Origin: Akkermansiaceae bacterium
GTDB lineage: Bacteria > Verrucomicrobiota > Verrucomicrobiia > Verrucomicrobiales > Akkermansiaceae
Assembly: GCA_013041925.1 (NCBI GenBank)
Contig: JABDRB010000007.1
Span: 1 to 61,173, forward strand
Direction: 5' to 3'
DNA: 61,173 nucleotides
Below the pieces are notes generated by a model. The model had not been told where the DNA came from, did not search any database, and saw nothing but the letters and a program-made list of their open reading frames with translations. The translations under genes and the position numbers were made by a program. Below, one piece after another: positions 1 to 61,173 of this stretch. The first letter of the stretch is position 1. Each line of letters starts with the position of its first letter.

Positions 1-1565
<1,565 letters not shown>

Positions 1566-1579
1566 GGCAAAAGTGGGGG

Positions 1580-2938
1580 TTATTGAGTTTTTGTGACTTC
1601 GGGTTTTGCGGAGCTTCGCTGGATACGATGCAAGGCATGGATGTTGATTTTGCATGGCCCGAGGATGGGGTGTTGGCAGGAAATCCCCCCTTGCACGAAC
1701 TTGATTTGCTTCAGTTGGATCGAGCCATTATTTTTCAGTTTCGCGGTGAAGTGGGGTAGGGGGAATTCTTGGACGTTTTCTGGTTGCGCAAAGAGGAGGG
1801 TGCTTATGCGGTGGTCGGGAACGCGTATGGGGGAGGACGAGTGATTAGCGTTGAATACGAGGGTTCGTTTGTCAGGGGTTTTACCGTTGAGGTGGATGAT
1901 ATCGCCTGATATTTTCTCACCTTCACTATCGATGAGGACATCCTCTTTGCTTAAGAGGGCATTTTCTCGATGTCTCGGGATTGCGCTATGGTTCATTTGG
2001 ATCACACGGAAGTCGGTGATTGTGCACCTTGAGCTACTATTGCCGCGATTATTGAGAATGATGTGGTTTCCCTTTGATGGGTTAAAGGTGTCATGCCATG
2101 TGCCGTGGAATTTTTTATCAATATAGAGAGTGATGAGTCCATCCGCTCTGTTGACGCGCAGATCAATATTAAGTTTTGCCCCGTCATAGGAGAATGGTTT
2201 GATTGGGATATTCGCGAGCGGGGCTGCTGGTTGTGTGCTGTTTTCGAAGCGGCGGATTTGCATGCCTGCGGAATTGAACACGAGTTCGTAGGTGTCCTGT
2301 TTGGTGGTGGCGGCATTGGTTTCCGCGCAGAAACGGAAGGCGAAGTTCGGGTTACCTTTCCATGAAAGGTCAAAGTTAAAGCGCACATTCTCGGGCAGAT
2401 CGAGTTTACGGGCGAGCGTGCCTTTACTGCGGCACGAGTAGCTGTTTTTGCTTTGTGACCATTGTCCATCGTGGGTGCTCCACTGGGATGGAGCGTCATT
2501 ACCGGTGTAGATGGTTTTCTCCTCGAAGATGCCAAATTGGAGGGTTTGGATGTGGGGGCGTGGGATGCTGAAATTTCCGGCGTACCAGGTCGACACGTGG
2601 AGTTTTTTTTCATCGATGCTAAGGACCTTGCAGGGGATGACGTCGTGGTTGGTGAGTGTGAGTTGCTCGGTGTGGGTTTGGTTTTCTTTGGGTGTGTCAG
2701 GGAAGGTGATTTTCCGCACAGCTTCAGCCTTAATTTTTAGAGGGGTGAGGGAGAGCGCCGACTGCAAGGTGATGAGGGTGTTATCCAGAGATTGAATATT
2801 GCCGGTGAGTTGATCTCCGTTATGAAGCTCAATGATATCGGCATGGGCACCGGTGGATACGCAGAGCCATAGGCTGGCTGTAACCGCTGACAAAGTTTGG
2901 GTCAGAGATTGGAGGTGTGATTTGCTAGAAGTTGTCAT
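1580..2938 (-). CDS. Exported barrel-LamG-barrel paralog B
   Basis: This 452-residue protein has an N-terminal signal region (hydrophobic stretch around residues 15-33, cleavage likely after GAHA). Two small all-beta units follow, beginning IIELHNGDQLTG and LTLTNHDVIPC. A LamG/jelly-roll domain covers about residues 150-320, with ITLYIDKKFHGTW near its end. Two more units follow (IDSEGEKISGDI and KLKNNGSIQL). The architecture matches paralogs A and C on either side, although overall sequence identity looks low. That points to old duplications with divergence rather than a recent tandem copy. Its start overlaps the end of paralog C by 14 bp, which suggests translational coupling. I cannot name a substrate or partner. 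The NGD-type unit resembles small Sm-like barrels common in exported proteins of the PVC superphylum, but that is pattern recognition only. Confidence 0.85.
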   Translation of the reverse strand: MTTSSKSHLQSLTQTLSAVTASLWLCVSTGAHADIIELHNGDQLTGNIQSLDNTLITLQSALSLTPLKIKAEAVRKITFPDTPKENQTHTEQLTLTNHDVIPCKVLSIDEKKLHVSTWYAGNFSIPRPHIQTLQFGIFEEKTIYTGNDAPSQWSTHDGQWSQSKNSYSCRSKGTLARKLDLPENVRFNFDLSWKGNPNFAFRFCAETNAATTKQDTYELVFNSAGMQIRRFENSTQPAAPLANIPIKPFSYDGAKLNIDLRVNRADGLITLYIDKKFHGTWHDTFNPSKGNHIILNNRGNSSSRCTITDFRVIQMNHSAIPRHRENALLSKEDVLIDSEGEKISGDIIHLNGKTPDKRTLVFNANHSSSPIRVPDHRISTLLFAQPENVQEFPLPHFTAKLKNNGSIQLKQIKFVQGGISCQHPILGPCKINIHALHRIQRSSAKPEVTKTQ

Positions 2939-4514
2939 CCCAGAGGTCGAGTAGGCTGTTTTGATGTGAAAAGTCGATTATGTTGACATAGCGGGTATCC
3001 AAGCTGAGTTCACCAAGGAGGTTGGAGAGGAGTTTGGTGTTGCCGTTATTTCCTGCACTTGGGATGCCGGAGATTCTGCCGTAGGGGTGGATGTAGAAAT
3101 AAGTTGAGACGTCCTCGATTTCTTCGGGTAATTTGCGGAGATGGTTGGAGGCGAAGTGGATTGCTTGGACTTCATCGATGGGGATGGAGAGATCGCTGTT
3201 GTAGTTGCCACGGAATGCGACCTTGCCATGGGTGATGTCACTGAGTTGGCCAGAGAAACGGTCCACACCGTTGGTGAGCAAAATGACATCGCGATCGGGG
3301 GTGCGCATACTTTGGGCTGAATCCTTGAGGCCGTTCCAGCGTGAAATAATGATATCGCTGATACGAAGCTCTGCATTGCTGTAGCGCAGGTTGCGGAATG
3401 CGAGGTGGTTACCTGTGCCCACATAGTGGTCGCCTAGGTCCCACTTGGTTTTAAAGTCTCCATTGAGGTAGAAGAGAAGTTGTTTGTTGGGGCGGTCGAT
3501 TCTCAATTCAATTTCGGCCTCGTCCTCTGCGGATAGATTTAAGTTGCTATTGGATCGGTTACTATTGATGCGGGTGTTGGAGGGGTTGCCATCCTTGTCA
3601 AATGTGCAGGCGTAGAGGTTGGCGCTGTGTTTGGAGAGGCTGACAACGTAGGCGTGGCCGACGGTGCTGGCCATGTGGTTTTCTGCTTTTTGTCTGGCTT
3701 CGTCATTCTGATTTTTTGGGGGGTGAGGTGGAGAAAAATCGGCATGAATAGCGATATTGCAGTAGAGGGATCCGCGCCATCCAAGTTTGAAGGCGAACCG
3801 GCATTTATCGGGTAGGGCGTCTTTGCGTGTGAGGTAGCGGTTTTTATCCGTGCCTGAGTACCATGCTGATGCGATGTGCTTCCAGTCGGTTTTGATTTCT
3901 GGTTCAGCATTGGGATCATTTCTCATGAACTGGGCTTTTTCATCGGCCAGATTAATTTTTGGATGATCGTTTTTGTTTTTCTTGTCTGTTGGGTTTTGGG
4001 GTGGGAGTAGAGTTTTCCATCCATCGGTATTGAGTGGGCCGTAGTAGAGGATTTTGCCGCCGTAGGGGGTGGGAGCCATCTGGGCGACGCTATCGCGTGG
4101 GAGTGTGAGCGTGCCGAGGTGATCGGTTTCAAAAGTGATGGATTTTTGATTGGCGGCGATGATCTGGCCTGGGATGATGTCGCCATTGACGAGAGTGACG
4201 GTGGAGCTTGGTCTGGTGGATTGGTGTCCTTGGCCGTGGTTGAGGATGACGCGCTGTATTTTCTGGGTGGAAAAATGGATGGGGGCATCGGCTTCGGGGT
4301 TTTTCCAGAGCATGGTTTTGTTTTGTCCGAACGAGAGGAAGTTGCCATGCAGGGTGTCATGATTGATAAAGCGGAGCCTATCCGGCTCGGCGGATGCTTG
4401 TTCTGGTGTCGATGCAGGCTTGGCGGTTGAGGTGCCGTTATCCACGGGTAATGAGCTTGCAGCGGGGCACGTGAGTGCGAGAGCAAGCAGTAGGCAGGTG
4501 ATGAGATGTTTCAT
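2925..4514 (-). CDS. Exported barrel-LamG-barrel paralog C
   Basis: This 529-residue protein has a clear signal peptide (MKHLITCLLLALALTCPAAS). Two NGD-type beta units follow (INHDTLHGNFLSF and TLVNGDIIPGQII, the latter ending in LGTLTLPRDSVAQM). A LamG-like domain covers about residues 165-395 and contains LRIDRPNKQLLFYLNGDF. It ends with a third unit (LLTNGVDRFSGQLSD) and a fourth, weaker unit closing in LLDLWDDNF. Its ATG overlaps the stop of the upstream toroid gene by 4 bp (ATGA). It is therefore firmly part of the operon running from 8991 down to the contig edge. It is the longest and least truncated member of the three-gene array, so it is the best reference for domain boundaries. The function is unknown. 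Confidence 0.87.
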   Translation of the reverse strand: MKHLITCLLLALALTCPAASSLPVDNGTSTAKPASTPEQASAEPDRLRFINHDTLHGNFLSFGQNKTMLWKNPEADAPIHFSTQKIQRVILNHGQGHQSTRPSSTVTLVNGDIIPGQIIAANQKSITFETDHLGTLTLPRDSVAQMAPTPYGGKILYYGPLNTDGWKTLLPPQNPTDKKNKNDHPKINLADEKAQFMRNDPNAEPEIKTDWKHIASAWYSGTDKNRYLTRKDALPDKCRFAFKLGWRGSLYCNIAIHADFSPPHPPKNQNDEARQKAENHMASTVGHAYVVSLSKHSANLYACTFDKDGNPSNTRINSNRSNSNLNLSAEDEAEIELRIDRPNKQLLFYLNGDFKTKWDLGDHYVGTGNHLAFRNLRYSNAELRISDIIISRWNGLKDSAQSMRTPDRDVILLTNGVDRFSGQLSDITHGKVAFRGNYNSDLSIPIDEVQAIHFASNHLRKLPEEIEDVSTYFYIHPYGRISGIPSAGNNGNTKLLSNLLGELSLDTRYVNIIDFSHQNSLLDLWDDNF

Positions 4515-5518
4515 TTTTCGTAGATGGGAAGGAAGCGGTAGTTCAGCGCGAGCGAGAGGAGTGCGCCTGCGGTGCTATAGGCATTGCCATGGTTTCCTGC
4601 GAATGATCCGTCTGGTAGCTGAACGGCAGAGAGAAGGCGGATGTTGTCCTTGTTCCACGCTTGCCAGAGTTCTTCATTGGCTTGGAACAGAGCTTGGGAC
4701 ATGTAATAGCGGAAGTAGAAGGGGTAGGTTCCGTCTTGATTGCGGATGTTCTTTTTGAGGAAATCGGTGGATTTGGCGTATCCGGCTTCGTCTTTTTTCT
4801 TGGCGAGCGAGTAGCAGAGCGAGCCGATGGCGGTGAGGGTTAGGCGTCCGCTGCCTTTGCTGGTGTAGCCATAGGAACCGGATGAACTGCGGCAGCTTTT
4901 CATGTAGGCGAGGCCTTTTTGGATGGCGGTGTCGGGCACGGGGATGCCGGCATTGCGGGCGGCGAGCAGGGCGACGATTTGACAGCCGGAGACGGTGGTG
5001 TCTGAGCTGCGGGTTGTGGGGCTGTAGCGCCAGCCGTGGCGTGGGTTGTTTTTCTGAGCTTTGAGGATGAGGTCGACGGCTTTTTTGAGGGCGGGGGCGA
5101 TCCGAGGGTCATCGACCATGCCGTAGCACTCGGCGAGGGCGAGGGTGGCAAACCCGTGGTCGTACATTTGCGGACCCATGTAACCGTCCTCACCCTCGGC
5201 TTGTTTTTTGAGAATGAGGCTGATGGATTTTTTGATTTGGGGGGCGTAGGGGCCGTGGTTGGGATCTGCGCCATGGGCGAGGAAGGCGAGGGTGCAAAGC
5301 CCGACGACGCCGGGTCGGCCGCCGCTGCCTCCGCCCCAGCCACCTTCTGCGTCCTGGGTGTTGGAGAGGTAGCGCAGGCCGCGGGTATAGATACTTTCCA
5401 CCTGTGCTGGGATGGTGTCATTCTGTCGCCTTGGCAGCGACTGGGCCTGCGTGGTGGCGGGCATGATGGCCGATGTGATGGTGAGTGCGGCGAGCACGTG
5501 GTGGAGGACGGGATTCAT
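4511..5518 (-). CDS. Exported prenyltransferase/squalene-cyclase-fold (alpha/alpha toroid) protein
   Basis: The protein has 335 residues and a signal peptide (about residues 1-25, ending TQAQ). At least five repeats of a helix pair followed by a glycine-rich turn are visible: NTQDAEGGWGG, KKQAEGEDGYMG, KAQKNNPRHGWRYS, KSCRSSSGSYGYTS and AVQLPDGSFAGN. This is the toroid repeat of prenyltransferases, squalene cyclases and alpha-2-macroglobulin-type thioester domains. I see no DxDD motif of class II cyclases and no thioester CGEQ motif, so a binding or structural role is more likely than catalysis. The start is ATG 5518, preceded by CACCCCATCACC and no Shine-Dalgarno sequence. It overlaps paralog C by 4 bp. 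Similar toroid proteins often occur beside DUF4175/MoxR gene clusters in Planctomycetota and Verrucomicrobiota; that is family knowledge, not proof of function. Confidence 0.85.
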   Translation of the reverse strand: MNPVLHHVLAALTITSAIMPATTQAQSLPRRQNDTIPAQVESIYTRGLRYLSNTQDAEGGWGGGSGGRPGVVGLCTLAFLAHGADPNHGPYAPQIKKSISLILKKQAEGEDGYMGPQMYDHGFATLALAECYGMVDDPRIAPALKKAVDLILKAQKNNPRHGWRYSPTTRSSDTTVSGCQIVALLAARNAGIPVPDTAIQKGLAYMKSCRSSSGSYGYTSKGSGRLTLTAIGSLCYSLAKKKDEAGYAKSTDFLKKNIRNQDGTYPFYFRYYMSQALFQANEELWQAWNKDNIRLLSAVQLPDGSFAGNHGNAYSTAGALLSLALNYRFLPIYEK

Positions 5519-5556
5519 GGTGATGGGGTGAATGAGGCGATTGGTCGGCTTGTTGC

Positions 5557-5865
5557 CTAGGGGGTTTGGGTTTTTTTTTCGGCGCCGTTGTTGTAGGCAT
5601 CCATGGCTTTCTGGAATTCGCGTGGCAGACTGGTGCCGGAGGTGCCTGAGTTTTTGGGCACGCGGCGTTCTGAGTTTTCTGCGGTGTTGTCGGGTGCGCC
5701 AGTCTTGCCGGCGGACTCACCGCCGCCGCTGCCACCTTGGCCGGGTTGGTCGCCGGCTTGTCCTGGTTGTTGTCCAGGTTGCTGGCCTTCCCCGACGTCT
5801 TTGCCGCCTTCCATCATATTTTTCATCATTTCGAGCATGGAACCCATGCTTTTTTGGCTACTCTT
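5557..5865 (-). CDS. In-frame distal half of the small exported protein, after UGA
   Basis: This open stretch continues the frame of the gene at 5866-6243 directly past its UGA (5866-5868). Six codons lie between the stop and the first ATG (5847). Read from that ATG it gives 96 residues: a Met/Glu-rich helix (GSMLEMMKNMMEGG), a Gln/Pro/Gly-rich linker (GEGQQPGQQPGQ), a Gly/Ser-rich stretch and a charged end (REFQKAMDAYNNGAEKK). It has no signal peptide, and I see no ribosome binding site before ATG 5847. Three readings are possible: a separate small gene, a nonsense mutation splitting one gene, or UGA recoding. The lack of its own initiation signals and the same-frame continuity favour a single original gene. 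Confidence 0.55.
   Translation of the reverse strand, partial: KSSQKSMGSMLEMMKNMMEGGKDVGEGQQPGQQPGQAGDQPGQGGSGGGESAGKTGAPDNTAENSERRVPKNSGTSGTSLPREFQKAMDAYNNGAEKKTQTP
5834..5850 (-). other. Perfect 7-bp hairpin downstream of in-frame UGA (SECIS-like candidate)
   Basis: Arms AGCATGG (5850-5844) and CCATGCT (5840-5834) flank a GTT triloop on the coding (minus) strand. The loop starts 22 nt after the UGA at 5866-5868. Bacterial SECIS elements are short hairpins just after UGA with a G at the start of the apical loop and similar spacing. No bulged U is visible, and the palindrome could simply arise from the Met-Gly-Ser-Met coding sequence. Confidence 0.3.
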
Positions 5866-6243
5866 TCATCCGCCGCCTTGTTTTTGTTGTTTCTTTTTTG
5901 CGGCTTCGAAGATTTTTTCGATGACCTCGGTTTCGATGGCGATGGTTGTGCCGTCCGTGTGTTTTTGTTCGAGTCGGTCGGTGGCGTCGCCCATGACGAC
6001 CTCAATTTGTTGGAGGAGTCCGACGATTTCAGGATCTGTCTGTTCATCGATGAGGTCTTGGACATCTGCGGAGAGTTCATCCTGCTCGTTGGAGAGGAGG
6101 GTGGCTCCGGTGCCATGTTTTTGGATGCCTTCGGCGACTTCTTGTTGGGTGAGTGGTGCCTTGGCGTTTTCGTCGGCGGGGTTTGCTAGCATGGCCTGAG
6201 TGGCGAGAGCGGTGCCGAGGAGGGTAAGGATGGTTTGTTTCAT
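5866..6243 (-). CDS. Small exported protein ending at an in-frame UGA
   Basis: From ATG 6243 this encodes 125 residues. A signal peptide (MKQTILTLLGTALATQAMLAN) is followed by an acidic helical region (LTQQEVAEGIQKHGTGATLLSNEQDELSADVQ is typical), then IGL-type helices and a basic tail ending KKKQQKQGGG. The UGA that follows is in the same frame as the next open stretch (5557-5865), so the two could be one protein of roughly 228 residues. It lies 27 bp after the DUF4175-like gene and precedes the toroid gene in the same operon, so it is probably an exported partner of that system. No enzymatic motif and no cysteine is seen. I do not recognise the family. Confidence 0.75.
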   Translation of the reverse strand: MKQTILTLLGTALATQAMLANPADENAKAPLTQQEVAEGIQKHGTGATLLSNEQDELSADVQDLIDEQTDPEIVGLLQQIEVVMGDATDRLEQKHTDGTTIAIETEVIEKIFEAAKKKQQKQGGG

Positions 6244-6270
6244 AATACGAACGAGGTTGGGGTGGGTGGG

Positions 6271-8991
6271 TTAGGGTTTAAGCGTGGTGTTGGGTTGGAG
6301 TGTCCGGCGGAGATCTTCGAGAGCTCGGGTGCGGCCTCGGATATCTTGTTCTTTTTGGATCATGCGCATGACTTTGAGCATGAATTCAAAATCTTGGTCT
6401 TCTTGTGATCCACCACCGCCGCCGCCTCCACCGCCTCCACCGCCGCCATTTTTCTTATCGCCCTCGAGTTGCTTTGCCCATTTTCTGAGTTGGTCAGCCC
6501 ATCGTTTGGACTGGGAGATGGAGGTGAATGAGGCATTTCCAGAGACGTGGAGGGAGAGTTTTTCCAGTGCTTCATCGATTTTTGATGACCGCATGGCGTC
6601 GACAAGTTTTTGGTGTTCTTCTTTCTGGGTTCGGGCGTAGTAGTGGGCGAGGTCTTCTTGGATCCACCGGACGTCTGCAGCGGTTTGGCGTTGTTGATCG
6701 TAGGAGGCTTTGATGGAGCGTTGCTCGACGGGATCGAGATCGCTGAACTCACTGCCGATGACTTTGTTGATGATATCGATGAATGAGGATGCGATACCTT
6801 CCTCTTCCGTTGCGGCGCGTTTGAGGCGATTGACGAATGTGCTGGCTTCGAAGTTTTGGTTCGCCTCGTTGGCGTCCTTGAGTGCCTGTTGCATTTTTTT
6901 GATCGCCTTTTTTTGTTCTTCGATGGCGTCTTTGAGATCTTGTTCTGATTTTTTCGGGGTATTGCGTTGGCTTTGTGCGTCCTGGAGTTTTTGTTCTACC
7001 TTGGGGATGTCAGTCTGGGAGAGTTCCTTCATCGCTTGAAGGGCTTTGGACATTTTCTGGAGGGCTTCTTTATCAATCTCGCCGTTGCGGACGGCGTCCT
7101 TGAAGAGTTTCTCCATTTTCTGGGTGAGTTCCTGCAAGCGTTCTTTGTTGTCACGTTCGGCATCTTGCTGGGCTTGGAGTTTTTTCTTACCGGCTTCGCT
7201 CTGGAGGTTTTTGTCTTTTTTGTTGTCTAGACGTTGGTTTTCATCATTGAGGTTTTGCTCCTTGCGTGCGATATCTTCGAGTTCACCAATGGCGCGGTCG
7301 AACTCGTTTTTGAGCACCTGAGCGTGTTCGTCACGGGTGAGGATGTAGATGACGATGGGTTCTGAATAAATGCGACCCCGACCTGGTTTGTAATCCTCGG
7401 TCCATGAGCGGAGATTGAGTTTTTGCGGCTTGATGGAGAGGTTGGCGGGAGAGAATGAGAAGGGTTTGTTGAGGGTCGTGCGGGTTGACCCGCCTTGATC
7501 GAGAGTGAGTTCGCCTTTGGCGGGGGTTTCACCGGTGGGTTTGGTGAATTCTCCCTGCCATGAGATGCCGCAGGCTTTGAGGCCGTAGTCATCTTCGGCG
7601 AGGACTTCGAAGTCGATTGTTTCCTCTGCGAGCATGATGTGTTGGCGTTCGATTCCTTGGATGTAGGTTGAGGGAAGCTGATCTTGGGTGCTTTCCACGC
7701 GGAGTTTCAGGGGTGTATCTGCCTTGAGTCCGTAGACGTCGACCCATTGCATGGGAATGATGACGGAGTTTGTGGTGATGGTGATGGGGGGGGTGGTGAT
7801 TTTTCTGCCATCTATTTTGAGGCTGATTTTCTGAGGTTGGATTGCGGGTTGGGAGGTATCTTCCGGTTGGTTTTTCTGAGATTCGGGTGTGTCCTGCTCA
7901 GATGTTTCTAGGGGGGGGAGATCCGCATCGGTTTGCTTGGGGAGGGCTAAGACCTCGGCCGTGGCGGATGAGAGGGCGCGGCTGGCGGTGGCTTGGATTT
8001 TGATATCGCTTCCTTCGAGCACGGTGATGTAGCCGGAGCGCAGGTTGGCATTGATATCGGGGCGTTCCAAGTAGGCGGGGAGTGTGACCGCAGCGCGGAT
8101 ATTTTCGAGGGCGGGGCGGATGACGGGTTCAAAGGGGAGGCTGTGGATGGCGTCGTCTGCCTCGATGTGGAGGTTGTCTTGGGCGCGTTGGCCAGGGAAT
8201 GTGAAGCTGTAGCCGCCGTTGATGAGCTTGGCTTCCAGCCATGCGCTGTCACCGTAGCGGGCGCGTGCCTTTGAGGGGTGGCGGTGGGTATCTGTGGCGA
8301 GTGGGATGGTGAGGCTGAATGACTCGCCGTAGGGGATGTGGTGTGGGGTGTTGATTTGGGAGAGGTCGAGCTGGGTGAAGGTGTATCGGTTGGTTTCGGA
8401 GAGGGGCATGATCCAACGTTTGAGGGCATTGATGCTGGCTTCGGGCACGCTGATGATGGAGCCGACGGCGATGATAAAGAGCAGCATGACGGCGAGGGAG
8501 CCTTTGCGGTGGCGGGCGGCAGGGAGTGCTTGGCCGAGATCGCGGCCAGCCGCATCGGCAGCAACGGTGCGCATGGCTGCGGCACGGAGTGCGGGGGAGA
8601 GGGTGTCGGTTGTTTCTGTTTGATCTTGGAGTTCGACTGCGCCGAGGAGTCGATCGCCTAGCTTGGGGAAGCGGCGCGAGATGAGGCGGGCGATTTGATT
8701 CTCACGGCGGTGGCCATAAACCCAGCGATGGATCCAGTAGGGGGCGAAGATGGCGAAGAGGGAGACGCCGACCACGAGGATGACGAGTCGCACGCTGGTG
8801 GGTGTTTCGATGAAGCGGTCGAGACCGAAGACGAGGAGAAAGGAGAACAGGAGGCCAAAGCAGCCGGCGAGGATGGCTTCGGCGATTTTGATTTGCCAGA
8901 GGCGCTTTTTAAATTGCTCGAGTTGTTCACGCAGCTCCTCTGGGATGGGGGTTTGGTGGTGGGGGAGTGGGTGAGGCTGTTTTTCGGACAT
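6271..8991 (-). CDS. DUF4175-like inner-membrane protein with coiled coil
   Basis: This 906-residue protein begins with two close membrane segments (about residues 36-58 and 66-88). A third segment follows near residues 165-190 (SLAVMLLFIIAVGSIISV). A long beta-rich periplasmic region comes next, including Ig-like stretches (DIKIQATASRALSSATAEVLAL and FEVLAEDDYGLKACGISWQGEF). A heptad-rich coiled coil extends from about residue 560 to 760, rich in KKLQAQQDAERDNKERLQEL-type sequence. A run of 13 glycines sits near residue 855, before a conserved-looking tail (FEFMLKVMRMIQKEQDIRGRTRALEDLRR). The arrangement fits proteins annotated DUF4175 in PVC bacteria, which usually sit with MoxR ATPase, DUF58 and VWA genes. 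Those partners are absent here. As the first gene of the operon it may anchor the exported proteins encoded downstream (inference). Confidence 0.8.
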   Translation of the reverse strand: MSEKQPHPLPHHQTPIPEELREQLEQFKKRLWQIKIAEAILAGCFGLLFSFLLVFGLDRFIETPTSVRLVILVVGVSLFAIFAPYWIHRWVYGHRRENQIARLISRRFPKLGDRLLGAVELQDQTETTDTLSPALRAAAMRTVAADAAGRDLGQALPAARHRKGSLAVMLLFIIAVGSIISVPEASINALKRWIMPLSETNRYTFTQLDLSQINTPHHIPYGESFSLTIPLATDTHRHPSKARARYGDSAWLEAKLINGGYSFTFPGQRAQDNLHIEADDAIHSLPFEPVIRPALENIRAAVTLPAYLERPDINANLRSGYITVLEGSDIKIQATASRALSSATAEVLALPKQTDADLPPLETSEQDTPESQKNQPEDTSQPAIQPQKISLKIDGRKITTPPITITTNSVIIPMQWVDVYGLKADTPLKLRVESTQDQLPSTYIQGIERQHIMLAEETIDFEVLAEDDYGLKACGISWQGEFTKPTGETPAKGELTLDQGGSTRTTLNKPFSFSPANLSIKPQKLNLRSWTEDYKPGRGRIYSEPIVIYILTRDEHAQVLKNEFDRAIGELEDIARKEQNLNDENQRLDNKKDKNLQSEAGKKKLQAQQDAERDNKERLQELTQKMEKLFKDAVRNGEIDKEALQKMSKALQAMKELSQTDIPKVEQKLQDAQSQRNTPKKSEQDLKDAIEEQKKAIKKMQQALKDANEANQNFEASTFVNRLKRAATEEEGIASSFIDIINKVIGSEFSDLDPVEQRSIKASYDQQRQTAADVRWIQEDLAHYYARTQKEEHQKLVDAMRSSKIDEALEKLSLHVSGNASFTSISQSKRWADQLRKWAKQLEGDKKNGGGGGGGGGGGGGSQEDQDFEFMLKVMRMIQKEQDIRGRTRALEDLRRTLQPNTTLKP

Positions 8992-9225
8992 AACGGCGAG
9001 TGTCGGGATAGTTGGCAGGCAATCTGAATGGGAATATCGACCAAGCAGCGGGCTGGGGCAAACGCAAATAACTTTATTTATGTCCGCTTTTTTGGGACTT
9101 GGGTCTTGAACTTGGGAGTATTTCCAGAGGATGGGTTATCAATGTAACGCTGTGGGGGGTGGGTTTTTGTCCATTAATGTCGATAAACCAAGAGAATGAG
9201 CATATTTTTGGTGTAGGAGGAACAG

Positions 9226-10779
9226 GTGAGGTTTTTGGGTTATTGGTGGGTGGAGGGTCGGATATGGGCTTGCATTATGTGTCGGCTGGATTATTGCCCC
9301 CCAGAGACTTTGAGAGATTTGAAGACAGAGCCTGCTTATACGGAGGCGGATACGGGGATGCCCTTGCCTAAGACGCAGCATGCGTGTTCGGTGTGCCTAC
9401 CTACGTGGGATGCGGTGTTGGGATACGAGGAAAAACGGGACAAAGTGGTGCGACGGATGCGGGCGGGATACCCGAGGTTTTTTCTGCATCCTGCGACGGA
9501 GAGGTTATTTGCTGAGGCGACGAGGGCGTTAGCAGAGAAGGGCTCGAGGGTGGTGGTTTTTCCGACGCGAGATGCGGCGCAGCGTGCGCAGAGGTTTGTT
9601 GAGAAGCGGACAGGATCGGCGTCGAGGATTGCGAGTTACGAGGGCTTACAAGCGCTGGTGGTGAGTGATGCTGATTATGCGGTGGCGATGGAGTATTGGC
9701 GGTATACGGGAGAGATTGTCAGTAGTCGCCAGGCGGAGCGGGTGATTCACGGGAATGAGCCGAAGGCGTTTCGAGTGCGCAGTTTGCGGAGTCGGTTGGC
9801 GGCGTTGGGTCATTATGCATGGGAGGATATTTTTCTCTATGAGAATGGGATGGCGAGTATGTTTGCCATTTACCGGGTGTTGACCAAGTTGTTTCCTGGA
9901 AAGAAGTCTCTGCAGTTGGAGTTCCCCTATGTGGATGCGATGAGGGTGCAGAATTTTTTTGGCAATGGGGTTGTTTTTTTAACGGAGGCGGAAGGGGAGT
10001 CGTTTGAAGAAGCGTTGAGGCGTATAAGCAAGGGGGAGTTTTCTGCGGTGTTCTGTGAGGCGCCGAGTAATCCCCTGTTACGCACGGTGGATATTGAGGC
10101 GGTGTCCAAGGCGTGTCGGGATGGTGGGGTGCCATTGGTGGTGGATGATACGATTTGCTCGGTGGCGAATATCCAAGTTGACAAGTATGCTGACGTGGTG
10201 ACCTCCAGTTTGACCAAGTGGGTGTCGGGCAAGGGGGATGTGATGGCGGGGCAGGTGACGCTTTGTCCGGAGTCTCCGATGTATTCTGATCTGGTGGAAT
10301 TTTTTCAGGAGGATTGTCCTGATGGGTCACGGTTATTTGCATCTGATGCACGTGTATTGGCCCGTAATATCAGTAGTTTTAATCGGAGGATGCGTGAATC
10401 CAATGCAAGTGGGGAGATGGTGGCTGACTATTTGTTGGCGCATCCAGCGGTGGAAAAGGTTTGGTATCCTAAGTTTACCACGCCTGAGTTTTATGAGGGG
10501 ATTAAGCGTAAGGGGGGTGGCTACGGGGGCTTGATGTCTTTTGTGCTAAAAAACCGGAAAAAGTCAGCGAAGTTTTTTGATGCTTTGAGGGTTTCCAAGG
10601 GGCCGAGTTTAGGGACCGATTTTAGTATTGCTTGTCCTTATACCCTGCTGGCTCATTACGATGAACTTGAGTGGGCCGAGGGCTGTGGCGTGGATCGGAA
10701 TATGCTCCGACTTTCGGTAGGATCTGAAAAATCGGAGGATCTGATCGCGCGCCTTGAGGAAGCTCTTGCCTTGGTCTAG
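9226..10779 (+). CDS. Cystathionine gamma-synthase-like PLP enzyme of the fungal Str2 type
   Basis: This is a Cys/Met-metabolism fold-type I PLP enzyme of 517 residues. Its N-terminal block (HACSVCLPTWDAVLGYEE ... GYPRFF, about residues 52-85) and its active-site block SSLTKWVSGKGDVMAG resemble fungal cystathionine gamma-synthases (Str2/Met-7). The usual bacterial MetB has YSxTKYxNGHSDV instead. The Schiff-base lysine should be K331 and the cofactor aspartate lies in VVDDTICS. It would join O-acylhomoserine with cysteine in transsulfuration. The GTG at 9226 was chosen because AGGAGG lies 6-7 bp before it. A later start at ATG 9358 is possible but would discard residues that look coding (PPETLRDLKTEPAYTEADTG). 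It stands alone on the plus strand, divergent from the envelope operon, so substrate preference (synthase, lyase or sulfhydrylase) remains open. Confidence 0.8.
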   Translation: MRFLGYWWVEGRIWACIMCRLDYCPPETLRDLKTEPAYTEADTGMPLPKTQHACSVCLPTWDAVLGYEEKRDKVVRRMRAGYPRFFLHPATERLFAEATRALAEKGSRVVVFPTRDAAQRAQRFVEKRTGSASRIASYEGLQALVVSDADYAVAMEYWRYTGEIVSSRQAERVIHGNEPKAFRVRSLRSRLAALGHYAWEDIFLYENGMASMFAIYRVLTKLFPGKKSLQLEFPYVDAMRVQNFFGNGVVFLTEAEGESFEEALRRISKGEFSAVFCEAPSNPLLRTVDIEAVSKACRDGGVPLVVDDTICSVANIQVDKYADVVTSSLTKWVSGKGDVMAGQVTLCPESPMYSDLVEFFQEDCPDGSRLFASDARVLARNISSFNRRMRESNASGEMVADYLLAHPAVEKVWYPKFTTPEFYEGIKRKGGGYGGLMSFVLKNRKKSAKFFDALRVSKGPSLGTDFSIACPYTLLAHYDELEWAEGCGVDRNMLRLSVGSEKSEDLIARLEEALALV

Positions 10780-11137
10780 CCTGTCTCGCCTTCCAGTGGG
10801 TGATTGATGCGGGGTCGTGGGGGCGAATTTGATCAGCGAATATTTTTTTACCATGTTGGAACGCTTCTTGCTTTTGTCATACTTGCTGATGTCTACTTGC
10901 CAGTCGCGACGAACTTAACGCGACGCGGTCATGGAAGGTTGGTTAAGCATTCGTCGTTTTATGAATGTGTAAATCATCCCCCCTAGTTAGTCGTGCAATC
11001 GCGGAATAAAAAGGGTTGCGTGCATTTCATTAAGCCCTTATACGAGCATCAACCCAAAAAATCTCCCCCAACCCTATCAATCGGGCCTGAGCAAAGACCT
11101 AAAAAGGCCTGATTTTTTAAATTGATAAGACAGCAAG
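10780..11137. other. Intergenic region, no gene seen
   Basis: About 360 bp separate the PLP enzyme gene from the small gene at 11138. I find no convincing coding stretch. It holds an inverted repeat GTCGCG (10903-10908) / CGCGAC (10919-10924) without a T-run. A weak promoter-like pair (TTGCGT, 17 nt, TATACG) lies near 11015-11045 and could serve the downstream genes. The word GGCCTGA occurs twice just before the small gene. The roles of these elements are unknown. Confidence 0.5.
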
Positions 11138-11365
11138 ATGGCCAGAACTCAAACAAGATTAGCTCTACGCGTAAATGAAGAGAACCCGAATCATCATTTA
11201 TGGAATAACCGTGGAGTATGGTGGTGTCACCTGACCGTGCATAAAAATGACGCGACGTCTGAGCGGTTGAGATTTTCTTTGAAGACGCGTGATCTCGACA
11301 GTGCGAGGGATCGTCGTGATCGTATCTTGCGTGACATTGCTAAGCACTATGAGATTGCAGCCTGA
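11138..11365 (+). CDS. Small arm-type DNA-binding-domain-like protein
   Basis: This encodes 75 residues. The core (LWNNRGVWWCHLTVH ... RLRFSLKTRDLDSARDRRDRIL) has a three-strand beta sheet followed by a helix with an arginine-rich face. That is the pattern of the N-terminal arm/AP2-like domain of tyrosine integrases, where the consensus runs as a short aromatic strand, a KxL-G-T-x-D-xx-xA-xx-R turn and a helix. No catalytic integrase domain follows; the helicase gene begins 29 bp after its stop on the same strand. A stand-alone DNA- or RNA-binding role is plausible but unproven. The start ATG 11138 gives a compact protein, and only a weak purine-rich stretch (GACAGCAAG) precedes it. Confidence 0.6.
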   Translation: MARTQTRLALRVNEENPNHHLWNNRGVWWCHLTVHKNDATSERLRFSLKTRDLDSARDRRDRILRDIAKHYEIAA

Positions 11366-11394
11366 ATGCGATTGCCTAGCTAGGTTTTTTTGCC

Positions 11395-13425
11395 ATGGCG
11401 CGTGAATATCGGATAAAAACAAGCAAGCGGTCGGGGGACTCGGGGATCGACTACGCGGCGGAGTTAAACGAGCAGCAATATGCGGCGGTCAGTGCACGGC
11501 CTGGGCCTGCGCTGGTTATTGCGGGTGCGGGGTCTGGCAAGACGCGGACGTTGACGCATCGGGTGGCTTATTTATTGGATCAGGGGGTTGAGGCGGGGAA
11601 TATTCTCTTGTTGACCTTTACCAACAAGGCGGCGCGCGAGATGTTGGATCGCGTGGAGGAGCTTGTGCCTCAAGATATCAGTGCGCTTTGGAGTGGGACG
11701 TTTCACTCGATCGGTAACCGGATTTTGCGTCGTCATGCGGATGAGCTTGGGTTTACCCGATCGTTTTCGATTTTAGACCGTGACGACCAGAAATCGTTGA
11801 TGACGGAGGTGGTGAAGGGGTTGAATATTGATACGAGGGGGAAGCGTTTCCCTAAGGCTGATTTGTTGGCCTCGATTTTTAGTTTAGCGGAAAACACTTA
11901 TGAAGAGCTTGATGACCTTATTGAGTCGAGGTATCCGCATCTTGAGGAGTGGCTTGAAGACATCAAAATGGTGAGAAAAGGTTACCGAAAGAAAAAAAAG
12001 GCGACCAACTCGATGGATTTTGATGATTTATTGATACTCACCTTGAAGTTGCTTCAGCGAGACGAGGGGTTACGAGCACTCTATCAGAAGAAGTTTCGTC
12101 ATGTGCTGGTGGACGAGTATCAGGATACCAACCGAGTGCAGTGTGATTTGATTGATTTGCTGGTGGGGGAAAAACAATATCTGATGGTGGTGGGTGATGA
12201 TGCACAATCGATTTATTCTTGGCGTGGTGCTGATATGGAAAACATTCTCAATTTTCATGACAAGTATCCAGCCGCGCAGGTCTTTAAGATTGAGACGAAC
12301 TATCGGTCGGTGCCGGAGGTGCTGGAGTTATCGAATGCAGCGATACGGCCGAACCAGAGTCAGTATGAAAAAGAGCTTCGGCCAGCGCGTGAAGGAGGGG
12401 CGATGACGCCGGCGTTGGTGGCGCTTGATGATCCATCGATGCAAGCGGAGTTTCTTGCGGAAAGAATTGATGAGTTGATGGGGGAGGGTGTGGAACCGCA
12501 CGAGATCGCGGTGCTGTATCGGGCGCATTACCAGAGTATGGAGATTCAGATGGAGCTGACGCGTCGGAACCTGCCGTTTCAGATTACCAGTGGGTTGAGG
12601 TTTTTTGAGCAGTCACATATCAAGGACATCTCGGCAATGATTCGTTTTGTGGTGAATGGCAGGGATGAAGTGAGTTTTAAGCGCATGGTGTTGTTGTTGC
12701 CAGGGGTTGGCGGCAAGACGGCGGATAACTTGTGGTTGGCGTGGGCGGGATCAGCGGCGGGTCGCAGTGTGGATGTGCCAGAATCGTTTTCGGACACGCT
12801 ATTGACGTTCCGTGTGCCAGCGAAGGCGAAAGACACGTGGGAGCAGCTTTGTCATACGTTGGATGAGCTTGCGCCTGGGGGTGTGTTTGCGCGTCCATCG
12901 GAGATGATTTTTAGTATTCTCGAGGGTATTTATGACGACTACATGCGTGGCAGTTTTGATAACTATGAGAACCGAAAGCAGGATATCGAGCAGTTGATGG
13001 GATATGGGGAGAGCTACGAGGACATTTTGGAGTTTCTTGCCCAGCTTTCGTTGATGTCATCGGTGGATGGTGAGCCTGCGGGAAAGGCGGGGGCCAAACG
13101 CAAAGAGGAGAAGAAGGAGGACAGCATCATGCTATCGTCCATTCACCAAGCGAAGGGCTTGGAGTGGAATGTTGTTTTTGTTGTCAGCCTTGCCGATGGG
13201 ATGTTTCCGAATGGTCGGGTGCTTGAATCGGGTGATTTAAGGATGCTGGAAGAAGAGCGACGACTTTTCTACGTGGCGGTTACTCGAGCTAAGGATCAGC
13301 TTTATTTGACCTACCCGATGACGAACCCCAAGAGTTATACGGGGGATTACATGACGCGGCCCTCGCGTTTTCTTGATGCTATTCCGACTGAGTTGACGGA
13401 GGAGTGGGAAGTGACGGGTTGGTGA
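11395..13425 (+). CDS. pcrA: UvrD/PcrA-family superfamily 1 DNA helicase
   Basis: This is a 676-residue SF1A helicase with the family motifs in order. Motif Q is LNEQQYAAV (about residue 24), Walker A is AGAGSGKT (residues 43-50) and motif Ia is LTFTNKAAREM. Motif II is DEYQDTN (about 240), motif III is GDDAQSIYSWRGAD and motif IV is ETNYRSV. The C-terminal motifs are SIHQAKGLEWNVVFV and EEERRLFYVAVTRAKDQLYL. It should translocate 3' to 5' on single-stranded DNA in repair and in removal of RecA or blocked RNA polymerase. It is slightly short for PcrA and lacks the long C-terminal tail, so a Rep-like relative is possible. The start ATG 11395 leaves about 20 residues before motif Q. It follows the 75-residue gene by 29 bp and may share its transcript. 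Confidence 0.92.
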   Translation: MAREYRIKTSKRSGDSGIDYAAELNEQQYAAVSARPGPALVIAGAGSGKTRTLTHRVAYLLDQGVEAGNILLLTFTNKAAREMLDRVEELVPQDISALWSGTFHSIGNRILRRHADELGFTRSFSILDRDDQKSLMTEVVKGLNIDTRGKRFPKADLLASIFSLAENTYEELDDLIESRYPHLEEWLEDIKMVRKGYRKKKKATNSMDFDDLLILTLKLLQRDEGLRALYQKKFRHVLVDEYQDTNRVQCDLIDLLVGEKQYLMVVGDDAQSIYSWRGADMENILNFHDKYPAAQVFKIETNYRSVPEVLELSNAAIRPNQSQYEKELRPAREGGAMTPALVALDDPSMQAEFLAERIDELMGEGVEPHEIAVLYRAHYQSMEIQMELTRRNLPFQITSGLRFFEQSHIKDISAMIRFVVNGRDEVSFKRMVLLLPGVGGKTADNLWLAWAGSAAGRSVDVPESFSDTLLTFRVPAKAKDTWEQLCHTLDELAPGGVFARPSEMIFSILEGIYDDYMRGSFDNYENRKQDIEQLMGYGESYEDILEFLAQLSLMSSVDGEPAGKAGAKRKEEKKEDSIMLSSIHQAKGLEWNVVFVVSLADGMFPNGRVLESGDLRMLEEERRLFYVAVTRAKDQLYLTYPMTNPKSYTGDYMTRPSRFLDAIPTELTEEWEVTGW

Positions 13426-13459
13426 TGAGTGAGGACAAGGGGCAGGATGTTTGCCTCAC

Positions 13460-14092
13460 TCATTCGTGGGCGTGCTCGCAGGTGCAGGCGTATTCCTTAT
13501 GCGTGCATGACGGGCAGTCGCTTAAATTGAGGGTGAACTTGGCACGGACGGGTGTGGCATCCGGGGTGTTTTTGAAGGTGACGATGGTGGGGAAGTTGTT
13601 TCCGGTGGGGAGGGTATTGTCGGAAATCATGGACATGCCGTAGGCTTCCTTGGTCAAGGTGAGGGTGGTGGGGTTACTGCGGTCACCGCAGACGATGCTG
13701 ACAGAGGGGTTGGCGACCGCGATGGGTTGGTGGTCATCGTCGAGGAAGGTGATACGCACCTTACGGTCATCGGTCACAAAAAACTCGGCGTGGGGTTCTA
13801 TGGCGGTGATGATTTTTCCACCATTGGGGCCGGCGACTTTTTCGGCGTGGTCGTGTCCATGATCGTGTCCATGATCGTTGTTGCTGTGGTTGTTATGGGC
13901 GCCTGGTCCGTGGTCGGGTTTTCCGTCGCCATCATGATCGTGGGGGACGGGCTTGCCGTGGGCGCCTGGTCCGTGGTCGGGTATGCCATCGCCATCGTGA
14001 TCGTGGGGGACGGTCGTTTTTTTCTCATTGCATCCCATGATGATGAGGGTGACCAAGGAGGCTGCGAGGGTGAGAGTGGTGGATGCTTTCAT
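13460..14092 (-). CDS. His-rich metal-binding lipoprotein of the RND efflux operon
   Basis: The protein has 210 residues with a lipoprotein signal ending in the lipobox LIIMGC (Cys at about 21). Two near-perfect tandem copies of PHDHDGDGxPDHGPGAH follow; they look like a metal-loop or thrombospondin-3 type Asp repeat combined with His pairs. A third His-rich stretch (NDHGHDHGHDHAE) comes next. The C-terminal half is a beta-rich domain, and the protein ends in a Cys/His tail (CPSCTHKEYACTCEHAHE). It is the last gene of the efflux operon, 59 bp after the RND pump. A periplasmic metal buffer or chaperone for the pump is the natural inference. Which metal (Cu, Ag, Zn, Co or Ni) cannot be decided from sequence. 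The leader is CACCCCATCACC with no Shine-Dalgarno sequence. Confidence 0.82.
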   Translation of the reverse strand: MKASTTLTLAASLVTLIIMGCNEKKTTVPHDHDGDGIPDHGPGAHGKPVPHDHDGDGKPDHGPGAHNNHSNNDHGHDHGHDHAEKVAGPNGGKIITAIEPHAEFFVTDDRKVRITFLDDDHQPIAVANPSVSIVCGDRSNPTTLTLTKEAYGMSMISDNTLPTGNNFPTIVTFKNTPDATPVRAKFTLNLSDCPSCTHKEYACTCEHAHE

Positions 14093-14151
14093 GGTGATGG
14101 GGTGGGTTGGATTGATGAGACTATAGGGACGGGTGACGAGAGATTCAATGA

Positions 14152-17100
14152 TTACTGTGAAGCGGCGGTGTGTTTTTTTACGGCTTTGATGGCAGCCTTA
14201 CGTCCGAAGAGCCAGAAGACGGCGGGGGTGACGCCGAGGCCGAGGAGGGTGGATGTGACGAGACCTCCCGTGATGACGAGAGCGACAGGATTGAGGATTT
14301 CCTTACCGGGCGCCTCGGCAGGGTGGGAATCGGGGAGGAAAGGGAGGAATCCGAGGTTGGCGACGAGGGGAAGCAGGGCGATGCCGGCGGAGAGGGCGGT
14401 CATGAGGACGGGGGCGAGGCGTTCTAGGGTGCCTCGCTCGATCATTTCTCGTGTGAATCCCTCGCCTTCGTGGCGCATGAGGTGGAGGTAGTGAGAGATC
14501 ATCATGATGCTGTTGCGTGCTGCGATCCCAGCGACGGCGATAAAGCCGACGAGTGTGGCGATGCTGATATTGTGCAAGGTGAGGTAGGTGAGTAAAATGC
14601 CACCTACCAAGGCGGTGGGGATATCTGCGAGCACCTGGAGGGTGAAGGTGAACGAGCCGAAGTAGCTGTAAAGGAGGAAGGTGATGACGAGCAAGACGAT
14701 GATGGACATGATGGCGATTCTTTTTGACGCGTCTTGTTGGGCGACGTATTCGCCTTCAATTTTGATGTCGTAATGATTGGGGTTGGCGACTTGGGTTATG
14801 ATTTTTTGGTCGAGCTCTTCGACCAGTGACACGAGATCGTTGGTGGTGGGGTTGATGCTGACGACGAAGCGGCGTTGGGTGTTTTCCCGCATGATGTTGT
14901 TGGGGCCCTTGGCGTGACGGATATCGGCAAGGTTTTTCAAGGGGACACGTTGACCGCTTGACGTATCGATATACATGTTGGCGAGGCGTTCGGGGGATTC
15001 ACGCCATTCGAGAGGGAGTCGCATGACGACATCGAAGACCCGTTGGTTCTCGTGAATTTCAGTGACGACTTCACCTCCGAGGAGTGTGGCGAGGCGGGCG
15101 TTGAGTTCTCCTGGGGTGATGCCGTAGGCTTGGGCGCGTTCGCGGTCGACCTCGATACGGAGTTGTGGGATAGGTGCCTGCTGTTCAACGCGGGCCTCCT
15201 CGAGGCCAGGGATGGTGCGCGCGATGCTTTGGATTTGCATGCCGAGGCGGCGTAGTTCATCGAGGTCGTCCCCTTTAATTTTGACGGCGATTTTGGCGGA
15301 TACGCCGCTGAGCATGTGGCCGATACGATCGGCAAGTGGGCTGCTGATGGCGGAAAAGGTTCCGGGCATGTTGTTTGCGCTCATGGCGCTGCGGATGTCA
15401 TCGACTATTTCGGTGCGGAGTCTGGTTGTGGCAGGATCGAAGTCGACCTCGAACTCGACGGTGGAGACGGGGACGACGTGATCGCCCTTCTCGGCGCGGC
15501 CTGCGCGGTAACCGACGGATTGAACGCCCTTGATATTCATGAGCCTTTTACTGGCGGTATCGGCAAGCTGGGTGGTTTGTTTTAATGATGTTCCGGGTGC
15601 TGTGGTGGTGGCAATGACGACGGTTGGTTCTCGGAAGGCGGGGAGGAAATTATTTCCCATGGTGGGGTAGAGAAGGGCCGTTCCGACTACGAGCATGGCG
15701 GCGATGGCGAGAATGGCTAACGGGTGGGAAAGGGCGAGGCGGAGTAAGGTGTTTTTAAGCACCCATTTCATGCCTTGCACGAACATGCTGTCTTTGTGTT
15801 TTTTGTTTTCCTTTGGGTGGAGTAAAAAGGAAGCGAGGACGGGGATGACGGTAAGGGAGACCAAGAAGGAGGCGGCCATGCTGACGATGGTGGCGATGGC
15901 GATAGGCGTGAATAGACGGCCTTCCACCCCGCTGAGGGCGAGGAGTGGGACGAAGACGAGGATAATCAGGATGGTGGCGTAGAGGATGGAGCTGCGAACC
16001 TCGGATGATGCTATGGCAATGACCTCGAGGCGAGGGAGCGGGCTGGGTCTTGCTGCATTCTCCTTGAGGCGGCGGAAGACATTTTCCACATCGACGATGG
16101 CGTCATCGACGACCATGCCGATGGCAACGGCGAGGCCGCCGAGAGTCATGGAATTGACGCTGAGGTGAAAGATATCAAAAACGAGGATGGCGATGCCGAG
16201 AGAAAGGGGGATGGAGGTGAGGGTGATGAAAGTGACTCTGAAATTCATCAGGAAAAGGAAGAGGATGATACAGACCATGATGCCGCCGAGCCAGAGTGCA
16301 TCGATGAGATTGTGGAACGAGAGGTTGATGAACTCGGACTGTTTGTAAATGGGGGTGAGGGTCACGCCATCGGGTAAACTTTTTTGAATGTCGGCGAGTG
16401 TGTTGTCGACGTCACGAGTGAGTTTGAGGGTATCAAAGCCGGGTGATTTGGTGATGCTGATGACCACGCCGCGGTGGCCGTTTGCCGAGGCATCGCCGCG
16501 CATGGGTTGGGTGTCCCAGACGATGTCAGCCACATCCTTGATGCGGATAGAGCGATCATAGACACGGCGCACCTCGGTGTTGCCGATGGCATCGAGGTCG
16601 GTTGTCATGGCGAGGTTGCGCACCATGATTTCCTGGGCGCTTTCTGTGAGGAAACCACCGGTGGTATTGCTGACGACCTGGGAGGATGCCTGCTTTAACT
16701 CATCAAAGGTGACTCCGTGGGAGAGCATGCGTTTGGGGTCGGGCTGGATTTGAAGCTGTTTGATGCCACCTCCCATGGAGAGGACCTCGGCGATGCCCCC
16801 GAGTGCTTGGATTCGCCGTGAGATCGTCCAGTCGGCCAGTGTGCGTAGGTCTCGTGGTTCTATTTTTCCTGATGGATCGGTGACGCCAAGGAGCATGATG
16901 TTTCCCATCAATGATGCGGCGGGAGTCATGTAGGGGATGACATCTTTGGGGAGGTTGTCGGTGATGCCAAGAAGTCGTTCTTGGACGAGCTGACGGGCTT
17001 GGTAGATGTCCGTTCCCCAATCGAACTCGACGAAGATGAGTGAGAGGCCAACATCATTGGTGGCGCGGAGGCGGGTGACCCCGGTGACACCCATGAGGCT

Positions 17101-17313
17101 ATTTTCCAAGGGGACGGTGACGAGGGTTTCCACCTCCTCGGGTGCGAGGCCTGGGGCCTCGGTGAGGATGGTGACGGTGGGTTTGGTGAGGTCTGGAAGG
17201 ACCTCGATGGGGAGCTGGGTAGCGCGGTAGTAACCCGTCATCAACAAGACGGCGGCAATGGTTAAGATGAGTAACCTGTTCGTGAGTGAGAACCTGATCA
17301 GTTTATTTAACAT
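14152..17313 (-). CDS. Heavy-metal efflux RND pump (CusA/CzcA family)
   Basis: At 1053 residues this is full length for an inner-membrane RND transporter of the heavy-metal efflux class. It begins MLNKLIRFSLTNRLL, followed by TM1 and the porter start (LPIEVLPDLTKPTVTI). The GGLAVAIGMVVDDAIVDVENVFRR segment in TM4 carries the paired acidic residues of the proton relay. A second half starts after about residue 520 (LAILAIAAMLVVGTALLYP), and a terminal set of membrane helices follows. It would export metal ions using proton influx through the adaptor and outer-membrane channel encoded just upstream. Its start is 18 bp after the adaptor gene. The VVDDAIVDVEN version of the motif is shared by CusA- and CzcA-like proteins, so metal specificity is undecided; the His-rich partners argue for transition metals. 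Confidence 0.9.
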   Translation of the reverse strand: MLNKLIRFSLTNRLLILTIAAVLLMTGYYRATQLPIEVLPDLTKPTVTILTEAPGLAPEEVETLVTVPLENSLMGVTGVTRLRATNDVGLSLIFVEFDWGTDIYQARQLVQERLLGITDNLPKDVIPYMTPAASLMGNIMLLGVTDPSGKIEPRDLRTLADWTISRRIQALGGIAEVLSMGGGIKQLQIQPDPKRMLSHGVTFDELKQASSQVVSNTTGGFLTESAQEIMVRNLAMTTDLDAIGNTEVRRVYDRSIRIKDVADIVWDTQPMRGDASANGHRGVVISITKSPGFDTLKLTRDVDNTLADIQKSLPDGVTLTPIYKQSEFINLSFHNLIDALWLGGIMVCIILFLFLMNFRVTFITLTSIPLSLGIAILVFDIFHLSVNSMTLGGLAVAIGMVVDDAIVDVENVFRRLKENAARPSPLPRLEVIAIASSEVRSSILYATILIILVFVPLLALSGVEGRLFTPIAIATIVSMAASFLVSLTVIPVLASFLLHPKENKKHKDSMFVQGMKWVLKNTLLRLALSHPLAILAIAAMLVVGTALLYPTMGNNFLPAFREPTVVIATTTAPGTSLKQTTQLADTASKRLMNIKGVQSVGYRAGRAEKGDHVVPVSTVEFEVDFDPATTRLRTEIVDDIRSAMSANNMPGTFSAISSPLADRIGHMLSGVSAKIAVKIKGDDLDELRRLGMQIQSIARTIPGLEEARVEQQAPIPQLRIEVDRERAQAYGITPGELNARLATLLGGEVVTEIHENQRVFDVVMRLPLEWRESPERLANMYIDTSSGQRVPLKNLADIRHAKGPNNIMRENTQRRFVVSINPTTNDLVSLVEELDQKIITQVANPNHYDIKIEGEYVAQQDASKRIAIMSIIVLLVITFLLYSYFGSFTFTLQVLADIPTALVGGILLTYLTLHNISIATLVGFIAVAGIAARNSIMMISHYLHLMRHEGEGFTREMIERGTLERLAPVLMTALSAGIALLPLVANLGFLPFLPDSHPAEAPGKEILNPVALVITGGLVTSTLLGLGVTPAVFWLFGRKAAIKAVKKHTAASQ

Positions 17314-17331
17314 GATTTTATGTTAGGTGGG

Positions 17332-18465
17332 TTATGCGGGGTTCTTGGTCCGAGAATTTTTGATGCCGCTGAAGATGAGTAAAAGCAGGAGAATGCCAGT
17401 GGAGAGGGCAAAAAAGAGGGTGGTTGGGTTGATGGAGTTGTTCTGATGGCCTTCTTTTTCAAGCTCTCTAGCGGATAACTCGGCGTCGGACATTTTGGAG
17501 CCATCCTCATTGTGTTCGTGTCCGTGGGCGGCATCAAGAGCCTCTTTGAGTGAGATGCCGCTATCGCTGCTGAAGCTGAGTGCGTAGGACCCGTGGGTGA
17601 CGACCTCGTCCCCCTCGAAGATACCTGCGACGATCTCGACGTAGCGGTCGTTTTTCTCACCCGTCTGCACAGGGAGGCGGGTGAAGGCATTTTTGATATC
17701 GATGTGTTTGACATAAACGACGCGGTTGGCAGCGTCTCCCTGCAGGGCTTCACGGGGGACGGCCATGACGTTTTGCCGGCTTGATGTTACAATAGAAAAT
17801 TCGGCACGCGTGCCGGGACGGAGTCGGAGCTGGGCATTGGAAACCTTAAAGATGGCGCCGATGGTGCCGCCTTCCTTGCTGGCTTTGGGGTCGAAGCGTA
17901 GCAGTGTGCCGTCGATGATTTCGCCGCCGAGAGCGGGGATGCGGATGTGGGCTTTGGTGCCGGGTTTGATCTGGCTGATGGCATCTTCGGGGACTTGGGC
18001 GGTGGCCCAGACATCTCGGAGGTCCATGATGTCCAAGAGTTCCTTGTCGGGTTCGACGGGTTCGCCGAGGCGGATGTGGCTGGCGACAACGAGACCATCG
18101 CGCGGGGCTTTGAGTTCGATGACAGGTGGTGGGCTGCCGGGCTGGCGGCTTTCTACTTTGACGAGAACCTCACCTTTTTTTACGGTATCACCTTCGAAGG
18201 CATTGACGGCGATGATGCGGCCTGAAATGCGGCTACTGAGCACGGAGTGGTTGCGGGGGATTTCGCGGATGTGGCCGATGGCAAAGATCGTGTTTTCAAA
18301 GTCCTTGGGTTCGACCACGGCGTATTCGATCCCGATGTTTTTGATGCCTTCGGGTTTGAGGGAGATGAAGCTGGTGGGGTCGGGGGCGACCTCCTCGGCG
18401 CTGCCAGAATGGGTCAGGCAGCAAAAAAAGAGTGCCGCGACGAAGGTGGAGTGCGATTTTTTCAT
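17332..18465 (-). CDS. RND efflux periplasmic adaptor with His-rich, membrane-anchored C-terminus
   Basis: The protein has 377 residues and a signal peptide (about 1-23). The fold of the adaptor family is clear: a barrel-sandwich hybrid (SGRIIAVNAFEGDTVKKGEVLVKV ... KAPRDGLVVASHIRLGEPV), a beta-barrel (DVWATAQVPEDAISQIKPG) and a membrane-proximal domain (AVPREALQGDAANRVVYV ... VEIVAGIFEGDEVVTHGSY). Unusually, it continues with a short His/Glu region (AAHGHEHNEDGSKM) and a C-terminal membrane helix (PTTLFFALSTGILLLLLIFSGI) followed by basic residues. Most adaptors are anchored only at the N-terminus. It sits between the outer-membrane channel gene (44 bp upstream) and the pump (18 bp downstream). 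Confidence 0.88.
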   Translation of the reverse strand: MKKSHSTFVAALFFCCLTHSGSAEEVAPDPTSFISLKPEGIKNIGIEYAVVEPKDFENTIFAIGHIREIPRNHSVLSSRISGRIIAVNAFEGDTVKKGEVLVKVESRQPGSPPPVIELKAPRDGLVVASHIRLGEPVEPDKELLDIMDLRDVWATAQVPEDAISQIKPGTKAHIRIPALGGEIIDGTLLRFDPKASKEGGTIGAIFKVSNAQLRLRPGTRAEFSIVTSSRQNVMAVPREALQGDAANRVVYVKHIDIKNAFTRLPVQTGEKNDRYVEIVAGIFEGDEVVTHGSYALSFSSDSGISLKEALDAAHGHEHNEDGSKMSDAELSARELEKEGHQNNSINPTTLFFALSTGILLLLLIFSGIKNSRTKNPA

Positions 18466-18509
18466 AGGGACGTAGAGATGGGATGCGGGAGTGAAGTGAG
18501 TGGGGGGGA

Positions 18510-19766
18510 TTATTTGGCCAGGGCGGCCTCGTAACGTGTTTTAGCGAGGTGGAAATCGCGTAGGGCGTTGAGTTGAGCCGACGAAAGTTTGAGGAGTTGT
18601 TCGCGGGTGCGGAGGGTGGTTTGGATGTCACCTTGTCCGTCTCTGTATGCCTGTGCGGAGAGGTCGGCTTGTTGTTGGGCGAGTGGGAGCAGGGTGTTGG
18701 AAATCTTGTGTGATATCTTGGCCCACTCGGTCATCTCTGCGTGAGCGGTGGCGGCCTCGTGTTGGATGTGATGGCTGAGGGCGGCGACCTCTTGGTGTTT
18801 GCGTGCTTGGCGGGCATCAGCTTCTTGGACGGCACCCTCGTTTTTATTCCAGAGTGGCAGCGGGATGCGGAAACCGATGCCGAACATGCCTTCGGTGTCG
18901 TATCCTACTGGGGCGTCATCGGTGCGTTCGATGCCTGCTGAGAGAGAAAGTTCGATATCATCGCGGGATTTTGCGCGTTCGAGTTGGGCGGCCTCGGTTG
19001 CGGCCTTGGCGTTGAGCTGTGCGGCGTGGAGATCGGGTCGTTTGCTGGGATTGGTGGAACGAGCGGGTGGCTGAATCTTGGGCAGGTTGCCATTGATGAC
19101 GAGGTGATCGCTGGTGGACATACCGAGCAGTGGTTTGAGCTGTCCGGTGATGCTTGCGGCTTCAGCGTTGAGATGTCGGATTTGGTTGGTGAGTTGGGCG
19201 GCATCGAGTTGCGCCTGCCCGGCATCGAGCACGGACCCTTCACCTTTCTTGGCGGCTTGGCTGATGTAGTGGGCGAGTTGCTGGGCGACGTCTTCTTGTT
19301 TTTTGAGGAGTTGTTGTTGTTTACGGATGGCGAGCACCTTGATGAGGAGTTGTTTGCTGGTGGCGACGAGTTGGCGTTCCTTGTTACGGACTTCGGCCTT
19401 GGCGGCTTTGAGCAAGGTCTGGGAGACATTTTTTTCGAGGCGAAGTCTTTGGGTGACGGGGAATTTTTGAGCGATGCTCATATTGAGCGAGTGTTCGCGG
19501 AAGTTCGGGTTATGGGTGATATGGACGCCTAATTCAGGGTTGCTGAGGCGGCCCGCCTGATGGAGTCGGCCCTGTGCCTCTGTAATGCGGTATTGGGCCG
19601 CCGCGAGGTCTGGGTTTTGTTTCCGAATGCGGTCGGGGATGGAGTCGAGCGAGATCACGAGGGCTTCCGCTGCGCGAGTGGTGGGCGAACCAAGACCCAA
19701 GAATAAGAGGGAGAAGAAGAGGGTGGCTGTGTGGACGGGTACAGAGGGTCGATTCAATCGTTTCAT
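18510..19766 (-). CDS. TolC-family outer-membrane channel of the efflux operon
   Basis: The 418-residue protein has a signal peptide and the two-fold repeated coiled-coil pattern of outer-membrane efflux proteins (CusC/CzcC type). The first half contains NPDLAAAQYRITEAQGRLHQAGRLSNPEL and the second half repeats this as RPDLHAAQLNAKAATEAAQLERAKSR. The membrane-strand region around FGIGFRIPLPLWNKNEG is typical of the family. It would form the trimeric exit duct for the RND pump. It begins 164 bp after the small Cys/His gene; that gap contains a short hairpin but no gene. The start ATG 19766 is preceded by ATCACC and no Shine-Dalgarno sequence. Confidence 0.88.
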   Translation of the reverse strand: MKRLNRPSVPVHTATLFFSLLFLGLGSPTTRAAEALVISLDSIPDRIRKQNPDLAAAQYRITEAQGRLHQAGRLSNPELGVHITHNPNFREHSLNMSIAQKFPVTQRLRLEKNVSQTLLKAAKAEVRNKERQLVATSKQLLIKVLAIRKQQQLLKKQEDVAQQLAHYISQAAKKGEGSVLDAGQAQLDAAQLTNQIRHLNAEAASITGQLKPLLGMSTSDHLVINGNLPKIQPPARSTNPSKRPDLHAAQLNAKAATEAAQLERAKSRDDIELSLSAGIERTDDAPVGYDTEGMFGIGFRIPLPLWNKNEGAVQEADARQARKHQEVAALSHHIQHEAATAHAEMTEWAKISHKISNTLLPLAQQQADLSAQAYRDGQGDIQTTLRTREQLLKLSSAQLNALRDFHLAKTRYEAALAK

Positions 19767-19930
19767 GGTGATAAAGAGCTTGATGCTCGGTCAGGGAGAC
19801 GGGGCCGAAAAACCGGCAGAGGGAGGATGGCGTGGAGTGACGGAGTCACTGCGTTGCAAGAAGTAGCGCGCCGTGTGAAGAATCATCCAAGGGCTCGACA
19901 TGTGATGCCGACCCTGTGATGCGTGCGCGA

Positions 19931-20401
19931 TCAGGCCATTGACGGGCCCCTGACAGGGGTCGTCTTTGTAGCAATACGCCCGAGTTGGGAGTGTTGTTCG
20001 ATAGCCGACTCCGGTTGGCTTGATGCTAGCGGGGGGGGCGGGAAGTGATCGAGGTGCGTCCCGAGGAGCTCTTGCCAAGTCGTTTGAAAGGTGAAAAGCG
20101 GGGTGGTATCGAGCAGGGAAGGCGTGGGGATTTTAACGCCATCTTCGAGCAGCATGCTGTCGTTGCTGAGAATGAGGCAGAGTTGGCAGGGGGACGGTTG
20201 TTCCTCGTTATTAGGGTGCCCGGGCGTTTCTGGGTGTTGGTGATCTGCATCCGATGTGCGTTTACAGTGGTCGCGATCATCATAGGAAACTTGGCAGCAC
20301 GATGCCGCTGTGGTGTGTAGCATGCCTAATTGATCCGCCATACAGCGCCCGTAGGCGGTGATAAGGAGGAGGATAAGGAAGTATGTCCCTAGCTTACGCA
20401 T
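19931..20401 (-). CDS. Small Cys/His-rich exported protein heading the efflux operon
   Basis: This encodes 156 residues with a signal peptide (MRKLGTYFLILLLITAYG). A short region rich in potential metal ligands follows: CCQ, DHCKR, a DADHQH stretch and CQLC, all within residues 35-80. The rest is Pro/Ser-rich, low in predicted structure, and ends in a basic tail. It is the first gene of the minus-strand efflux operon and is driven by the promoter with the palindrome at 20406-20423. A periplasmic metal sensor or scavenger is a reasonable guess. I do not recognise the family, and no catalytic motif is seen. Confidence 0.7.
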   Translation of the reverse strand: MRKLGTYFLILLLITAYGRCMADQLGMLHTTAASCCQVSYDDRDHCKRTSDADHQHPETPGHPNNEEQPSPCQLCLILSNDSMLLEDGVKIPTPSLLDTTPLFTFQTTWQELLGTHLDHFPPPPLASSQPESAIEQHSQLGRIATKTTPVRGPSMA

Positions 20402-20405
20402 GTCA

Positions 20406-20437
20406 TTTTAGATTCTTCTAAAAACCTGAAAAGTCAA
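20406..20437 (-). promoter_or_regulatory. Promoter and palindromic operator of the metal-efflux operon
   Basis: On the minus strand TTGACT (20437-20432) is a good -35 box. The -10 region about 17-19 nt on lies inside the perfect inverted repeat TTTTAGA/TCTAAAA (20406-20412 and 20417-20423, 4-nt spacer). The repeat ends only 4 bp before the start codon at 20401. A repressor bound here would block the -10 region. The motif does not look like a MerR/CueR site, where the dyad lies between -35 and -10. Confidence 0.55.
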
Positions 20438-20682
20438 CGTGAATTTATGTGTGAAGACATCCTAGAACCTGCGGGAATGCGGAGGTGTGGATGATCTTGG
20501 TCGGTTCTTGAGATTTTGTTGGCGGGCAAATTTTGGGGTGATGCCCGTGGTGGGGGGAATGCCGATGCCACGAAAAAAGTGTGGGAAAAGTGTGGGAAGG
20601 AGGCTTGCCAAGGGGTCCCATTTGGACATGATAAGTGCATTGGGAGACACGTCGAGCTGTCCGCCATGATTGAACCTAAAGA

Positions 20683-22086
20683 ATGACAATGAGCAAAGAT
20701 CTTACTGAAGTGACCGAGGCCGAGTTACAGACTAACATAAAAGCCCTGTGGCTCAAGGCGCAGAGTGCCTATGAGATGAAAAACTTCACTTATGCAATCA
20801 GCCTTTGTCATGCGGTGTTGAAGGAGTCCCCAGGTTTCCTTGAGGCACGGCGTTTGGCTCGTAATGGTGCTGCATCTGAGAATTTGGGGAAGAAGCAGAA
20901 AAAGAATATTTTTGGAGGGAGTGGGTTGTCGTTGATGAAGATCCCATCGCTCGGGAAAAAGGACCCGGAAGCGGCAATGATGGCTCTTGAGAAGGAGTTG
21001 GCGAAATTACCCTACGATGCTCAGGCAAATGACTTGCTGTTCGACTGTGCGCTGCGTCTTAACATGCTGAATACGGCAGCATTTGCACTTGAGACGGTGC
21101 GGAGTGGCTCGCCGGAGAATACCAAGTTGTTGCACAAGCTTGCAGAGCATTACCTTGCTCGCGACATGCCTGACAAGGCGGCGGATGTGTATAATGACAT
21201 TTGTAAGCAGGACAACACGGATATCGATGCGGTGAAGGGCTCAAAAGATGCCACAGCACGGGCATCGATGAAGAAGCAGAAATGGGAAGAAGCCCAGAGC
21301 TTCCGAGATGTGATGAAAAGTGGTGACGATGCGTCAGAGCTTGAGTCGGCGAACAGGGCGGCAATGACGAGCGATCAGATGCAGGAAAAATTAGAGCGTT
21401 TATCTGCGGAGTATGCGGCTGACAATCAGAACCTTCGGCTTGTGAAGGAAATTGCCGGCCTTTACGAGCAGATGGAGGATTGGCCGAATGCGTATTCATT
21501 TTTTAACTATGCGTATGAGTTGAGCAGCAAGGACGTTGCCTTGCAGAACAAAGCGGCTTACATGAAGGACAAGTCTGCTGAGTTTCAGTTGTCATCATTG
21601 AAGGCGGCGAGTGAAGCGGATCCTGAAAACACGGAATTGCGTGAGCAGTATGATGCGATGCTTACTGAACGTACTGCGGAGCAAGTCAGCGAGGCACAGG
21701 CACGCGTGGACAGGAACCCGACGGACCCACAGCTGCGCTACGAGCTCGGTTTGGCTCTTTATAATGCGGGGAATTACAGTGATGCGATCCCTCACCTTCA
21801 GCAGGCCACACGCAACCCGCACATTCGCACCCGGGTGCTTCTCTTGTTGGGGAGGACGTTCAGGGCGAAGCATATGCATGATTTGGCGATCAAGCAGTTA
21901 TCTGACGCATTGGCAGATTTGCAAGCGATGGATGGGACGAAGAAAGAGGTGCTGTATGAAAAGGGGCTGATTCACCAAGATATGGGTGACGCTAAGGCCG
22001 CGTTAGACAGCTTTAAACAAATCTACGAAGTCGATTATGTATACCGCGATGTGGCCAAGAGGGTGGAAGATTCCTACAGTGAATAA
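20683..22086 (+). CDS. Cytoplasmic TPR-repeat protein
   Basis: This 467-residue protein has no signal peptide or membrane segment. Helical repeats include AQSAYEMKNFTYAISLCHAVLKESP (about residues 24-48), KLAEHYLARDMPDKAADVYNDICKQ (about 150), EIAGLYEQMEDWPNAYSFFNYAYEL (about 260) and LGLALYNAGNYSDAIPHLQQA (about 360). These are tetratricopeptide repeats that mediate protein contacts. A Lys/Gly-rich loop (GKKQKKNIFGGSG) interrupts the N-terminal part. The start may be ATG 20683 or ATG 20689, two codons later; neither has a strong ribosome binding site. It is divergent from the efflux operon and faces convergently the gene at 22154. The partner is unknown. Confidence 0.8.
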   Translation: MTMSKDLTEVTEAELQTNIKALWLKAQSAYEMKNFTYAISLCHAVLKESPGFLEARRLARNGAASENLGKKQKKNIFGGSGLSLMKIPSLGKKDPEAAMMALEKELAKLPYDAQANDLLFDCALRLNMLNTAAFALETVRSGSPENTKLLHKLAEHYLARDMPDKAADVYNDICKQDNTDIDAVKGSKDATARASMKKQKWEEAQSFRDVMKSGDDASELESANRAAMTSDQMQEKLERLSAEYAADNQNLRLVKEIAGLYEQMEDWPNAYSFFNYAYELSSKDVALQNKAAYMKDKSAEFQLSSLKAASEADPENTELREQYDAMLTERTAEQVSEAQARVDRNPTDPQLRYELGLALYNAGNYSDAIPHLQQATRNPHIRTRVLLLLGRTFRAKHMHDLAIKQLSDALADLQAMDGTKKEVLYEKGLIHQDMGDAKAALDSFKQIYEVDYVYRDVAKRVEDSYSE

Positions 22087-22153
22087 GAACTGCTGAGAGC
22101 GGTTGCCTGTTTGTCCTGATGGGATGGGGGGATGGTAGGATGAGCCGGCGGCT

Positions 22154-23086
22154 CTATTCTTCCATGCTGTTAACAAACTCGCGCCACATGAGTCGGGTGA
22201 TGTGGTATTTGATCAGGTCGTCGGGTTTGACACCTGTCGGGTATTCGGGAAGCGGGGAGAAACTGGTTTCGGTGGCGAGGTGGGCACGCAGCAGGGCGTA
22301 GACGCCGGCTTCGATCTGGCTGGCGAGCATGTTTTTCAGGTTGGGGTCGGCCATGAAGGAAATCGGGGATGTTTCTGCAGGGGGGGTACCAGGTCGGGAG
22401 AACCAGATAGCGATAGGGATCCGAGGTGTTTTAATCCCCCGACTTTTTCCGATGGATGTCTTGGTGTTGACCGACACCACGTTGCCGGAGGCCTCGGTGA
22501 TGAGTCGGGCGACGGTGGTAAGTGCCTCGTTGAGTGCTTCGCTATCTTTCAGGGTAGCTCCAGCGTGGAGAGTCAGAGCGATATCTGCGGTCGGGTCTGG
22601 GTTCCAAGGCGGGAGGTTGGCGCTGAGGCGCTTGATGGCTGTGACGGCCAGTATGCGATCGGACTCGTCAGGGTCGGCGGTATCGATGACACGTTCCCAC
22701 GCGAGTCGTGCACGTTGGATTTCACCTTGGGTTTCGAGCAGGGTGGCGAGTTTTGCCATGGCGGGTCCTCCTTTGTTTCCCAAGGTGCCATATTCTGCGA
22801 GTGCTGGTGCGTGTTGGAGGTTTCCAGTGGGTAGGGTTTCGGGTTGAATGCGAGCCAGAGTTGTCGACGTCTGGGGTGAGGAAGTCGGCTTGTCGATGGT
22901 GAGGTTGGCTTTAATGGCCTTGGGTCGTGGGATATTGGGGCGACTTTGTTCCCATTGTTGGGTTGTTTCTATGAGTTGATCAGGTGTCGGCGGCGTGGTG
23001 AAGTCTAAGCGATAGGTGCCAAGGAACCACATCACGTAGGCCACAAGCAGGCAGGAGATGATCGTGATGGGAAGGGGGATACGCAT
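22154..23086 (-). CDS. Membrane-anchored hypothetical protein with TPR-like centre
   Basis: The protein has 310 residues. A single N-terminal membrane helix (PLPITIISCLLVAYVMWFLGTY) is followed by a Pro/Thr-rich linker to about residue 90. A helix pair resembling a TPR follows (PAMAKLATLLETQGEIQRARLAWERVID). The C-terminal part is alpha/beta (IALTLHAGATLKDSEALNEALTTVARLITEASGNVVSVNTKT ... IPIAIWFSRPG). It is probably anchored in the inner membrane with its bulk in the periplasm. It does not resemble a family I can name. It lies downstream of the rplS terminator on the same strand, so it likely has its own promoter. Confidence 0.7.
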   Translation of the reverse strand: MRIPLPITIISCLLVAYVMWFLGTYRLDFTTPPTPDQLIETTQQWEQSRPNIPRPKAIKANLTIDKPTSSPQTSTTLARIQPETLPTGNLQHAPALAEYGTLGNKGGPAMAKLATLLETQGEIQRARLAWERVIDTADPDESDRILAVTAIKRLSANLPPWNPDPTADIALTLHAGATLKDSEALNEALTTVARLITEASGNVVSVNTKTSIGKSRGIKTPRIPIAIWFSRPGTPPAETSPISFMADPNLKNMLASQIEAGVYALLRAHLATETSFSPLPEYPTGVKPDDLIKYHITRLMWREFVNSMEE

Positions 23087-23144
23087 TTTTTGAAGAAGTC
23101 GGCGAGTCGTTTCTTGAGGCTTCGCAGGACGAGATGGCCTTACG

Positions 23145-23175
23145 CAAAAAAGCCTCCCATACCAGGAGGCTTTTT
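23145..23175. terminator. rplS: Rho-independent terminator after rplS
   Basis: GCCTCC (23152-23157) pairs with GGAGGC (23165-23170) across a 7-nt loop. The stem is flanked by an A-run on one side and a T-run on the other, so it can work in both directions. Its position 39 bp beyond the rplS stop on the minus strand makes it the rplS terminator. Confidence 0.9.
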
Positions 23176-23213
23176 AAAAATAGAAAGATTGAAAACTCGA
23201 CGTTTTAATCACA

Positions 23214-23561
23214 TTACTCGCGCTCGGCGGATTTGACGAGTAAAGCACGCTTGCCGACTCGGTCGCGAAGGTAGTTAAGTTTGGCGCGACGCACTTTGCC
23301 GCGGCGGGTTACTTCAATGAGGGCGACGCGGGGAGTGTGCAGAGGGAAGACACGCTCGACGCCTTCACCGGAGGAGATTTTGCGCACGGTGTAGGATGCG
23401 TTGATGCCGCTTCCTTTTTTGGCGATACAGAGGCCAGCAAAGATCTGGATACGCTCTTTTCCGCCTTCGACCACACGGGCGTGGACTTTCAGGCTGTCGC
23501 CGACTTTAAAGTCTGCGACGTCTTTGATCTGCTCCTTTTCGATTTTATCGATGATGTTCAT
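23214..23561 (-). CDS. rplS: 50S ribosomal protein L19
   Basis: The 115-residue protein is full length for L19. The family hallmarks are present: [54 protein letters not shown] in the first two thirds, then [36 protein letters not shown]19 sits at the interface of the large and small ribosomal subunits. The gene is not next to rpsP-rimM-trmD, its usual partners, which suggests a rearranged locus or a solitary copy. It ends before a strong terminator. The start ATG 23561 gives the standard N-terminus. Confidence 0.98.
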
Positions 23562-23814
23562 GGCTGGGATTGAGTTGGGAAAGAGTTTAAGAAATTTTGG
23601 AAATGCTTTGAAGTAGAGGTGTCGGGCACCTGCTTGGTGTCGGACGGGCGGGAGAACTAGCGTATGGGATATGGGATTGCAACTGTTTTTTCTCGGAATA
23701 GGCAGGAAAAGGTGTGGAGTGGATGATTTCGGGGGTGATTTTGTGGATTGGCGGGGTGGGTGGTTCCACGCGGTGCTTGCTTATCTCGAGATGTCTTGGT
23801 AAGGCAGCGGTTCA

Positions 23815-26187
23815 ATGCGCTTAGGGGAAACAGAAGACAATGACCGCTTTCGGTGGCAGCACCTGCTGGCATGGGTGGGTGGGATTCTTTGTGCCATGGT
23901 GCCATTTGTCGGAGATTGGAAGATCGACTCGATGCAGCTATCGGTGCGTCAGGGGGCGGGGAACTTTGGTTTTAACCTGCTGATTGGCACGGGTCTTTGC
24001 ACCTTGGGTGGCATCGTGGGTGGTTATTGGTGGAGGTTGGGGAAATGGTGGCAGGGTCGACTTGATACGGTGATGTCGGTGGCGGCGGTGGTGCTTTTTG
24101 CGGTCGGTGTGCTCGCCTGCGTTTCTGATTTTCTGCACGCTTTATTTTTCCCACTGGTGGGAGGTATTGGGGTGATGGGGTGGGTTTTGGCTTTTGTTTA
24201 TCGGGAAAAAGGCCCCCGTCGTCTGGGTGGAAAGCCATCGAAGCAGACAAGTGGGTTTTGGGATTTGATCGATTGGTTGGGGGCGAAATACCCGTGGAAT
24301 GCGGCATTTTTCGTTTTGTTGTTTCTGGTATTGATTGTCAATAATTTGGCATTGGTCTGGGGGTTGGATATTTCAGTAGGGGCGAAACTGGGTGTTTTGT
24401 TAGGTAGGGTATGCACGCAAGGATGTATTGTGGGTATTGTTTGCCTGCTGATGGAAATGACGATGCGCGCGGCGCCCAAGTATTTTCGGTGGACCCCGTG
24501 GTTGGTGCTGGGGCTTGTCCCCTTGTTGGTGATTATGGATCAGCTTTTGGGTATCATGTGGAATCGATCACTGCTTGATGTGGTCAATGGATTGACGTCC
24601 TCGGGGAATCTGGATCTTGAGGTGGAGTTAGCGACCAGCGGGCTTGATGTTGGGCCTGTAGGGGCTTGGTTGATGGTTCTTGGTGTTTTTATTGTTGCGA
24701 TGCTGGTGGCTGGTGGATGCTGGTTAATTTCAAGACGTTTTCAGATGCGCATCTCGATGGTATGGGTCGTGGGTGGGATGCTTGTGCTTTGGGGGGGTGC
24801 GATTGCTGAGCAGGGGATTGGCTCAAGGTATAAACCGGTGGTTGCTTGGCAGGAAGAGCACAAGGCCTTTAACCTACATTTGGGAATGTTTGCACCTCCT
24901 CAAGGCGTGGGTGTCTATCGATTAAGTTTCTATTCAGGTTTGGCAGAGAGCGAGATCCAGGTTCCCGAGCTGGAAGATAAACCTGATGTTTACATTTTTA
25001 TGGTCGAGAGTGCGCGTGGTGACGCGATTCGTCCCGATGTGGCGCCCTTTTTGAGTGCGTTTCGCGACACCGAGTGCCAGATGTTTGACGGGACATGGTC
25101 GGGCTCCAATGCGACGCATCTTTCCTGGTTTTCCTTTTTTCACAGTCGGGTTCCTGTGTTCTGGCGTGATGCTTTGGAAGCTATCCCCGACCGTGAACGC
25201 TTTCAGGGTGCGCTGACCTTGCAGCAAATCAAGCAAGCGGGATACGAGCTGGAGGTGCGTGCTGTGTGTAATTTTGACTACAAGGATTTTGGGTTATCGA
25301 ACTTCGGGTTTGGGACGCAGATGTTGAGTGTGTTAGAACAGGTGGAAAAAGGGAGTGCGTTCTCCGACCTGAACATTGGTGAGCGGGAGCGGGTGACGTT
25401 GGATCGGCTTCGTCAGTCGGTGTTAAATCGACCCAGTGGTGGTGGTTTTTATTTTACGGCATTGGATTCGCCTCATTACAACTATTACTGGCACAACGAT
25501 TTTAAACCGCCATTTGCCGAGTATGATCAGGACACGCGGTTTCCGATGAACCCGACGGAGGATGAGGTGCAGCGGGTGGTGAATCGTTACTGGAACTCGG
25601 TGGCGTGGGTGGACTCGCAGATTGAAGCATTCTGTGAGTTTCTGAAAAGCCATGGACGCTACGACGAGAGTATCATCATTGTTACGGGTGACCACGGTGA
25701 GGAATTTCAAGAACTCGGCAGTTGGTTTCATTGTTCATCGTTGCGTCCAGAACAAACGCAGGTGCCGATTCTTATCAAATGGCCGATCTCGATGGGTCGT
25801 GGTCCTGCGCAAAAAGATGTCAACCACATCGATGTGATACCGACGTTGATGGGCGCGCTTGGGCTGCCGGAAGAGACAAGGCGGGGGCTGGCAGGCAGGG
25901 ATCTACTCACGGCGGGAGGTGATTTTACGTCGATCTCGACGACGGCTTACGTGGGGAAAAGTGGTGAGACGATGGTGTTGCGTCGTGCTGGCTATGAGGC
26001 TGTCTTTTTCTGGGAGCAATACTGGGAATCCCGTGTGCCTGAGGAAGTGATCCTTGAGTATATTGTGGGTCCTGATGGGACGAAGGTGAAACTTGCCGAT
26101 GCCTCTGCCTATGCCGCTGAGCTGAGGCGATTGTTTCCTGATGCCTTCGAGCGCTTTTTCAAGTCGCTGGAGGTGGTGGGCCTGTGA
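23815..26187 (+). CDS. Multi-pass membrane protein with sulfatase/alkaline-phosphatase-fold domain (YejM/LTA-synthase-like)
   Basis: The protein has 790 residues. About eight membrane segments fill residues 15-330. The C-terminal part (about 390-780) is an alkaline-phosphatase-superfamily domain. It starts KPDVYIFMVESARGDA, has a candidate nucleophile Thr in GSNATHLSW (about residue 433), SPHYNYYW in the middle and the metal-binding TGDHGEEF (about 624), then HIDVIPTLMGALG. This layout is shared by lipoteichoic-acid synthases, phosphoethanolamine transferases and the E. coli regulator YejM/PbgA. In a Gram-negative cell, modification of lipid headgroups or a YejM-like envelope role is more likely than LTA synthesis. 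It stands alone, 250 bp from the divergent rplS. Confidence 0.82.
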   Translation: MRLGETEDNDRFRWQHLLAWVGGILCAMVPFVGDWKIDSMQLSVRQGAGNFGFNLLIGTGLCTLGGIVGGYWWRLGKWWQGRLDTVMSVAAVVLFAVGVLACVSDFLHALFFPLVGGIGVMGWVLAFVYREKGPRRLGGKPSKQTSGFWDLIDWLGAKYPWNAAFFVLLFLVLIVNNLALVWGLDISVGAKLGVLLGRVCTQGCIVGIVCLLMEMTMRAAPKYFRWTPWLVLGLVPLLVIMDQLLGIMWNRSLLDVVNGLTSSGNLDLEVELATSGLDVGPVGAWLMVLGVFIVAMLVAGGCWLISRRFQMRISMVWVVGGMLVLWGGAIAEQGIGSRYKPVVAWQEEHKAFNLHLGMFAPPQGVGVYRLSFYSGLAESEIQVPELEDKPDVYIFMVESARGDAIRPDVAPFLSAFRDTECQMFDGTWSGSNATHLSWFSFFHSRVPVFWRDALEAIPDRERFQGALTLQQIKQAGYELEVRAVCNFDYKDFGLSNFGFGTQMLSVLEQVEKGSAFSDLNIGERERVTLDRLRQSVLNRPSGGGFYFTALDSPHYNYYWHNDFKPPFAEYDQDTRFPMNPTEDEVQRVVNRYWNSVAWVDSQIEAFCEFLKSHGRYDESIIIVTGDHGEEFQELGSWFHCSSLRPEQTQVPILIKWPISMGRGPAQKDVNHIDVIPTLMGALGLPEETRRGLAGRDLLTAGGDFTSISTTAYVGKSGETMVLRRAGYEAVFFWEQYWESRVPEEVILEYIVGPDGTKVKLADASAYAAELRRLFPDAFERFFKSLEVVGL

Positions 26188-26233
26188 GGTTGACGCCGGT
26201 GTGAGGACGAGGCGGTTGTCCACGTTGATTTTA

Positions 26234-26974
26234 TCAGAAAAAGCACAGGCGGATCCCGGCGACCATGGCGAATATGATGACGGTGAGTTCAAACCCTTTT
26301 TGAGGGATGATTTTGACCAAGCGATGTCCTCCAAAAACACCTAGGGCAATGGCTGGGGCAAGGATGAGGTTGGTAAGTAGTGTGGTGGAGGTGATTAAAT
26401 CCAGTCCGGCACTGAGCGGGATTTTCATCAGGTTGATCACGAGAAAAAACCGGGCGCCAACGCCGATGAGTTCCATTTTTTCCATACGTCGGGAGAGCAT
26501 GTAAATCTGGAGGATCGGGCCAGCGGCATTGGCCAGCACGGTGGCGACACCTCCAGCGGTTCCTGAGAAAAAACCAAATTTGCGGGTGCAGGCGATGGCG
26601 TAGAATTGGGTCGGGTTGACTCGGCTCATCAGCTGGATGGAGGTCATCAGCAGGATGATGGCGCCAATGATTTTGCGCATGGTGTTGTTATCGGCATTGT
26701 CCAGCACGGCCACGCCGATGGCCATTCCCACCAAGGCAGGCCAGGTGAGTTTCCACACGGACTTCCACGTTGCGTATTTTCGGAATGCTGGGAAAACCAG
26801 CAAGTCGGCGATGATCAGCATCGGGAGAGCAAAGCCGAGCGACTCCTTGGCTCCGATGAGATCGGCCAGAATAAACACGGAAATCAGCGAGATGCCTGAG
26901 AATCCCGCCTTGGATACACCGATGCAAAAAGCAGCGATGGTGACGAGGATCCACGCGGTGGCATGATCAGGCAT
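26234..26974 (-). CDS. TauE/SafE-family membrane permease
   Basis: The 246-residue polytopic protein has about eight hydrophobic segments and the glycine-rich family start (FCIGVSKAGFSGISLISVFIL). A second related half follows (RKFGFFSGTAGGVATVLANAAGPILQIYML). This internal duplication is the signature of the TauE/SafE (formerly DUF81) sulfite or organosulfonate exporters. The substrate is not evident because no sulfur gene flanks it. It is convergent with the sulfatase-fold gene (46 bp between stops) and divergent from gpmI. The length is normal for the family. Confidence 0.88.
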   Translation of the reverse strand: MPDHATAWILVTIAAFCIGVSKAGFSGISLISVFILADLIGAKESLGFALPMLIIADLLVFPAFRKYATWKSVWKLTWPALVGMAIGVAVLDNADNNTMRKIIGAIILLMTSIQLMSRVNPTQFYAIACTRKFGFFSGTAGGVATVLANAAGPILQIYMLSRRMEKMELIGVGARFFLVINLMKIPLSAGLDLITSTTLLTNLILAPAIALGVFGGHRLVKIIPQKGFELTVIIFAMVAGIRLCFF

Positions 26975-27056
26975 GCGAGGATAAGCGCAGGGAATGGCAC
27001 GATTTTCAAGTATTCGTCATTGGAAATTGTCAGGTCTTCGCTAGAACACGTGCGCC

Positions 27057-28598
27057 ATGGCAAACAAAAAACCGACAGTGCTCATCATTCGCGACGGCTG
27101 GGGTGTTAATCCCGGTGGACAGGAAACCGCAGAAAAAGACGGCAACGCCGTGCTTTTAGCCAATACCCCTTACCACGATATGCTGTGGTCGACATACCCG
27201 AAAAGTTTTGTCAGCGCCTCCGGTGAAGACGTTGGACTTCCTGCGGGTCAGATGGGGAACTCGGAAGTTGGTCATCTCAATCTCGGTGCCGGACGTATCG
27301 TTTATCAAGATCTCACCCGCATCAATAAATCCATCAAGGATGGTGAGATCCTCCATAACGAGGTGCTCCAAACGGCTTTTCAAAAGGCCGCAGACGGCAA
27401 GGCCGTGCACTTCATTGGCCTCGTCTCAGACGGTGGCGTCCACAGCCACCAAGACCACTTGGTTGCCCTTTGCGATATGGCGAAGGAAAACGGCTGCAAT
27501 CAGATTTTTGTTCACGCCATCACCGATGGTCGCGACACCTCACCGACAGGGGGCGAAAAATACCTTGAGTATGTCGAGGATGCCATCGCCGAGTCCGGCG
27601 CACGTATTGCCACCGTGATTGGTCGATATTACGCGATGGACCGCGACAAGCGCTGGGACCGTAATCAGCTTGCTTGGGACGCCATTGTCGAAGGTAAAGG
27701 CACCCCGAAAGACATCCTCACTAGCGAGGCCGTGGCGGGGATGTATAAAGAAGATAAGACGGACGAGTTTTTGCTTCCCATGACTTTCTGCGATCACGGT
27801 CAGCGCCGTATTAATGACGGTGACGTGGTGGTGTGGTTTAACTTCCGCGCCGACCGTGCACGCCAAATTTCTGACGCCTTTCTTAAGCCTGACTTTGATG
27901 GTTTTGATACGCACGGTGCGCCCAAGGTGCACTACGTCACGCTCACGGAATATGACGAAACGTATGGTGTGCCTGTTGCCTACGGGCCGGAGGATCTGAA
28001 GAATGTGTTAGGTGAGGTGGTTGCCCGCGCCGGGAAAAACCAAATGCGTATTGCGGAAACCGAGAAATACCCGCACGTAACGTATTTCTTTAATGGGGGG
28101 AAAGAGACGCCCAACGACGGGGAGGACCGCTACATTGTGCCGTCGCCCAAGGTGGCGACCTACGACCTCCAACCCGAGATGAGTGCTCCTGAGGTGATGG
28201 ATAAGGTTGTGGAAAATGTCAAAAATTACGACCTCTGCATACTGAATTTCGCCAACCCGGATATGGTCGGGCATACGGGTATTGTCGAGGCTGCGATGAA
28301 AGCCTGTGAGACGATTGATGAAGGAGTTCAACGTGTTGCCGAGGAAGTTCTCAGCCATGGCGGGAAGCTCCTCATCACTGCTGACCACGGCAACTGTGAA
28401 AAGATGATCAATGCCGATGGCTCACCGCATACGGCACACACCACCAACCTCGTGCATGCCATCTACGTTGCCGATGATCATGCTGACTACACCGTTAACG
28501 ACGGTATTCTCGCCGACGTCGCTCCCACGCTTCTCGATATGATGGGCCTTGAGCCCTCCGCTGAGATGACGGGGAAAAGTATGCTCAAAAAGAAGTAG
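27057..28598 (+). CDS. gpmI: 2,3-bisphosphoglycerate-independent phosphoglycerate mutase
   Basis: This 513-residue, full-length alkaline-phosphatase-fold enzyme interconverts 3- and 2-phosphoglycerate in glycolysis. The metal-binding start is LIIRDGWG (usually LIILDGWG) and the catalytic serine S69 lies in GQMGNSEVGHLNLGAGR. HAITDGRDTSPTGG, the YYAMDRDKRWDR block, FRADRARQ and the C-terminal metal sites NPDMVGHTG and LLITADHGNCEKM are all present. It stands alone on the plus strand about 190 bp before recF. The start at ATG 27057 gives the standard N-terminus. Confidence 0.97.
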   Translation: MANKKPTVLIIRDGWGVNPGGQETAEKDGNAVLLANTPYHDMLWSTYPKSFVSASGEDVGLPAGQMGNSEVGHLNLGAGRIVYQDLTRINKSIKDGEILHNEVLQTAFQKAADGKAVHFIGLVSDGGVHSHQDHLVALCDMAKENGCNQIFVHAITDGRDTSPTGGEKYLEYVEDAIAESGARIATVIGRYYAMDRDKRWDRNQLAWDAIVEGKGTPKDILTSEAVAGMYKEDKTDEFLLPMTFCDHGQRRINDGDVVVWFNFRADRARQISDAFLKPDFDGFDTHGAPKVHYVTLTEYDETYGVPVAYGPEDLKNVLGEVVARAGKNQMRIAETEKYPHVTYFFNGGKETPNDGEDRYIVPSPKVATYDLQPEMSAPEVMDKVVENVKNYDLCILNFANPDMVGHTGIVEAAMKACETIDEGVQRVAEEVLSHGGKLLITADHGNCEKMINADGSPHTAHTTNLVHAIYVADDHADYTVNDGILADVAPTLLDMMGLEPSAEMTGKSMLKKK

Positions 28599-28792
28599 CC
28601 CCATGGCCGTCTCAACGCCTACATGGCGTGAATGAGGTGGTTGGACGTCCTTGTCCAGCTTGCCTCGGCGGGCCTCGAGACATGGGGGTTGATGCTCTTA
28701 CGGGGCGCGGTGACGCGTGCGGCTTCTTTGAGATTTTTTGCCCATGGACATTTGCTATTGGGAACCTGGAAAATAAAACGTAAGCTTCCGCC

Positions 28793-29833
28793 GTGATCTC
28801 GACGCTCCGACTGCAAAATTTTCGATGCTTTGATGCGCTGGCACTGGAGTTTCCTGAGTCGGGAGCGGTGATGGTGGGGGCGAATGCGCAGGGGAAGACG
28901 TCTATCCTTGAGGCGGTCTGTGTGATGGTGCGGCTGCAGTCGCCTCGCAGCACACGGATGAGTCGGATGGTGAAAATGGATACTTCTGGCTTCGGTGTGG
29001 CGGGTCGGTGCTGGGATAACGATCTGCAGGTGCGTTACACTCCGCGCAAGGGGGTGACGATGAAGATGGGGGGAGAGCCGGTGGTCAAGCAGGGTGACTA
29101 TTTGCGGTCGGGTGGCCTGGTGGTGTGGATGGGGAATGATGACCTGCAGCTGGTGCGTGGCTCGGGCAGTGTGCGGAGGCGATACCTTGATTTTCTCGGG
29201 TGCCAGCTTGATCCGCTCTATCGTGATCATTTGAACCGATATACCCGTGTGCTCAAGGCGCGTAATTTACTCCTTAAAGACCGGACGCAGCGTGATGCTG
29301 AGATGGTGGTGTATAGTGATTTGTTAGTAAGACACGGTGAGTTTTTAACGGCGGCGCGGCGACGACTTGTCGGGATGCTTGAGCCGGAATCGGCGGCCTC
29401 TCAGGTGGCGGTGAGTGGTTGTGACGAGCGGGTTGGGATGCAGTATATTGCTGGGTCTGGCGATGATTTGGCCGCAAGTTTGGAGATGACACGCGAGCGC
29501 GAGCGTCGGCTCGGGCAGACGGTGGCTGGGCCGCATCGCGATGAGGTGCGGCTCACGATCAATGGCATGGTGGCGGCAGATTTTGCCAGTGAAGGTCAGC
29601 AGCGGACGATGGCACTATCGTTAAAGCTGGCGCAAGGTCAGTTGCTGCACCAAGAGGCGCATCGGCTGCCAGTTTATTTACTTGATGACATTTTTGGAGA
29701 GCTTGACCCCGATCGCAGGAACGCGTTGATGGCGGTTTTGCCGAAGAAGGCGCAGAAGCTGATTACCACCACGAACATCGACTGGATGCAGGACGAATTT
29801 TCCATGATCGAGATGGCGGATTTGCCTCGGTGA
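28793..29833 (+). CDS. recF: DNA replication and repair protein RecF
   Basis: This is a 346-residue SMC-like ATPase. It has ISTLRLQNFRCF at the N-terminus, Walker A GANAQGKTSILEA (about residues 29-41), the RecF block RGSGSVRRRYLDFLGCQLDPLY, GPHRDEV, the signature SEGQQRTMALSLKLAQ and Walker B YLLDDIFGELD. RecF loads RecA at gaps with RecO and RecR. It is not beside dnaA/dnaN/gyrB, the common RecF neighbourhood. The start is GTG 28793, giving MISTLRL; no ATG offers a similar N-terminus. Confidence 0.95.
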   Translation: MISTLRLQNFRCFDALALEFPESGAVMVGANAQGKTSILEAVCVMVRLQSPRSTRMSRMVKMDTSGFGVAGRCWDNDLQVRYTPRKGVTMKMGGEPVVKQGDYLRSGGLVVWMGNDDLQLVRGSGSVRRRYLDFLGCQLDPLYRDHLNRYTRVLKARNLLLKDRTQRDAEMVVYSDLLVRHGEFLTAARRRLVGMLEPESAASQVAVSGCDERVGMQYIAGSGDDLAASLEMTRERERRLGQTVAGPHRDEVRLTINGMVAADFASEGQQRTMALSLKLAQGQLLHQEAHRLPVYLLDDIFGELDPDRRNALMAVLPKKAQKLITTTNIDWMQDEFSMIEMADLPR

Positions 29834-29876
29834 TGTGAAGTGGGATCACGCGTGATGCGGCCCTGAGGGAGCTGCC

Positions 29877-30812
29877 TCAGCCCTCGTAGGATCGTCTGTG
29901 TTGACGTATTTTGAGTAACTCGGGGGTGAGCTCTGAAATGGTGGGGATGGTGACGGCGTTGATTTGATTGAGTGTCTTGCGATACCCTTCGGTGCCGCTG
30001 CCGCCGATCAGTAGCGCTAAGTTGTCGGGCAGGAGCTTACGGAGCCTGAGTAGCTCCGCATCCAGGTGGGGGTCGTCGGTGGGGTAAACGACACTGAGCA
30101 GGACGGCATCGGCGTCGGTTCTCAGAGCGGCACCCGCTATGTCGTCTGCGGGTAGAGACGGCCCGAGGTAGACGGTTTTCCATCCGGATTTTTTCGCCTG
30201 GCAAGCGCCGATGTAGGCGCCGAGCTCGTGAATCTGGCCTGCAGGCGTGGTGACGACCAAGACGGGTGCGTTTTCTTCCGTGGTAAAGGAGCGCACACTG
30301 GTGGCAAGGTATTGCTTGATGAAGCTCGTGGTGGCATGTTCACCGGCGCTGGTGAGTTCACCACTGTGCCAGTCGTTACCGGCTTGTTGGATGACTGGAA
30401 TAAGGACCCGTTCGAGCAGTCCGGAGTATCCAAGCGTGAGGCTTGCCTCATCAAATAGGGCCTCGAGGGTATCTTGATCGTAATTTCTGATGGCCGTGGC
30501 GGCCGCTTGGATGAATGAGCTGACCTGATCGGCGGCCTCGTCGACCTGTGGATGGGTTTCCGAGATGGTGATTCCTTTGATGAGTTCAGTGAGCTCGGCA
30601 TCGGGCAGCTTGGCGATGTGTCCGATCGTGTAGCCTTTTTGGGTGAGTTTTGAGAGCGTTTGGAGTCGAGAAATCTCGTCGTCGGTGTAGAGTCGGCGGT
30701 TGGTTTCGGTGCGCTGCGGGGTGACGGCACCGTAGCGTTTTTCCCACACGCGGATGACGTGGGCGCTTAAGCCGGTGAGAGTGGTGGTCGCTTTGATTCC
30801 GTGGGTATTCAT
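29877..30812 (-). CDS. carH: MerR-type B12-dependent photoreceptor repressor (CarH/LitR-like)
   Basis: The 311-residue protein has a MerR winged-helix domain (residues 1-75, HVIRVWEKRYGAVTPQRT), a B12-binding helical cap (about 95-175) and a Rossmann B12-binding domain (about 180-300). The light-sensing residues of CarH are all present. W148-H149 and E158-H159 form the Wx9EH motif with the adjacent upper-ligand His, and H195 in AGQIHELG matches the lower axial ligand. In CarH, adenosylcobalamin drives tetramer formation and repression in the dark, and light cleaves the Co-C bond and releases DNA. The divergent CIA30-family gene and the 11-bp repeat operator between them suggest autoregulation and control of that gene. 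The start ATG 30812 lies close to its likely promoter, so the 5' leader is very short. Confidence 0.88.
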   Translation of the reverse strand: MNTHGIKATTTLTGLSAHVIRVWEKRYGAVTPQRTETNRRLYTDDEISRLQTLSKLTQKGYTIGHIAKLPDAELTELIKGITISETHPQVDEAADQVSSFIQAAATAIRNYDQDTLEALFDEASLTLGYSGLLERVLIPVIQQAGNDWHSGELTSAGEHATTSFIKQYLATSVRSFTTEENAPVLVVTTPAGQIHELGAYIGACQAKKSGWKTVYLGPSLPADDIAGAALRTDADAVLLSVVYPTDDPHLDAELLRLRKLLPDNLALLIGGSGTEGYRKTLNQINAVTIPTISELTPELLKIRQHRRSYEG

Positions 30813-30822
30813 CGTTTGATTT

Positions 30823-30957
30823 TAGACAATATATAAACAGGGGGTGGGGTGCGCAAGGAGTTAGAGCATATTTATGACGGTATTGAATCGTGATCTCGTT
30901 CTCTAATATAAACATAATATAGACAAAAGGGGTTGACTTGAGTCAAAAATTAGACAA
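30823..30957. promoter_or_regulatory. Divergent promoters with 11-bp repeat operator for the CarH-like regulator
   Basis: Five copies of TARACA lie in this gap: 30823, 30834, 30909, 30920 and 30951. The first two and the next two are each spaced exactly 11 bp, as in known CarH operators. For the CIA30 gene, TTGAAT (30883-30888) and TATAAA (30907-30912) with an 18-nt spacer form a promoter whose -10 box overlaps the repeat at 30909. For the regulator, minus-strand TTGCGC (30856-30851) and TATATT (30833-30828) with a 17-nt spacer place the -10 box between the first two repeats. Both promoters would be occluded by bound repressor. Confidence 0.7.
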
Positions 30958-30982
30958 TGATGGGGGTAGAACTTATCCAGCC

Positions 30983-31561
30983 ATGAACCCTCTTTTAATC
31001 AATAGCCTACTTTTTCTGTTGGCCGCCAATCTCATTTCTCAAGCAGGCGAGCCACTGAACCGCCTGACACAAACGCTTGATGATTTCAAAAAGACCCGAG
31101 CGGCGGGCACTTGGATGAGTGTGAATGATGGGGTCATGGGTGGGATATCCCGCGGCGGCGCTGTCATCAGTAAACAGAAGAATCTGGTCTTTAAGGGGGA
31201 GATCTCCTTGGAAAACAATGGGGGTTTTTCCTCGATCCGGACACGTGGGGAAAAGCTGGATCTTTCGGCTTATGACGGGATTGAGGTCAACGTCAAAGGG
31301 GATGGGCGGATGTATTACCTGACGACGAGGTCGCATGGTCGGCGTATGCTGGCCTACTGGAGTCCGATTCAGCCGCCCAAGGGCGAATGGACCGTGATCC
31401 GTGTGCCCTTTGATTCATTTTACGCCACCTATTTTGGTAAAAAAATTCCTGCGCTGAGCTTGAACACTGGCAAGGTGAGCAGTTTGGGAGTGATGCTGTA
31501 TGATAAAAAGCCTGGAGCGTTTGCCATCGAATTTGAATCCATCAAAGTTTATAAGGAGTAG
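30983..31561 (+). CDS. CIA30-family exported protein, probably light-regulated
   Basis: From ATG 30983 the protein has 192 residues with a signal-like N-terminus (PLLINSLLFLLAANLISQAG). It shows the CIA30/NDUFAF1 fold: WMSVNDGVMGGISRGG near the start, a middle block FSSIRTRGEKLDLSAYDGIEVNVKGDG, then WTVIRVPFDSFYATYFG and a final VMLYDKKPGAFAIEFESIKVY. Eukaryotic members assist assembly of respiratory complex I. Bacterial members are mostly uncharacterised carbohydrate-binding-like proteins. A longer start (TTG 30938) is possible but adds no conserved sequence and lies within the operator region. Control by the divergent CarH-like repressor is inferred from the operator. Confidence 0.82.
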   Translation: MNPLLINSLLFLLAANLISQAGEPLNRLTQTLDDFKKTRAAGTWMSVNDGVMGGISRGGAVISKQKNLVFKGEISLENNGGFSSIRTRGEKLDLSAYDGIEVNVKGDGRMYYLTTRSHGRRMLAYWSPIQPPKGEWTVIRVPFDSFYATYFGKKIPALSLNTGKVSSLGVMLYDKKPGAFAIEFESIKVYKE

Positions 31562-31727
31562 GACGAGGCTCATGTCTTATCGGCTTCTCATGCAGATTCG
31601 GCGGCGATTATCATTCGCGTGCTAATCTTTTTTTGTTAGTCTGTGATAGTCCAGACTTGTCGATGGATGATCCCGATAGCTGATCGGTTGAGTCGAACGA
31701 TGTTTGGCCACCGTGGGTATCTACAGA

Positions 31728-32705
31728 CTAACGGGCGAGGCAGCCTGGGCAGTTTTGGGCGAAATGCCCAGGGGAGATTTCTTCGAGGCGGGGTGGGGTG
31801 TTGACCTGGCACCTTGAGGCGTCTCCTAGGGTATTTCGTTCATGGAATGCGCAGCCTGCGGGTGGCTGTGAGAGGTCGGGTGGCATGCCGGGGATGGTGT
31901 AGAGTTTTTCGCCTTTGTTGTGGGTGGCGGGGATACTTTTTAACAGGGCACGGGTGTAGGCGTGCAGCGGTTGATTGAAGAGTTCGTGAGTGCTGGCGCG
32001 TTCCATGATGCGGCCGGCATACATGACGTTGACCTCGTCGCATGTTTGGTGGACGACGGCGAGGTCGTGTGTGATGAGAATCACGGCGGTGCCGAGTTTT
32101 TCCTGACGTTCCTTGATGAGATCGAGCACCTGTTTTTGCACGGTGACATCGAGGGCGGTTGTGGGTTCGTCGCAGATGAGGAGTTCGGGGCGGGTGATCA
32201 GGGCCATGGCAATCATGACGCGTTGGCGCATGCCGCCGGAGAATTCGTGGGGGAACGAGTGAATGCGTTTTTCAGGTTCTGGGATGCCGACCTCGGCGAG
32301 GGCGTCGATGGCTTTGTGCAGGGCGGCTTTGCCTTTGATCCCATCGTGGATCTCGAGGGGTTCGGTGAGTTGGGTGGAGATTTTGAGAAACGGGTTGAGC
32401 GACGTCATGGGATCTTGAAAGATCATGGAGACGCGTTTGCCACGGATGGTGCGGAGTTGTTTCTCTTTCGCCTGAAGGAGGTCGGTGCCATCAAAAATAG
32501 CCTTGCCGGAATGGATTTTTCCGGGAGGTTGGGGGATGAGACCGATGAGTGAGTAGCAGGTCACGGACTTTCCTGAGCCCGACTCGCCGACGATACCGAT
32601 CGTCTGCCCTTGGTCGACGGAGAACGAGACGTCTTCGACGGCGCGGACGATGCCATTGCGGGTGTGGAAACGGGTGGTGAGATTACAGACGTCGAGAAGG
32701 GGCAT
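31728..32705 (-). CDS. Oligopeptide/dipeptide-type ABC transporter ATP-binding protein
   Basis: At 325 residues this is an OppD/DppD-class ATPase. It has Walker A GESGSGKS (about residues 41-48), Q-loop [10 protein letters not shown], signature SGGMRQR, Walker [13 protein letters not shown] and an H-loop. The C-terminal extension has the spaced cysteines typical of the class (CAFHERN ... CQVNTPP ... CPGC), where an iron-sulfur site occurs in some members. It would power uptake of peptides or nickel together with permeases and a binding protein. None of these partners is adjacent, so it is an orphan ATPase here. It is separated from purK by a 119-bp gap on the same strand. Confidence 0.9.
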
Positions 32706-32824
32706 CAGGGAGCGTATGGGTCGGCGGCATTGCCAGTCACGAGGTAACGGGTTTGAGCGGGATTACGCAAGGGGGAATTTTTAAGTTAGAGGGCTCAGGT
32801 TGACGTGTGGAGGGAAATGATTGT

Positions 32825-33970
32825 CTAATAGCCGAAGGCATTTTTGCAGGCATGGGCGCGCTCAAGGGCATCGTCGATGGTGTCGCCGATGAAGGTAACA
32901 TGGCCCATTTTCCTGCGAGGTTTTGCATGGCTTTTACCGTAGAGGTGGAGTTTGGCACCTGGGGTTTTGAGGATCGGTGACCAATCGGGCGGTGTGGTTT
33001 CGTCTGGCCATAAGTCGCCTAATAAGTTCCACATGACGGCGGGTTTGATGAGGCGGGGGCTACCGAGTGGGAGGTTGCAGATGACGCGGAGTTGTTGTTC
33101 GAACTGGGAGCACTCGCAGGCGTCAAGGGTATGGTGGCCTGAGTTGTGCGGGCGGGGTGCCATCTCGTTGACGAGGAGTTTCCCTTGTTGGTCGAGAAAG
33201 AACTCGACGCCGATGACGCCGATGTAATCAAGCTCTTGGGTGAGCTTGGCGGCAATGGCCTTGGCTTCATCGAGTAATGGCTGAGGCAATCGTGCTGGGA
33301 CAATGGAGAGATCGAGGATGTGATTTCTGTGTTCATTTTCCGTGGGGTCGTATGTCACGGTGGTGCCATCCTGTCCTCTGGCAACCATCACGGAGAGCTC
33401 CGCGGCGAGGTCGATCCGTTGTTCGACGATCGCTCTGCCACCGCCGAATGTTTGCCATAATTGATCTGCGCTGGCGCGGGTGGGTTCGTCGCGCACCAGC
33501 ATCTGGCCTTTGCCATCGTAGCCAGACTCGACGGTTTTCAGGATGACGTCCCCTGGGATGTGCTGGAGTGCTGAGTGTAATGCCTCGGCTGTTTCAACGA
33601 TGCGGAACTTGGCGGTGGGGATATGGTGGTCGGCGAGGAAGGATTTTTCAAGTTCGCGATTTTGGCAGACGGCGACGGCCTTGGTTCCTGGCATCAACGG
33701 GATGTGCTGGGAGACCTCATCAAGCAGGCTGCGTGGGATGTTTTCAAATTCGACGGTCGCGATGTCTGCCTGATCGATAAATTGTTTCAGAGTTTCTGGG
33801 CAGTCAAAGGGTTGGGTGAGGATGTGATCGGCGAGGCGGGCTGCGCCGGAAACATCACCCCCAGTCCATTTGATTACACGAAATCCCATACGGCGGGCTT
33901 CGAGGGCGAGCATGCGACCGAGCTGGCCGCCTCCTAATACACCGATGCAGGTTTCTGAGTCGTCATTCAT
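32825..33970 (-). CDS. purK: 5-(carboxyamino)imidazole ribonucleotide synthase
   Basis: The 381-residue ATP-grasp enzyme starts with the dinucleotide-like loop IGVLGGGQLGRMLALEARRMGF. It contains ATVEFENIP, the ATP-grasp lysine region and the C-terminal NEMAPRPHNSGHHTLDAC, all PurK hallmarks. PurK uses ATP and bicarbonate to carboxylate AIR, and PurE then moves the carboxylate. It follows purE by 6 bp, so the two form a translationally linked pair. Upstream on the same strand lie sbtB and sbtA for bicarbonate uptake, matching the bicarbonate demand of this step (inference). Confidence 0.96.
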   Translation of the reverse strand: MNDDSETCIGVLGGGQLGRMLALEARRMGFRVIKWTGGDVSGAARLADHILTQPFDCPETLKQFIDQADIATVEFENIPRSLLDEVSQHIPLMPGTKAVAVCQNRELEKSFLADHHIPTAKFRIVETAEALHSALQHIPGDVILKTVESGYDGKGQMLVRDEPTRASADQLWQTFGGGRAIVEQRIDLAAELSVMVARGQDGTTVTYDPTENEHRNHILDLSIVPARLPQPLLDEAKAIAAKLTQELDYIGVIGVEFFLDQQGKLLVNEMAPRPHNSGHHTLDACECSQFEQQLRVICNLPLGSPRLIKPAVMWNLLGDLWPDETTPPDWSPILKTPGAKLHLYGKSHAKPRRKMGHVTFIGDTIDDALERAHACKNAFGY

Positions 33971-33976
33971 GGTCGT

Positions 33977-34492
33977 TTAGTCTTGAAATTGATCCATTTG
34001 TGGCAGGGTGCCCGCCTCGATTTTTTGGCGTTGGGACTCGCGGAACTGAGCGAGTTTCTCAGCCAGTGTTTGATCACCAGTGGCGGCGAGCATAGCGATG
34101 GCAAAGAGTCCGGCATTCACGGCACCTGCTTGGCCAATGGCAAAGGTTGCCGTGGGGATACCTGCAGGCATTTGCACAATGGATAACAAGGAATCGACCC
34201 CATTTAGCGTGCTCGATTTAACCGGGACGGCCAAGACGGGGAGGTGGGTGATGGCGGCGGCCATGCCAGGAAGGTGAGCCGCGCCACCGGCACCTGCGAT
34301 GAGGCATTGCAATCCACGGGATGCAGCGGATTGCGCATAATCATAGAGCAGCTGGGGGGTGCGGTGGGCGCTGACAACCTTGGCTTCCCATGGGACGTCG
34401 AAGTCGCTCAGCGTGCGGGCGGTGTGCTCGAGTGTTGGCCAGTCCGACTGGCTTCCCATAATGATTCCAATACGTGCGTTTGTTGCGTTCAT
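33977..34492 (-). CDS. purE: 5-(carboxyamino)imidazole ribonucleotide mutase
   Basis: The 171-residue class I PurE has [16 protein letters not shown] at the start and the active-site [27 protein letters not shown] and [32 protein letters not shown] complete the pattern. The frame stays open upstream to 34741, but that extension is low in family similarity and overlaps sbtB. ATG 34492 ([10 protein letters not shown]) is therefore the start. It lies between sbtB (49 bp upstream) and purK (6 bp downstream). It converts N5-CAIR to CAIR in purine synthesis. Confidence 0.96.
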
Positions 34493-34541
34493 GTGAGGTC
34501 GATGTATGAAGTGTTGATGCGTTTTTCTCTTTGTTTGGGTC

Positions 34542-34856
34542 TTACGCTTCGTGTGAGAATTTCCCCCGACGCAGGACGCTGACCTCGCTGAGGTAGGCGA
34601 TGACGGCGTAGTTTTCCATGTACTGATCACCGACTCGATTGAGGATACGGTCGGCCGTTTCTGCTGAAACGATGGTATCGATCTGAATATTACGTCCCTC
34701 CCAGTCGGAGGCGTGGACGCCGCGTGACCCCTCACCTTCACAGGCGGTTAATGTGTGGCCGGTGGCGCCTTCCTGCTGAATGAGATCGAGCAGTTTCTCC
34801 TTGAGGAGTCGCTCAGCGATGAGGGTGACTTTTTTTAATGGGATGTTGTTCATCAT
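34542..34856 (-). CDS. sbtB: PII-like regulator of the SbtA bicarbonate transporter
   Basis: The 104-residue protein has a PII-like ferredoxin-fold pattern: [40 protein letters not shown], then [40 protein letters not shown]. It overlaps the sbtA stop by 4 bp, and this gene pair is the diagnostic context for SbtB. In cyanobacteria SbtB binds adenine nucleotides, including cAMP, and closes SbtA. I do not see the C-terminal redox-sensitive Cys loop found in some cyanobacterial SbtB. The gene after it is purE. Confidence 0.88.
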
Positions 34857-35809
34857 GTGATGTTGGATAGCCAGCTTGCCACTCTCATAAATAAGGGGAT
34901 GCCGACGAGTAAGTTAAACGGGAAAGTGATTCCCAGTGCGAGGGTGAGATAGATACCTGGGCTTGCTTCGGGGAGCGCAATCCGGACGGCTGCAGGGGCT
35001 GCGATGTAGGAGGCACTGCCTACCATGGCACCGAGCACGGCGGCGCCACCAGGGGACATCCCCACCATGATGCCCGCCGCGGTTCCGACGATGCCGTGGA
35101 TGGTCGGGATCAGGCAGCCCAGGGCAATGAGTTTCCAGCCGGCGTTGGTCATATCTTTCATGCGACCTGCTGCCACGGTGCCGAGCTCAAGGAGGAAGAG
35201 GCAGAGCACGCCTTTAAAGGGATCGATGAAAAACGGGGCGACCGCGCTGATTTTTTCGGGTCCACAAGCCGTGCCGATCACGAGTCCGCCGATGAGTAAG
35301 AAGATGCTCTTGCCGGTGAGGACGTCATGGACGGCGGTGCCGAGGCTGCCGGAGCCTTTACCTCGCGCAAGGACGAGTCCCACGATGATGCCGGGCACTT
35401 CCAACAGGGCGACCAGAGCGGCAAGATACCCCTCTGTTTGCAGCCCCGCTAATTTGGCCCCTTCAATCGAGGCAAGGAAGGTCACTGCGGAAACCGATCC
35501 GTAATGCGCGGCGGTGGCCGCGGCATCCGTTTGGTTGAGTCCGCCACCCTTACGCATCATGAAATAGGCGGAGAGTGGGGTGAGCACACCGAGCACGAGC
35601 GTGACCGCTGCGGGGCCGAGCAGATCCATGATCGGAGTTTGAGCCACGGCGACCCCTCCTTTTAGCCCAATGGCAAGAAGGAGGTAAATCGAGAGGCTTT
35701 GGTAAACGGCATCCGGAAGCTCGAAGTCGCTTTTCACCCAGCGGGCAACCGCCCCGAGAACAAAGCAGAGAACAATCGGAGAAATGAGGTTTTGTAATGC
35801 AAGGTCCAT
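34853..35809 (-). CDS. sbtA: Sodium-dependent bicarbonate transporter SbtA
   Basis: The 318-residue polytopic protein has two five-helix halves. Sequence features of the SbtA (formerly DUF897) family include LSIYLLLAIGLKGGVAVAQTP, TDAAATAAHYGSVSAVTFLAS, LLELGTVAAGRMKDM and GSASYIAAPAAVRIALPEASPGIYLTLALGITFPFNL. SbtA imports HCO3- with Na+. In a heterotroph this would feed carboxylating enzymes rather than a carboxysome; no RuBisCO is present here. It starts 171 bp after the HIT gene. That gap carries a 38-bp palindrome likely to control it. It ends 4 bp inside sbtB. Confidence 0.93.
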   Translation of the reverse strand: MDLALQNLISPIVLCFVLGAVARWVKSDFELPDAVYQSLSIYLLLAIGLKGGVAVAQTPIMDLLGPAAVTLVLGVLTPLSAYFMMRKGGGLNQTDAAATAAHYGSVSAVTFLASIEGAKLAGLQTEGYLAALVALLEVPGIIVGLVLARGKGSGSLGTAVHDVLTGKSIFLLIGGLVIGTACGPEKISAVAPFFIDPFKGVLCLFLLELGTVAAGRMKDMTNAGWKLIALGCLIPTIHGIVGTAAGIMVGMSPGGAAVLGAMVGSASYIAAPAAVRIALPEASPGIYLTLALGITFPFNLLVGIPLFMRVASWLSNIT

Positions 35810-35894
35810 GATCCAATGTGAGCACGTGATGGCTGTGCCGATGGCGACGTCCTAGGCGGAAGAGGGGAGACATGCAAGAAAAACATGAAATAAA

Positions 35895-35932
35895 TTACAT
35901 GTATTTAATTGCATGCATTAAATGGCATGTAA
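35895..35932. promoter_or_regulatory. 38-bp nested palindrome upstream of sbtA
   Basis: Outer arms TTACATG (35895-35901) and CATGTAA (35926-35932) enclose inner arms ATTTAAT (35903-35909) and ATTAAAT (35917-35923) around TGCATGC. It lies about 86 bp upstream of the sbtA start codon, is AT-rich and has no T-run. It is therefore more like a regulator binding site than a terminator. A LysR-type or other dimeric regulator of bicarbonate uptake is a candidate binder. Confidence 0.5.
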
Positions 35933-35980
35933 GTCGACCTCTGGGGCAGGATATTGTAAGACTGAGGAAGAGGGGACGAT

Positions 35981-36388
35981 TTAAGTCAATGACTGCAGAT
36001 AGGCCTCATGGATGGCGAGGGTTTCCTCCTTGTTGTAGTTTCTTTTTTGGGGGCATCCCCAGACGACGCCTGGCCAAGCGGGGTCCGATGAGGAGCGAGC
36101 GACGATATGGATGTGGAGTTGGGGGACGATGTTGCCGATGGCGGCGACGTTGAGTTTGTCGGGATTGAAGTGGCTGTCGACAAAGTTGGAGATTTGCCGA
36201 ATGGTAAAGCTGACTGAGGTGTAATCGTTGGAATCCAGTTGGTGAAGTTCCGTGATGTGTGCATCGACCTCGGGCACGAGGAGGAACCAGGGGAAGACGG
36301 CATTGTCCTTGAGCAGGACACGGCAGATGCCGAGTGTGCCGAAGTCAAATCCTCCGGCCGCGAGGCGTTCGTTGAGGTGAAAGCTCAT
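35981..36388 (-). CDS. HIT-family protein (nucleotide hydrolase/transferase)
   Basis: The 135-residue HIT-fold protein has LLKDNAVFPWFLLVPEVDAHITELHQL followed by the active loop NIVPQLHIHIVARSSSDPAWPGVVWG. The usual HxHxHxx motif reads QLHIHIV, with Gln in place of the first His, as in a common bacterial subgroup. The catalytic middle His is kept. Such proteins hydrolyse dinucleoside polyphosphates or nucleoside phosphoramidates; the substrate here is unknown. It follows der by 19 bp in a row with pgsA, der and HIT. The start ATG 36388 is preceded by TCACC. Confidence 0.87.
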   Translation of the reverse strand: MSFHLNERLAAGGFDFGTLGICRVLLKDNAVFPWFLLVPEVDAHITELHQLDSNDYTSVSFTIRQISNFVDSHFNPDKLNVAAIGNIVPQLHIHIVARSSSDPAWPGVVWGCPQKRNYNKEETLAIHEAYLQSLT

Positions 36389-36407
36389 GGTGAGTGGGGT
36401 CGGGGTG

Positions 36408-37790
36408 CTACTTCCGGCGTTTTTTATCGTCGCTGGTGTTACGGGAGCGGACGGAGAAAACGATGGGGATGCCAGGAGTCGGGTGGTCTTCGCGCAGGCG
36501 ATTGCTGAGGTATTGCTCGTAGTTTTCCTGCATCAGGCGCTTGTCGTTGACAAAGAGGATGTAGGTAGGCACGGGGATGGCGGTGTAGCGGTCGTTGACG
36601 GCGGTGGTGGCGTAGAGCAGTTTGAGTCGTTTGGCGCCCTTCTTCGCCTGGGGTGGTTTTTTCTCGAAAGCGGCCCCGAGGAATCGGTTGAGCTTGCCCG
36701 TGGTGATCGGTTCTTGGGCGTGTTTGCGGATCTCGGCCAGTTTGGCAAACACGAGGCCGATGGATTGTTTTTTGAGGGCGGAAACACAAACGTAAGGAGC
36801 GTAGGCGAGGAAAAAGAGCTCGGAGCGGACGTGTTCGGTGGCCTCCTCGAGTCGGACATTTTTCTGAGCCCCGGGGTGATAGAGGTCGAATTTATTGAGG
36901 ACGATCAGGCAGGGTTTTTTTTCATCCTGGATGATGCGGGCGATCTTTCGATCTTGTGCGGAGACGCCCTCGGCGCAATCGATGACCAAGAGGCAAATGT
37001 CGGAGCGGCGGATGGAGCGCTCGGCACGCATCGCAGAGAAGACCTCGACGGAGGAATCCATCTTGGTGCGGCGCCGGATACCTGCCGTATCAATCAGGGT
37101 GTGAAGCTCGCCGAGGAACTCGTAGGGGACGTCGACCGCATCGCGGGTGGTGCCGGCGATGTCCGAGACGATGGTGCGGTCGTCTTTGAGGATGGCGTTG
37201 ATGAGGGATGATTTACCGGCGTTGGGTTTTCCGACGATGGCAATCTTGAGGCCTTCTCGTTTGGCGGTCTCTTCGGCTTCCTCGATATCGCGTTGGAGTG
37301 GTTCGACCACGGTATCGATAGCGTCTGCGAGTTGGTCCATATTTTTCCCGAGTTCGGCGGATGTTGCGATGCCTGAGCCATATCCCAGCGATGCAAAATC
37401 GCCGCTGAGTTGTTCTTGTTTCTCGTTATCGGCTTTGTTGATAACGAGTTGGACGGGGGCTTTTGACCTGCGAAGCTTCTGCGCAAGAGCTTCGTCGATG
37501 GCGGTAATACCGTCCTTGGCATCGACAATAAAGAGGATGAGGTCGGCGGTTTGCATGGCGATATCGGCCTCGGTGGTGACGGCGGCGCCAAATCCATCAT
37601 CGAGGGTGGCACCGATTCCGCCGGTATCGATGATGGTGCATGGGGTGTTGGTGATGTGGCAGGGCGCGGAGATCCGGTCCCGAGTGACACCGGGTTGATC
37701 GTGAACGATGGCAATGCGGCGACCCGCGAGGCGGTTGAAAAGGGCGGATTTGCCGACGTTGGGTCGGCCTACAATGGCTACGGTGGGCAT
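36408..37790 (-). CDS. der: Ribosome-associated GTPase Der (EngA)
   Basis: The 460-residue protein carries two tandem GTPase domains. The first has G1 GRPNVGKS (residues 8-15), DTGGIG and NKADN. The second has G1 GKPNAGKS (about 186), GTTRDAVDVP, DTAGIR and NKFD. A KH-like C-terminal domain ends in VFSVRSRN. Der acts in late assembly of the 50S subunit. It follows pgsA by 21 bp and precedes the HIT gene. The start ATG 37790 is preceded by CTCACC, with no clear Shine-Dalgarno sequence. Confidence 0.97.
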   Translation of the reverse strand: MPTVAIVGRPNVGKSALFNRLAGRRIAIVHDQPGVTRDRISAPCHITNTPCTIIDTGGIGATLDDGFGAAVTTEADIAMQTADLILFIVDAKDGITAIDEALAQKLRRSKAPVQLVINKADNEKQEQLSGDFASLGYGSGIATSAELGKNMDQLADAIDTVVEPLQRDIEEAEETAKREGLKIAIVGKPNAGKSSLINAILKDDRTIVSDIAGTTRDAVDVPYEFLGELHTLIDTAGIRRRTKMDSSVEVFSAMRAERSIRRSDICLLVIDCAEGVSAQDRKIARIIQDEKKPCLIVLNKFDLYHPGAQKNVRLEEATEHVRSELFFLAYAPYVCVSALKKQSIGLVFAKLAEIRKHAQEPITTGKLNRFLGAAFEKKPPQAKKGAKRLKLLYATTAVNDRYTAIPVPTYILFVNDKRLMQENYEQYLSNRLREDHPTPGIPIVFSVRSRNTSDDKKRRK

Positions 37791-37811
37791 GGTGAGCTGG
37801 GTGTGATGGGG

Positions 37812-38411
37812 TCAGAGTTTTGGGGCTGGGTTTTCCACCTCGTGGTGGTCCTTTAGCTGGTGAAGTCCTTCGCGAAAGTATGCGATGCCGGACCAGAGGG
37901 TGAAAATGGTGGCGGCGATGGTAGGGTAGATGGGTGAGAGCGGGATGAATTTTAACATCACCCAACCGAGCAGGATCATCTGAGTGAAGGTGCAGATTTT
38001 ACCTGTCCAGTGTGGGCGGATGGGGACGTGCTGATTGAAGTAGTGCAGAATGCCGATGCCGCCAATAATAATGATGTCGCGGGCGATCATTAATGCCGTG
38101 AACCAGATCGGGATATGCCAGCCTTCACCCCATGGCACAAAGGTGAGGAAGATGATGCCGGTGAGCAGCAAAACCTTGTCGGCAAAGGGGTCCATGAATG
38201 CTCCAAACTTCGAGCGCTGGTTGAAGTGGCGTGCGACGTAGCCGTCGATGCCGTCGCTTAGAGAGGCAAGAATAAACACGCCCACGGCCCACCAGCGGAT
38301 GGACTCATCGGGAGTCCCCGCTTTCACGCTTTCACCATAATAAACGGCAAGTACGGCAAAAATGGGGGCGCAGAAGACGCGGCTCAGCGTGATTTTAGAG
38401 GCGAGGGTCAT
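37812..38411 (-). CDS. pgsA: CDP-diacylglycerol--glycerol-3-phosphate 3-phosphatidyltransferase
   Basis: The 199-residue membrane enzyme has the CDP-alcohol phosphotransferase motif D-G-x2-A-R-x8-G-x3-D-x3-D, read as DGYVARHFNQRSKFGAFMDPFAD. It has about five hydrophobic segments and starts ASKITLSRVFCAPIFA, a typical PgsA N-terminus. It makes phosphatidylglycerol phosphate for anionic phospholipids. It is divergent from the RsmA-Nudix gene and first in the pgsA-der-HIT row. Confidence 0.92.
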   Translation of the reverse strand: MTLASKITLSRVFCAPIFAVLAVYYGESVKAGTPDESIRWWAVGVFILASLSDGIDGYVARHFNQRSKFGAFMDPFADKVLLLTGIIFLTFVPWGEGWHIPIWFTALMIARDIIIIGGIGILHYFNQHVPIRPHWTGKICTFTQMILLGWVMLKFIPLSPIYPTIAATIFTLWSGIAYFREGLHQLKDHHEVENPAPKL

Positions 38412-38490
38412 GTGACCAGTTTGACGGGTGATGGACGATGTTTGAAGTTTTTAATGTCAATGGTTGCCTTTTCTCCATCCTGAGCGTGTG

Positions 38491-39861
38491 ATGACGCGCA
38501 TGAACCAGTCTGAAATTAAAGACCGCTTGGCGGCTATGGGCGTGATGCCGTCCAAGAAGCTTGGGCAGAATTTTCTGGTTGATGAAAATGTGGCACGCTG
38601 GATTGTTGATCAGTTAGAAGTGGGGTCTGGGGATACGGTGGTTGAAGTGGGCCCTGGCACTGGGGCGTTGACCGAGCACGTGGTTGAGATCGCGGATCGG
38701 GTGATTCTGGTGGAGTTTGATGCGCGACTTGCCGAGGGTTTGAAAAATCGTTACGAGGGGAATCCTAAGGTTGAGGTGCATCATCACGATGGGGCTCGGT
38801 TTGATATCAGGCAGCTCTATCAATACCAGCCGGTGAAGTTGTTGGGGAATTTACCTTATTCGGCGGGTGGCGCGATTATGCGTAATTTTATGAAGCGCCC
38901 GTCTCCGATTTCCCGAGCTGTATTGATGCTACAGAAGGAATTTATCGATCGGATCATCGCGGAGCCGCGCACCAAGGCCTATGGTGTTTTATCGCTCCGG
39001 ATGCAGAGTGAGTGGGTGAGCCGACCGGTGAAAACGATCCCACCTCAGGCATTTTTTCCTCGGCCATTGATTGATTCCACGGTGATGGTGTGTGAGCCGC
39101 GTAAAGACGACTTGCCTGTGTATGACGCAAGGCTTTTTGATGAGATGATTCGGCGTGGATTTGCTCAGCGTAGAAAGCAGGTGCGTAAGCAGATGCCCAA
39201 GACTGGGGATTGGGAGGAGGCGGCGAAGTTGATCGACGTCCCCGTAACGGCGCGTGCAGAAGAAATGAGTCTGGAGCAGTGGGTGGCACTCACGAGGTAT
39301 TATGACGACCATCCGCTCAAAGACACCCCACAAGAAGGCGACGAGGTTTTTGATGTCGTGGATGAGGCGGATCATGTGCTCAGGCAGGAGACACGTGATG
39401 TCGTGCATCAGGACGAGTTGCTTCACCGCGCGGTGCATCTCTTTGTTTTCAATAAACACAAGGAGCTGTTTTTGCAAAAACGCTCACGCCTGAAGGATCG
39501 ACATCCAGGAGTATGGGACTCCAGTGCTGCTGGGCACTTGAATGCGGGTGAGTGTTACGAATCAACGGCCACACGCGAGCTCTCCGAGGAGCTTGGCATT
39601 GATGATGTCGAACTGCAGGAGATTGGACGCATTGCGCCCTGTGCAAAAACGGGCTGGGAGCACATCCGTCTCTATCTCGCCCTGTATGATGGGTTGGTGC
39701 GCTTTCCTTGCAGTGAGGTGGAGGCCGGGCAGTGGTTTTCGCTGGATGACGCACGTGCCTGGATCGAGGCTCGGCCTCAGGATTTTGCCAGTGGCTTCAT
39801 CGAATGTTGGAAGCTGTTTGATGGCATGCTTGCTGAGAAAACGCTGTCCACGGAGAGCTAA
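38491..39861 (+). CDS. rsmA: RsmA (KsgA) rRNA dimethyltransferase fused to a C-terminal Nudix hydrolase
   Basis: The protein has 456 residues in two complete parts. Residues 1-275 are RsmA: KKLGQNFLVDENV (22-34), the SAM loop EVGPGTGALT (52-61), the catalytic NLPY (120-123) and QAFFPRPLIDSTVM, RRGFAQRRKQVRKQM near the C-terminus. It would dimethylate A1518 and A1519 of 16S rRNA. Residues 285-450 are a Nudix domain of the IPP-isomerase/YfcD-like type, starting EVFDVVDEADHVL. Its full Nudix box (G348 to I370) matches G-x5-E-x7-R-E-U-x-E-E-x-G-U. The reading frame is continuous with no stop or frameshift. ATG 38491 or ATG 38500 could start it; the upstream extension to 38464 looks non-conserved. 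Separate genes would be the norm. The Nudix substrate is unknown. Confidence 0.92.
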   Translation: MTRMNQSEIKDRLAAMGVMPSKKLGQNFLVDENVARWIVDQLEVGSGDTVVEVGPGTGALTEHVVEIADRVILVEFDARLAEGLKNRYEGNPKVEVHHHDGARFDIRQLYQYQPVKLLGNLPYSAGGAIMRNFMKRPSPISRAVLMLQKEFIDRIIAEPRTKAYGVLSLRMQSEWVSRPVKTIPPQAFFPRPLIDSTVMVCEPRKDDLPVYDARLFDEMIRRGFAQRRKQVRKQMPKTGDWEEAAKLIDVPVTARAEEMSLEQWVALTRYYDDHPLKDTPQEGDEVFDVVDEADHVLRQETRDVVHQDELLHRAVHLFVFNKHKELFLQKRSRLKDRHPGVWDSSAAGHLNAGECYESTATRELSEELGIDDVELQEIGRIAPCAKTGWEHIRLYLALYDGLVRFPCSEVEAGQWFSLDDARAWIEARPQDFASGFIECWKLFDGMLAEKTLSTES

Positions 39862-39930
39862 GGAAGGGCGTTTTTCGATGATGAAGAGGGGTTCAATCTG
39901 AGCCGATCGGTCGTGGGTAGTGGCAGGCAG

Positions 39931-40005
39931 TGGTAGGTCCAACAGGAGTCGAACCTGTATCTACGGCTTCGGAGGCCGCTATTCTATCCATTGAACTATG
40001 GACCC
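39931..40005 (-). tRNA. tRNA-Arg (anticodon CCG)
   Basis: Read from 40005 downward this folds as a full cloverleaf. The acceptor 5' GGGTCCA pairs with TGGACCT (one G-U at the end), and the D arm contains GTTCAATGGATAGAAT. The anticodon stem GCGGC/GCCGT carries the loop CTCCGAA with anticodon CCG. The T arm is ACAGG-TTCGACT-CCTGT. The 3' CCA is encoded (39931-39933). It reads the arginine codon CGG. Confidence 0.95.
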
Positions 40006-40340
40006 GTTCACGCAATGAATCAATCGATGACATGGGGGCGATTGAAAAAGCGCAGCATCTCTGCTGCTCGCGAGCGATCTCTACTGTGTGAATGGTGCAT
40101 CGTCAAGGGGTGAGTTGGGTTAATGGGCGGAAAGCTTGATGGAATCGCGCCAATATTCTGATGGTGGAACCCTTTCGATGGCAGCTCCTTGGGGAATCTT
40201 TCAACGAAATGATTTTTTTGGAATTTACTCCTTTACTCTATGGAGATGATTAGCAGAATCACACCAATCGATTGATCGCATTGCAACAAGCAGTCATCAA
40301 ACCAATTCCTGACCTACACACCAACCTAGTATATACCCGT
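40006..40340. other. Intergenic region before exbB, no gene seen
   Basis: About 335 bp between the tRNA and the exbB start. It holds a GCAGCA/TGCTGC hairpin with a TCTC loop near 40050-40066 and an AT-rich stretch (40207-40260) that probably carries the exbB promoter. An open frame runs into exbB from 40272, but the residues before the signal peptide at 40341 look non-coding. Confidence 0.5.
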
Positions 40341-41117
40341 ATGAAACAAACATCCTACCGATCCGTTAAAACCGTAACTGTTGCGGTAACAACCGCCATT
40401 CTTTCAACTTCTTCTCTGTTTGCGGCGGATGCCGAAGGTAGTGTGCTGAAGCGTTACGTGATCGACGGTGGTTGGCCGATGATTCTCATTGGCTTGCTGA
40501 TTATTGCTCTGATCGCACTTTGCGTGTTTAACTTCATGAACTTGAGTAAAGCCAAGTTTGCTCCAGAGGATCTCAAGGCGGGACTGATGGATCACATGGT
40601 GAACTGCCGTATCCGTTCTGCCATTGAGTTGGGTGCTTCCCATCCAAGCTACCTTGGACGCATGATGGCATACGCGTTGCCCAACGTGGATGCACGCCGC
40701 CCCGAAGATCTGGGTCGTGATTATGTAGAAGATGCCATTGCCGACTTCACCATCAACGAAAACCGCAAGAGCATGACCTTGGTGAACTATATTTCCCTGA
40801 TTGCTCAGTCAGCTCCGATGCTTGGACTATTTGGAACCGTTCTGGGTATGGTGGGTGCGTTCGGAACGCTCGCGAGTGGTGATGGATCGGCCGATCCATC
40901 CATGCTGGCTGGTGATATTTCCGTGGCACTTCTGACCACACTTTGGGGCCTGGTGACGGCCATCCCGTCACTCACAGCCTACTTCTTTTTTAAGAACAAG
41001 CTGAACAATCTCGTTGCTGAGTGCCATCAGTCGGCAGAAGAATTGCTTAATGCATCGATTCAGACGGTCAATGGTGACGCTCATTTGGCTAAGATTCCCG
41101 AGGGTGTCGCCGTTTAG
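40341..41117 (+). CDS. exbB: MotA/TolQ/ExbB proton channel protein with signal peptide
   Basis: The 258-residue protein has a cleavable-looking signal (about residues 1-28, ending LFAAD), a first membrane helix (WPMILIGLLIIALIALCVFNFM) and a basic cytoplasmic loop. Two C-terminal helices follow around SAPMLGLFGTVLGMVGAFGTLAS and ISVALLTTLWGLVTAIPSLTAYFFF. These carry the conserved GLFGTV(L)GM and TTLWGL motifs of ExbB/TolQ. It forms the pentameric channel that powers TonB- or Tol-type systems with ExbD. ATG 40341 was chosen because it begins the signal peptide. exbD follows after 135 bp. Confidence 0.92.
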   Translation: MKQTSYRSVKTVTVAVTTAILSTSSLFAADAEGSVLKRYVIDGGWPMILIGLLIIALIALCVFNFMNLSKAKFAPEDLKAGLMDHMVNCRIRSAIELGASHPSYLGRMMAYALPNVDARRPEDLGRDYVEDAIADFTINENRKSMTLVNYISLIAQSAPMLGLFGTVLGMVGAFGTLASGDGSADPSMLAGDISVALLTTLWGLVTAIPSLTAYFFFKNKLNNLVAECHQSAEELLNASIQTVNGDAHLAKIPEGVAV

Positions 41118-41252
41118 TCTCTGGGTGCCGCCAGTGACTCCATGCCGTGCGGGACGGGCTTTTTGCCTCGCCCCCACGGAGCACTCTCCTGAGTGTGAAT
41201 GGGATCTCAGGTATCTTTAATCAAACAGCAAACCACGAAAGGAATCTCAACT

Positions 41253-41708
41253 ATGGCATCAAAAAAATTACACCGTGCGGCAGCAGGTGATGACGATGAG
41301 TTAAATGTCGATATGTCGCCGATGATCGACATGGTCTTCCTGCTTCTTATTTTCTTCATTGTGGCATCCACCGTCATTGTGGTGAAGCAGGATCCCGAGG
41401 TAAAACCACCCGTTGCAGAATTTTCAAAGAAACCGAAGGACGGTAAGGGTCGGATCGTGATCAACATCCGAGAAGATGGAACCTTCCTCGCGGAAACGGC
41501 CAAAATTACGTTTGACGACACCGAAGCGATTCGGAAATACGTCGAAGAAAAAAAAGCAATCGAAGAAGAGAAAGGGCTCATCCCTATTGTTCACCTACGC
41601 GGTGACGAGGGAGTTTCCTTCAAGTATGTACGCACCGTTATCCGTGCAGCCGCCCAAGGCGGTGTGGACAACGTTGTGTTCTCGGTTTACGGATTTGAGA
41701 AAAAATAA
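41253..41708 (+). CDS. exbD: ExbD/TolR-family protein, first copy
   Basis: The 151-residue protein has a short cytoplasmic head, the signature helix NVDMSPMIDMVFLLLIFFIVASTVIV with the proton-carrying Asp, and a periplasmic domain (RIVINIREDGTFLAETAKITFDDTEAIRKYVEEKK ... VVFSVYGFEKK). ATG 41253 follows GAAAGGA at good spacing, which rules out the longer frame from 41199. It lies between exbB and a second exbD. Confidence 0.92.
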   Translation: MASKKLHRAAAGDDDELNVDMSPMIDMVFLLLIFFIVASTVIVVKQDPEVKPPVAEFSKKPKDGKGRIVINIREDGTFLAETAKITFDDTEAIRKYVEEKKAIEEEKGLIPIVHLRGDEGVSFKYVRTVIRAAAQGGVDNVVFSVYGFEKK

Positions 41709-41726
41709 CACATAGACTTACTTAAT

Positions 41727-42194
41727 ATGGCTCGCAAAAAGAAATCGGACAATCTGGAGGAAGATGAACCAGGGTTGGATATATCCTCCCTGATTGACGT
41801 TTGTTTCCTCCTTCTTATTTACTTCCTCGTTACCACCACGATTCAGCCACGAGAGCAGGATCTTAAAATGTCGCTGCCCGCAGCGGCCCCGAGTGACACG
41901 CCCCCTATTTTGGCCCCCATGTTCATCAAGGTTGAGAAAAGTGGGCAAATATACATCAATTCAGGGCCCGCCCAAGAACTGGTGGAGGAGAGCACGGATA
42001 ACCGCAAGCTGGCGGAACTGACCCTGCGCCTTGACGGTTATGTGGCAAGTGCGCAGGCGAGTGCCCAAGAACCACTCGTTCAGATATGGGCAGATGGCGA
42101 GGCAAAGCAGCAACGGATTGTCGATGTGCTCAACTGTCTTGCTGGTGCCGAGATTTCAAAAGTCACCTTCACGGATCTCGTTGATACCCCCTAG
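41727..42194 (+). CDS. exbD: ExbD/TolR-family protein, second copy
   Basis: The 155-residue protein has the helix GLDISSLIDVCFLLLIYFLVTTTI with the family Asp, then a periplasmic domain (MFIKVEKSGQIYINSGP ... LVQIWADGEAKQQRIVDVLNCLAGAEISKVTFTDL). It is clearly diverged from the first copy and probably forms a heterodimer or serves a different partner. It starts 18 bp after the first exbD. Two exbD genes in a row are common in Verrucomicrobiota and Bacteroidota. No TonB gene is adjacent. Confidence 0.9.
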   Translation: MARKKKSDNLEEDEPGLDISSLIDVCFLLLIYFLVTTTIQPREQDLKMSLPAAAPSDTPPILAPMFIKVEKSGQIYINSGPAQELVEESTDNRKLAELTLRLDGYVASAQASAQEPLVQIWADGEAKQQRIVDVLNCLAGAEISKVTFTDLVDTP

Positions 42195-42517
42195 ACCATG
42201 ATTCAGAGCTCCACTGGTTGATGATGCCATGCGAACCATTTGACCTAATAGATTACCATTTTGTCACGTTATCTAATTAGGGCGCACCTCGTTCGCTGAC
42301 ACATTAACCATGGATGAAGTTGGAAAGCCGTCAGTGCATAAGGTGCTTAAAAAAGAAACTTCACCGCTCAATCCTCTCATCAACTCCTTCTCCATCCATT
42401 TCCGCAGAATAACCCGTAAAAAATGAATGAGGCATGCCGAACTAGGCGGCCGCAACATTTTTTGACCCATTCACCTCCCCACGCTATCTTCCCCCCCCCC
42501 CTCAACAAACTACCAAC
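42195..42517. other. Intergenic region with C11 tract, no gene seen
   Basis: This stretch of about 320 bp separates exbD from the large TPR gene. I see no coding sequence; the minus-strand frame at 42273-42470 has no family-like pattern. A run of 11 C (42491-42501) sits 16 bp before the next start codon, where a ribosome binding site would be expected. Confidence 0.5.
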
Positions 42518-45500
42518 ATGAACGCGAAGTTAAAACAATCTTCTTTCACCCGCGCCCTCATCGGTGCCTCACTCGCATTGGTTGCGATGCTAGGCACCGT
42601 GCAGGCACAAAATCTTCAAACCCAAATGTCTCAGGCCAATAAGGCATGGGAACAAGGAGAATACGAGAAATGCCAACAGCTGTTCACTCGGATTGTTACC
42701 GTTTACGGAGGTAGGGCACCGATGTTGTATGGCCCCAAGTTTGGCGTCATCTGGTACCGTAAAGGGCTTTGTGAACTGAGACTTGCAGGGGTTACCAAAC
42801 GTGCGAATCAACTCGAAGCATCTGGCAAGTGGTTTGACTTAGCGGTCAAATCCTTTGATACCTGTTACACCAAGTTCCCCAATGGGGCAGCGGGAATGCC
42901 CCAGACGGTCAACGGATCCCACAAGGCTAGCCTGCAACGCTGGGCAGAAGCCTGTATGGGTAAAGCCGAATACGAGGAGGCCGTTAAACTCTATCAAAAA
43001 TTCATCGCGGAGCGCGACCCGGAACGCGACAAAATCCTGCCTACCCCCGGAGGATTTTATATCAACCTCGCCATCTGTCACTTCCTGATGGGAAAACCGA
43101 AGATTCAGGACGGTATTCGGCACTTTGAGACAGCTCTGAAAAATAAAGATAAGATGCGGACGGTTGATGGTGGCATTGTGGCGGCCTTTCTGGCGCTTTC
43201 CCAAGCGGTGATTCAAGAAAAGAACGAGCAAGCTTTGGTCGATTTTCTGGATAAAAACCGTGCGGATATCACACTGGAGCCATACCAGATGTATGAGTTT
43301 ACCCCACTGTTTATGAAGCTTGCGGGTAACTCCATTGAAGCGGAGATGTATATCGCGGCCTTTAACCTTTACGCACTGATCCCCGGAACAGAGGACGTGA
43401 TCCAGGATCTTAAGGTGCGTATCAACCGGATCCCTGACCGTCGTGGTATCAAGGATGGGGCAAAAATTATTGAGATGAGCCGCCTGAAAAAGGGGCTCGA
43501 AAAGATGGAGAAGAAGCAGCGCTCAGGAGATCCTGACGAGGTAAACGTGTTAAGTGCCATGAGCTACCTTCACGATCACGCTGGTAACCAGCGTGGTGTA
43601 TATGGGGCGCTTGAGCAGCTGGAAATCTACCATAAAAAGAGTAAGAAACGTGAAGCCAATCTCTACAGTCTCGTAAGGGTGTCCTCGCTCATTGGCGAGA
43701 TTATGAAGACAGAGCATTACGGAACGATCTTCCTGAGGGATTTCCCCGATGCCGAGAAGGTAGAAAGCGTCCGCCGCTTGATGCTGTCCAGTCTGTTTTT
43801 TGGAGGTGAATACAAAAAGAGCCTCGAAGTAGCCGAGAAACTTATCGATGAAGTGAGCAAAGGGTCCGAGCAACACGATATTTGTTTGTTTGTCCTTGGC
43901 GGTAGCCACTTCTACTTAGGGCAATTCGAGCAGTCACAGCCATTCCTTGAGCAGCACATTAAGGAGTTTCCTGAGAGCAAGTTTGTCATGCATTCCGAGT
44001 ATTTTGTGGGGTCAAACCTGACGCGCCTTCAATACTGGGAAAAGGCAGCCAAAACACTGGACGCCTTCCTTGAGAAGTACCCCGAACCTGGCAAGAATAT
44101 CTATATGCCTAACGCGCTTTATGACCGTGCTAACTGTCACTTCTCAGAGAGTCAGTATGATCCAGCGATGGTGATTCTCGATCGTCTCGAAAAAGAGTTC
44201 ACCAATAATCCGGTCATTGACATGGCTTATAATATGAAAGGGAACATCTTTGAGAGCACCGCTGAGCTCGAGGAGGCTGAGAAATACTACATGAAGGCGC
44301 TGGAGGTTGCCGAGAAGCGCGCAAATACCATCGTTGCTGGTGAGGCGCTCAGCTATCTCGTGGGCATGCTTGGCTCCGAGTCGGCAGGCGATAAAAAAAC
44401 GCCGAACCCCCGGCTCAAAGATGCGGTTCACTGGTATGACAAATTCATGAAAGAATACCAGGACTCTCCTTACAAGCCACAGGTCGTGGTCTATGGTATG
44501 GTCGCTATGAAGTCCGTAGATCGCGGTCAGCAAGCCTTGGATAACCTTCAAGCCGTGATCACCGAGCTTGCCGGCAAGAAACGTCAGCATTTTCTTGAAG
44601 AATGTATCAATGCATACTCCTCAGCCTATCTCGAGATGAAAGGTAATACACCTGAGAAGCTCAAGGAGTTTTATTATAACTTCCCTGGGATCAACTTAGC
44701 CAATAAGAAAACGTTGGCACTGCTCCGTATCGCTGTGATCGGCGTGTTTGAGGATGAAATTCGGAAAGCCATGGCGGATAAGGATGAAGAACTTGTCCAG
44801 CGCTACAACTCCGGTATTAAGGCGCTCTTTAAGGATTTGAAAAACACCTTCCAGCCTAAGGATCTGACCAACTTTGTGTTAGTCCGGATTGGTGATTACC
44901 TGCGCGAAAAAACGTCGGCACCCAAGCAGGCACTTCCCTATTATGAAGAGCTACTTAGCCGCGATGATAAGTTTGGTGAATTCAAAGCGTTGTTGGGTGT
45001 TGCTGACGTATTAGGGCGATCCGACAGCACGGCCGATAATAAGAAGGCCATTACAACGCTCATAGAGGTCATGTCACGGGCCAAGGATGATGCTCAGACT
45101 CAAGAGACTTCGTTGTTCCGACTGATCGAAATTAACGCCAAGATAGGTAATTGGGCAGATTGTGAAAAAATGGCTCGCAAGTATTTAGACGAGAAATACA
45201 CAAAAAAGTCAGCGGAAGTGAGTTACATCTTTGCCAAATCGTTTGATAATCGCGATATGGCGAACGATGCCTTGTTCTACTACGGGATGGTTTATAACCG
45301 TTACCGCGGATTTATCCGGATATCAGGCCCCTCGGTCAAGCGGATCATCGAGATCATGTGGGACCGTAACCTTGCGGCCGGAGATACCATTGGCCAAGGT
45401 GATAAAGAGCGCGTGCTGAAAATCGGCGACCGCCAAGCCGCCTACCAAAAGATTGGCTGGCCCTACGTCACTTCCACCAAAAAGATCCGTGAAACCAATA

Positions 45501-45637
45501 AAGACATGACCGAGGAAGAAAAAGAAATCTGGGACGAGGTCGCGGCCTTGGTGCAGCAGTATGAAACATCCGGCCAAGTCAAAACAATGGAACAAGTCCG
45601 CGAAGAGGAACGCAACAGCAGACGCGGCGGAAGATAA
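42518..45637 (+). CDS. Large exported TPR-repeat protein linked to the ExbBD system
   Basis: The 1039-residue protein has a signal peptide (cleavage likely after VQAQ, about residue 31) and then helical tetratricopeptide-like repeats to the end. Clear units include MSQANKAWEQGEYEKCQQLFTRIV (about 37), AKTLDAFLEKYPEPGKNIYMPNALYDRANCHFSESQYDPAMVILDRLEKEF (about 510-560) and EEAEKYYMKALEVAEKRAN (about 590). The C-terminal end is charged and basic (EERNSRRGGR). Large periplasmic TPR proteins next to exbB-exbD-exbD recur in Verrucomicrobiota and may be the structural partners of the proton channel (inference). No enzymatic domain is seen. A C11 tract lies just upstream. Confidence 0.85.
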   Translation: MNAKLKQSSFTRALIGASLALVAMLGTVQAQNLQTQMSQANKAWEQGEYEKCQQLFTRIVTVYGGRAPMLYGPKFGVIWYRKGLCELRLAGVTKRANQLEASGKWFDLAVKSFDTCYTKFPNGAAGMPQTVNGSHKASLQRWAEACMGKAEYEEAVKLYQKFIAERDPERDKILPTPGGFYINLAICHFLMGKPKIQDGIRHFETALKNKDKMRTVDGGIVAAFLALSQAVIQEKNEQALVDFLDKNRADITLEPYQMYEFTPLFMKLAGNSIEAEMYIAAFNLYALIPGTEDVIQDLKVRINRIPDRRGIKDGAKIIEMSRLKKGLEKMEKKQRSGDPDEVNVLSAMSYLHDHAGNQRGVYGALEQLEIYHKKSKKREANLYSLVRVSSLIGEIMKTEHYGTIFLRDFPDAEKVESVRRLMLSSLFFGGEYKKSLEVAEKLIDEVSKGSEQHDICLFVLGGSHFYLGQFEQSQPFLEQHIKEFPESKFVMHSEYFVGSNLTRLQYWEKAAKTLDAFLEKYPEPGKNIYMPNALYDRANCHFSESQYDPAMVILDRLEKEFTNNPVIDMAYNMKGNIFESTAELEEAEKYYMKALEVAEKRANTIVAGEALSYLVGMLGSESAGDKKTPNPRLKDAVHWYDKFMKEYQDSPYKPQVVVYGMVAMKSVDRGQQALDNLQAVITELAGKKRQHFLEECINAYSSAYLEMKGNTPEKLKEFYYNFPGINLANKKTLALLRIAVIGVFEDEIRKAMADKDEELVQRYNSGIKALFKDLKNTFQPKDLTNFVLVRIGDYLREKTSAPKQALPYYEELLSRDDKFGEFKALLGVADVLGRSDSTADNKKAITTLIEVMSRAKDDAQTQETSLFRLIEINAKIGNWADCEKMARKYLDEKYTKKSAEVSYIFAKSFDNRDMANDALFYYGMVYNRYRGFIRISGPSVKRIIEIMWDRNLAAGDTIGQGDKERVLKIGDRQAAYQKIGWPYVTSTKKIRETNKDMTEEEKEIWDEVAALVQQYETSGQVKTMEQVREEERNSRRGGR

Positions 45638-45688
45638 GTGCCTGACTAACTTTTAGACCAACTTGAATCAACGAACACAATAACCGTT

Positions 45689-46741
45689 ATGAATATCCGA
45701 TTTTTCCAATACCTTATCCCATCCCTCTTGCTGATGATTGCAGCTCCGAACGCCTTTGCCGTAGAAGCCCCTGCGAGGCTTCTCTATAAAAAGGGCTCGC
45801 ATGATGATGTGCTCGTCATCAGTTACAAGGAGGGTTTTGTCACCTACCGCTTGAGCAAGCGAGCACTCAACCAGGTGCGTGTCGGTCCGTCGAAGCTTTC
45901 TGCCGTCTATTTCTATGAGCCTAAGATTTTTACTGAGGCGATGGACCTTTACCGTGGGCGAAAGTATGCTGAGGCCAAAGAGAAATTTGCCGAGTGTGAG
46001 ACGGCGTATAAACCGGTGGATACTGCTCCTGACAACTATGGCACGCTCGCTGGTTTTTATAAGCTCGAGTGTAATCGACGTATGGGGGATCTGGATGCAC
46101 TGAGTAGTGAGTTAGAAAAATTCATTAAAAAGGGGCTGACCCGTGAAACCCATCTTCAGCAGCTTGAGATATACGCCTTCTGGGAAGCCCTGCGCCTCAA
46201 GGACTGGGAGAGACTTGATCTTCTCGCCCAAGCATGGGTTAAACGTAAGGTGACAGGGAGTCAACGCGCCCAGATTGCCTATTGCCATGGACTTGCATTG
46301 GAGCATATAGCGAAGAAAGATCCATCGCGTATGACCGACGCCTTGAATACCTACAACCAAGTGATTACGGCTGATTTCACCACCTCACACGAGCTTGTGA
46401 CCAATGCCTTCCATCATATTCTCGGCATCTACAATGACTATCCTGGAGTCGCCCTCGCCATCAGGACTTGGGAGACTGAAGATGAAAACCGCAATAGCAC
46501 GGGATACCAGTATCTGATCGAGGCAAACGCGATGGTTAAGCTCTATAAACAGGCTGGCTTTGAGAGAACTAGGTCGTTGGATTCTGCTTATCAAAAGTTT
46601 TTCAAGTATGATGCGCCAGATCCAGACGTGGAGCCTAAGGCTGCTGCGGAGCCCAAGGCCGATGAAAAGCCTGAGGCGGATGAGAAGCCCAAGGCCGAAG
46701 AAAAGCCTGAGGCGGCCAAGGAGGCTAAAGTCAGTGAATAG
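45689..46741 (+). CDS. Exported protein with N-terminal beta unit, helical centre and Lys/Glu/Pro tail
   Basis: The 350-residue protein has a signal peptide (MNIRFFQYLIPSLLLMIAAPNAFA). Residues 28-75 (LLYKKGSHDDVLVISYKEGFVTYRLSKRALNQVRV) resemble the small beta unit of the barrel-LamG paralogs at the left edge. The middle is helical and TPR-like (FTEAMDLYRGRKYAEAKEKFAECE, LTRETHLQQLEIYAFWEAL). The last 38 residues are tandem KPEADEKPKAEE-type repeats, probably disordered. It starts 51 bp after the large TPR gene and is probably co-transcribed with it. The function is unknown. Confidence 0.82.
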   Translation: MNIRFFQYLIPSLLLMIAAPNAFAVEAPARLLYKKGSHDDVLVISYKEGFVTYRLSKRALNQVRVGPSKLSAVYFYEPKIFTEAMDLYRGRKYAEAKEKFAECETAYKPVDTAPDNYGTLAGFYKLECNRRMGDLDALSSELEKFIKKGLTRETHLQQLEIYAFWEALRLKDWERLDLLAQAWVKRKVTGSQRAQIAYCHGLALEHIAKKDPSRMTDALNTYNQVITADFTTSHELVTNAFHHILGIYNDYPGVALAIRTWETEDENRNSTGYQYLIEANAMVKLYKQAGFERTRSLDSAYQKFFKYDAPDPDVEPKAAAEPKADEKPEADEKPKAEEKPEAAKEAKVSE

Positions 46742-46770
46742 CCGCATGGTATTATCGGCGAGACCGTGAT

Positions 46771-46801
46771 CATGCACGGGTGCCCGACTCCATGCACGGG
46801 T
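46771..46801. repeat. Short tandem repeat after the TPR companion gene
   Basis: CATGCACGGGT occurs at 46771-46781 and again at 46791-46801, a 20-bp period, with a related GCCCGA/ATCCGA between and after. It sits in the short gap between two convergent genes, and no terminator-type T-run follows. Confidence 0.5.
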
Positions 46802-46839
46802 ATCCGATGATTTTCGCTTGGCTCGGCATTCCCTATTTC

Positions 46840-48231
46840 TCAACGAGAAAGAACGGAGTTGAGGACCGTGACGATGTCTCCATCTTGGTGTGGGAAGATC
46901 GTCCGCATATCGAGGCGAACTTTTCCTTCCTCTACCGTGCCAACCACGGCAGGTCTGCCCGTGCGTAAATTTTTTGCCAGCTTTGTGATGGAGGTATTTG
47001 GGGCGGTCACGGTGATTGCCACCGAGGGGATTTCAGATTGGGGCATGGTTCCACCACCGGTGCGGGCGATACTGGGGGAGATCGCGCAAAGTGCCTGATT
47101 GGCATCTGGGAGTTGAGCGATGATATTCTCTGCCCGTTGCCTGAGTGTCTCGGTTTGATGCGCGATAAAATCGAGGGCCGGCACGTTGCTAGGGTCTTTG
47201 GGTAACCGGTTGCTCAGGTAGGTATCAATGCATTCCTGAAGGACGGTAAGGATCAATTTATCGCAGCGCACGGCCCGAAAAAAGGGCTCCTTTTTAATCC
47301 CCGCGACCAGTTTATGTTTTCCTGCAATGATGCCCGACTGCGGCCCGCCTAATAGTTTGTCGCCGGAGAAACATACCAGATCGACGCCATTGCGGAGGGC
47401 TTGCTGCGGTGTCGGTTCATGATCGATGGGGGCGAGTTCATCCGTGTTGAGTAGGGCACCCGAGCCGAGGTCTTCGATCAGTGGGAGCCCGCGATCGTGG
47501 GCGAGTTCGGCGAGTTCAATGGTAGTGGGTTCTGCCGTGAACCCTCCTAGGTAGAAGTTTGATCGATGCACCTTGAGGATCATCGCGGTGTTTGCCGTGA
47601 TGGCGTTTGCGTAATCCTTGATATGGGTTTTATTGGTCGCGCCTACTTCGACGAGTTGGGCTCCGGATGTTTCTAAGATTTCGGGGATTCGGAAGCCGCC
47701 GCCGATCTCGACGAGTTCTCCGCGTGATACGATGACCTCGTTTTTTCCCGCCTTGCAGAGGTGTCTCAGGGTGATGACAAGGGCGGCAGCACAGTTGTTC
47801 ACCGCCGTCGCGTCCTCTGCTTCCAACAGGGAGGCGAGCGCGGTTTCGAGGTATCCCGCACGCTTACCACGGGTGCCTTCGGGAAGGTTGAATTCAAGAT
47901 TACAATACCCCGTTGCAATCTCGGTTAGCTTATTAGCAGCATGGATTCCCAGCGGGGATCGTCCGAGATTGGTGTGAATGATGACGCCCGTCGCGTTGAT
48001 CACCGGTTGGAGGCGGCTTGCGGCGAAGGCGCGGAGTTGAGAAGCGATGTCGTTTTCAATCTGCTCGCGGGTGGGTGTTGCGCCGTCGAGGATAGCATGC
48101 CGGTGGCGGTTGATTTCGCGTTGCACAAATGAGGTGACCAGTGCGCGGGGGAGTGGACTCTGGCCTGAGAGAGTCGTGGCGAGGATTTCCACGGATGGAA
48201 GCGCCCTGAGTGCCTGATGATGGGATGCCAT
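46840..48231 (-). CDS. selA: L-seryl-tRNA(Sec) selenium transferase
   Basis: The 463-residue SelA has a PLP fold with the active-site lysine K292 in LVCFSGDKLLGGPQSG. Family blocks are SRLQPVINATGVIIHTNLGRSPLG, NLEFNLPEGTRGKRAGYLE, AALVITLRHL, VSRGELVEIGGGFRIPEI, KVHRSNFYLGGFT and the C-terminal RTGRPAVVGTVEEGKVRLDMRTI. It converts seryl-tRNA(Sec) to selenocysteyl-tRNA(Sec) using selenophosphate. selB, selC and selD are not in this window; selB often follows selA but the minus-strand neighbour here is a convergent gene instead. Its presence means that UGA can be read as selenocysteine in some genes of this organism. Confidence 0.95.
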   Translation of the reverse strand: MASHHQALRALPSVEILATTLSGQSPLPRALVTSFVQREINRHRHAILDGATPTREQIENDIASQLRAFAASRLQPVINATGVIIHTNLGRSPLGIHAANKLTEIATGYCNLEFNLPEGTRGKRAGYLETALASLLEAEDATAVNNCAAALVITLRHLCKAGKNEVIVSRGELVEIGGGFRIPEILETSGAQLVEVGATNKTHIKDYANAITANTAMILKVHRSNFYLGGFTAEPTTIELAELAHDRGLPLIEDLGSGALLNTDELAPIDHEPTPQQALRNGVDLVCFSGDKLLGGPQSGIIAGKHKLVAGIKKEPFFRAVRCDKLILTVLQECIDTYLSNRLPKDPSNVPALDFIAHQTETLRQRAENIIAQLPDANQALCAISPSIARTGGGTMPQSEIPSVAITVTAPNTSITKLAKNLRTGRPAVVGTVEEGKVRLDMRTIFPHQDGDIVTVLNSVLSR

Positions 48232-48293
48232 AGCGAGAAATTAACTTCTTATACGGATTTGACAAGGCTGGGTGTGCTTCGCAGAGTCAGGCC

Positions 48294-49394
48294 ATGAGCG
48301 ATTCGATGACTGAAATGATCCAAGAGACGCCATTGGCGGCCTTACATGTTGAACTGGGAGGAAAAATGGTTCCCTTTGCCGGATGGAATATGCCGGTGCA
48401 ATACACCAGTATTATGGACGAACATGCCGCCGTCCGCGAGAAGGTTGGCATTTTTGATATCTCTCACATGGGCCAGTTTTTTCTGACTGGCGAAGGCGCC
48501 GAAACATGGCTGAATACCATGCTGACCAATGACGTCGCCAAACTCGATATCGGAGAAGGGCAATACACCTTGATGCTGAACGAAAGCGGTGGTGTGATCG
48601 ATGATTTGATTATCTATCGTCAGCAAGAAGCGCGTATTCTTCTCGTGGTGAATGCCTCGATGATCGATGCCGATTATGCCTGGCTCAAACAACATTTGCC
48701 AGAGGGGTTGACGTTGACAAACGAAAGTGATGTCTGGGCAGGTATGGCGGTGCAGGGGCCATCCGCACCGGCTGCCTTTGCGGGTCTGTTCCCTGACCGC
48801 GAGTTGCCCGCACGCAATGGCATCTCGATGTGGTCGTGTGAGGGTGAGACCCTCTGCGTCTGCCGCACCGGCTACACCGGCGAGGATGGCTTTGAGTTTT
48901 TCAGTTCCGCAGAAACGGGTGAGGCATGGTTCAAGCGTTTCATCGATGTGGGTGCGAAACCTTGCGGGTTAGGTGCCCGCGACAGCTTGCGTCTGGAAGT
49001 TTGTTACCCGCTCAATGGATCAGACCTCTCACCCACCCGCACGCCGCTGCAGGCGGGGCTGGGTTTCTTTTGCTCCCTTGACAAAGCGGGTGGCTTCATC
49101 GGTCGTGATGTGCTGGCTCAACAAAAAGAAGAGGGGCTCGTTGAACGCCTCGTCGCGCTGAAATATACGGGTAGAGGAGCTCCTCCACGGGCTCATTACG
49201 AGGTGTTTTCCAAGGAGGGTGAACGTCTTTCTGAACTCACTAGCGGAGTGCTTTCTCCGAGCATGAGGGAGGGGGTTGCATTAGCCTATCTGCCTGTTTC
49301 CTATGCCAAACTAGGCACTCTGGTTGACATCGACGTCCGTGGCCGCCGGTGCGAGGCAAAAGTTGTCAAAAAACCTTTTTACAAAAAGCCCTGA
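48294..49394 (+). CDS. gcvT: Aminomethyltransferase (glycine cleavage T-protein)
   Basis: The 366-residue folate enzyme is full length. It starts TPLAALHVELGGKMVPFAGWNMPVQYTSIMDEHAAVREKVGIFDISHMG and contains TNDVAKLDIGEGQYTLMLNESGGVIDDLI, CRTGYTGEDGFEFF and GLGARDSLRLEVCYPLNGSDLSPTRTPLQAGLGFF, all typical of GcvT. It releases the aminomethyl group from lipoyl GcvH onto tetrahydrofolate. It is divergent from selA with only 62 bp between starts; no glycine riboswitch fits in that space. gcvH follows after 47 bp. Confidence 0.97.
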   Translation: MSDSMTEMIQETPLAALHVELGGKMVPFAGWNMPVQYTSIMDEHAAVREKVGIFDISHMGQFFLTGEGAETWLNTMLTNDVAKLDIGEGQYTLMLNESGGVIDDLIIYRQQEARILLVVNASMIDADYAWLKQHLPEGLTLTNESDVWAGMAVQGPSAPAAFAGLFPDRELPARNGISMWSCEGETLCVCRTGYTGEDGFEFFSSAETGEAWFKRFIDVGAKPCGLGARDSLRLEVCYPLNGSDLSPTRTPLQAGLGFFCSLDKAGGFIGRDVLAQQKEEGLVERLVALKYTGRGAPPRAHYEVFSKEGERLSELTSGVLSPSMREGVALAYLPVSYAKLGTLVDIDVRGRRCEAKVVKKPFYKKP

Positions 49395-49441
49395 TCCTGC
49401 GCAAAACAAACCAGCAAAATTCAATTCAACGCAAATAATTA

Positions 49442-49819
49442 ATGAACGCTCCAGCCAATCTCCGTTACACCCCAGACCACGAGTGGGTTCTCCTTGAAGG
49501 TGATGTCGCCAAAGTCGGTATCACAGACCACGCCCAAGAAGAGTTAACCGATGTCGTTTTTGTAGAACTTCCTGAGGACGGTCGCCAATGTGATGCGGAA
49601 GACCCCGTCGCCGTTGTTGAGTCGGTGAAGGCCGCCAGCGATATTTACGCCCCGCTTGCGGGCGAAGTCGTTGCAGGCAATGCCGATCTGGAAGCCGACC
49701 CCTCGCTGATTAATACCGACCCCTACGGTGCTGGCTGGATTTTTCAAATTCGCCTCAACGACCCATCAGCTGTCGAGGGTTTGATGGATGCCGAGGCCTA
49801 TAGCGCGCTGCTAGGTTAA
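49442..49819 (+). CDS. gcvH: Glycine cleavage system H-protein
   Basis: The 125-residue lipoyl carrier has the lipoylation site K63 in AVVESVKAASDIYAPLAGEVV, the normal ESVKAASD motif. It starts RYTPDHEWVLLEGDVAKVGITDHAQEELTD. It shuttles the aminomethyl intermediate between the P, T and L proteins. It lies 47 bp after gcvT and ends 27 bp before a rho-independent terminator, with gcvP beyond it. Confidence 0.98.
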   Translation: MNAPANLRYTPDHEWVLLEGDVAKVGITDHAQEELTDVVFVELPEDGRQCDAEDPVAVVESVKAASDIYAPLAGEVVAGNADLEADPSLINTDPYGAGWIFQIRLNDPSAVEGLMDAEAYSALLG

Positions 49820-49846
49820 TGGGATCATGAATCACTCGTTACTCTC

Positions 49847-49887
49847 ACAGGCGTGCCAAGTTGATTGGGTCACGCCTGTATTTTTTT
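49847..49887 (+). terminator. Rho-independent terminator between gcvH and gcvP
   Basis: ACAGGCGTG (49847-49855) pairs perfectly with CACGCCTGT (49871-49879) across a 15-nt loop, and seven T follow the stem. It lies 29 bp before the gcvP start codon at 49916. It therefore either ends the gcvT-gcvH transcript or acts as an attenuator for gcvP. Confidence 0.9.
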
Positions 49888-49915
49888 AGTTCAATTCACA
49901 CAATCAATAAATCAG

Positions 49916-52750
49916 ATGAATAGTCATTTTTGTAACCGCCACGTCGGCAGCATCGGCAAAACCCGTGAAGCATTGATCAACGGGCTCGGCTATGATCGCA
50001 TCGTCGACCTCATCGACGATGCCGTGCCCGCCAATATTCGCGACAGCGAACCGTTCGAGCTCCCTAACCTCTCCGGAGCGCTGAGCGAAACGGCGGCTAT
50101 GGAACGCTTGCACGGAATCATGAGCCAGAACAAGGTGCTGAAATCCTACATTGGCCAAGGCTATAGCGGCACCATCGTGCCTCCTGTGATTCAGCGTAAT
50201 ATCTTGGAGAATCCTGGTTGGTACACCGCCTACACTCCCTATCAAGCGGAGATCGCACAGGGTCGTCTTGAGGCACTACTCAATTTTCAGACGATGATTG
50301 CAGACCTCACTGGTCTCGATGTCGCTGGCGCATCACTGCTGGATGAAGGAACAGCCGCGGCCGAAGCCATGGCGTTGGCGAAGTCTGGTAAACCACGCGG
50401 CACTACGATGTTTGTCGCTGATCGTTGTCATCCTCAGACCATCGAAGTCGTTCAGACACGCGCTGAACCTCTGGGGATTGAGATCCAGGTGGGCGATTGG
50501 AAAACATTTGATCCTGCCGCTTGCGATGGCTTGTTTGCGGTTCTTCTGCAATACCCGGACACTCTCGGGTCGGTGGAAGATTATACGGAGGTTATTTCTC
50601 AGGTGCATGCAGCTGGCGCTTTAGTTATTGTAGCGGCCGATATCCTCTCGCTCACGGTTCTCCGAGCGCCAGGTGAGTTCGGTGCTGATATTTGTGTTGG
50701 AAACAGCCAGCGGTTTGGTGTTCCCTTCGGCTTTGGTGGTCCCCACGCCGCCTTCATGTCATGCACCGATAAGCTGAAGCGCAAGATGCCCGGTCGTCTG
50801 ATCGGGGTGTCGGTCGATTCCCAAGGGAAACCTGGTTATCGCCTTTCTCTGCAGACCCGTGAACAACACATCCGTAGGGATAAAGCGACATCAAACATAT
50901 GCACGGCTCAGGTGCTTCTTGCTGTGATGGCGTCGATGTATGCGGTTTACCATGGTCCAGCTGGCCTGAAACAAATCGCATCCAACACACACTTTGCGGC
51001 ACGTATCTGTGCTGCCAGCTTGCAAAAGGCAGGATTTGAGCTCTGCAGTGAAAGTTACTTTGATACTCTAACCGTGAAGACTCCTAGTAAGGCGGATGCC
51101 GTCTTGGCCGCCGCAGAGAGCTTAGGGATTAACCTGCGCCGGATCGATGCCGACCACGTCAGTATCGCATGTGACGAAACGATGGGCTGCGCGGAGGGCA
51201 TGCAGGTGCTCAAGGCATTTGGTGTCGAGGACGCTGAAATTCCAGAATACAACGAAACGGCATGGGACGGCAGCCTCAACCGCGACACCGAGTTTTGCAC
51301 CGCACCGGTGTTTAATCGTTATCATTCCGAGACCGAGATGCTGCGCTATATCGCCCGACTTGAGAAAAAGGACCTCGCGCTCAATGAATCCATGATCGCG
51401 CTCGGATCCTGCACCATGAAGCTCAACGCAACGGCCGAGATGATGCCGCTGAGTTGGCCTGAGGTCGCTCACATTCACCCCTTTGTTCCAGACGATCAAA
51501 CAGTCGGTTACCGTGCCATGCTCGACGAGCTTTCTGATTGGCTTGCCCACATCACCGGTTTTGCCGCAGTCTCGCTTCAGCCGAATGCCGGCTCGCAGGG
51601 TGAATACGCTGGTCTGTTAGCGATACGCCGTTATCATGTGGCGCATGGTGATACTGATCGTAATGTTTGTATCATTCCGACATCTGCGCACGGAACAAAC
51701 CCAGCATCTGCTGTGATGGCTGGATTTAAGGTCGTGCCGGTTGCTTGTGACGACCAGGGGGATATTGATGTCGCGGACCTCAAGGCCAAGGCCGAAGAGC
51801 ACGCTGAACATCTGGGTGCCCTGATGGTGACTTACCCGTCCACCCATGGAGTTTATGAGTCCACCATTGTGGAGATTTGTGAAATCATCCACGCAAACGG
51901 TGGCCAAGTCTATATGGATGGTGCCAACATGAATGCTCAGGTTGGACTCACAAGCCCCGGCTTCATCGGTGCCGACGTTTGTCATCTGAACCTCCATAAA
52001 ACGTTCTGTATCCCACACGGTGGAGGTGGACCAGGTGTCGGCCCCATCGGTGTGGCCAAGCAACTTGTCCCTTATCTTCCTGGACACGCGACGTTGGATA
52101 ATGGAGAGGCGCCCGTGTGTTCATCCGCCTACGGGAGTGCCAGTATCAACACCATTTCATGGATGTATATTGCCATGATGGGAACGGAAGGCCTGACCGA
52201 AGCCACCAAGATCGCGATTCTCAACGCCAACTACGTGGCCAAGCGCCTTAACGATTGTTTCCCTGTGCTTTACACGGGAAACAAAGGACTTGTCGCCCAC
52301 GAGTGTATCATTGATCTGCGTGCTCTTACCGATCTTAGTGGGATCACCGTGGAAGATGTTGCCAAACGCCTGATGGACTACGGCTACCACTCCCCAACCA
52401 TGAGCTGGCCAGTTGCCGGCACCCTGATGATTGAGCCCACCGAGTCTGAGTCCAAAGCCGAGCTGGATAAGTTCTGTGATGCCATGATCTCGATCCACGG
52501 AGAAATCCAAGAGGTCATTGATGGCCGGGCCGACAAAGTGGATAATGTGCTGAAAAATTCGCCACACACTGCGCAAATGGTCGTTTCCGATAGCTGGAGT
52601 CACCCATACAGTCGCGAGCAGGCGGCCTATCCGATGTCCTGCCAGCGTGAGCACAAATTCTGGCCATCCGTCGGCCGTATTGACAACGTCCACGGCGACC
52701 GCAACCTCGTCTGTTCCTGCGCCGGTATGGAAGCATATGGAGACGCTTAA
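49916..52750 (+). CDS. gcvP: Glycine dehydrogenase (decarboxylating), P-protein
   Basis: At 944 residues this is the single-chain P-protein. The N-half has [69 protein letters not shown] and [11 protein letters not shown]. The C-half has [50 protein letters not shown] and the PLP lysine in [28 protein letters not shown] 49916 is the start; the longer frame from 49865 would run through the upstream terminator. It decarboxylates glycine and transfers the aminomethyl group to GcvH. Confidence 0.98.
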
Positions 52751-52779
52751 GACAGCATGCGTAATGGATCACCAAAGAT

Positions 52780-53202
52780 ATGACAGAATACACATCTCCC
52801 TCAAGCCCCCGCGACGTCGTCTCGGGATACGTCTACTTTGCCCGCCTTTGTAGTAAAGTCCGGCTCCATCAATCGGGGGGGCTCGATCCCGAATTTCACG
52901 CCAACTTAGGCAAGGGGATGGACCTCTGGACGTGCCAGTTTTTGCACGTCGATTACGCGGAATTAGAAAAAGTCATCACCACTGGCGCCTCCGATCAGGA
53001 AACTCTCGAGTGGTGTTGGCAAAAGGGCACCCAACCCGACGAAAACGAACTCGCGTGGTGGAACAGCTACATGCGTAACCGCGGGTTCCGCGATGACCTC
53101 TCCGAACGCCTCGCTATGCGTAAAAAAGACGCTGGCTGGGAGGACCGCGATGACATCCTATGCTTCTTTGACTTGCTCGACGCCGATGACGGACGTTTGT
53201 AG
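52780..53202 (+). CDS. DUF5069-family protein
   Basis: The 140-residue protein has the order of motifs of DUF5069, a family frequent in Verrucomicrobiota and Planctomycetota. SPRDVVSGYVYFARLCSKVRLHQSG near the start matches the usual PRxxxxGYVxLPRLxDKxR. A short CxxLD-like region is replaced by DLWTCQFLHVDYAELEKVITTGASDQETLEWCW. A charged tail follows (RDDLSERLAMRKKDAGWEDRDDI). No signal peptide. The biochemical role is unknown. It lies 29 bp after gcvP and 45 bp before rsgA, so it may share their transcript. Confidence 0.75.
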   Translation: MTEYTSPSSPRDVVSGYVYFARLCSKVRLHQSGGLDPEFHANLGKGMDLWTCQFLHVDYAELEKVITTGASDQETLEWCWQKGTQPDENELAWWNSYMRNRGFRDDLSERLAMRKKDAGWEDRDDILCFFDLLDADDGRL

Positions 53203-53247
53203 AAAAAAATCCTGCACAATCTTGTTAATCCTGTCTAAAAATAAGGA

Positions 53248-54369
53248 GTGACACTCAACGATCTCGGCTGGAATAAAAAATTTCAGAAAGCCTATGACGC
53301 GCTTTCTCTAGGTCACTGCGTGCCTGCCCGTCTCATTCGCGATAACAAAATCACCTACGGTGCGCTGTTCATCGATGAGGTTGGCGATGTTTGTGAACGG
53401 GAAGTGGTCATGAGTGGTAAGGTTTACCATGATGCCACCACCGATGCCGAGCTGCCCGCCGTCGGCGACTGGGTGGCGCTCGAGCTCGCTAAGGATGAGG
53501 ATGGTGAAAATATGATCCGTGCCCGATTGCCGCGCCAGACGTGCTTCTCCCGCAAGTTGCCTGGAAAAAGCACGATGGAGCAGGTGATCGCAGCCAATGT
53601 GTCGGTGGTGGTGGTGGTTACCGATGCGGGATCTGATTTTAACCCGCGCCGGATGGAGCGTTATTTCACCTTGATCCGCCGTAGTGGTTCTCAGGCGGTC
53701 GTGCTGGTGAATAAATCTGATCTCTTTGCCGACGAGCAGAATCAAGAAGCCGCCCGTATCATCCAAAGCCTCAGTGAGGAGGCCGATGTCCATATCACCT
53801 CGGCGGCTCGTAATGAAGGGCTTGAGGTGCTTCAAAATTACCTGCAGGCGGGAGTCTCTCTGACGATCGTTGGTTCCAGCGGGGTGGGGAAGTCGACGAT
53901 GGTTAATCAGTTGTTAGGTGAGGAGTTTCAGTGGACCAGTGATGTGAATGACACCACAGGAAAAGGGCGCCACACGACGACGGCACGTGAACTCATCTTG
54001 CTCGATGACGGTGGGATTCTGATCGATAACCCGGGGATGCGCGAGATCCAGATGTGGACGGATGAACAAACGTTGCGCGAAAGTTTTCTCGATGTCGAAG
54101 AGCTCGCAAGCCAGTGTAAATTTCACGACTGTAAACATGGTAACGATGCAGGCTGTGCGATTCGGGCTGCCGTTGAAGGTGGTGAACTCGACGACGCACG
54201 TTATGAAAGCTACCTCAAACTCGATGAAGAAATTGAAAAGCTCGAGCAACGTCAGAAAAAACTCCGCCAGCTCTCCGAGCGTCGAGCCAAGCGAGATCAT
54301 CGGGTGAAGGCGCGCAACCTTGCCGACCGGATTGATCAAGATCAGGATCAAAATCCCGACTGGAGGTAG
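53248..54369 (+). CDS. rsgA: Ribosome small-subunit-dependent GTPase A
   Basis: The 373-residue circularly permuted GTPase has an OB-fold start, then LVNKSDLF (G4), ITSAARNEGL (G5), G1 GSSGVGKST, G2/G3 TGKGRHTTTAREL and DNPGMREIQMW. The zinc knuckle is CKFHDCKHGNDAGCAI. RsgA checks maturation of the 30S decoding centre. The only in-frame standard start that keeps the family N-terminus (LNDLGWNKKF) is GTG 53248. AAGGA directly abuts it with no spacer, so the true start may be a rare codon a few triplets on. Confidence 0.93.
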   Translation: MTLNDLGWNKKFQKAYDALSLGHCVPARLIRDNKITYGALFIDEVGDVCEREVVMSGKVYHDATTDAELPAVGDWVALELAKDEDGENMIRARLPRQTCFSRKLPGKSTMEQVIAANVSVVVVVTDAGSDFNPRRMERYFTLIRRSGSQAVVLVNKSDLFADEQNQEAARIIQSLSEEADVHITSAARNEGLEVLQNYLQAGVSLTIVGSSGVGKSTMVNQLLGEEFQWTSDVNDTTGKGRHTTTARELILLDDGGILIDNPGMREIQMWTDEQTLRESFLDVEELASQCKFHDCKHGNDAGCAIRAAVEGGELDDARYESYLKLDEEIEKLEQRQKKLRQLSERRAKRDHRVKARNLADRIDQDQDQNPDWR

Positions 54370-54407
54370 TGTCTGTTAGCGGAGCGTTCGTCCCTGTAGA
54401 AGAGAAT

Positions 54408-54614
54408 TCACTGGTGGCATCGAGGTGGCCGACTTAAGGTGTTGCCATTATCGAGTCGGATCGCGGAGAAGGCGATGTTGCCGACCTTGACTTTAAAAAC
54501 GATTTTTCCCGTGGGGGAGTATTCCCTGACGAGGTGCTTGCCTGACTGGCAGACGAGGTAGCTGCCATTGTTGAGTTTGCGAACCATGCGCAGGTTATGA
54601 TGGTTGGCCGGTCA
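54408..54614 (-). pseudogene. Remnant of a beta-propeller (NHL/PQQ-like) protein gene
   Basis: A minus-strand open stretch of about 65 codons, with ATG 54587 giving 59 residues, reads HHNLRMVRKLNNGSYLVCQS ... REYSPTGKIVFKVKVGNIAFSAIRLDNGNTL. This is one and a half blades of a propeller with the typical NG-x-YLV and LDNGNTL words. An in-frame TGA precedes it (54612-54614), and the sequence after GNTL turns non-homologous and stops at 54408. No rest of the gene is present on either side, so it looks like a decayed fragment. Confidence 0.6.
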
Positions 54615-54686
54615 TGATCGGCCGTTGTGTACAAGCATGTATCACGGGAAGGTAGAGAAAAAGAAGGGTGAGCCCGATGTTTTTTT

Positions 54687-57176
54687 TCATGGGTTGGGGG
54701 GAGTGTTGTCGTAGATCTTTTTACCGTCTTGGATCGCCTTGCGGTTTGCTTGCTCTATTTCCCATCGTTCCCGTTGCTTTTTCAAGCGCTTGCGATCCTT
54801 CTCAGAGGGTTCAAACCCTTGCATATCACAGCGGGGCGTGAGCTGAAGTCGTGCGGCTCCACGATGGATAATGGCTAGGGATTGTTGGTGTTTTTTAGAA
54901 TCGGGGGTGAGGTGGGATAAGCAGGGACTGAGCTCAGGCCGCTCAAAACTTAACTGAGCACGCTTTCCTCGGTCGTGTCCGGTAACGAACTTCGCTCCAG
55001 TCAGCGTTTTTAAGGTTTTCATTTCTTGTGCGTTGAGTGGTGATCGACCGGCAAACCCCGTGGGGTAGGCACTTTCATAGGTTGGATAATAAGGAGCATT
55101 CAGGTCGACCCAGGTGATGATTTTTTCAAGTTCCTCCTGCGAGAGAGACACATCCTGGTGCTCCTTGTGGCCCTCCTTTAACACCTCAATCAAGCGGCTT
55201 TTATGAGATCCCCACGATTTGGCATCTTGGATGTTCGACGGGCCACCACCGATGCAGTCAAGGTAGCCAAGGCTCCATAGGTCGGTGTAGGATGCGTTGA
55301 ATACGAGCGTGCGGTCGGCCGCTAAATTGAGTCGTTTCCCCGCAGGTTGTCCGAAGTCATGACAGGCGACACAATGTTGGGTGAAGATCGGCTGGATCTC
55401 TCTCTGGTAGCTGAATGTTTGAGTTTTTCCCATCCACCCTCCGAGCTTTGAGGGTGGGCGACGAAGCGCGATCGAAACCCCATGCTGCGGAGGAATAGTG
55501 GCTGTTCGGCTTTCATGGCAGCCTACGCACCCTTGTGTCGCTCCCGGCTGAATGATAGTTCCGCTTCGCATCGATTGGATCATCATTTTATTTTGATCGA
55601 GCAGTTGAAAAAATACGAATTTATCTGGCGGGCATTCAAAGTGTGCGGATCCGTCTTTTTCGATGGGCACAGTGCCGAGGATACGCTTGTTCTCGAAGTT
55701 GTGCCAGTTCATCGCAGGGGCCTGCTGCCCTTGGCCATTCCATCCAGACTTCGTCCAGTTTCGTTTTTCAGGGGCTTCGACGACTCTTAGATACTGCGCC
55801 TCTCCTGGTTGCACGCCTTTCATGTGCGTGCCAATGTGTGCATTCTGCATGTAGAAGGTGCCGTTTTCGTTGTTGTATTTTCGGGTCACTGGCTTGATCG
55901 GAGGCACTGGCATGGACGACATGGGCATCGGATCGAAACAGCCGAGCTTTTCCGCGTGTAGGAGGAGTTCGTTTCCAAAGGTGTCGATCAGGAAGATCCC
56001 CATCTTTTTCTCCTTGGCTCGGATCTGCCGCGAAACGAGAAATGTGGTTTCACTGACTGGCCACGGGTCTTCATACTTCGGCGATACTTTTTTAAAGGTG
56101 TCATGGTTTCCTTTTTCGACGAAGTTAATGGCATCGGCGGGCCAGGTGCGAACGACCGACTGCTTACCGTCGACGCCGCGGTTCCGGTCGATGATCGCCA
56201 GTGCTCCCCATGGCAGGTCATGGCAGGAGGTAAAGATGCAGAGGCAGCGACCGCTTTCAGGGAGGATTTTACCATCGATCACTCCACCAGGTGAGGCGGT
56301 GTTGTTTCCCCAGAAAATCGAGTGGTTCGTGCCGTCAGGGTTCATCGTCCACAGTGCTTGGGCGTCACCGAAATTCCTGTCCACATATTCCCAGCGGTCA
56401 TAGATGACCCGCCCGTCAGGCATCATCGCACTATGCCCCTCGAACAGTCCGCTTTTACCAACCTGGTGGATATTCGCTCCATCGGACGCCATCCTGAAAA
56501 GGTTTCCCATGATGTGGCGGTTGCACCCGCAATATTTAGGGTCACGTGATGAGGTGAACACGATGTCACCTCCTGGGAGGTAGCACGGGTCAATATCGAA
56601 GACACCCGGTGCCGATGTCAGTTGGCGCAGGTTGGACCCGTCAGCATCGATTTCATAAAGGTGATAGTTTTCCTTATGATGACGTCGCATTGAAAAGAGG
56701 ATGCGTTTCCCATCGGCACGGATATCAGGATCTCGCAGGTGGCCATCTGGGCCTGGGTCATGGATGATGGTGGTTATTCCCGTGCCAAGATGGACGGTCT
56801 TGAGTGGCCCACCGGGACGGTATTTTCCTGAATTGATTTCCCCAGTCTGATACATCGTCTCCGTGTTGTGATGATCATAGATATACTGCGGGCGCACGAC
56901 GAAGAGGACTGGGGTCCCGTGGATCATGGGGTGAGCTAAGAGAGCCTCGCGTTGGAGTTTGCGATACCCGTCCCCTGACTTGTTTTCGGGCAGCTCGAGG
57001 CGTTTAAGAAAATGTTCGGCCTGCGGGTATCGGTCACCATGGATTCGGCGGAGGTCTTCAATGGCAGCTCGGAGTGTGCGAGGTGTGTTTGATGGCGGAG
57101 CCTCAGGGTGCGCGCTCGACCCATAGGAGGTCATGGAGATTGCCGCGGTCAGTATCAAAACCTTGGATAAACACAT
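54687..57176 (-). CDS. Exported beta-propeller protein with two c-type heme sites (HzsA-like)
   Basis: The 829-residue protein has a signal peptide. Residues 90-420 hold TolB/PD40-type propeller repeats (DPDIRADGKRILFSMRRH, FDIDPCYLPGGDIVFTSS, HSAMMPDGRVIYDRWEY). A middle part resembles the hydrazine-synthase alpha-subunit domain found widely in PVC bacteria. Two heme c motifs follow, CVGCH (550-554) and CVACH (602-606), the latter in a short cytochrome-like domain (REIQPIFTQHCVACHDFG). The C-terminus is highly charged. It is probably periplasmic or surface-exposed and takes part in electron transfer, but hydrazine synthesis is not implied. It starts 50 bp after phnE on the same strand. Confidence 0.82.
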   Translation of the reverse strand: MCLSKVLILTAAISMTSYGSSAHPEAPPSNTPRTLRAAIEDLRRIHGDRYPQAEHFLKRLELPENKSGDGYRKLQREALLAHPMIHGTPVLFVVRPQYIYDHHNTETMYQTGEINSGKYRPGGPLKTVHLGTGITTIIHDPGPDGHLRDPDIRADGKRILFSMRRHHKENYHLYEIDADGSNLRQLTSAPGVFDIDPCYLPGGDIVFTSSRDPKYCGCNRHIMGNLFRMASDGANIHQVGKSGLFEGHSAMMPDGRVIYDRWEYVDRNFGDAQALWTMNPDGTNHSIFWGNNTASPGGVIDGKILPESGRCLCIFTSCHDLPWGALAIIDRNRGVDGKQSVVRTWPADAINFVEKGNHDTFKKVSPKYEDPWPVSETTFLVSRQIRAKEKKMGIFLIDTFGNELLLHAEKLGCFDPMPMSSMPVPPIKPVTRKYNNENGTFYMQNAHIGTHMKGVQPGEAQYLRVVEAPEKRNWTKSGWNGQGQQAPAMNWHNFENKRILGTVPIEKDGSAHFECPPDKFVFFQLLDQNKMMIQSMRSGTIIQPGATQGCVGCHESRTATIPPQHGVSIALRRPPSKLGGWMGKTQTFSYQREIQPIFTQHCVACHDFGQPAGKRLNLAADRTLVFNASYTDLWSLGYLDCIGGGPSNIQDAKSWGSHKSRLIEVLKEGHKEHQDVSLSQEELEKIITWVDLNAPYYPTYESAYPTGFAGRSPLNAQEMKTLKTLTGAKFVTGHDRGKRAQLSFERPELSPCLSHLTPDSKKHQQSLAIIHRGAARLQLTPRCDMQGFEPSEKDRKRLKKQRERWEIEQANRKAIQDGKKIYDNTPPNP

Positions 57177-57226
57177 AATTCATCTACGTGGGATAGAGTG
57201 GAATCTTGCTCGTTATTTGTGCCAGA

Positions 57227-59032
57227 TCAAGCCTTGGTCAGCGCCCGCCTCAGGAAAACGGAAACAAGATCCCCGATGAAGATCACGGCAGCTCCAAGCA
57301 ATACGTAAAACAGCATCTCGTCATAAGCGCGGAATAAATGACGTGCCAGATGAATTTGAAGCCCCAACGAGGCAAAACCAAGCATGCCCAGAATCGTTGC
57401 TTCCCTCACACAGGTTTCCCACCGGTAAAAAAGATACATTAAAAAACGATTGAACGACATCGGAGCGTAGCTGGCCATGTAACACTGCAGTCGACTCGAT
57501 CCTGTATGCATCAACTGCCGTGCCGATGCCGGTGGTTGGTTCTCGACCACCTCCCCCCAAAGTCGACCAAGAATCCCAAAATTATGCAAGGCGAGCGCAA
57601 GGACAAGCGGCCAAGCGCTGATTCCTAACAATCCGATGAGGAGGTAGGCATAGATGTATTCAGGGATCGCTCGGCTGATGATAAAAAAGGTGCGCGTGAC
57701 GAGCCCGCATAGCTTCCATGCCAGATCCCTGCATTTGCTGAGGCGGCCGCTGAAAATATCCATCGGCTGTGCGCTGGCGAGTGCGCGGCTAGCCCACGGC
57801 AAAAACAGCCATGCGGCAAGTGCTGAAATAATGATGGCTGCCGTGGCCATGGCCAAGGTGTTGGTGAGGGCGTCATGGCCGTTGTCCTGCCATAACTCGG
57901 TAGCCCATGGGATGGCATCACGCCATGATCCACTCTCATGCACCGGCTGGGGGGTTATTTGAGTGAGGAAGGATGAAATCCGATCCATCCGATTCATCGG
58001 TCCTGATTCTTGGGTGAGGGATTCCGTGTCAATTTGGACCATGCCTGGGAACCAGGCGATCCATGTGAGGATAACCGACGAGCAGAGCAGCAGACGTGTC
58101 AATTTCCATCGCGGTGCCATACGCTTGAGTTTTTTGATGTTTTCTTCAGGTGTCCCCTCGAGCTTGACGAGCTGCTTACGCGGTGGAATCTGGTGGAGCC
58201 GTTTCCGTAATTGTGCTCCGAGGATATCGACGATGACGATCATCGCGAGCAGCAGGTAGAGCTCGGTCCAGAGTTCGTTGTAGAAGTTGTTTTCAAACGA
58301 TCTCCGAATCGATAATCCGATGGTTTCAATGCCAATAAAACCCAGCACGGCTGAGGAGCGCAGCGCACACTCGAACCGGTAGAGCGTGTAAGTTGCCATG
58401 TCAGGAAGTGTCTGAGGAATCAGCGTTGTGAGGAAGGCTTGGACAGGACTTGCCCCAGAGCTGATGACGTGATCGCGTGCCTCCGGTGATTGTTCGTCAA
58501 TGATTTCAGAAAATACCTTGGCCAGTGTGCCGGTGAATGGCAATGCCAGTGCCACACAGGCCGTAAGTGGGTCGTGACCCAGTGCCGCGAGGAAAAAGAT
58601 CGCCCAAATCAGCTCGTGGATCGATCGCATCAACGTGATCGTAAACCTCACCGTGATGTGGATGGGGCGGAGAAGAAGCCGCATGAGCCGACCCTGAGAC
58701 CCTTCAGGCCACCAGACGGTGGAGGAAAAAAACCCCAAAATTATCCCCGCGGGAACTGCCATGCTCATGGCAATAAATGCATAGCGCAGTGTGGTTCCCA
58801 GTTCCCGTAGTATCCGGATGATAAATGGGGTGGCGTCGTCAGGGAGGCTTTGGTTCTGGTCCGTGAGCGCAGGATGCAGTGCCGCAGCCCAAAATCCTTC
58901 AGTGCTCCCTGGTGGGCGCTCCGGCATGGGGCCTAGTATCCATGCACAAACAGCGAGAAAAAACAGCAATGCCAAGACAGTGAGCTTCCGACCGCTTGCC
59001 CGGAGCGTCAATCTGCAGGATGGTTTATCCAT
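57227..59032 (-). CDS. phnE: Phosphonate-type ABC transporter permease, two PhnE units fused
   Basis: At 601 residues this is twice the usual PhnE length. The first half (about 80-290) ends with the coupling loop EIIDEQSPEARDHVISSGASPVQAFLTTLIPQTLP and then CALRSSAVLGFIGIETIG. The second half (about 370-601) repeats this with GEVVENQPPASARQLMHTGSSRLQCYMASYAPMSFNRF and CVREATILGMLGFASLG. So one chain supplies both membrane halves of the transporter. It overlaps phnC by 8 bp. Substrates of this class include phosphonates, phosphite or phosphate; no C-P lyase genes are nearby to decide. Confidence 0.9.
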   Translation of the reverse strand: MDKPSCRLTLRASGRKLTVLALLFFLAVCAWILGPMPERPPGSTEGFWAAALHPALTDQNQSLPDDATPFIIRILRELGTTLRYAFIAMSMAVPAGIILGFFSSTVWWPEGSQGRLMRLLLRPIHITVRFTITLMRSIHELIWAIFFLAALGHDPLTACVALALPFTGTLAKVFSEIIDEQSPEARDHVISSGASPVQAFLTTLIPQTLPDMATYTLYRFECALRSSAVLGFIGIETIGLSIRRSFENNFYNELWTELYLLLAMIVIVDILGAQLRKRLHQIPPRKQLVKLEGTPEENIKKLKRMAPRWKLTRLLLCSSVILTWIAWFPGMVQIDTESLTQESGPMNRMDRISSFLTQITPQPVHESGSWRDAIPWATELWQDNGHDALTNTLAMATAAIIISALAAWLFLPWASRALASAQPMDIFSGRLSKCRDLAWKLCGLVTRTFFIISRAIPEYIYAYLLIGLLGISAWPLVLALALHNFGILGRLWGEVVENQPPASARQLMHTGSSRLQCYMASYAPMSFNRFLMYLFYRWETCVREATILGMLGFASLGLQIHLARHLFRAYDEMLFYVLLGAAVIFIGDLVSVFLRRALTKA

Positions 59033-59783
59033 GGCTGGAGTGATCGAGTTGATAGAGCTTACGGCACTCTTCTTCGCTTAACGCATCAGGGGCGCTGTCG
59101 AATGCCATGCGGCCATCACGCAAGCCAATGAGGCGAGGGAAAAATTCTTGAGCCAACTCAAGATGATGCAGTGAGACAATCAGCGTGATGCCTTCCTCCT
59201 TGGATAGCTGAGTAAGAAGTTGGATCGTATCGCGCGCGCGCGCTGGGTCGATGGACGAGACGGGTTCATCAGCAAGTAGGATGGTCGGGTCCTGATAGAG
59301 AGCTCGTGCCACAGCGACACGTTGTTGTTGACCGCCAGACAGACTGTCGGTGCGATCGTAAATTTTTCCACGGATACCTGTGCGACCTAACAGATTGTAG
59401 GCGCGTTGCGTTTCTTTCGGCTTCGGGTAGATCATTTGTCGGACCGTCTGCAGCAGGGTCATTTCCCCCATTCCTCCATTGAGTACATTTCTTAAGACAC
59501 GCACGTTGGGGACGAGTCCGAGGTGCTGCGGGATCATCGCAATGCGGGTGCGGAGTTTTTTGAGCTCCCGTGGTCCTAGCTCCGCAGGTGTTTGGTCCAG
59601 CTGAGTGATGCTGCCCGAGCTTGGCGCAAGTTGCGTTCCCATCAGCCGAAGGAGAGTCGTTTTCCCACATCCCGACGGGCCGATGAGTGCAACCTGTTCA
59701 CCTGTTCGGATCTCAAGAGAGATGTCATGAAGCGCCTCTGTCGCTCCGAACGAGTGTGAGATATGAGTGAGTTGCAGTGACAT
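59025..59783 (-). CDS. phnC: Phosphonate-type ABC transporter ATP-binding protein
   Basis: The 252-residue ATPase has Walker A GPSGCGKTT (about 35-43), Q-loop MIPQHLGLV, the PhnC-type insertion VLRNVLNGGMGEMTLLQTVRQMIYPKPKE, signature SLSGGQQQRVAVARAL and Walker B ILLADEPVSSIDP. Its gene lies between phnD and the fused phnE, the standard partner order. A terminator hairpin upstream (59801-59838) should make its expression lower than that of phnD. Confidence 0.93.
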   Translation of the reverse strand: MSLQLTHISHSFGATEALHDISLEIRTGEQVALIGPSGCGKTTLLRLMGTQLAPSSGSITQLDQTPAELGPRELKKLRTRIAMIPQHLGLVPNVRVLRNVLNGGMGEMTLLQTVRQMIYPKPKETQRAYNLLGRTGIRGKIYDRTDSLSGGQQQRVAVARALYQDPTILLADEPVSSIDPARARDTIQLLTQLSKEEGITLIVSLHHLELAQEFFPRLIGLRDGRMAFDSAPDALSEEECRKLYQLDHSSHG

Positions 59784-59800
59784 CTGAAATCAAAGTAAAC

Positions 59801-59838
59801 AAAAAAACAGGCCAGGGCAATGAAATCACCCCAGCCTG
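59801..59838 (-). terminator. Terminator/attenuator between phnD and phnC
   Basis: On the minus strand a 10-bp stem (with two G-U pairs) formed by CAGGCTGGG and the facing CCCTGGCCTG encloses a loop of about 12 nt and is followed by seven T. It lies 22 bp beyond the phnD stop. This is a typical way to make more binding protein than membrane transporter. Confidence 0.8.
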
Positions 59839-59859
59839 GATAAAATGAGAACGGGTGCG

Positions 59860-60747
59860 CTATTTTAATTTAACACTCTTCATTACATCAGCGATGCCTT
59901 GGAAGGTGCTGTTGTCCACGCTGATGAACTTATTCCGGTCAAAGGCCTTGAGCACAGCGGGGTCGGTGCAGCCAATCAGCGCAGCTTGGAGACGATCGGT
60001 GAAACCTTCACCGAAGGTCTTGTCGAGGTCTCCCCGTGCCGTGAAGTTGTAATCGGCATACGCAGGAGTTTCCCAAATGACACGACACTTGTTAGAGTCG
60101 ATTTTCCCCTCCTTAACCAGTCGATCATACGTGCTGTAGTTGAGGGCCCCTGTCTGATAGGTTCCGTCTTGTACTTGGAATGCAGTTTTATCGTGCGATC
60201 CCGAGAAGCCCACTTTGCCGTAGTAATCAAGAGGCCCTTGGTCTGTGTTCTTGACGATGAAATGCGCGGGCATGATGCAGCCAGAGGTTGACCCCGGACT
60301 CCCAAAGGTAAATGTCAGCCCTTTGGTCCCCTGAGGAAAGGCGTCCGCCTTGATGAGACCCGTCGACTCATTGGCGATGAAGTAGGATTTGAATTGCAGG
60401 TCTTTGGCTCCTGCGACGATGGCACGTGACCCAGGCGCTTCATTGCGCGCCTGCACACCCGTCACCCCGCCAAACCAGGCAAGCTGGATGTCACCCGTGC
60501 TAAATTTGTCCACCGAAGCACCGTAGTCGCTTGAAGGGACAAACTCGACTGCGATGTCGAGCTTCTCGGAGAGCCATTTGGCCGCTGGGGCATAGCGCTC
60601 AGCCTGCGCCGTGGTGTCTTGATCCGGAATAGCAGAAAAACGGAGAACTTGTTCCGCTTCTTCTTTTTTTGTGCAGCTTCCTAGGGCGACCGCCCCAGCG
60701 ATGAGGGATGCCAGTGCAGCACCCTTGATAATACGTTTTTGTTTCAT
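59860..60747 (-). CDS. phnD: Phosphonate/phosphite-type ABC transporter substrate-binding lipoprotein
   Basis: From ATG 60747 this is a 295-residue lipoprotein with lipobox VALGSC (Cys at about 25). It has the PhnD pattern: LRFSAIPDQDTTAQAERYAPAAKWLSEKL, VEFVPSSDYGASVDKFSTGDIQLAWFGGVTG, FTFGSPGSTSGCIMPAHF and CRVIWETPAYADYNFTA. An earlier GTG at 60780 adds 11 residues before the signal peptide and is less likely. It captures the ligand for the PhnC/PhnE transporter. No phosphonate catabolic gene is nearby. Confidence 0.92.
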   Translation of the reverse strand: MKQKRIIKGAALASLIAGAVALGSCTKKEEAEQVLRFSAIPDQDTTAQAERYAPAAKWLSEKLDIAVEFVPSSDYGASVDKFSTGDIQLAWFGGVTGVQARNEAPGSRAIVAGAKDLQFKSYFIANESTGLIKADAFPQGTKGLTFTFGSPGSTSGCIMPAHFIVKNTDQGPLDYYGKVGFSGSHDKTAFQVQDGTYQTGALNYSTYDRLVKEGKIDSNKCRVIWETPAYADYNFTARGDLDKTFGEGFTDRLQAALIGCTDPAVLKAFDRNKFISVDNSTFQGIADVMKSVKLK

Positions 60748-61173
60748 GGCAGATAGAGGTTGAGTTGTTTGTTCAACCACCCCTAAAACGCACCAACAGG
60801 CGGCGCCTGTCTAGATAAAACCTACATTGGCATGTGTCATGCTAAGCTATCCTTGTTCACGATCGACACAAAGGTGCCGCCATCAGGTGGCCCAACTGTC
60901 CATAGGAGTGGAAAAATCGACATAAAACTGCACGCCACCGGAAATTTCCCCATTCCAAAGTATTCACGCTTGCAGCAAGCGCATCATTTTTTTTCACGGC
61001 TTCCCCTTGGAAATCAAGGGGTTGCGGGTGGGGTTGGAAAAAGATTGAAATTTAATGTCGAAAGGTGTTGACCTGAATGAGATTTCGAGTAGGTTCCGCC
61101 CGCCGCTCCAACGGAGGGCACGCAAGAGACACTAAGTCGACCGCGGACAGAGCTGGAAACAGCCAAGTTCACA
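60748..61173. other. Right-edge intergenic region with stable-RNA-like promoter
   Basis: No protein gene is convincing. A perfect hairpin CCCCTTG/CAAGGGG (61003-61009, 61015-61021) lies before a plus-strand promoter: AT-rich upstream stretch, TTGACC (61068-61073), 16 nt, TAGGTT (61090-61095), then a GC-rich discriminator CCGCCCGCCG. That combination is typical of rRNA or tRNA promoters under stringent control. The contig ends about 70 bp after the predicted transcription start. Confidence 0.5.

Follow-up and report, generated by a model that had tools for sequence, protein, structure and literature searches.

Class I LitR regulators, exemplified by CarH of Thermus thermophilus, Bacillus megaterium and Cystobacter, join a MerR domain to two B12 domains and carry a Wx9EH motif, a lower-ligand His and a His after the Trp of that motif. 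The papers considered here treat CarH mainly as a carotenoid-gene switch, the target of the class I proteins being a crt operon. According to the accessible part of PMC9304148, the CarH repeat reads nnnnTnnACAn and recurs in tandem at 11 bp, overlapping the -35 or -10 element; a site holds three repeats for T. thermophilus CarH (TtCarH) and four for B. megaterium CarH (BmCarH), and one or two full repeats with degenerate flanking ones can be enough. The same text states that Wx9EH contacts the adenosyl group, that an intact Wx9EH sets CarH apart from CarA, and that the lower axial ligand lies in a D/ExHx2G motif. The roles of the photosensory residues, including the His after the Trp as upper ligand of light-state TtCarH, are described in the accessible parts of PMC10442372 and PMC9304148.

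We analysed a stretch of 61,173 nucleotides (the window) from an Akkermansiaceae bacterium, whose genome (G000; 3.28 Mb, 98% complete) gave a single match each for the carH protein and for the CIA30 profile when searched. The two genes are divergent and separated by a 170-bp gap (30813 to 30982; Table 1). An earlier note on this DNA had proposed a CarH-type photoreceptor that keeps every light-sensing residue, and this identity was borne out. The product has the domain order of the class I proteins, with MerR_1 matching at E 3.8e-16 and B12-binding_2 and B12-binding also above the Pfam cut-off, and Thermus CarH (5c8d) aligns with it at E 3.8e-32. In the alignment W148, H149, E158, H159 and H195 all fall where the note had placed them, and Wx9EH is intact. 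The NCBIfam TransRegCarH equivalog scored 134 bits, below a cut-off of 400 that belongs to one curated model and is not a biochemical feature. The recognition helix reads RVWEKRY, with K replacing R of the RxWERRY type.

An alignment of 46 CarH-like proteins (the window's and those of 45 loci) shows no variation in the W, E and H of Wx9EH or in the lower-ligand H (46/46), and the His after the Trp, H149 here, occurs in four, the window's among them. The lower-ligand motif of the window protein is QIHELG, which keeps H195 and the G and has Q where the published motif has D/E; this residue, two before the H, is Q in 32/46 and E in 14/46 of the proteins. In TtCarH, a salt bridge between R176 and D201 joins the dimer; the corresponding residues here are, by motif offset, I194 and S219, and the window protein may therefore assemble into a different oligomer. 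From its residues, the window CarH would be expected to bind B12 and sense the adenosyl group. A Cob_adeno_trans gene was found in G000 and in four same-genus genomes, and adenosylcobalamin can therefore probably be made from corrinoid.

Table 1. Genes and predicted regulatory features of the carH/CIA30 locus, and the unlinked FAS1 gene. Coordinates are those of the window unless a locus is named.
Feature	Position	Strand	Description
carH	29877-30812	-	311 aa; MerR_1 + B12-binding_2 (four-helix) + B12-binding (Rossmann), Pfam
CIA30-family gene	30983-31561	+	192 aa; Pfam CIA30, E 2.4e-39
Operator A (predicted)	30823-30839	+	TAGACA (30823) and TAAACA (30834), 11 bp apart; adjoins carH start codon
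Operator B (predicted)	30909-30925	+	TAAACA (30909) and TAGACA (30920), 11 bp apart; 5' of putative CIA30 -35
Operator C (predicted)	30940-30956	+	degenerate GAGTCA (30940) and TAGACA (30951), 11 bp apart; inside putative CIA30 promoter
Putative CIA30 promoter	30933-30961	+	TTGACT-N17-AATGAT, sigma-70-like, overlapped by last repeat; 1 found, ~1 expected by chance
Putative carH promoter	30828-30856	-	TTGCGC-N17-TATATT, by eye; -10 TATATT (30833-30828) overlaps operator A
FAS1 gene	L206:7965-8792 (G000:C4)		only one in genome by profile; two repeat pairs <=120 bp upstream

TARACA was found on the forward strand of the gap at the five positions that had been claimed (Table 1), and none was found on the reverse strand of 29877 to 31561. 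In sequence, the repeats fit the published TnnACA form at 11-bp spacing and, as in the class I CarH systems, overlap promoter elements, here putative ones. Of the proposed 11-bp repeat operator, the pairs and their spacing stood; it is not a single array, and consists instead of three two-repeat elements, two strict and one with a degenerate member, all pointing one way. Each site thus holds just two repeats, fewer than for TtCarH or BmCarH, which counts against a CarH circuit. The degenerate arrangement of operator C, GAGTCA-N5-TAGACA, also precedes CIA30 in the relative G154.

The repeat pairs in the gap are not due to chance. Two 11-bp pairs within 170 bp compare with a shuffle mean of 0.006, and two pairs arose in 0/2000 dinucleotide shuffles of the gap. 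The strict pattern YGTYTAN5YGTYTA has two matches in the 3.28-Mb genome, both inside this gap, with five for the reversed control, while the loose TnnACAN5TnnACA has 44 genome matches vs 32 for its control and is therefore unspecific by itself. The putative carH promoter was not among the results of a sigma-70-like promoter scan of the gap. TTGAC also stands before CIA30 in G189 and G197, and TTGCA in G154.

Conservation in relatives had been set beforehand as the test of the repeats, and they are kept at the carH/CIA30 promoters, both within the genus and on five contigs that are more distant (L125, L126, L130, L131 and L132). Two same-genus genomes, G189 and G197, came to notice through the operator pattern, which itself fetched loci L080 and L084. 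CIA30 and carH are divergent in G189, with a strict pair at either end, while in G197 carH and FAS1 share one direction and CIA30 the opposite one. In G154, CIA30 is opposed in direction by FAS1, carH, a TetR-like gene, ABC1 and an NAD-binding/DUF2867 gene; carH sits behind FAS1 there, and no pair was found directly upstream of it. The carH-proximal strict pair occurs in G000, G180, G189 and G197, and the CIA30-proximal one in G000 and G189 only, with one degenerate member in G154 and G197. G180, of the same genus, kept carH, but a profile search found no CIA30 or FAS1 in it, and CIA30 seems from the sequence to have been lost there along with FAS1. Read by eye, the G180 gap retains an apparent remnant of the beginning of CIA30, next to a TGTCTA/TGTCTT repeat (L034, ~7500-7600). 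At L033:9060-12479, carH is followed by TetR-like, ABC1 kinase-like and NAD-binding/DUF2867 genes, perhaps as one operon; TetR-like and ABC1 kinase-like genes also lie 3' of carH in G180 (L034).

CIA30 had been put forward as the target of the regulator, and the repeats at its promoter agree with this, but it is not the sole one: the unlinked FAS1 gene has the same operator. Among the same-genus genomes examined, five have the gene, and a pair stands at the FAS1 promoter in 5/5 of these, strict in G000, G189, G197 and G198 and with a degenerate first repeat in G154 (CGTCTA-N5-TGTCTA); in all five it sits just 3' of TTGAC. Of 99 CIA30 ORFs, 41 are fusions with FAS1 (35/92 with duplicates collapsed), and the fused gene adjoins carH in five cases, some with carotenoid or photolyase genes near. 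G197 has an extra CIA30-FAS1 fusion on a separate contig, its promoter lying beyond the contig end. The C-terminal ~90 residues of the G000 FAS1 protein lie outside its one Pfam match and have no Pfam match of their own; the last 90 residues match 37 ORFs (31 distinct), all of them CIA30-FAS1 fusions (e.g., L131:6401-7816), in a set that is not neutral, as its loci were chosen by CIA30 or FAS1. This C-terminal domain is absent from the remaining four FAS1 proteins of the genus (179-205 aa). We rejected a split-fusion reading, with CIA30 and FAS1 plus the C-terminal domain as halves of one protein, as only 1/5 same-genus FAS1 proteins has the domain. CIA30 and FAS1 probably act together.

We read the window locus, with a probability of roughly 0.8, as a CarH photoreceptor circuit that would keep carH, CIA30 and FAS1 repressed in darkness and, on illumination, release exported photoprotective proteins. 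This reading draws on the regulator class, the intact photosensory residues, the conservation of the repeats at three promoters, the fusion of CIA30 with FAS1 in relatives, and the cobalamin adenosyltransferase gene. In the dark, adenosylcobalamin-loaded CarH would bind the tandem 11-bp TnnACA repeats and block the promoters of carH, the divergent CIA30 and the unlinked FAS1; light would break the Co-C bond, CarH would release the DNA, and both exported proteins would then be made. B12 dependence, light dependence and repression by the window CarH are what we infer by analogy with described members. CarH would very probably switch on the adjoining CIA30 gene in the light, and CIA30 would then be, as the earlier note proposed, a new light-regulated function. 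CIA30 and FAS1, one chain in many relatives, may work jointly as surface or envelope proteins that guard the cell from light or singlet oxygen, most likely via adhesion or matrix formation; the adhesion role is speculative.

The CIA30 protein is assigned by profile (135 bits vs a cut-off of 24, Pfam PF08547). The best fold matches of its predicted structure (pLDDT 85.3) are NDUFAF1, at E 3.5e-13, and a carbohydrate-binding module, CBM11, at E 9.6e-9. It shares the Pfam family and an NDUFAF1-like beta-sandwich fold with the complex I assembly factor NDUFAF1/CIA30; unlike NDUFAF1, it is probably exported, as predicted from a hydrophobic N-terminus seen by eye, and its gene adjoins that of a photoreceptor, so a role in complex I assembly appears unlikely. 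The carH-CIA30 pairs of relatives neighbour an amine-oxidase-type desaturase (labelled CrtN-like by us) and a GT2 gene in L131, a photolyase in L132, and DUF1365, CMAS, DUF2878 and DUF1295 genes in L130. These neighbours resemble the light genes of Pseudomonas class II LitR (photolyase, SDR, FAD oxidoreductase, UfaM) as given in the accessible parts of the sources; class II LitR is without one of the two B12 domains, and those parts mention no CIA30 or FAS1 target for it.

FAS1 proteins have been linked to photooxidative stress elsewhere. The FAS1 gene RSP_1409 of Rhodobacter sphaeroides rises under singlet oxygen (PMC7074977, accessible part), and fasciclin mediates flocculation under RpoE-ChrR in Azospirillum, tied to photooxidative stress, according to the accessible part of PMC10949492; the organism examined in that paper did not express its own fasciclin gene. 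A study of the light transcriptome of Mycobacterium kansasii tabulates two fasciclin genes among its results, in the part of PMC9861118 that is accessible. RSP_1409 and the Azospirillum brasilense fasciclin, to which we liken the G000 FAS1, are under RpoE/ChrR and not a B12 photoreceptor, and the accessible text on them does not mention a CIA30 partner. On the carH neighbours in relatives and these FAS1 precedents, the output would be photoprotection by exported surface proteins.

A bolder reading of that output is light-induced extracellular pigment handling by the CarH-controlled CIA30 and FAS1. FAS1 would bind a carotenoid chain, like algal AstaP, and the CBM11-like CIA30 would hold a sugar, that of glycosylated C30 carotenoids or a surface polysaccharide. 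In L131, an Akkermansiaceae contig, the CrtN-like desaturase gene, one for a glycosyltransferase and a homologue of the G000 CrtO-type acyltransferase gene lie downstream of the fusion gene and are read in its direction. The accessible part of PMC10147662 reports that a cyanobacterial homologue does not bind carotenoid, and because of this we keep the reading as a bold and unlikely one.

The window CarH might alternatively sense adenosylcobalamin supply, repressing CIA30 and FAS1 when the coenzyme is plentiful, with light incidental. Any adenosylcobalamin-dependent repressor reads both coenzyme and light, and with H149 in only 4/46 proteins a bis-His light state is no conserved demand; however, the adenosyl-contacting Wx9EH does not vary, and the desaturase, photolyase and DUF1365/CMAS genes near carH in some relatives point to light, making supply sensing quite improbable.

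Support for the photoreceptor circuit also came from more distant genomes. A contig scan with the CIA30 alignment gave 80 loci among the matches listed (575 confirmed), 69 of them with more than 1.2 kb ahead of the CIA30 match. carH is divergent to CIA30 in 5/80 loci among the matches listed, the five contigs named above, all from Akkermansiaceae or Verrucomicrobia. With start codons set by us, a repeat pair stands at the carH start in 5/5, its first repeat 4-6 bases into the gap. Before CIA30 there are three tandem repeats in L131 and L132, two pairs in L125, repeats 22 bp apart in L126 and single repeats in L130, so that tandem pairs occur in 3/5 loci. The CIA30 ORF has a FAS1 stretch in all five (tblastn; Pfam for L131).

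Within 250 bp upstream of carH, pairs were found at 8/38 loci of the order set, all antisense to carH, and at 33/49 loci of the class set vs 0.55 expected; in the latter an antisense pair is present at 33/33 pair-bearing loci and a sense pair as well at 2/49. From 384 genomes, 58 places were listed; 49 of them make up the class set, and the other nine are in genomes from within the order or closer still. The class set partly overlaps the order sample (e.g., G003, G021), and in two members, L269 and L290, matches begin late and the upstream is unreliable. The 45-locus set, which includes L080 and L084, has a pair at 15/45 vs 0.26 expected; these two loci, having been fetched by the operator pattern, are excluded from the counts of 38 and 5. 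Pooled over 43 loci (order set and CIA30-linked), 21 pairs lie at 11 bp and at most four at any other spacing from 4 to 30. FAS1 is divergent to carH in 7/49 class-set loci, six of the seven with a pair upstream of carH. A pair was found upstream of carH in 0/20 loci of family f4 of the order set; these loci (e.g., L056-L060, L066-L070) have an intact Wx9EH and no TnnACA pairs upstream, and their operator may differ. TnnACA pairs that are spaced at 11 bp and lie antisense to carH offer a sequence rule for listing CarH targets in these bacteria.

As a control, CIA30 loci unlinked to carH have a pair at 1/103 vs 0.54 expected (~98/104 CIA30 upstream stretches are distinct), and CIA30 as a general CarH target was rejected on this count. 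The sole such locus with a pair, TAGACA-N5-TTGACA, is in G132, a same-family genome with carH on another contig and a CIA30 52% identical to the window's. These counts bear on the view that the regulator governs its own gene alone and CIA30 is a divergent bystander. CIA30 is not beside carH in most genomes (it is so in 0/49 class-set loci, flanks ~1.5 kb), and G180 seems to have lost it. This view is nevertheless very unlikely, given that the CIA30 promoter has separate repeats within the genus and in the majority of the five named loci, and given the pair at the unlinked CIA30 of G132, and the repeats that FAS1, fused to CIA30 in many relatives, carries of its own.

MerR activators usually sit just downstream of the -35 element, at promoters with a typical -35/-10 spacing of 19-20 bp. 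Activation of CIA30 and FAS1 from between -35 and -10 in this classical manner, instead of repression, would suit the pairs just 3' of TTGAC in the five FAS1 promoters, but the CIA30 -35/-10 spacing is 17 bp and described CarH members are adenosylcobalamin-dependent dark repressors (PMC9304148, accessible part), so that we consider it highly improbable.

The regulator is of a known kind, and the target set of CIA30 and FAS1 appears to be new and undescribed. In the open literature, outside which most subscription papers lie, no paper was found on CarH together with CIA30, on CIA30 with light and photolyase, or on CarH with Verrucomicrobia and photoreceptor; CarH with fasciclin returned papers that, by their titles, are unrelated. 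Nor did it yield a report of light control of a CIA30-type exported protein or a tested role for bacterial CIA30, which is recorded beside DUF4174 in mycobacteria (PMC10364804). The CarH repeat motif here marks the gene of the probably exported CIA30 protein and an unlinked FAS1 gene, and bacterial CIA30 gains a testable function in light protection.

Of two other candidate targets in G000, the first was not supported and the second was rejected. At L053:94-6119 (G000:C25), an amine-oxidase-type desaturase, GT2, CrtO-type acyltransferase and photolyase lie in a row, which suggests a staphyloxanthin-like C30 carotenoid; the upstream gap of this cluster is without a pair, and the only pair in 12 kb lies inside an ORF. 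A gene that we labelled sigma-70-like (G000:C19) has a TAGACA-N5-TGTACA pair 151 bp away, probably by chance: 6/8 orthologues have no pair within 380 bp upstream, and where pairs occur they stand at -305 in G198, at -156 in the opposite orientation in G143, and at -167 in G000. On the other side of carH in the window, a putative RecF-like gene (28793-29833) is convergent with it across a 43-bp gap, and the apparent homologue of that gene in G154 lies ~7 kb away from carH.
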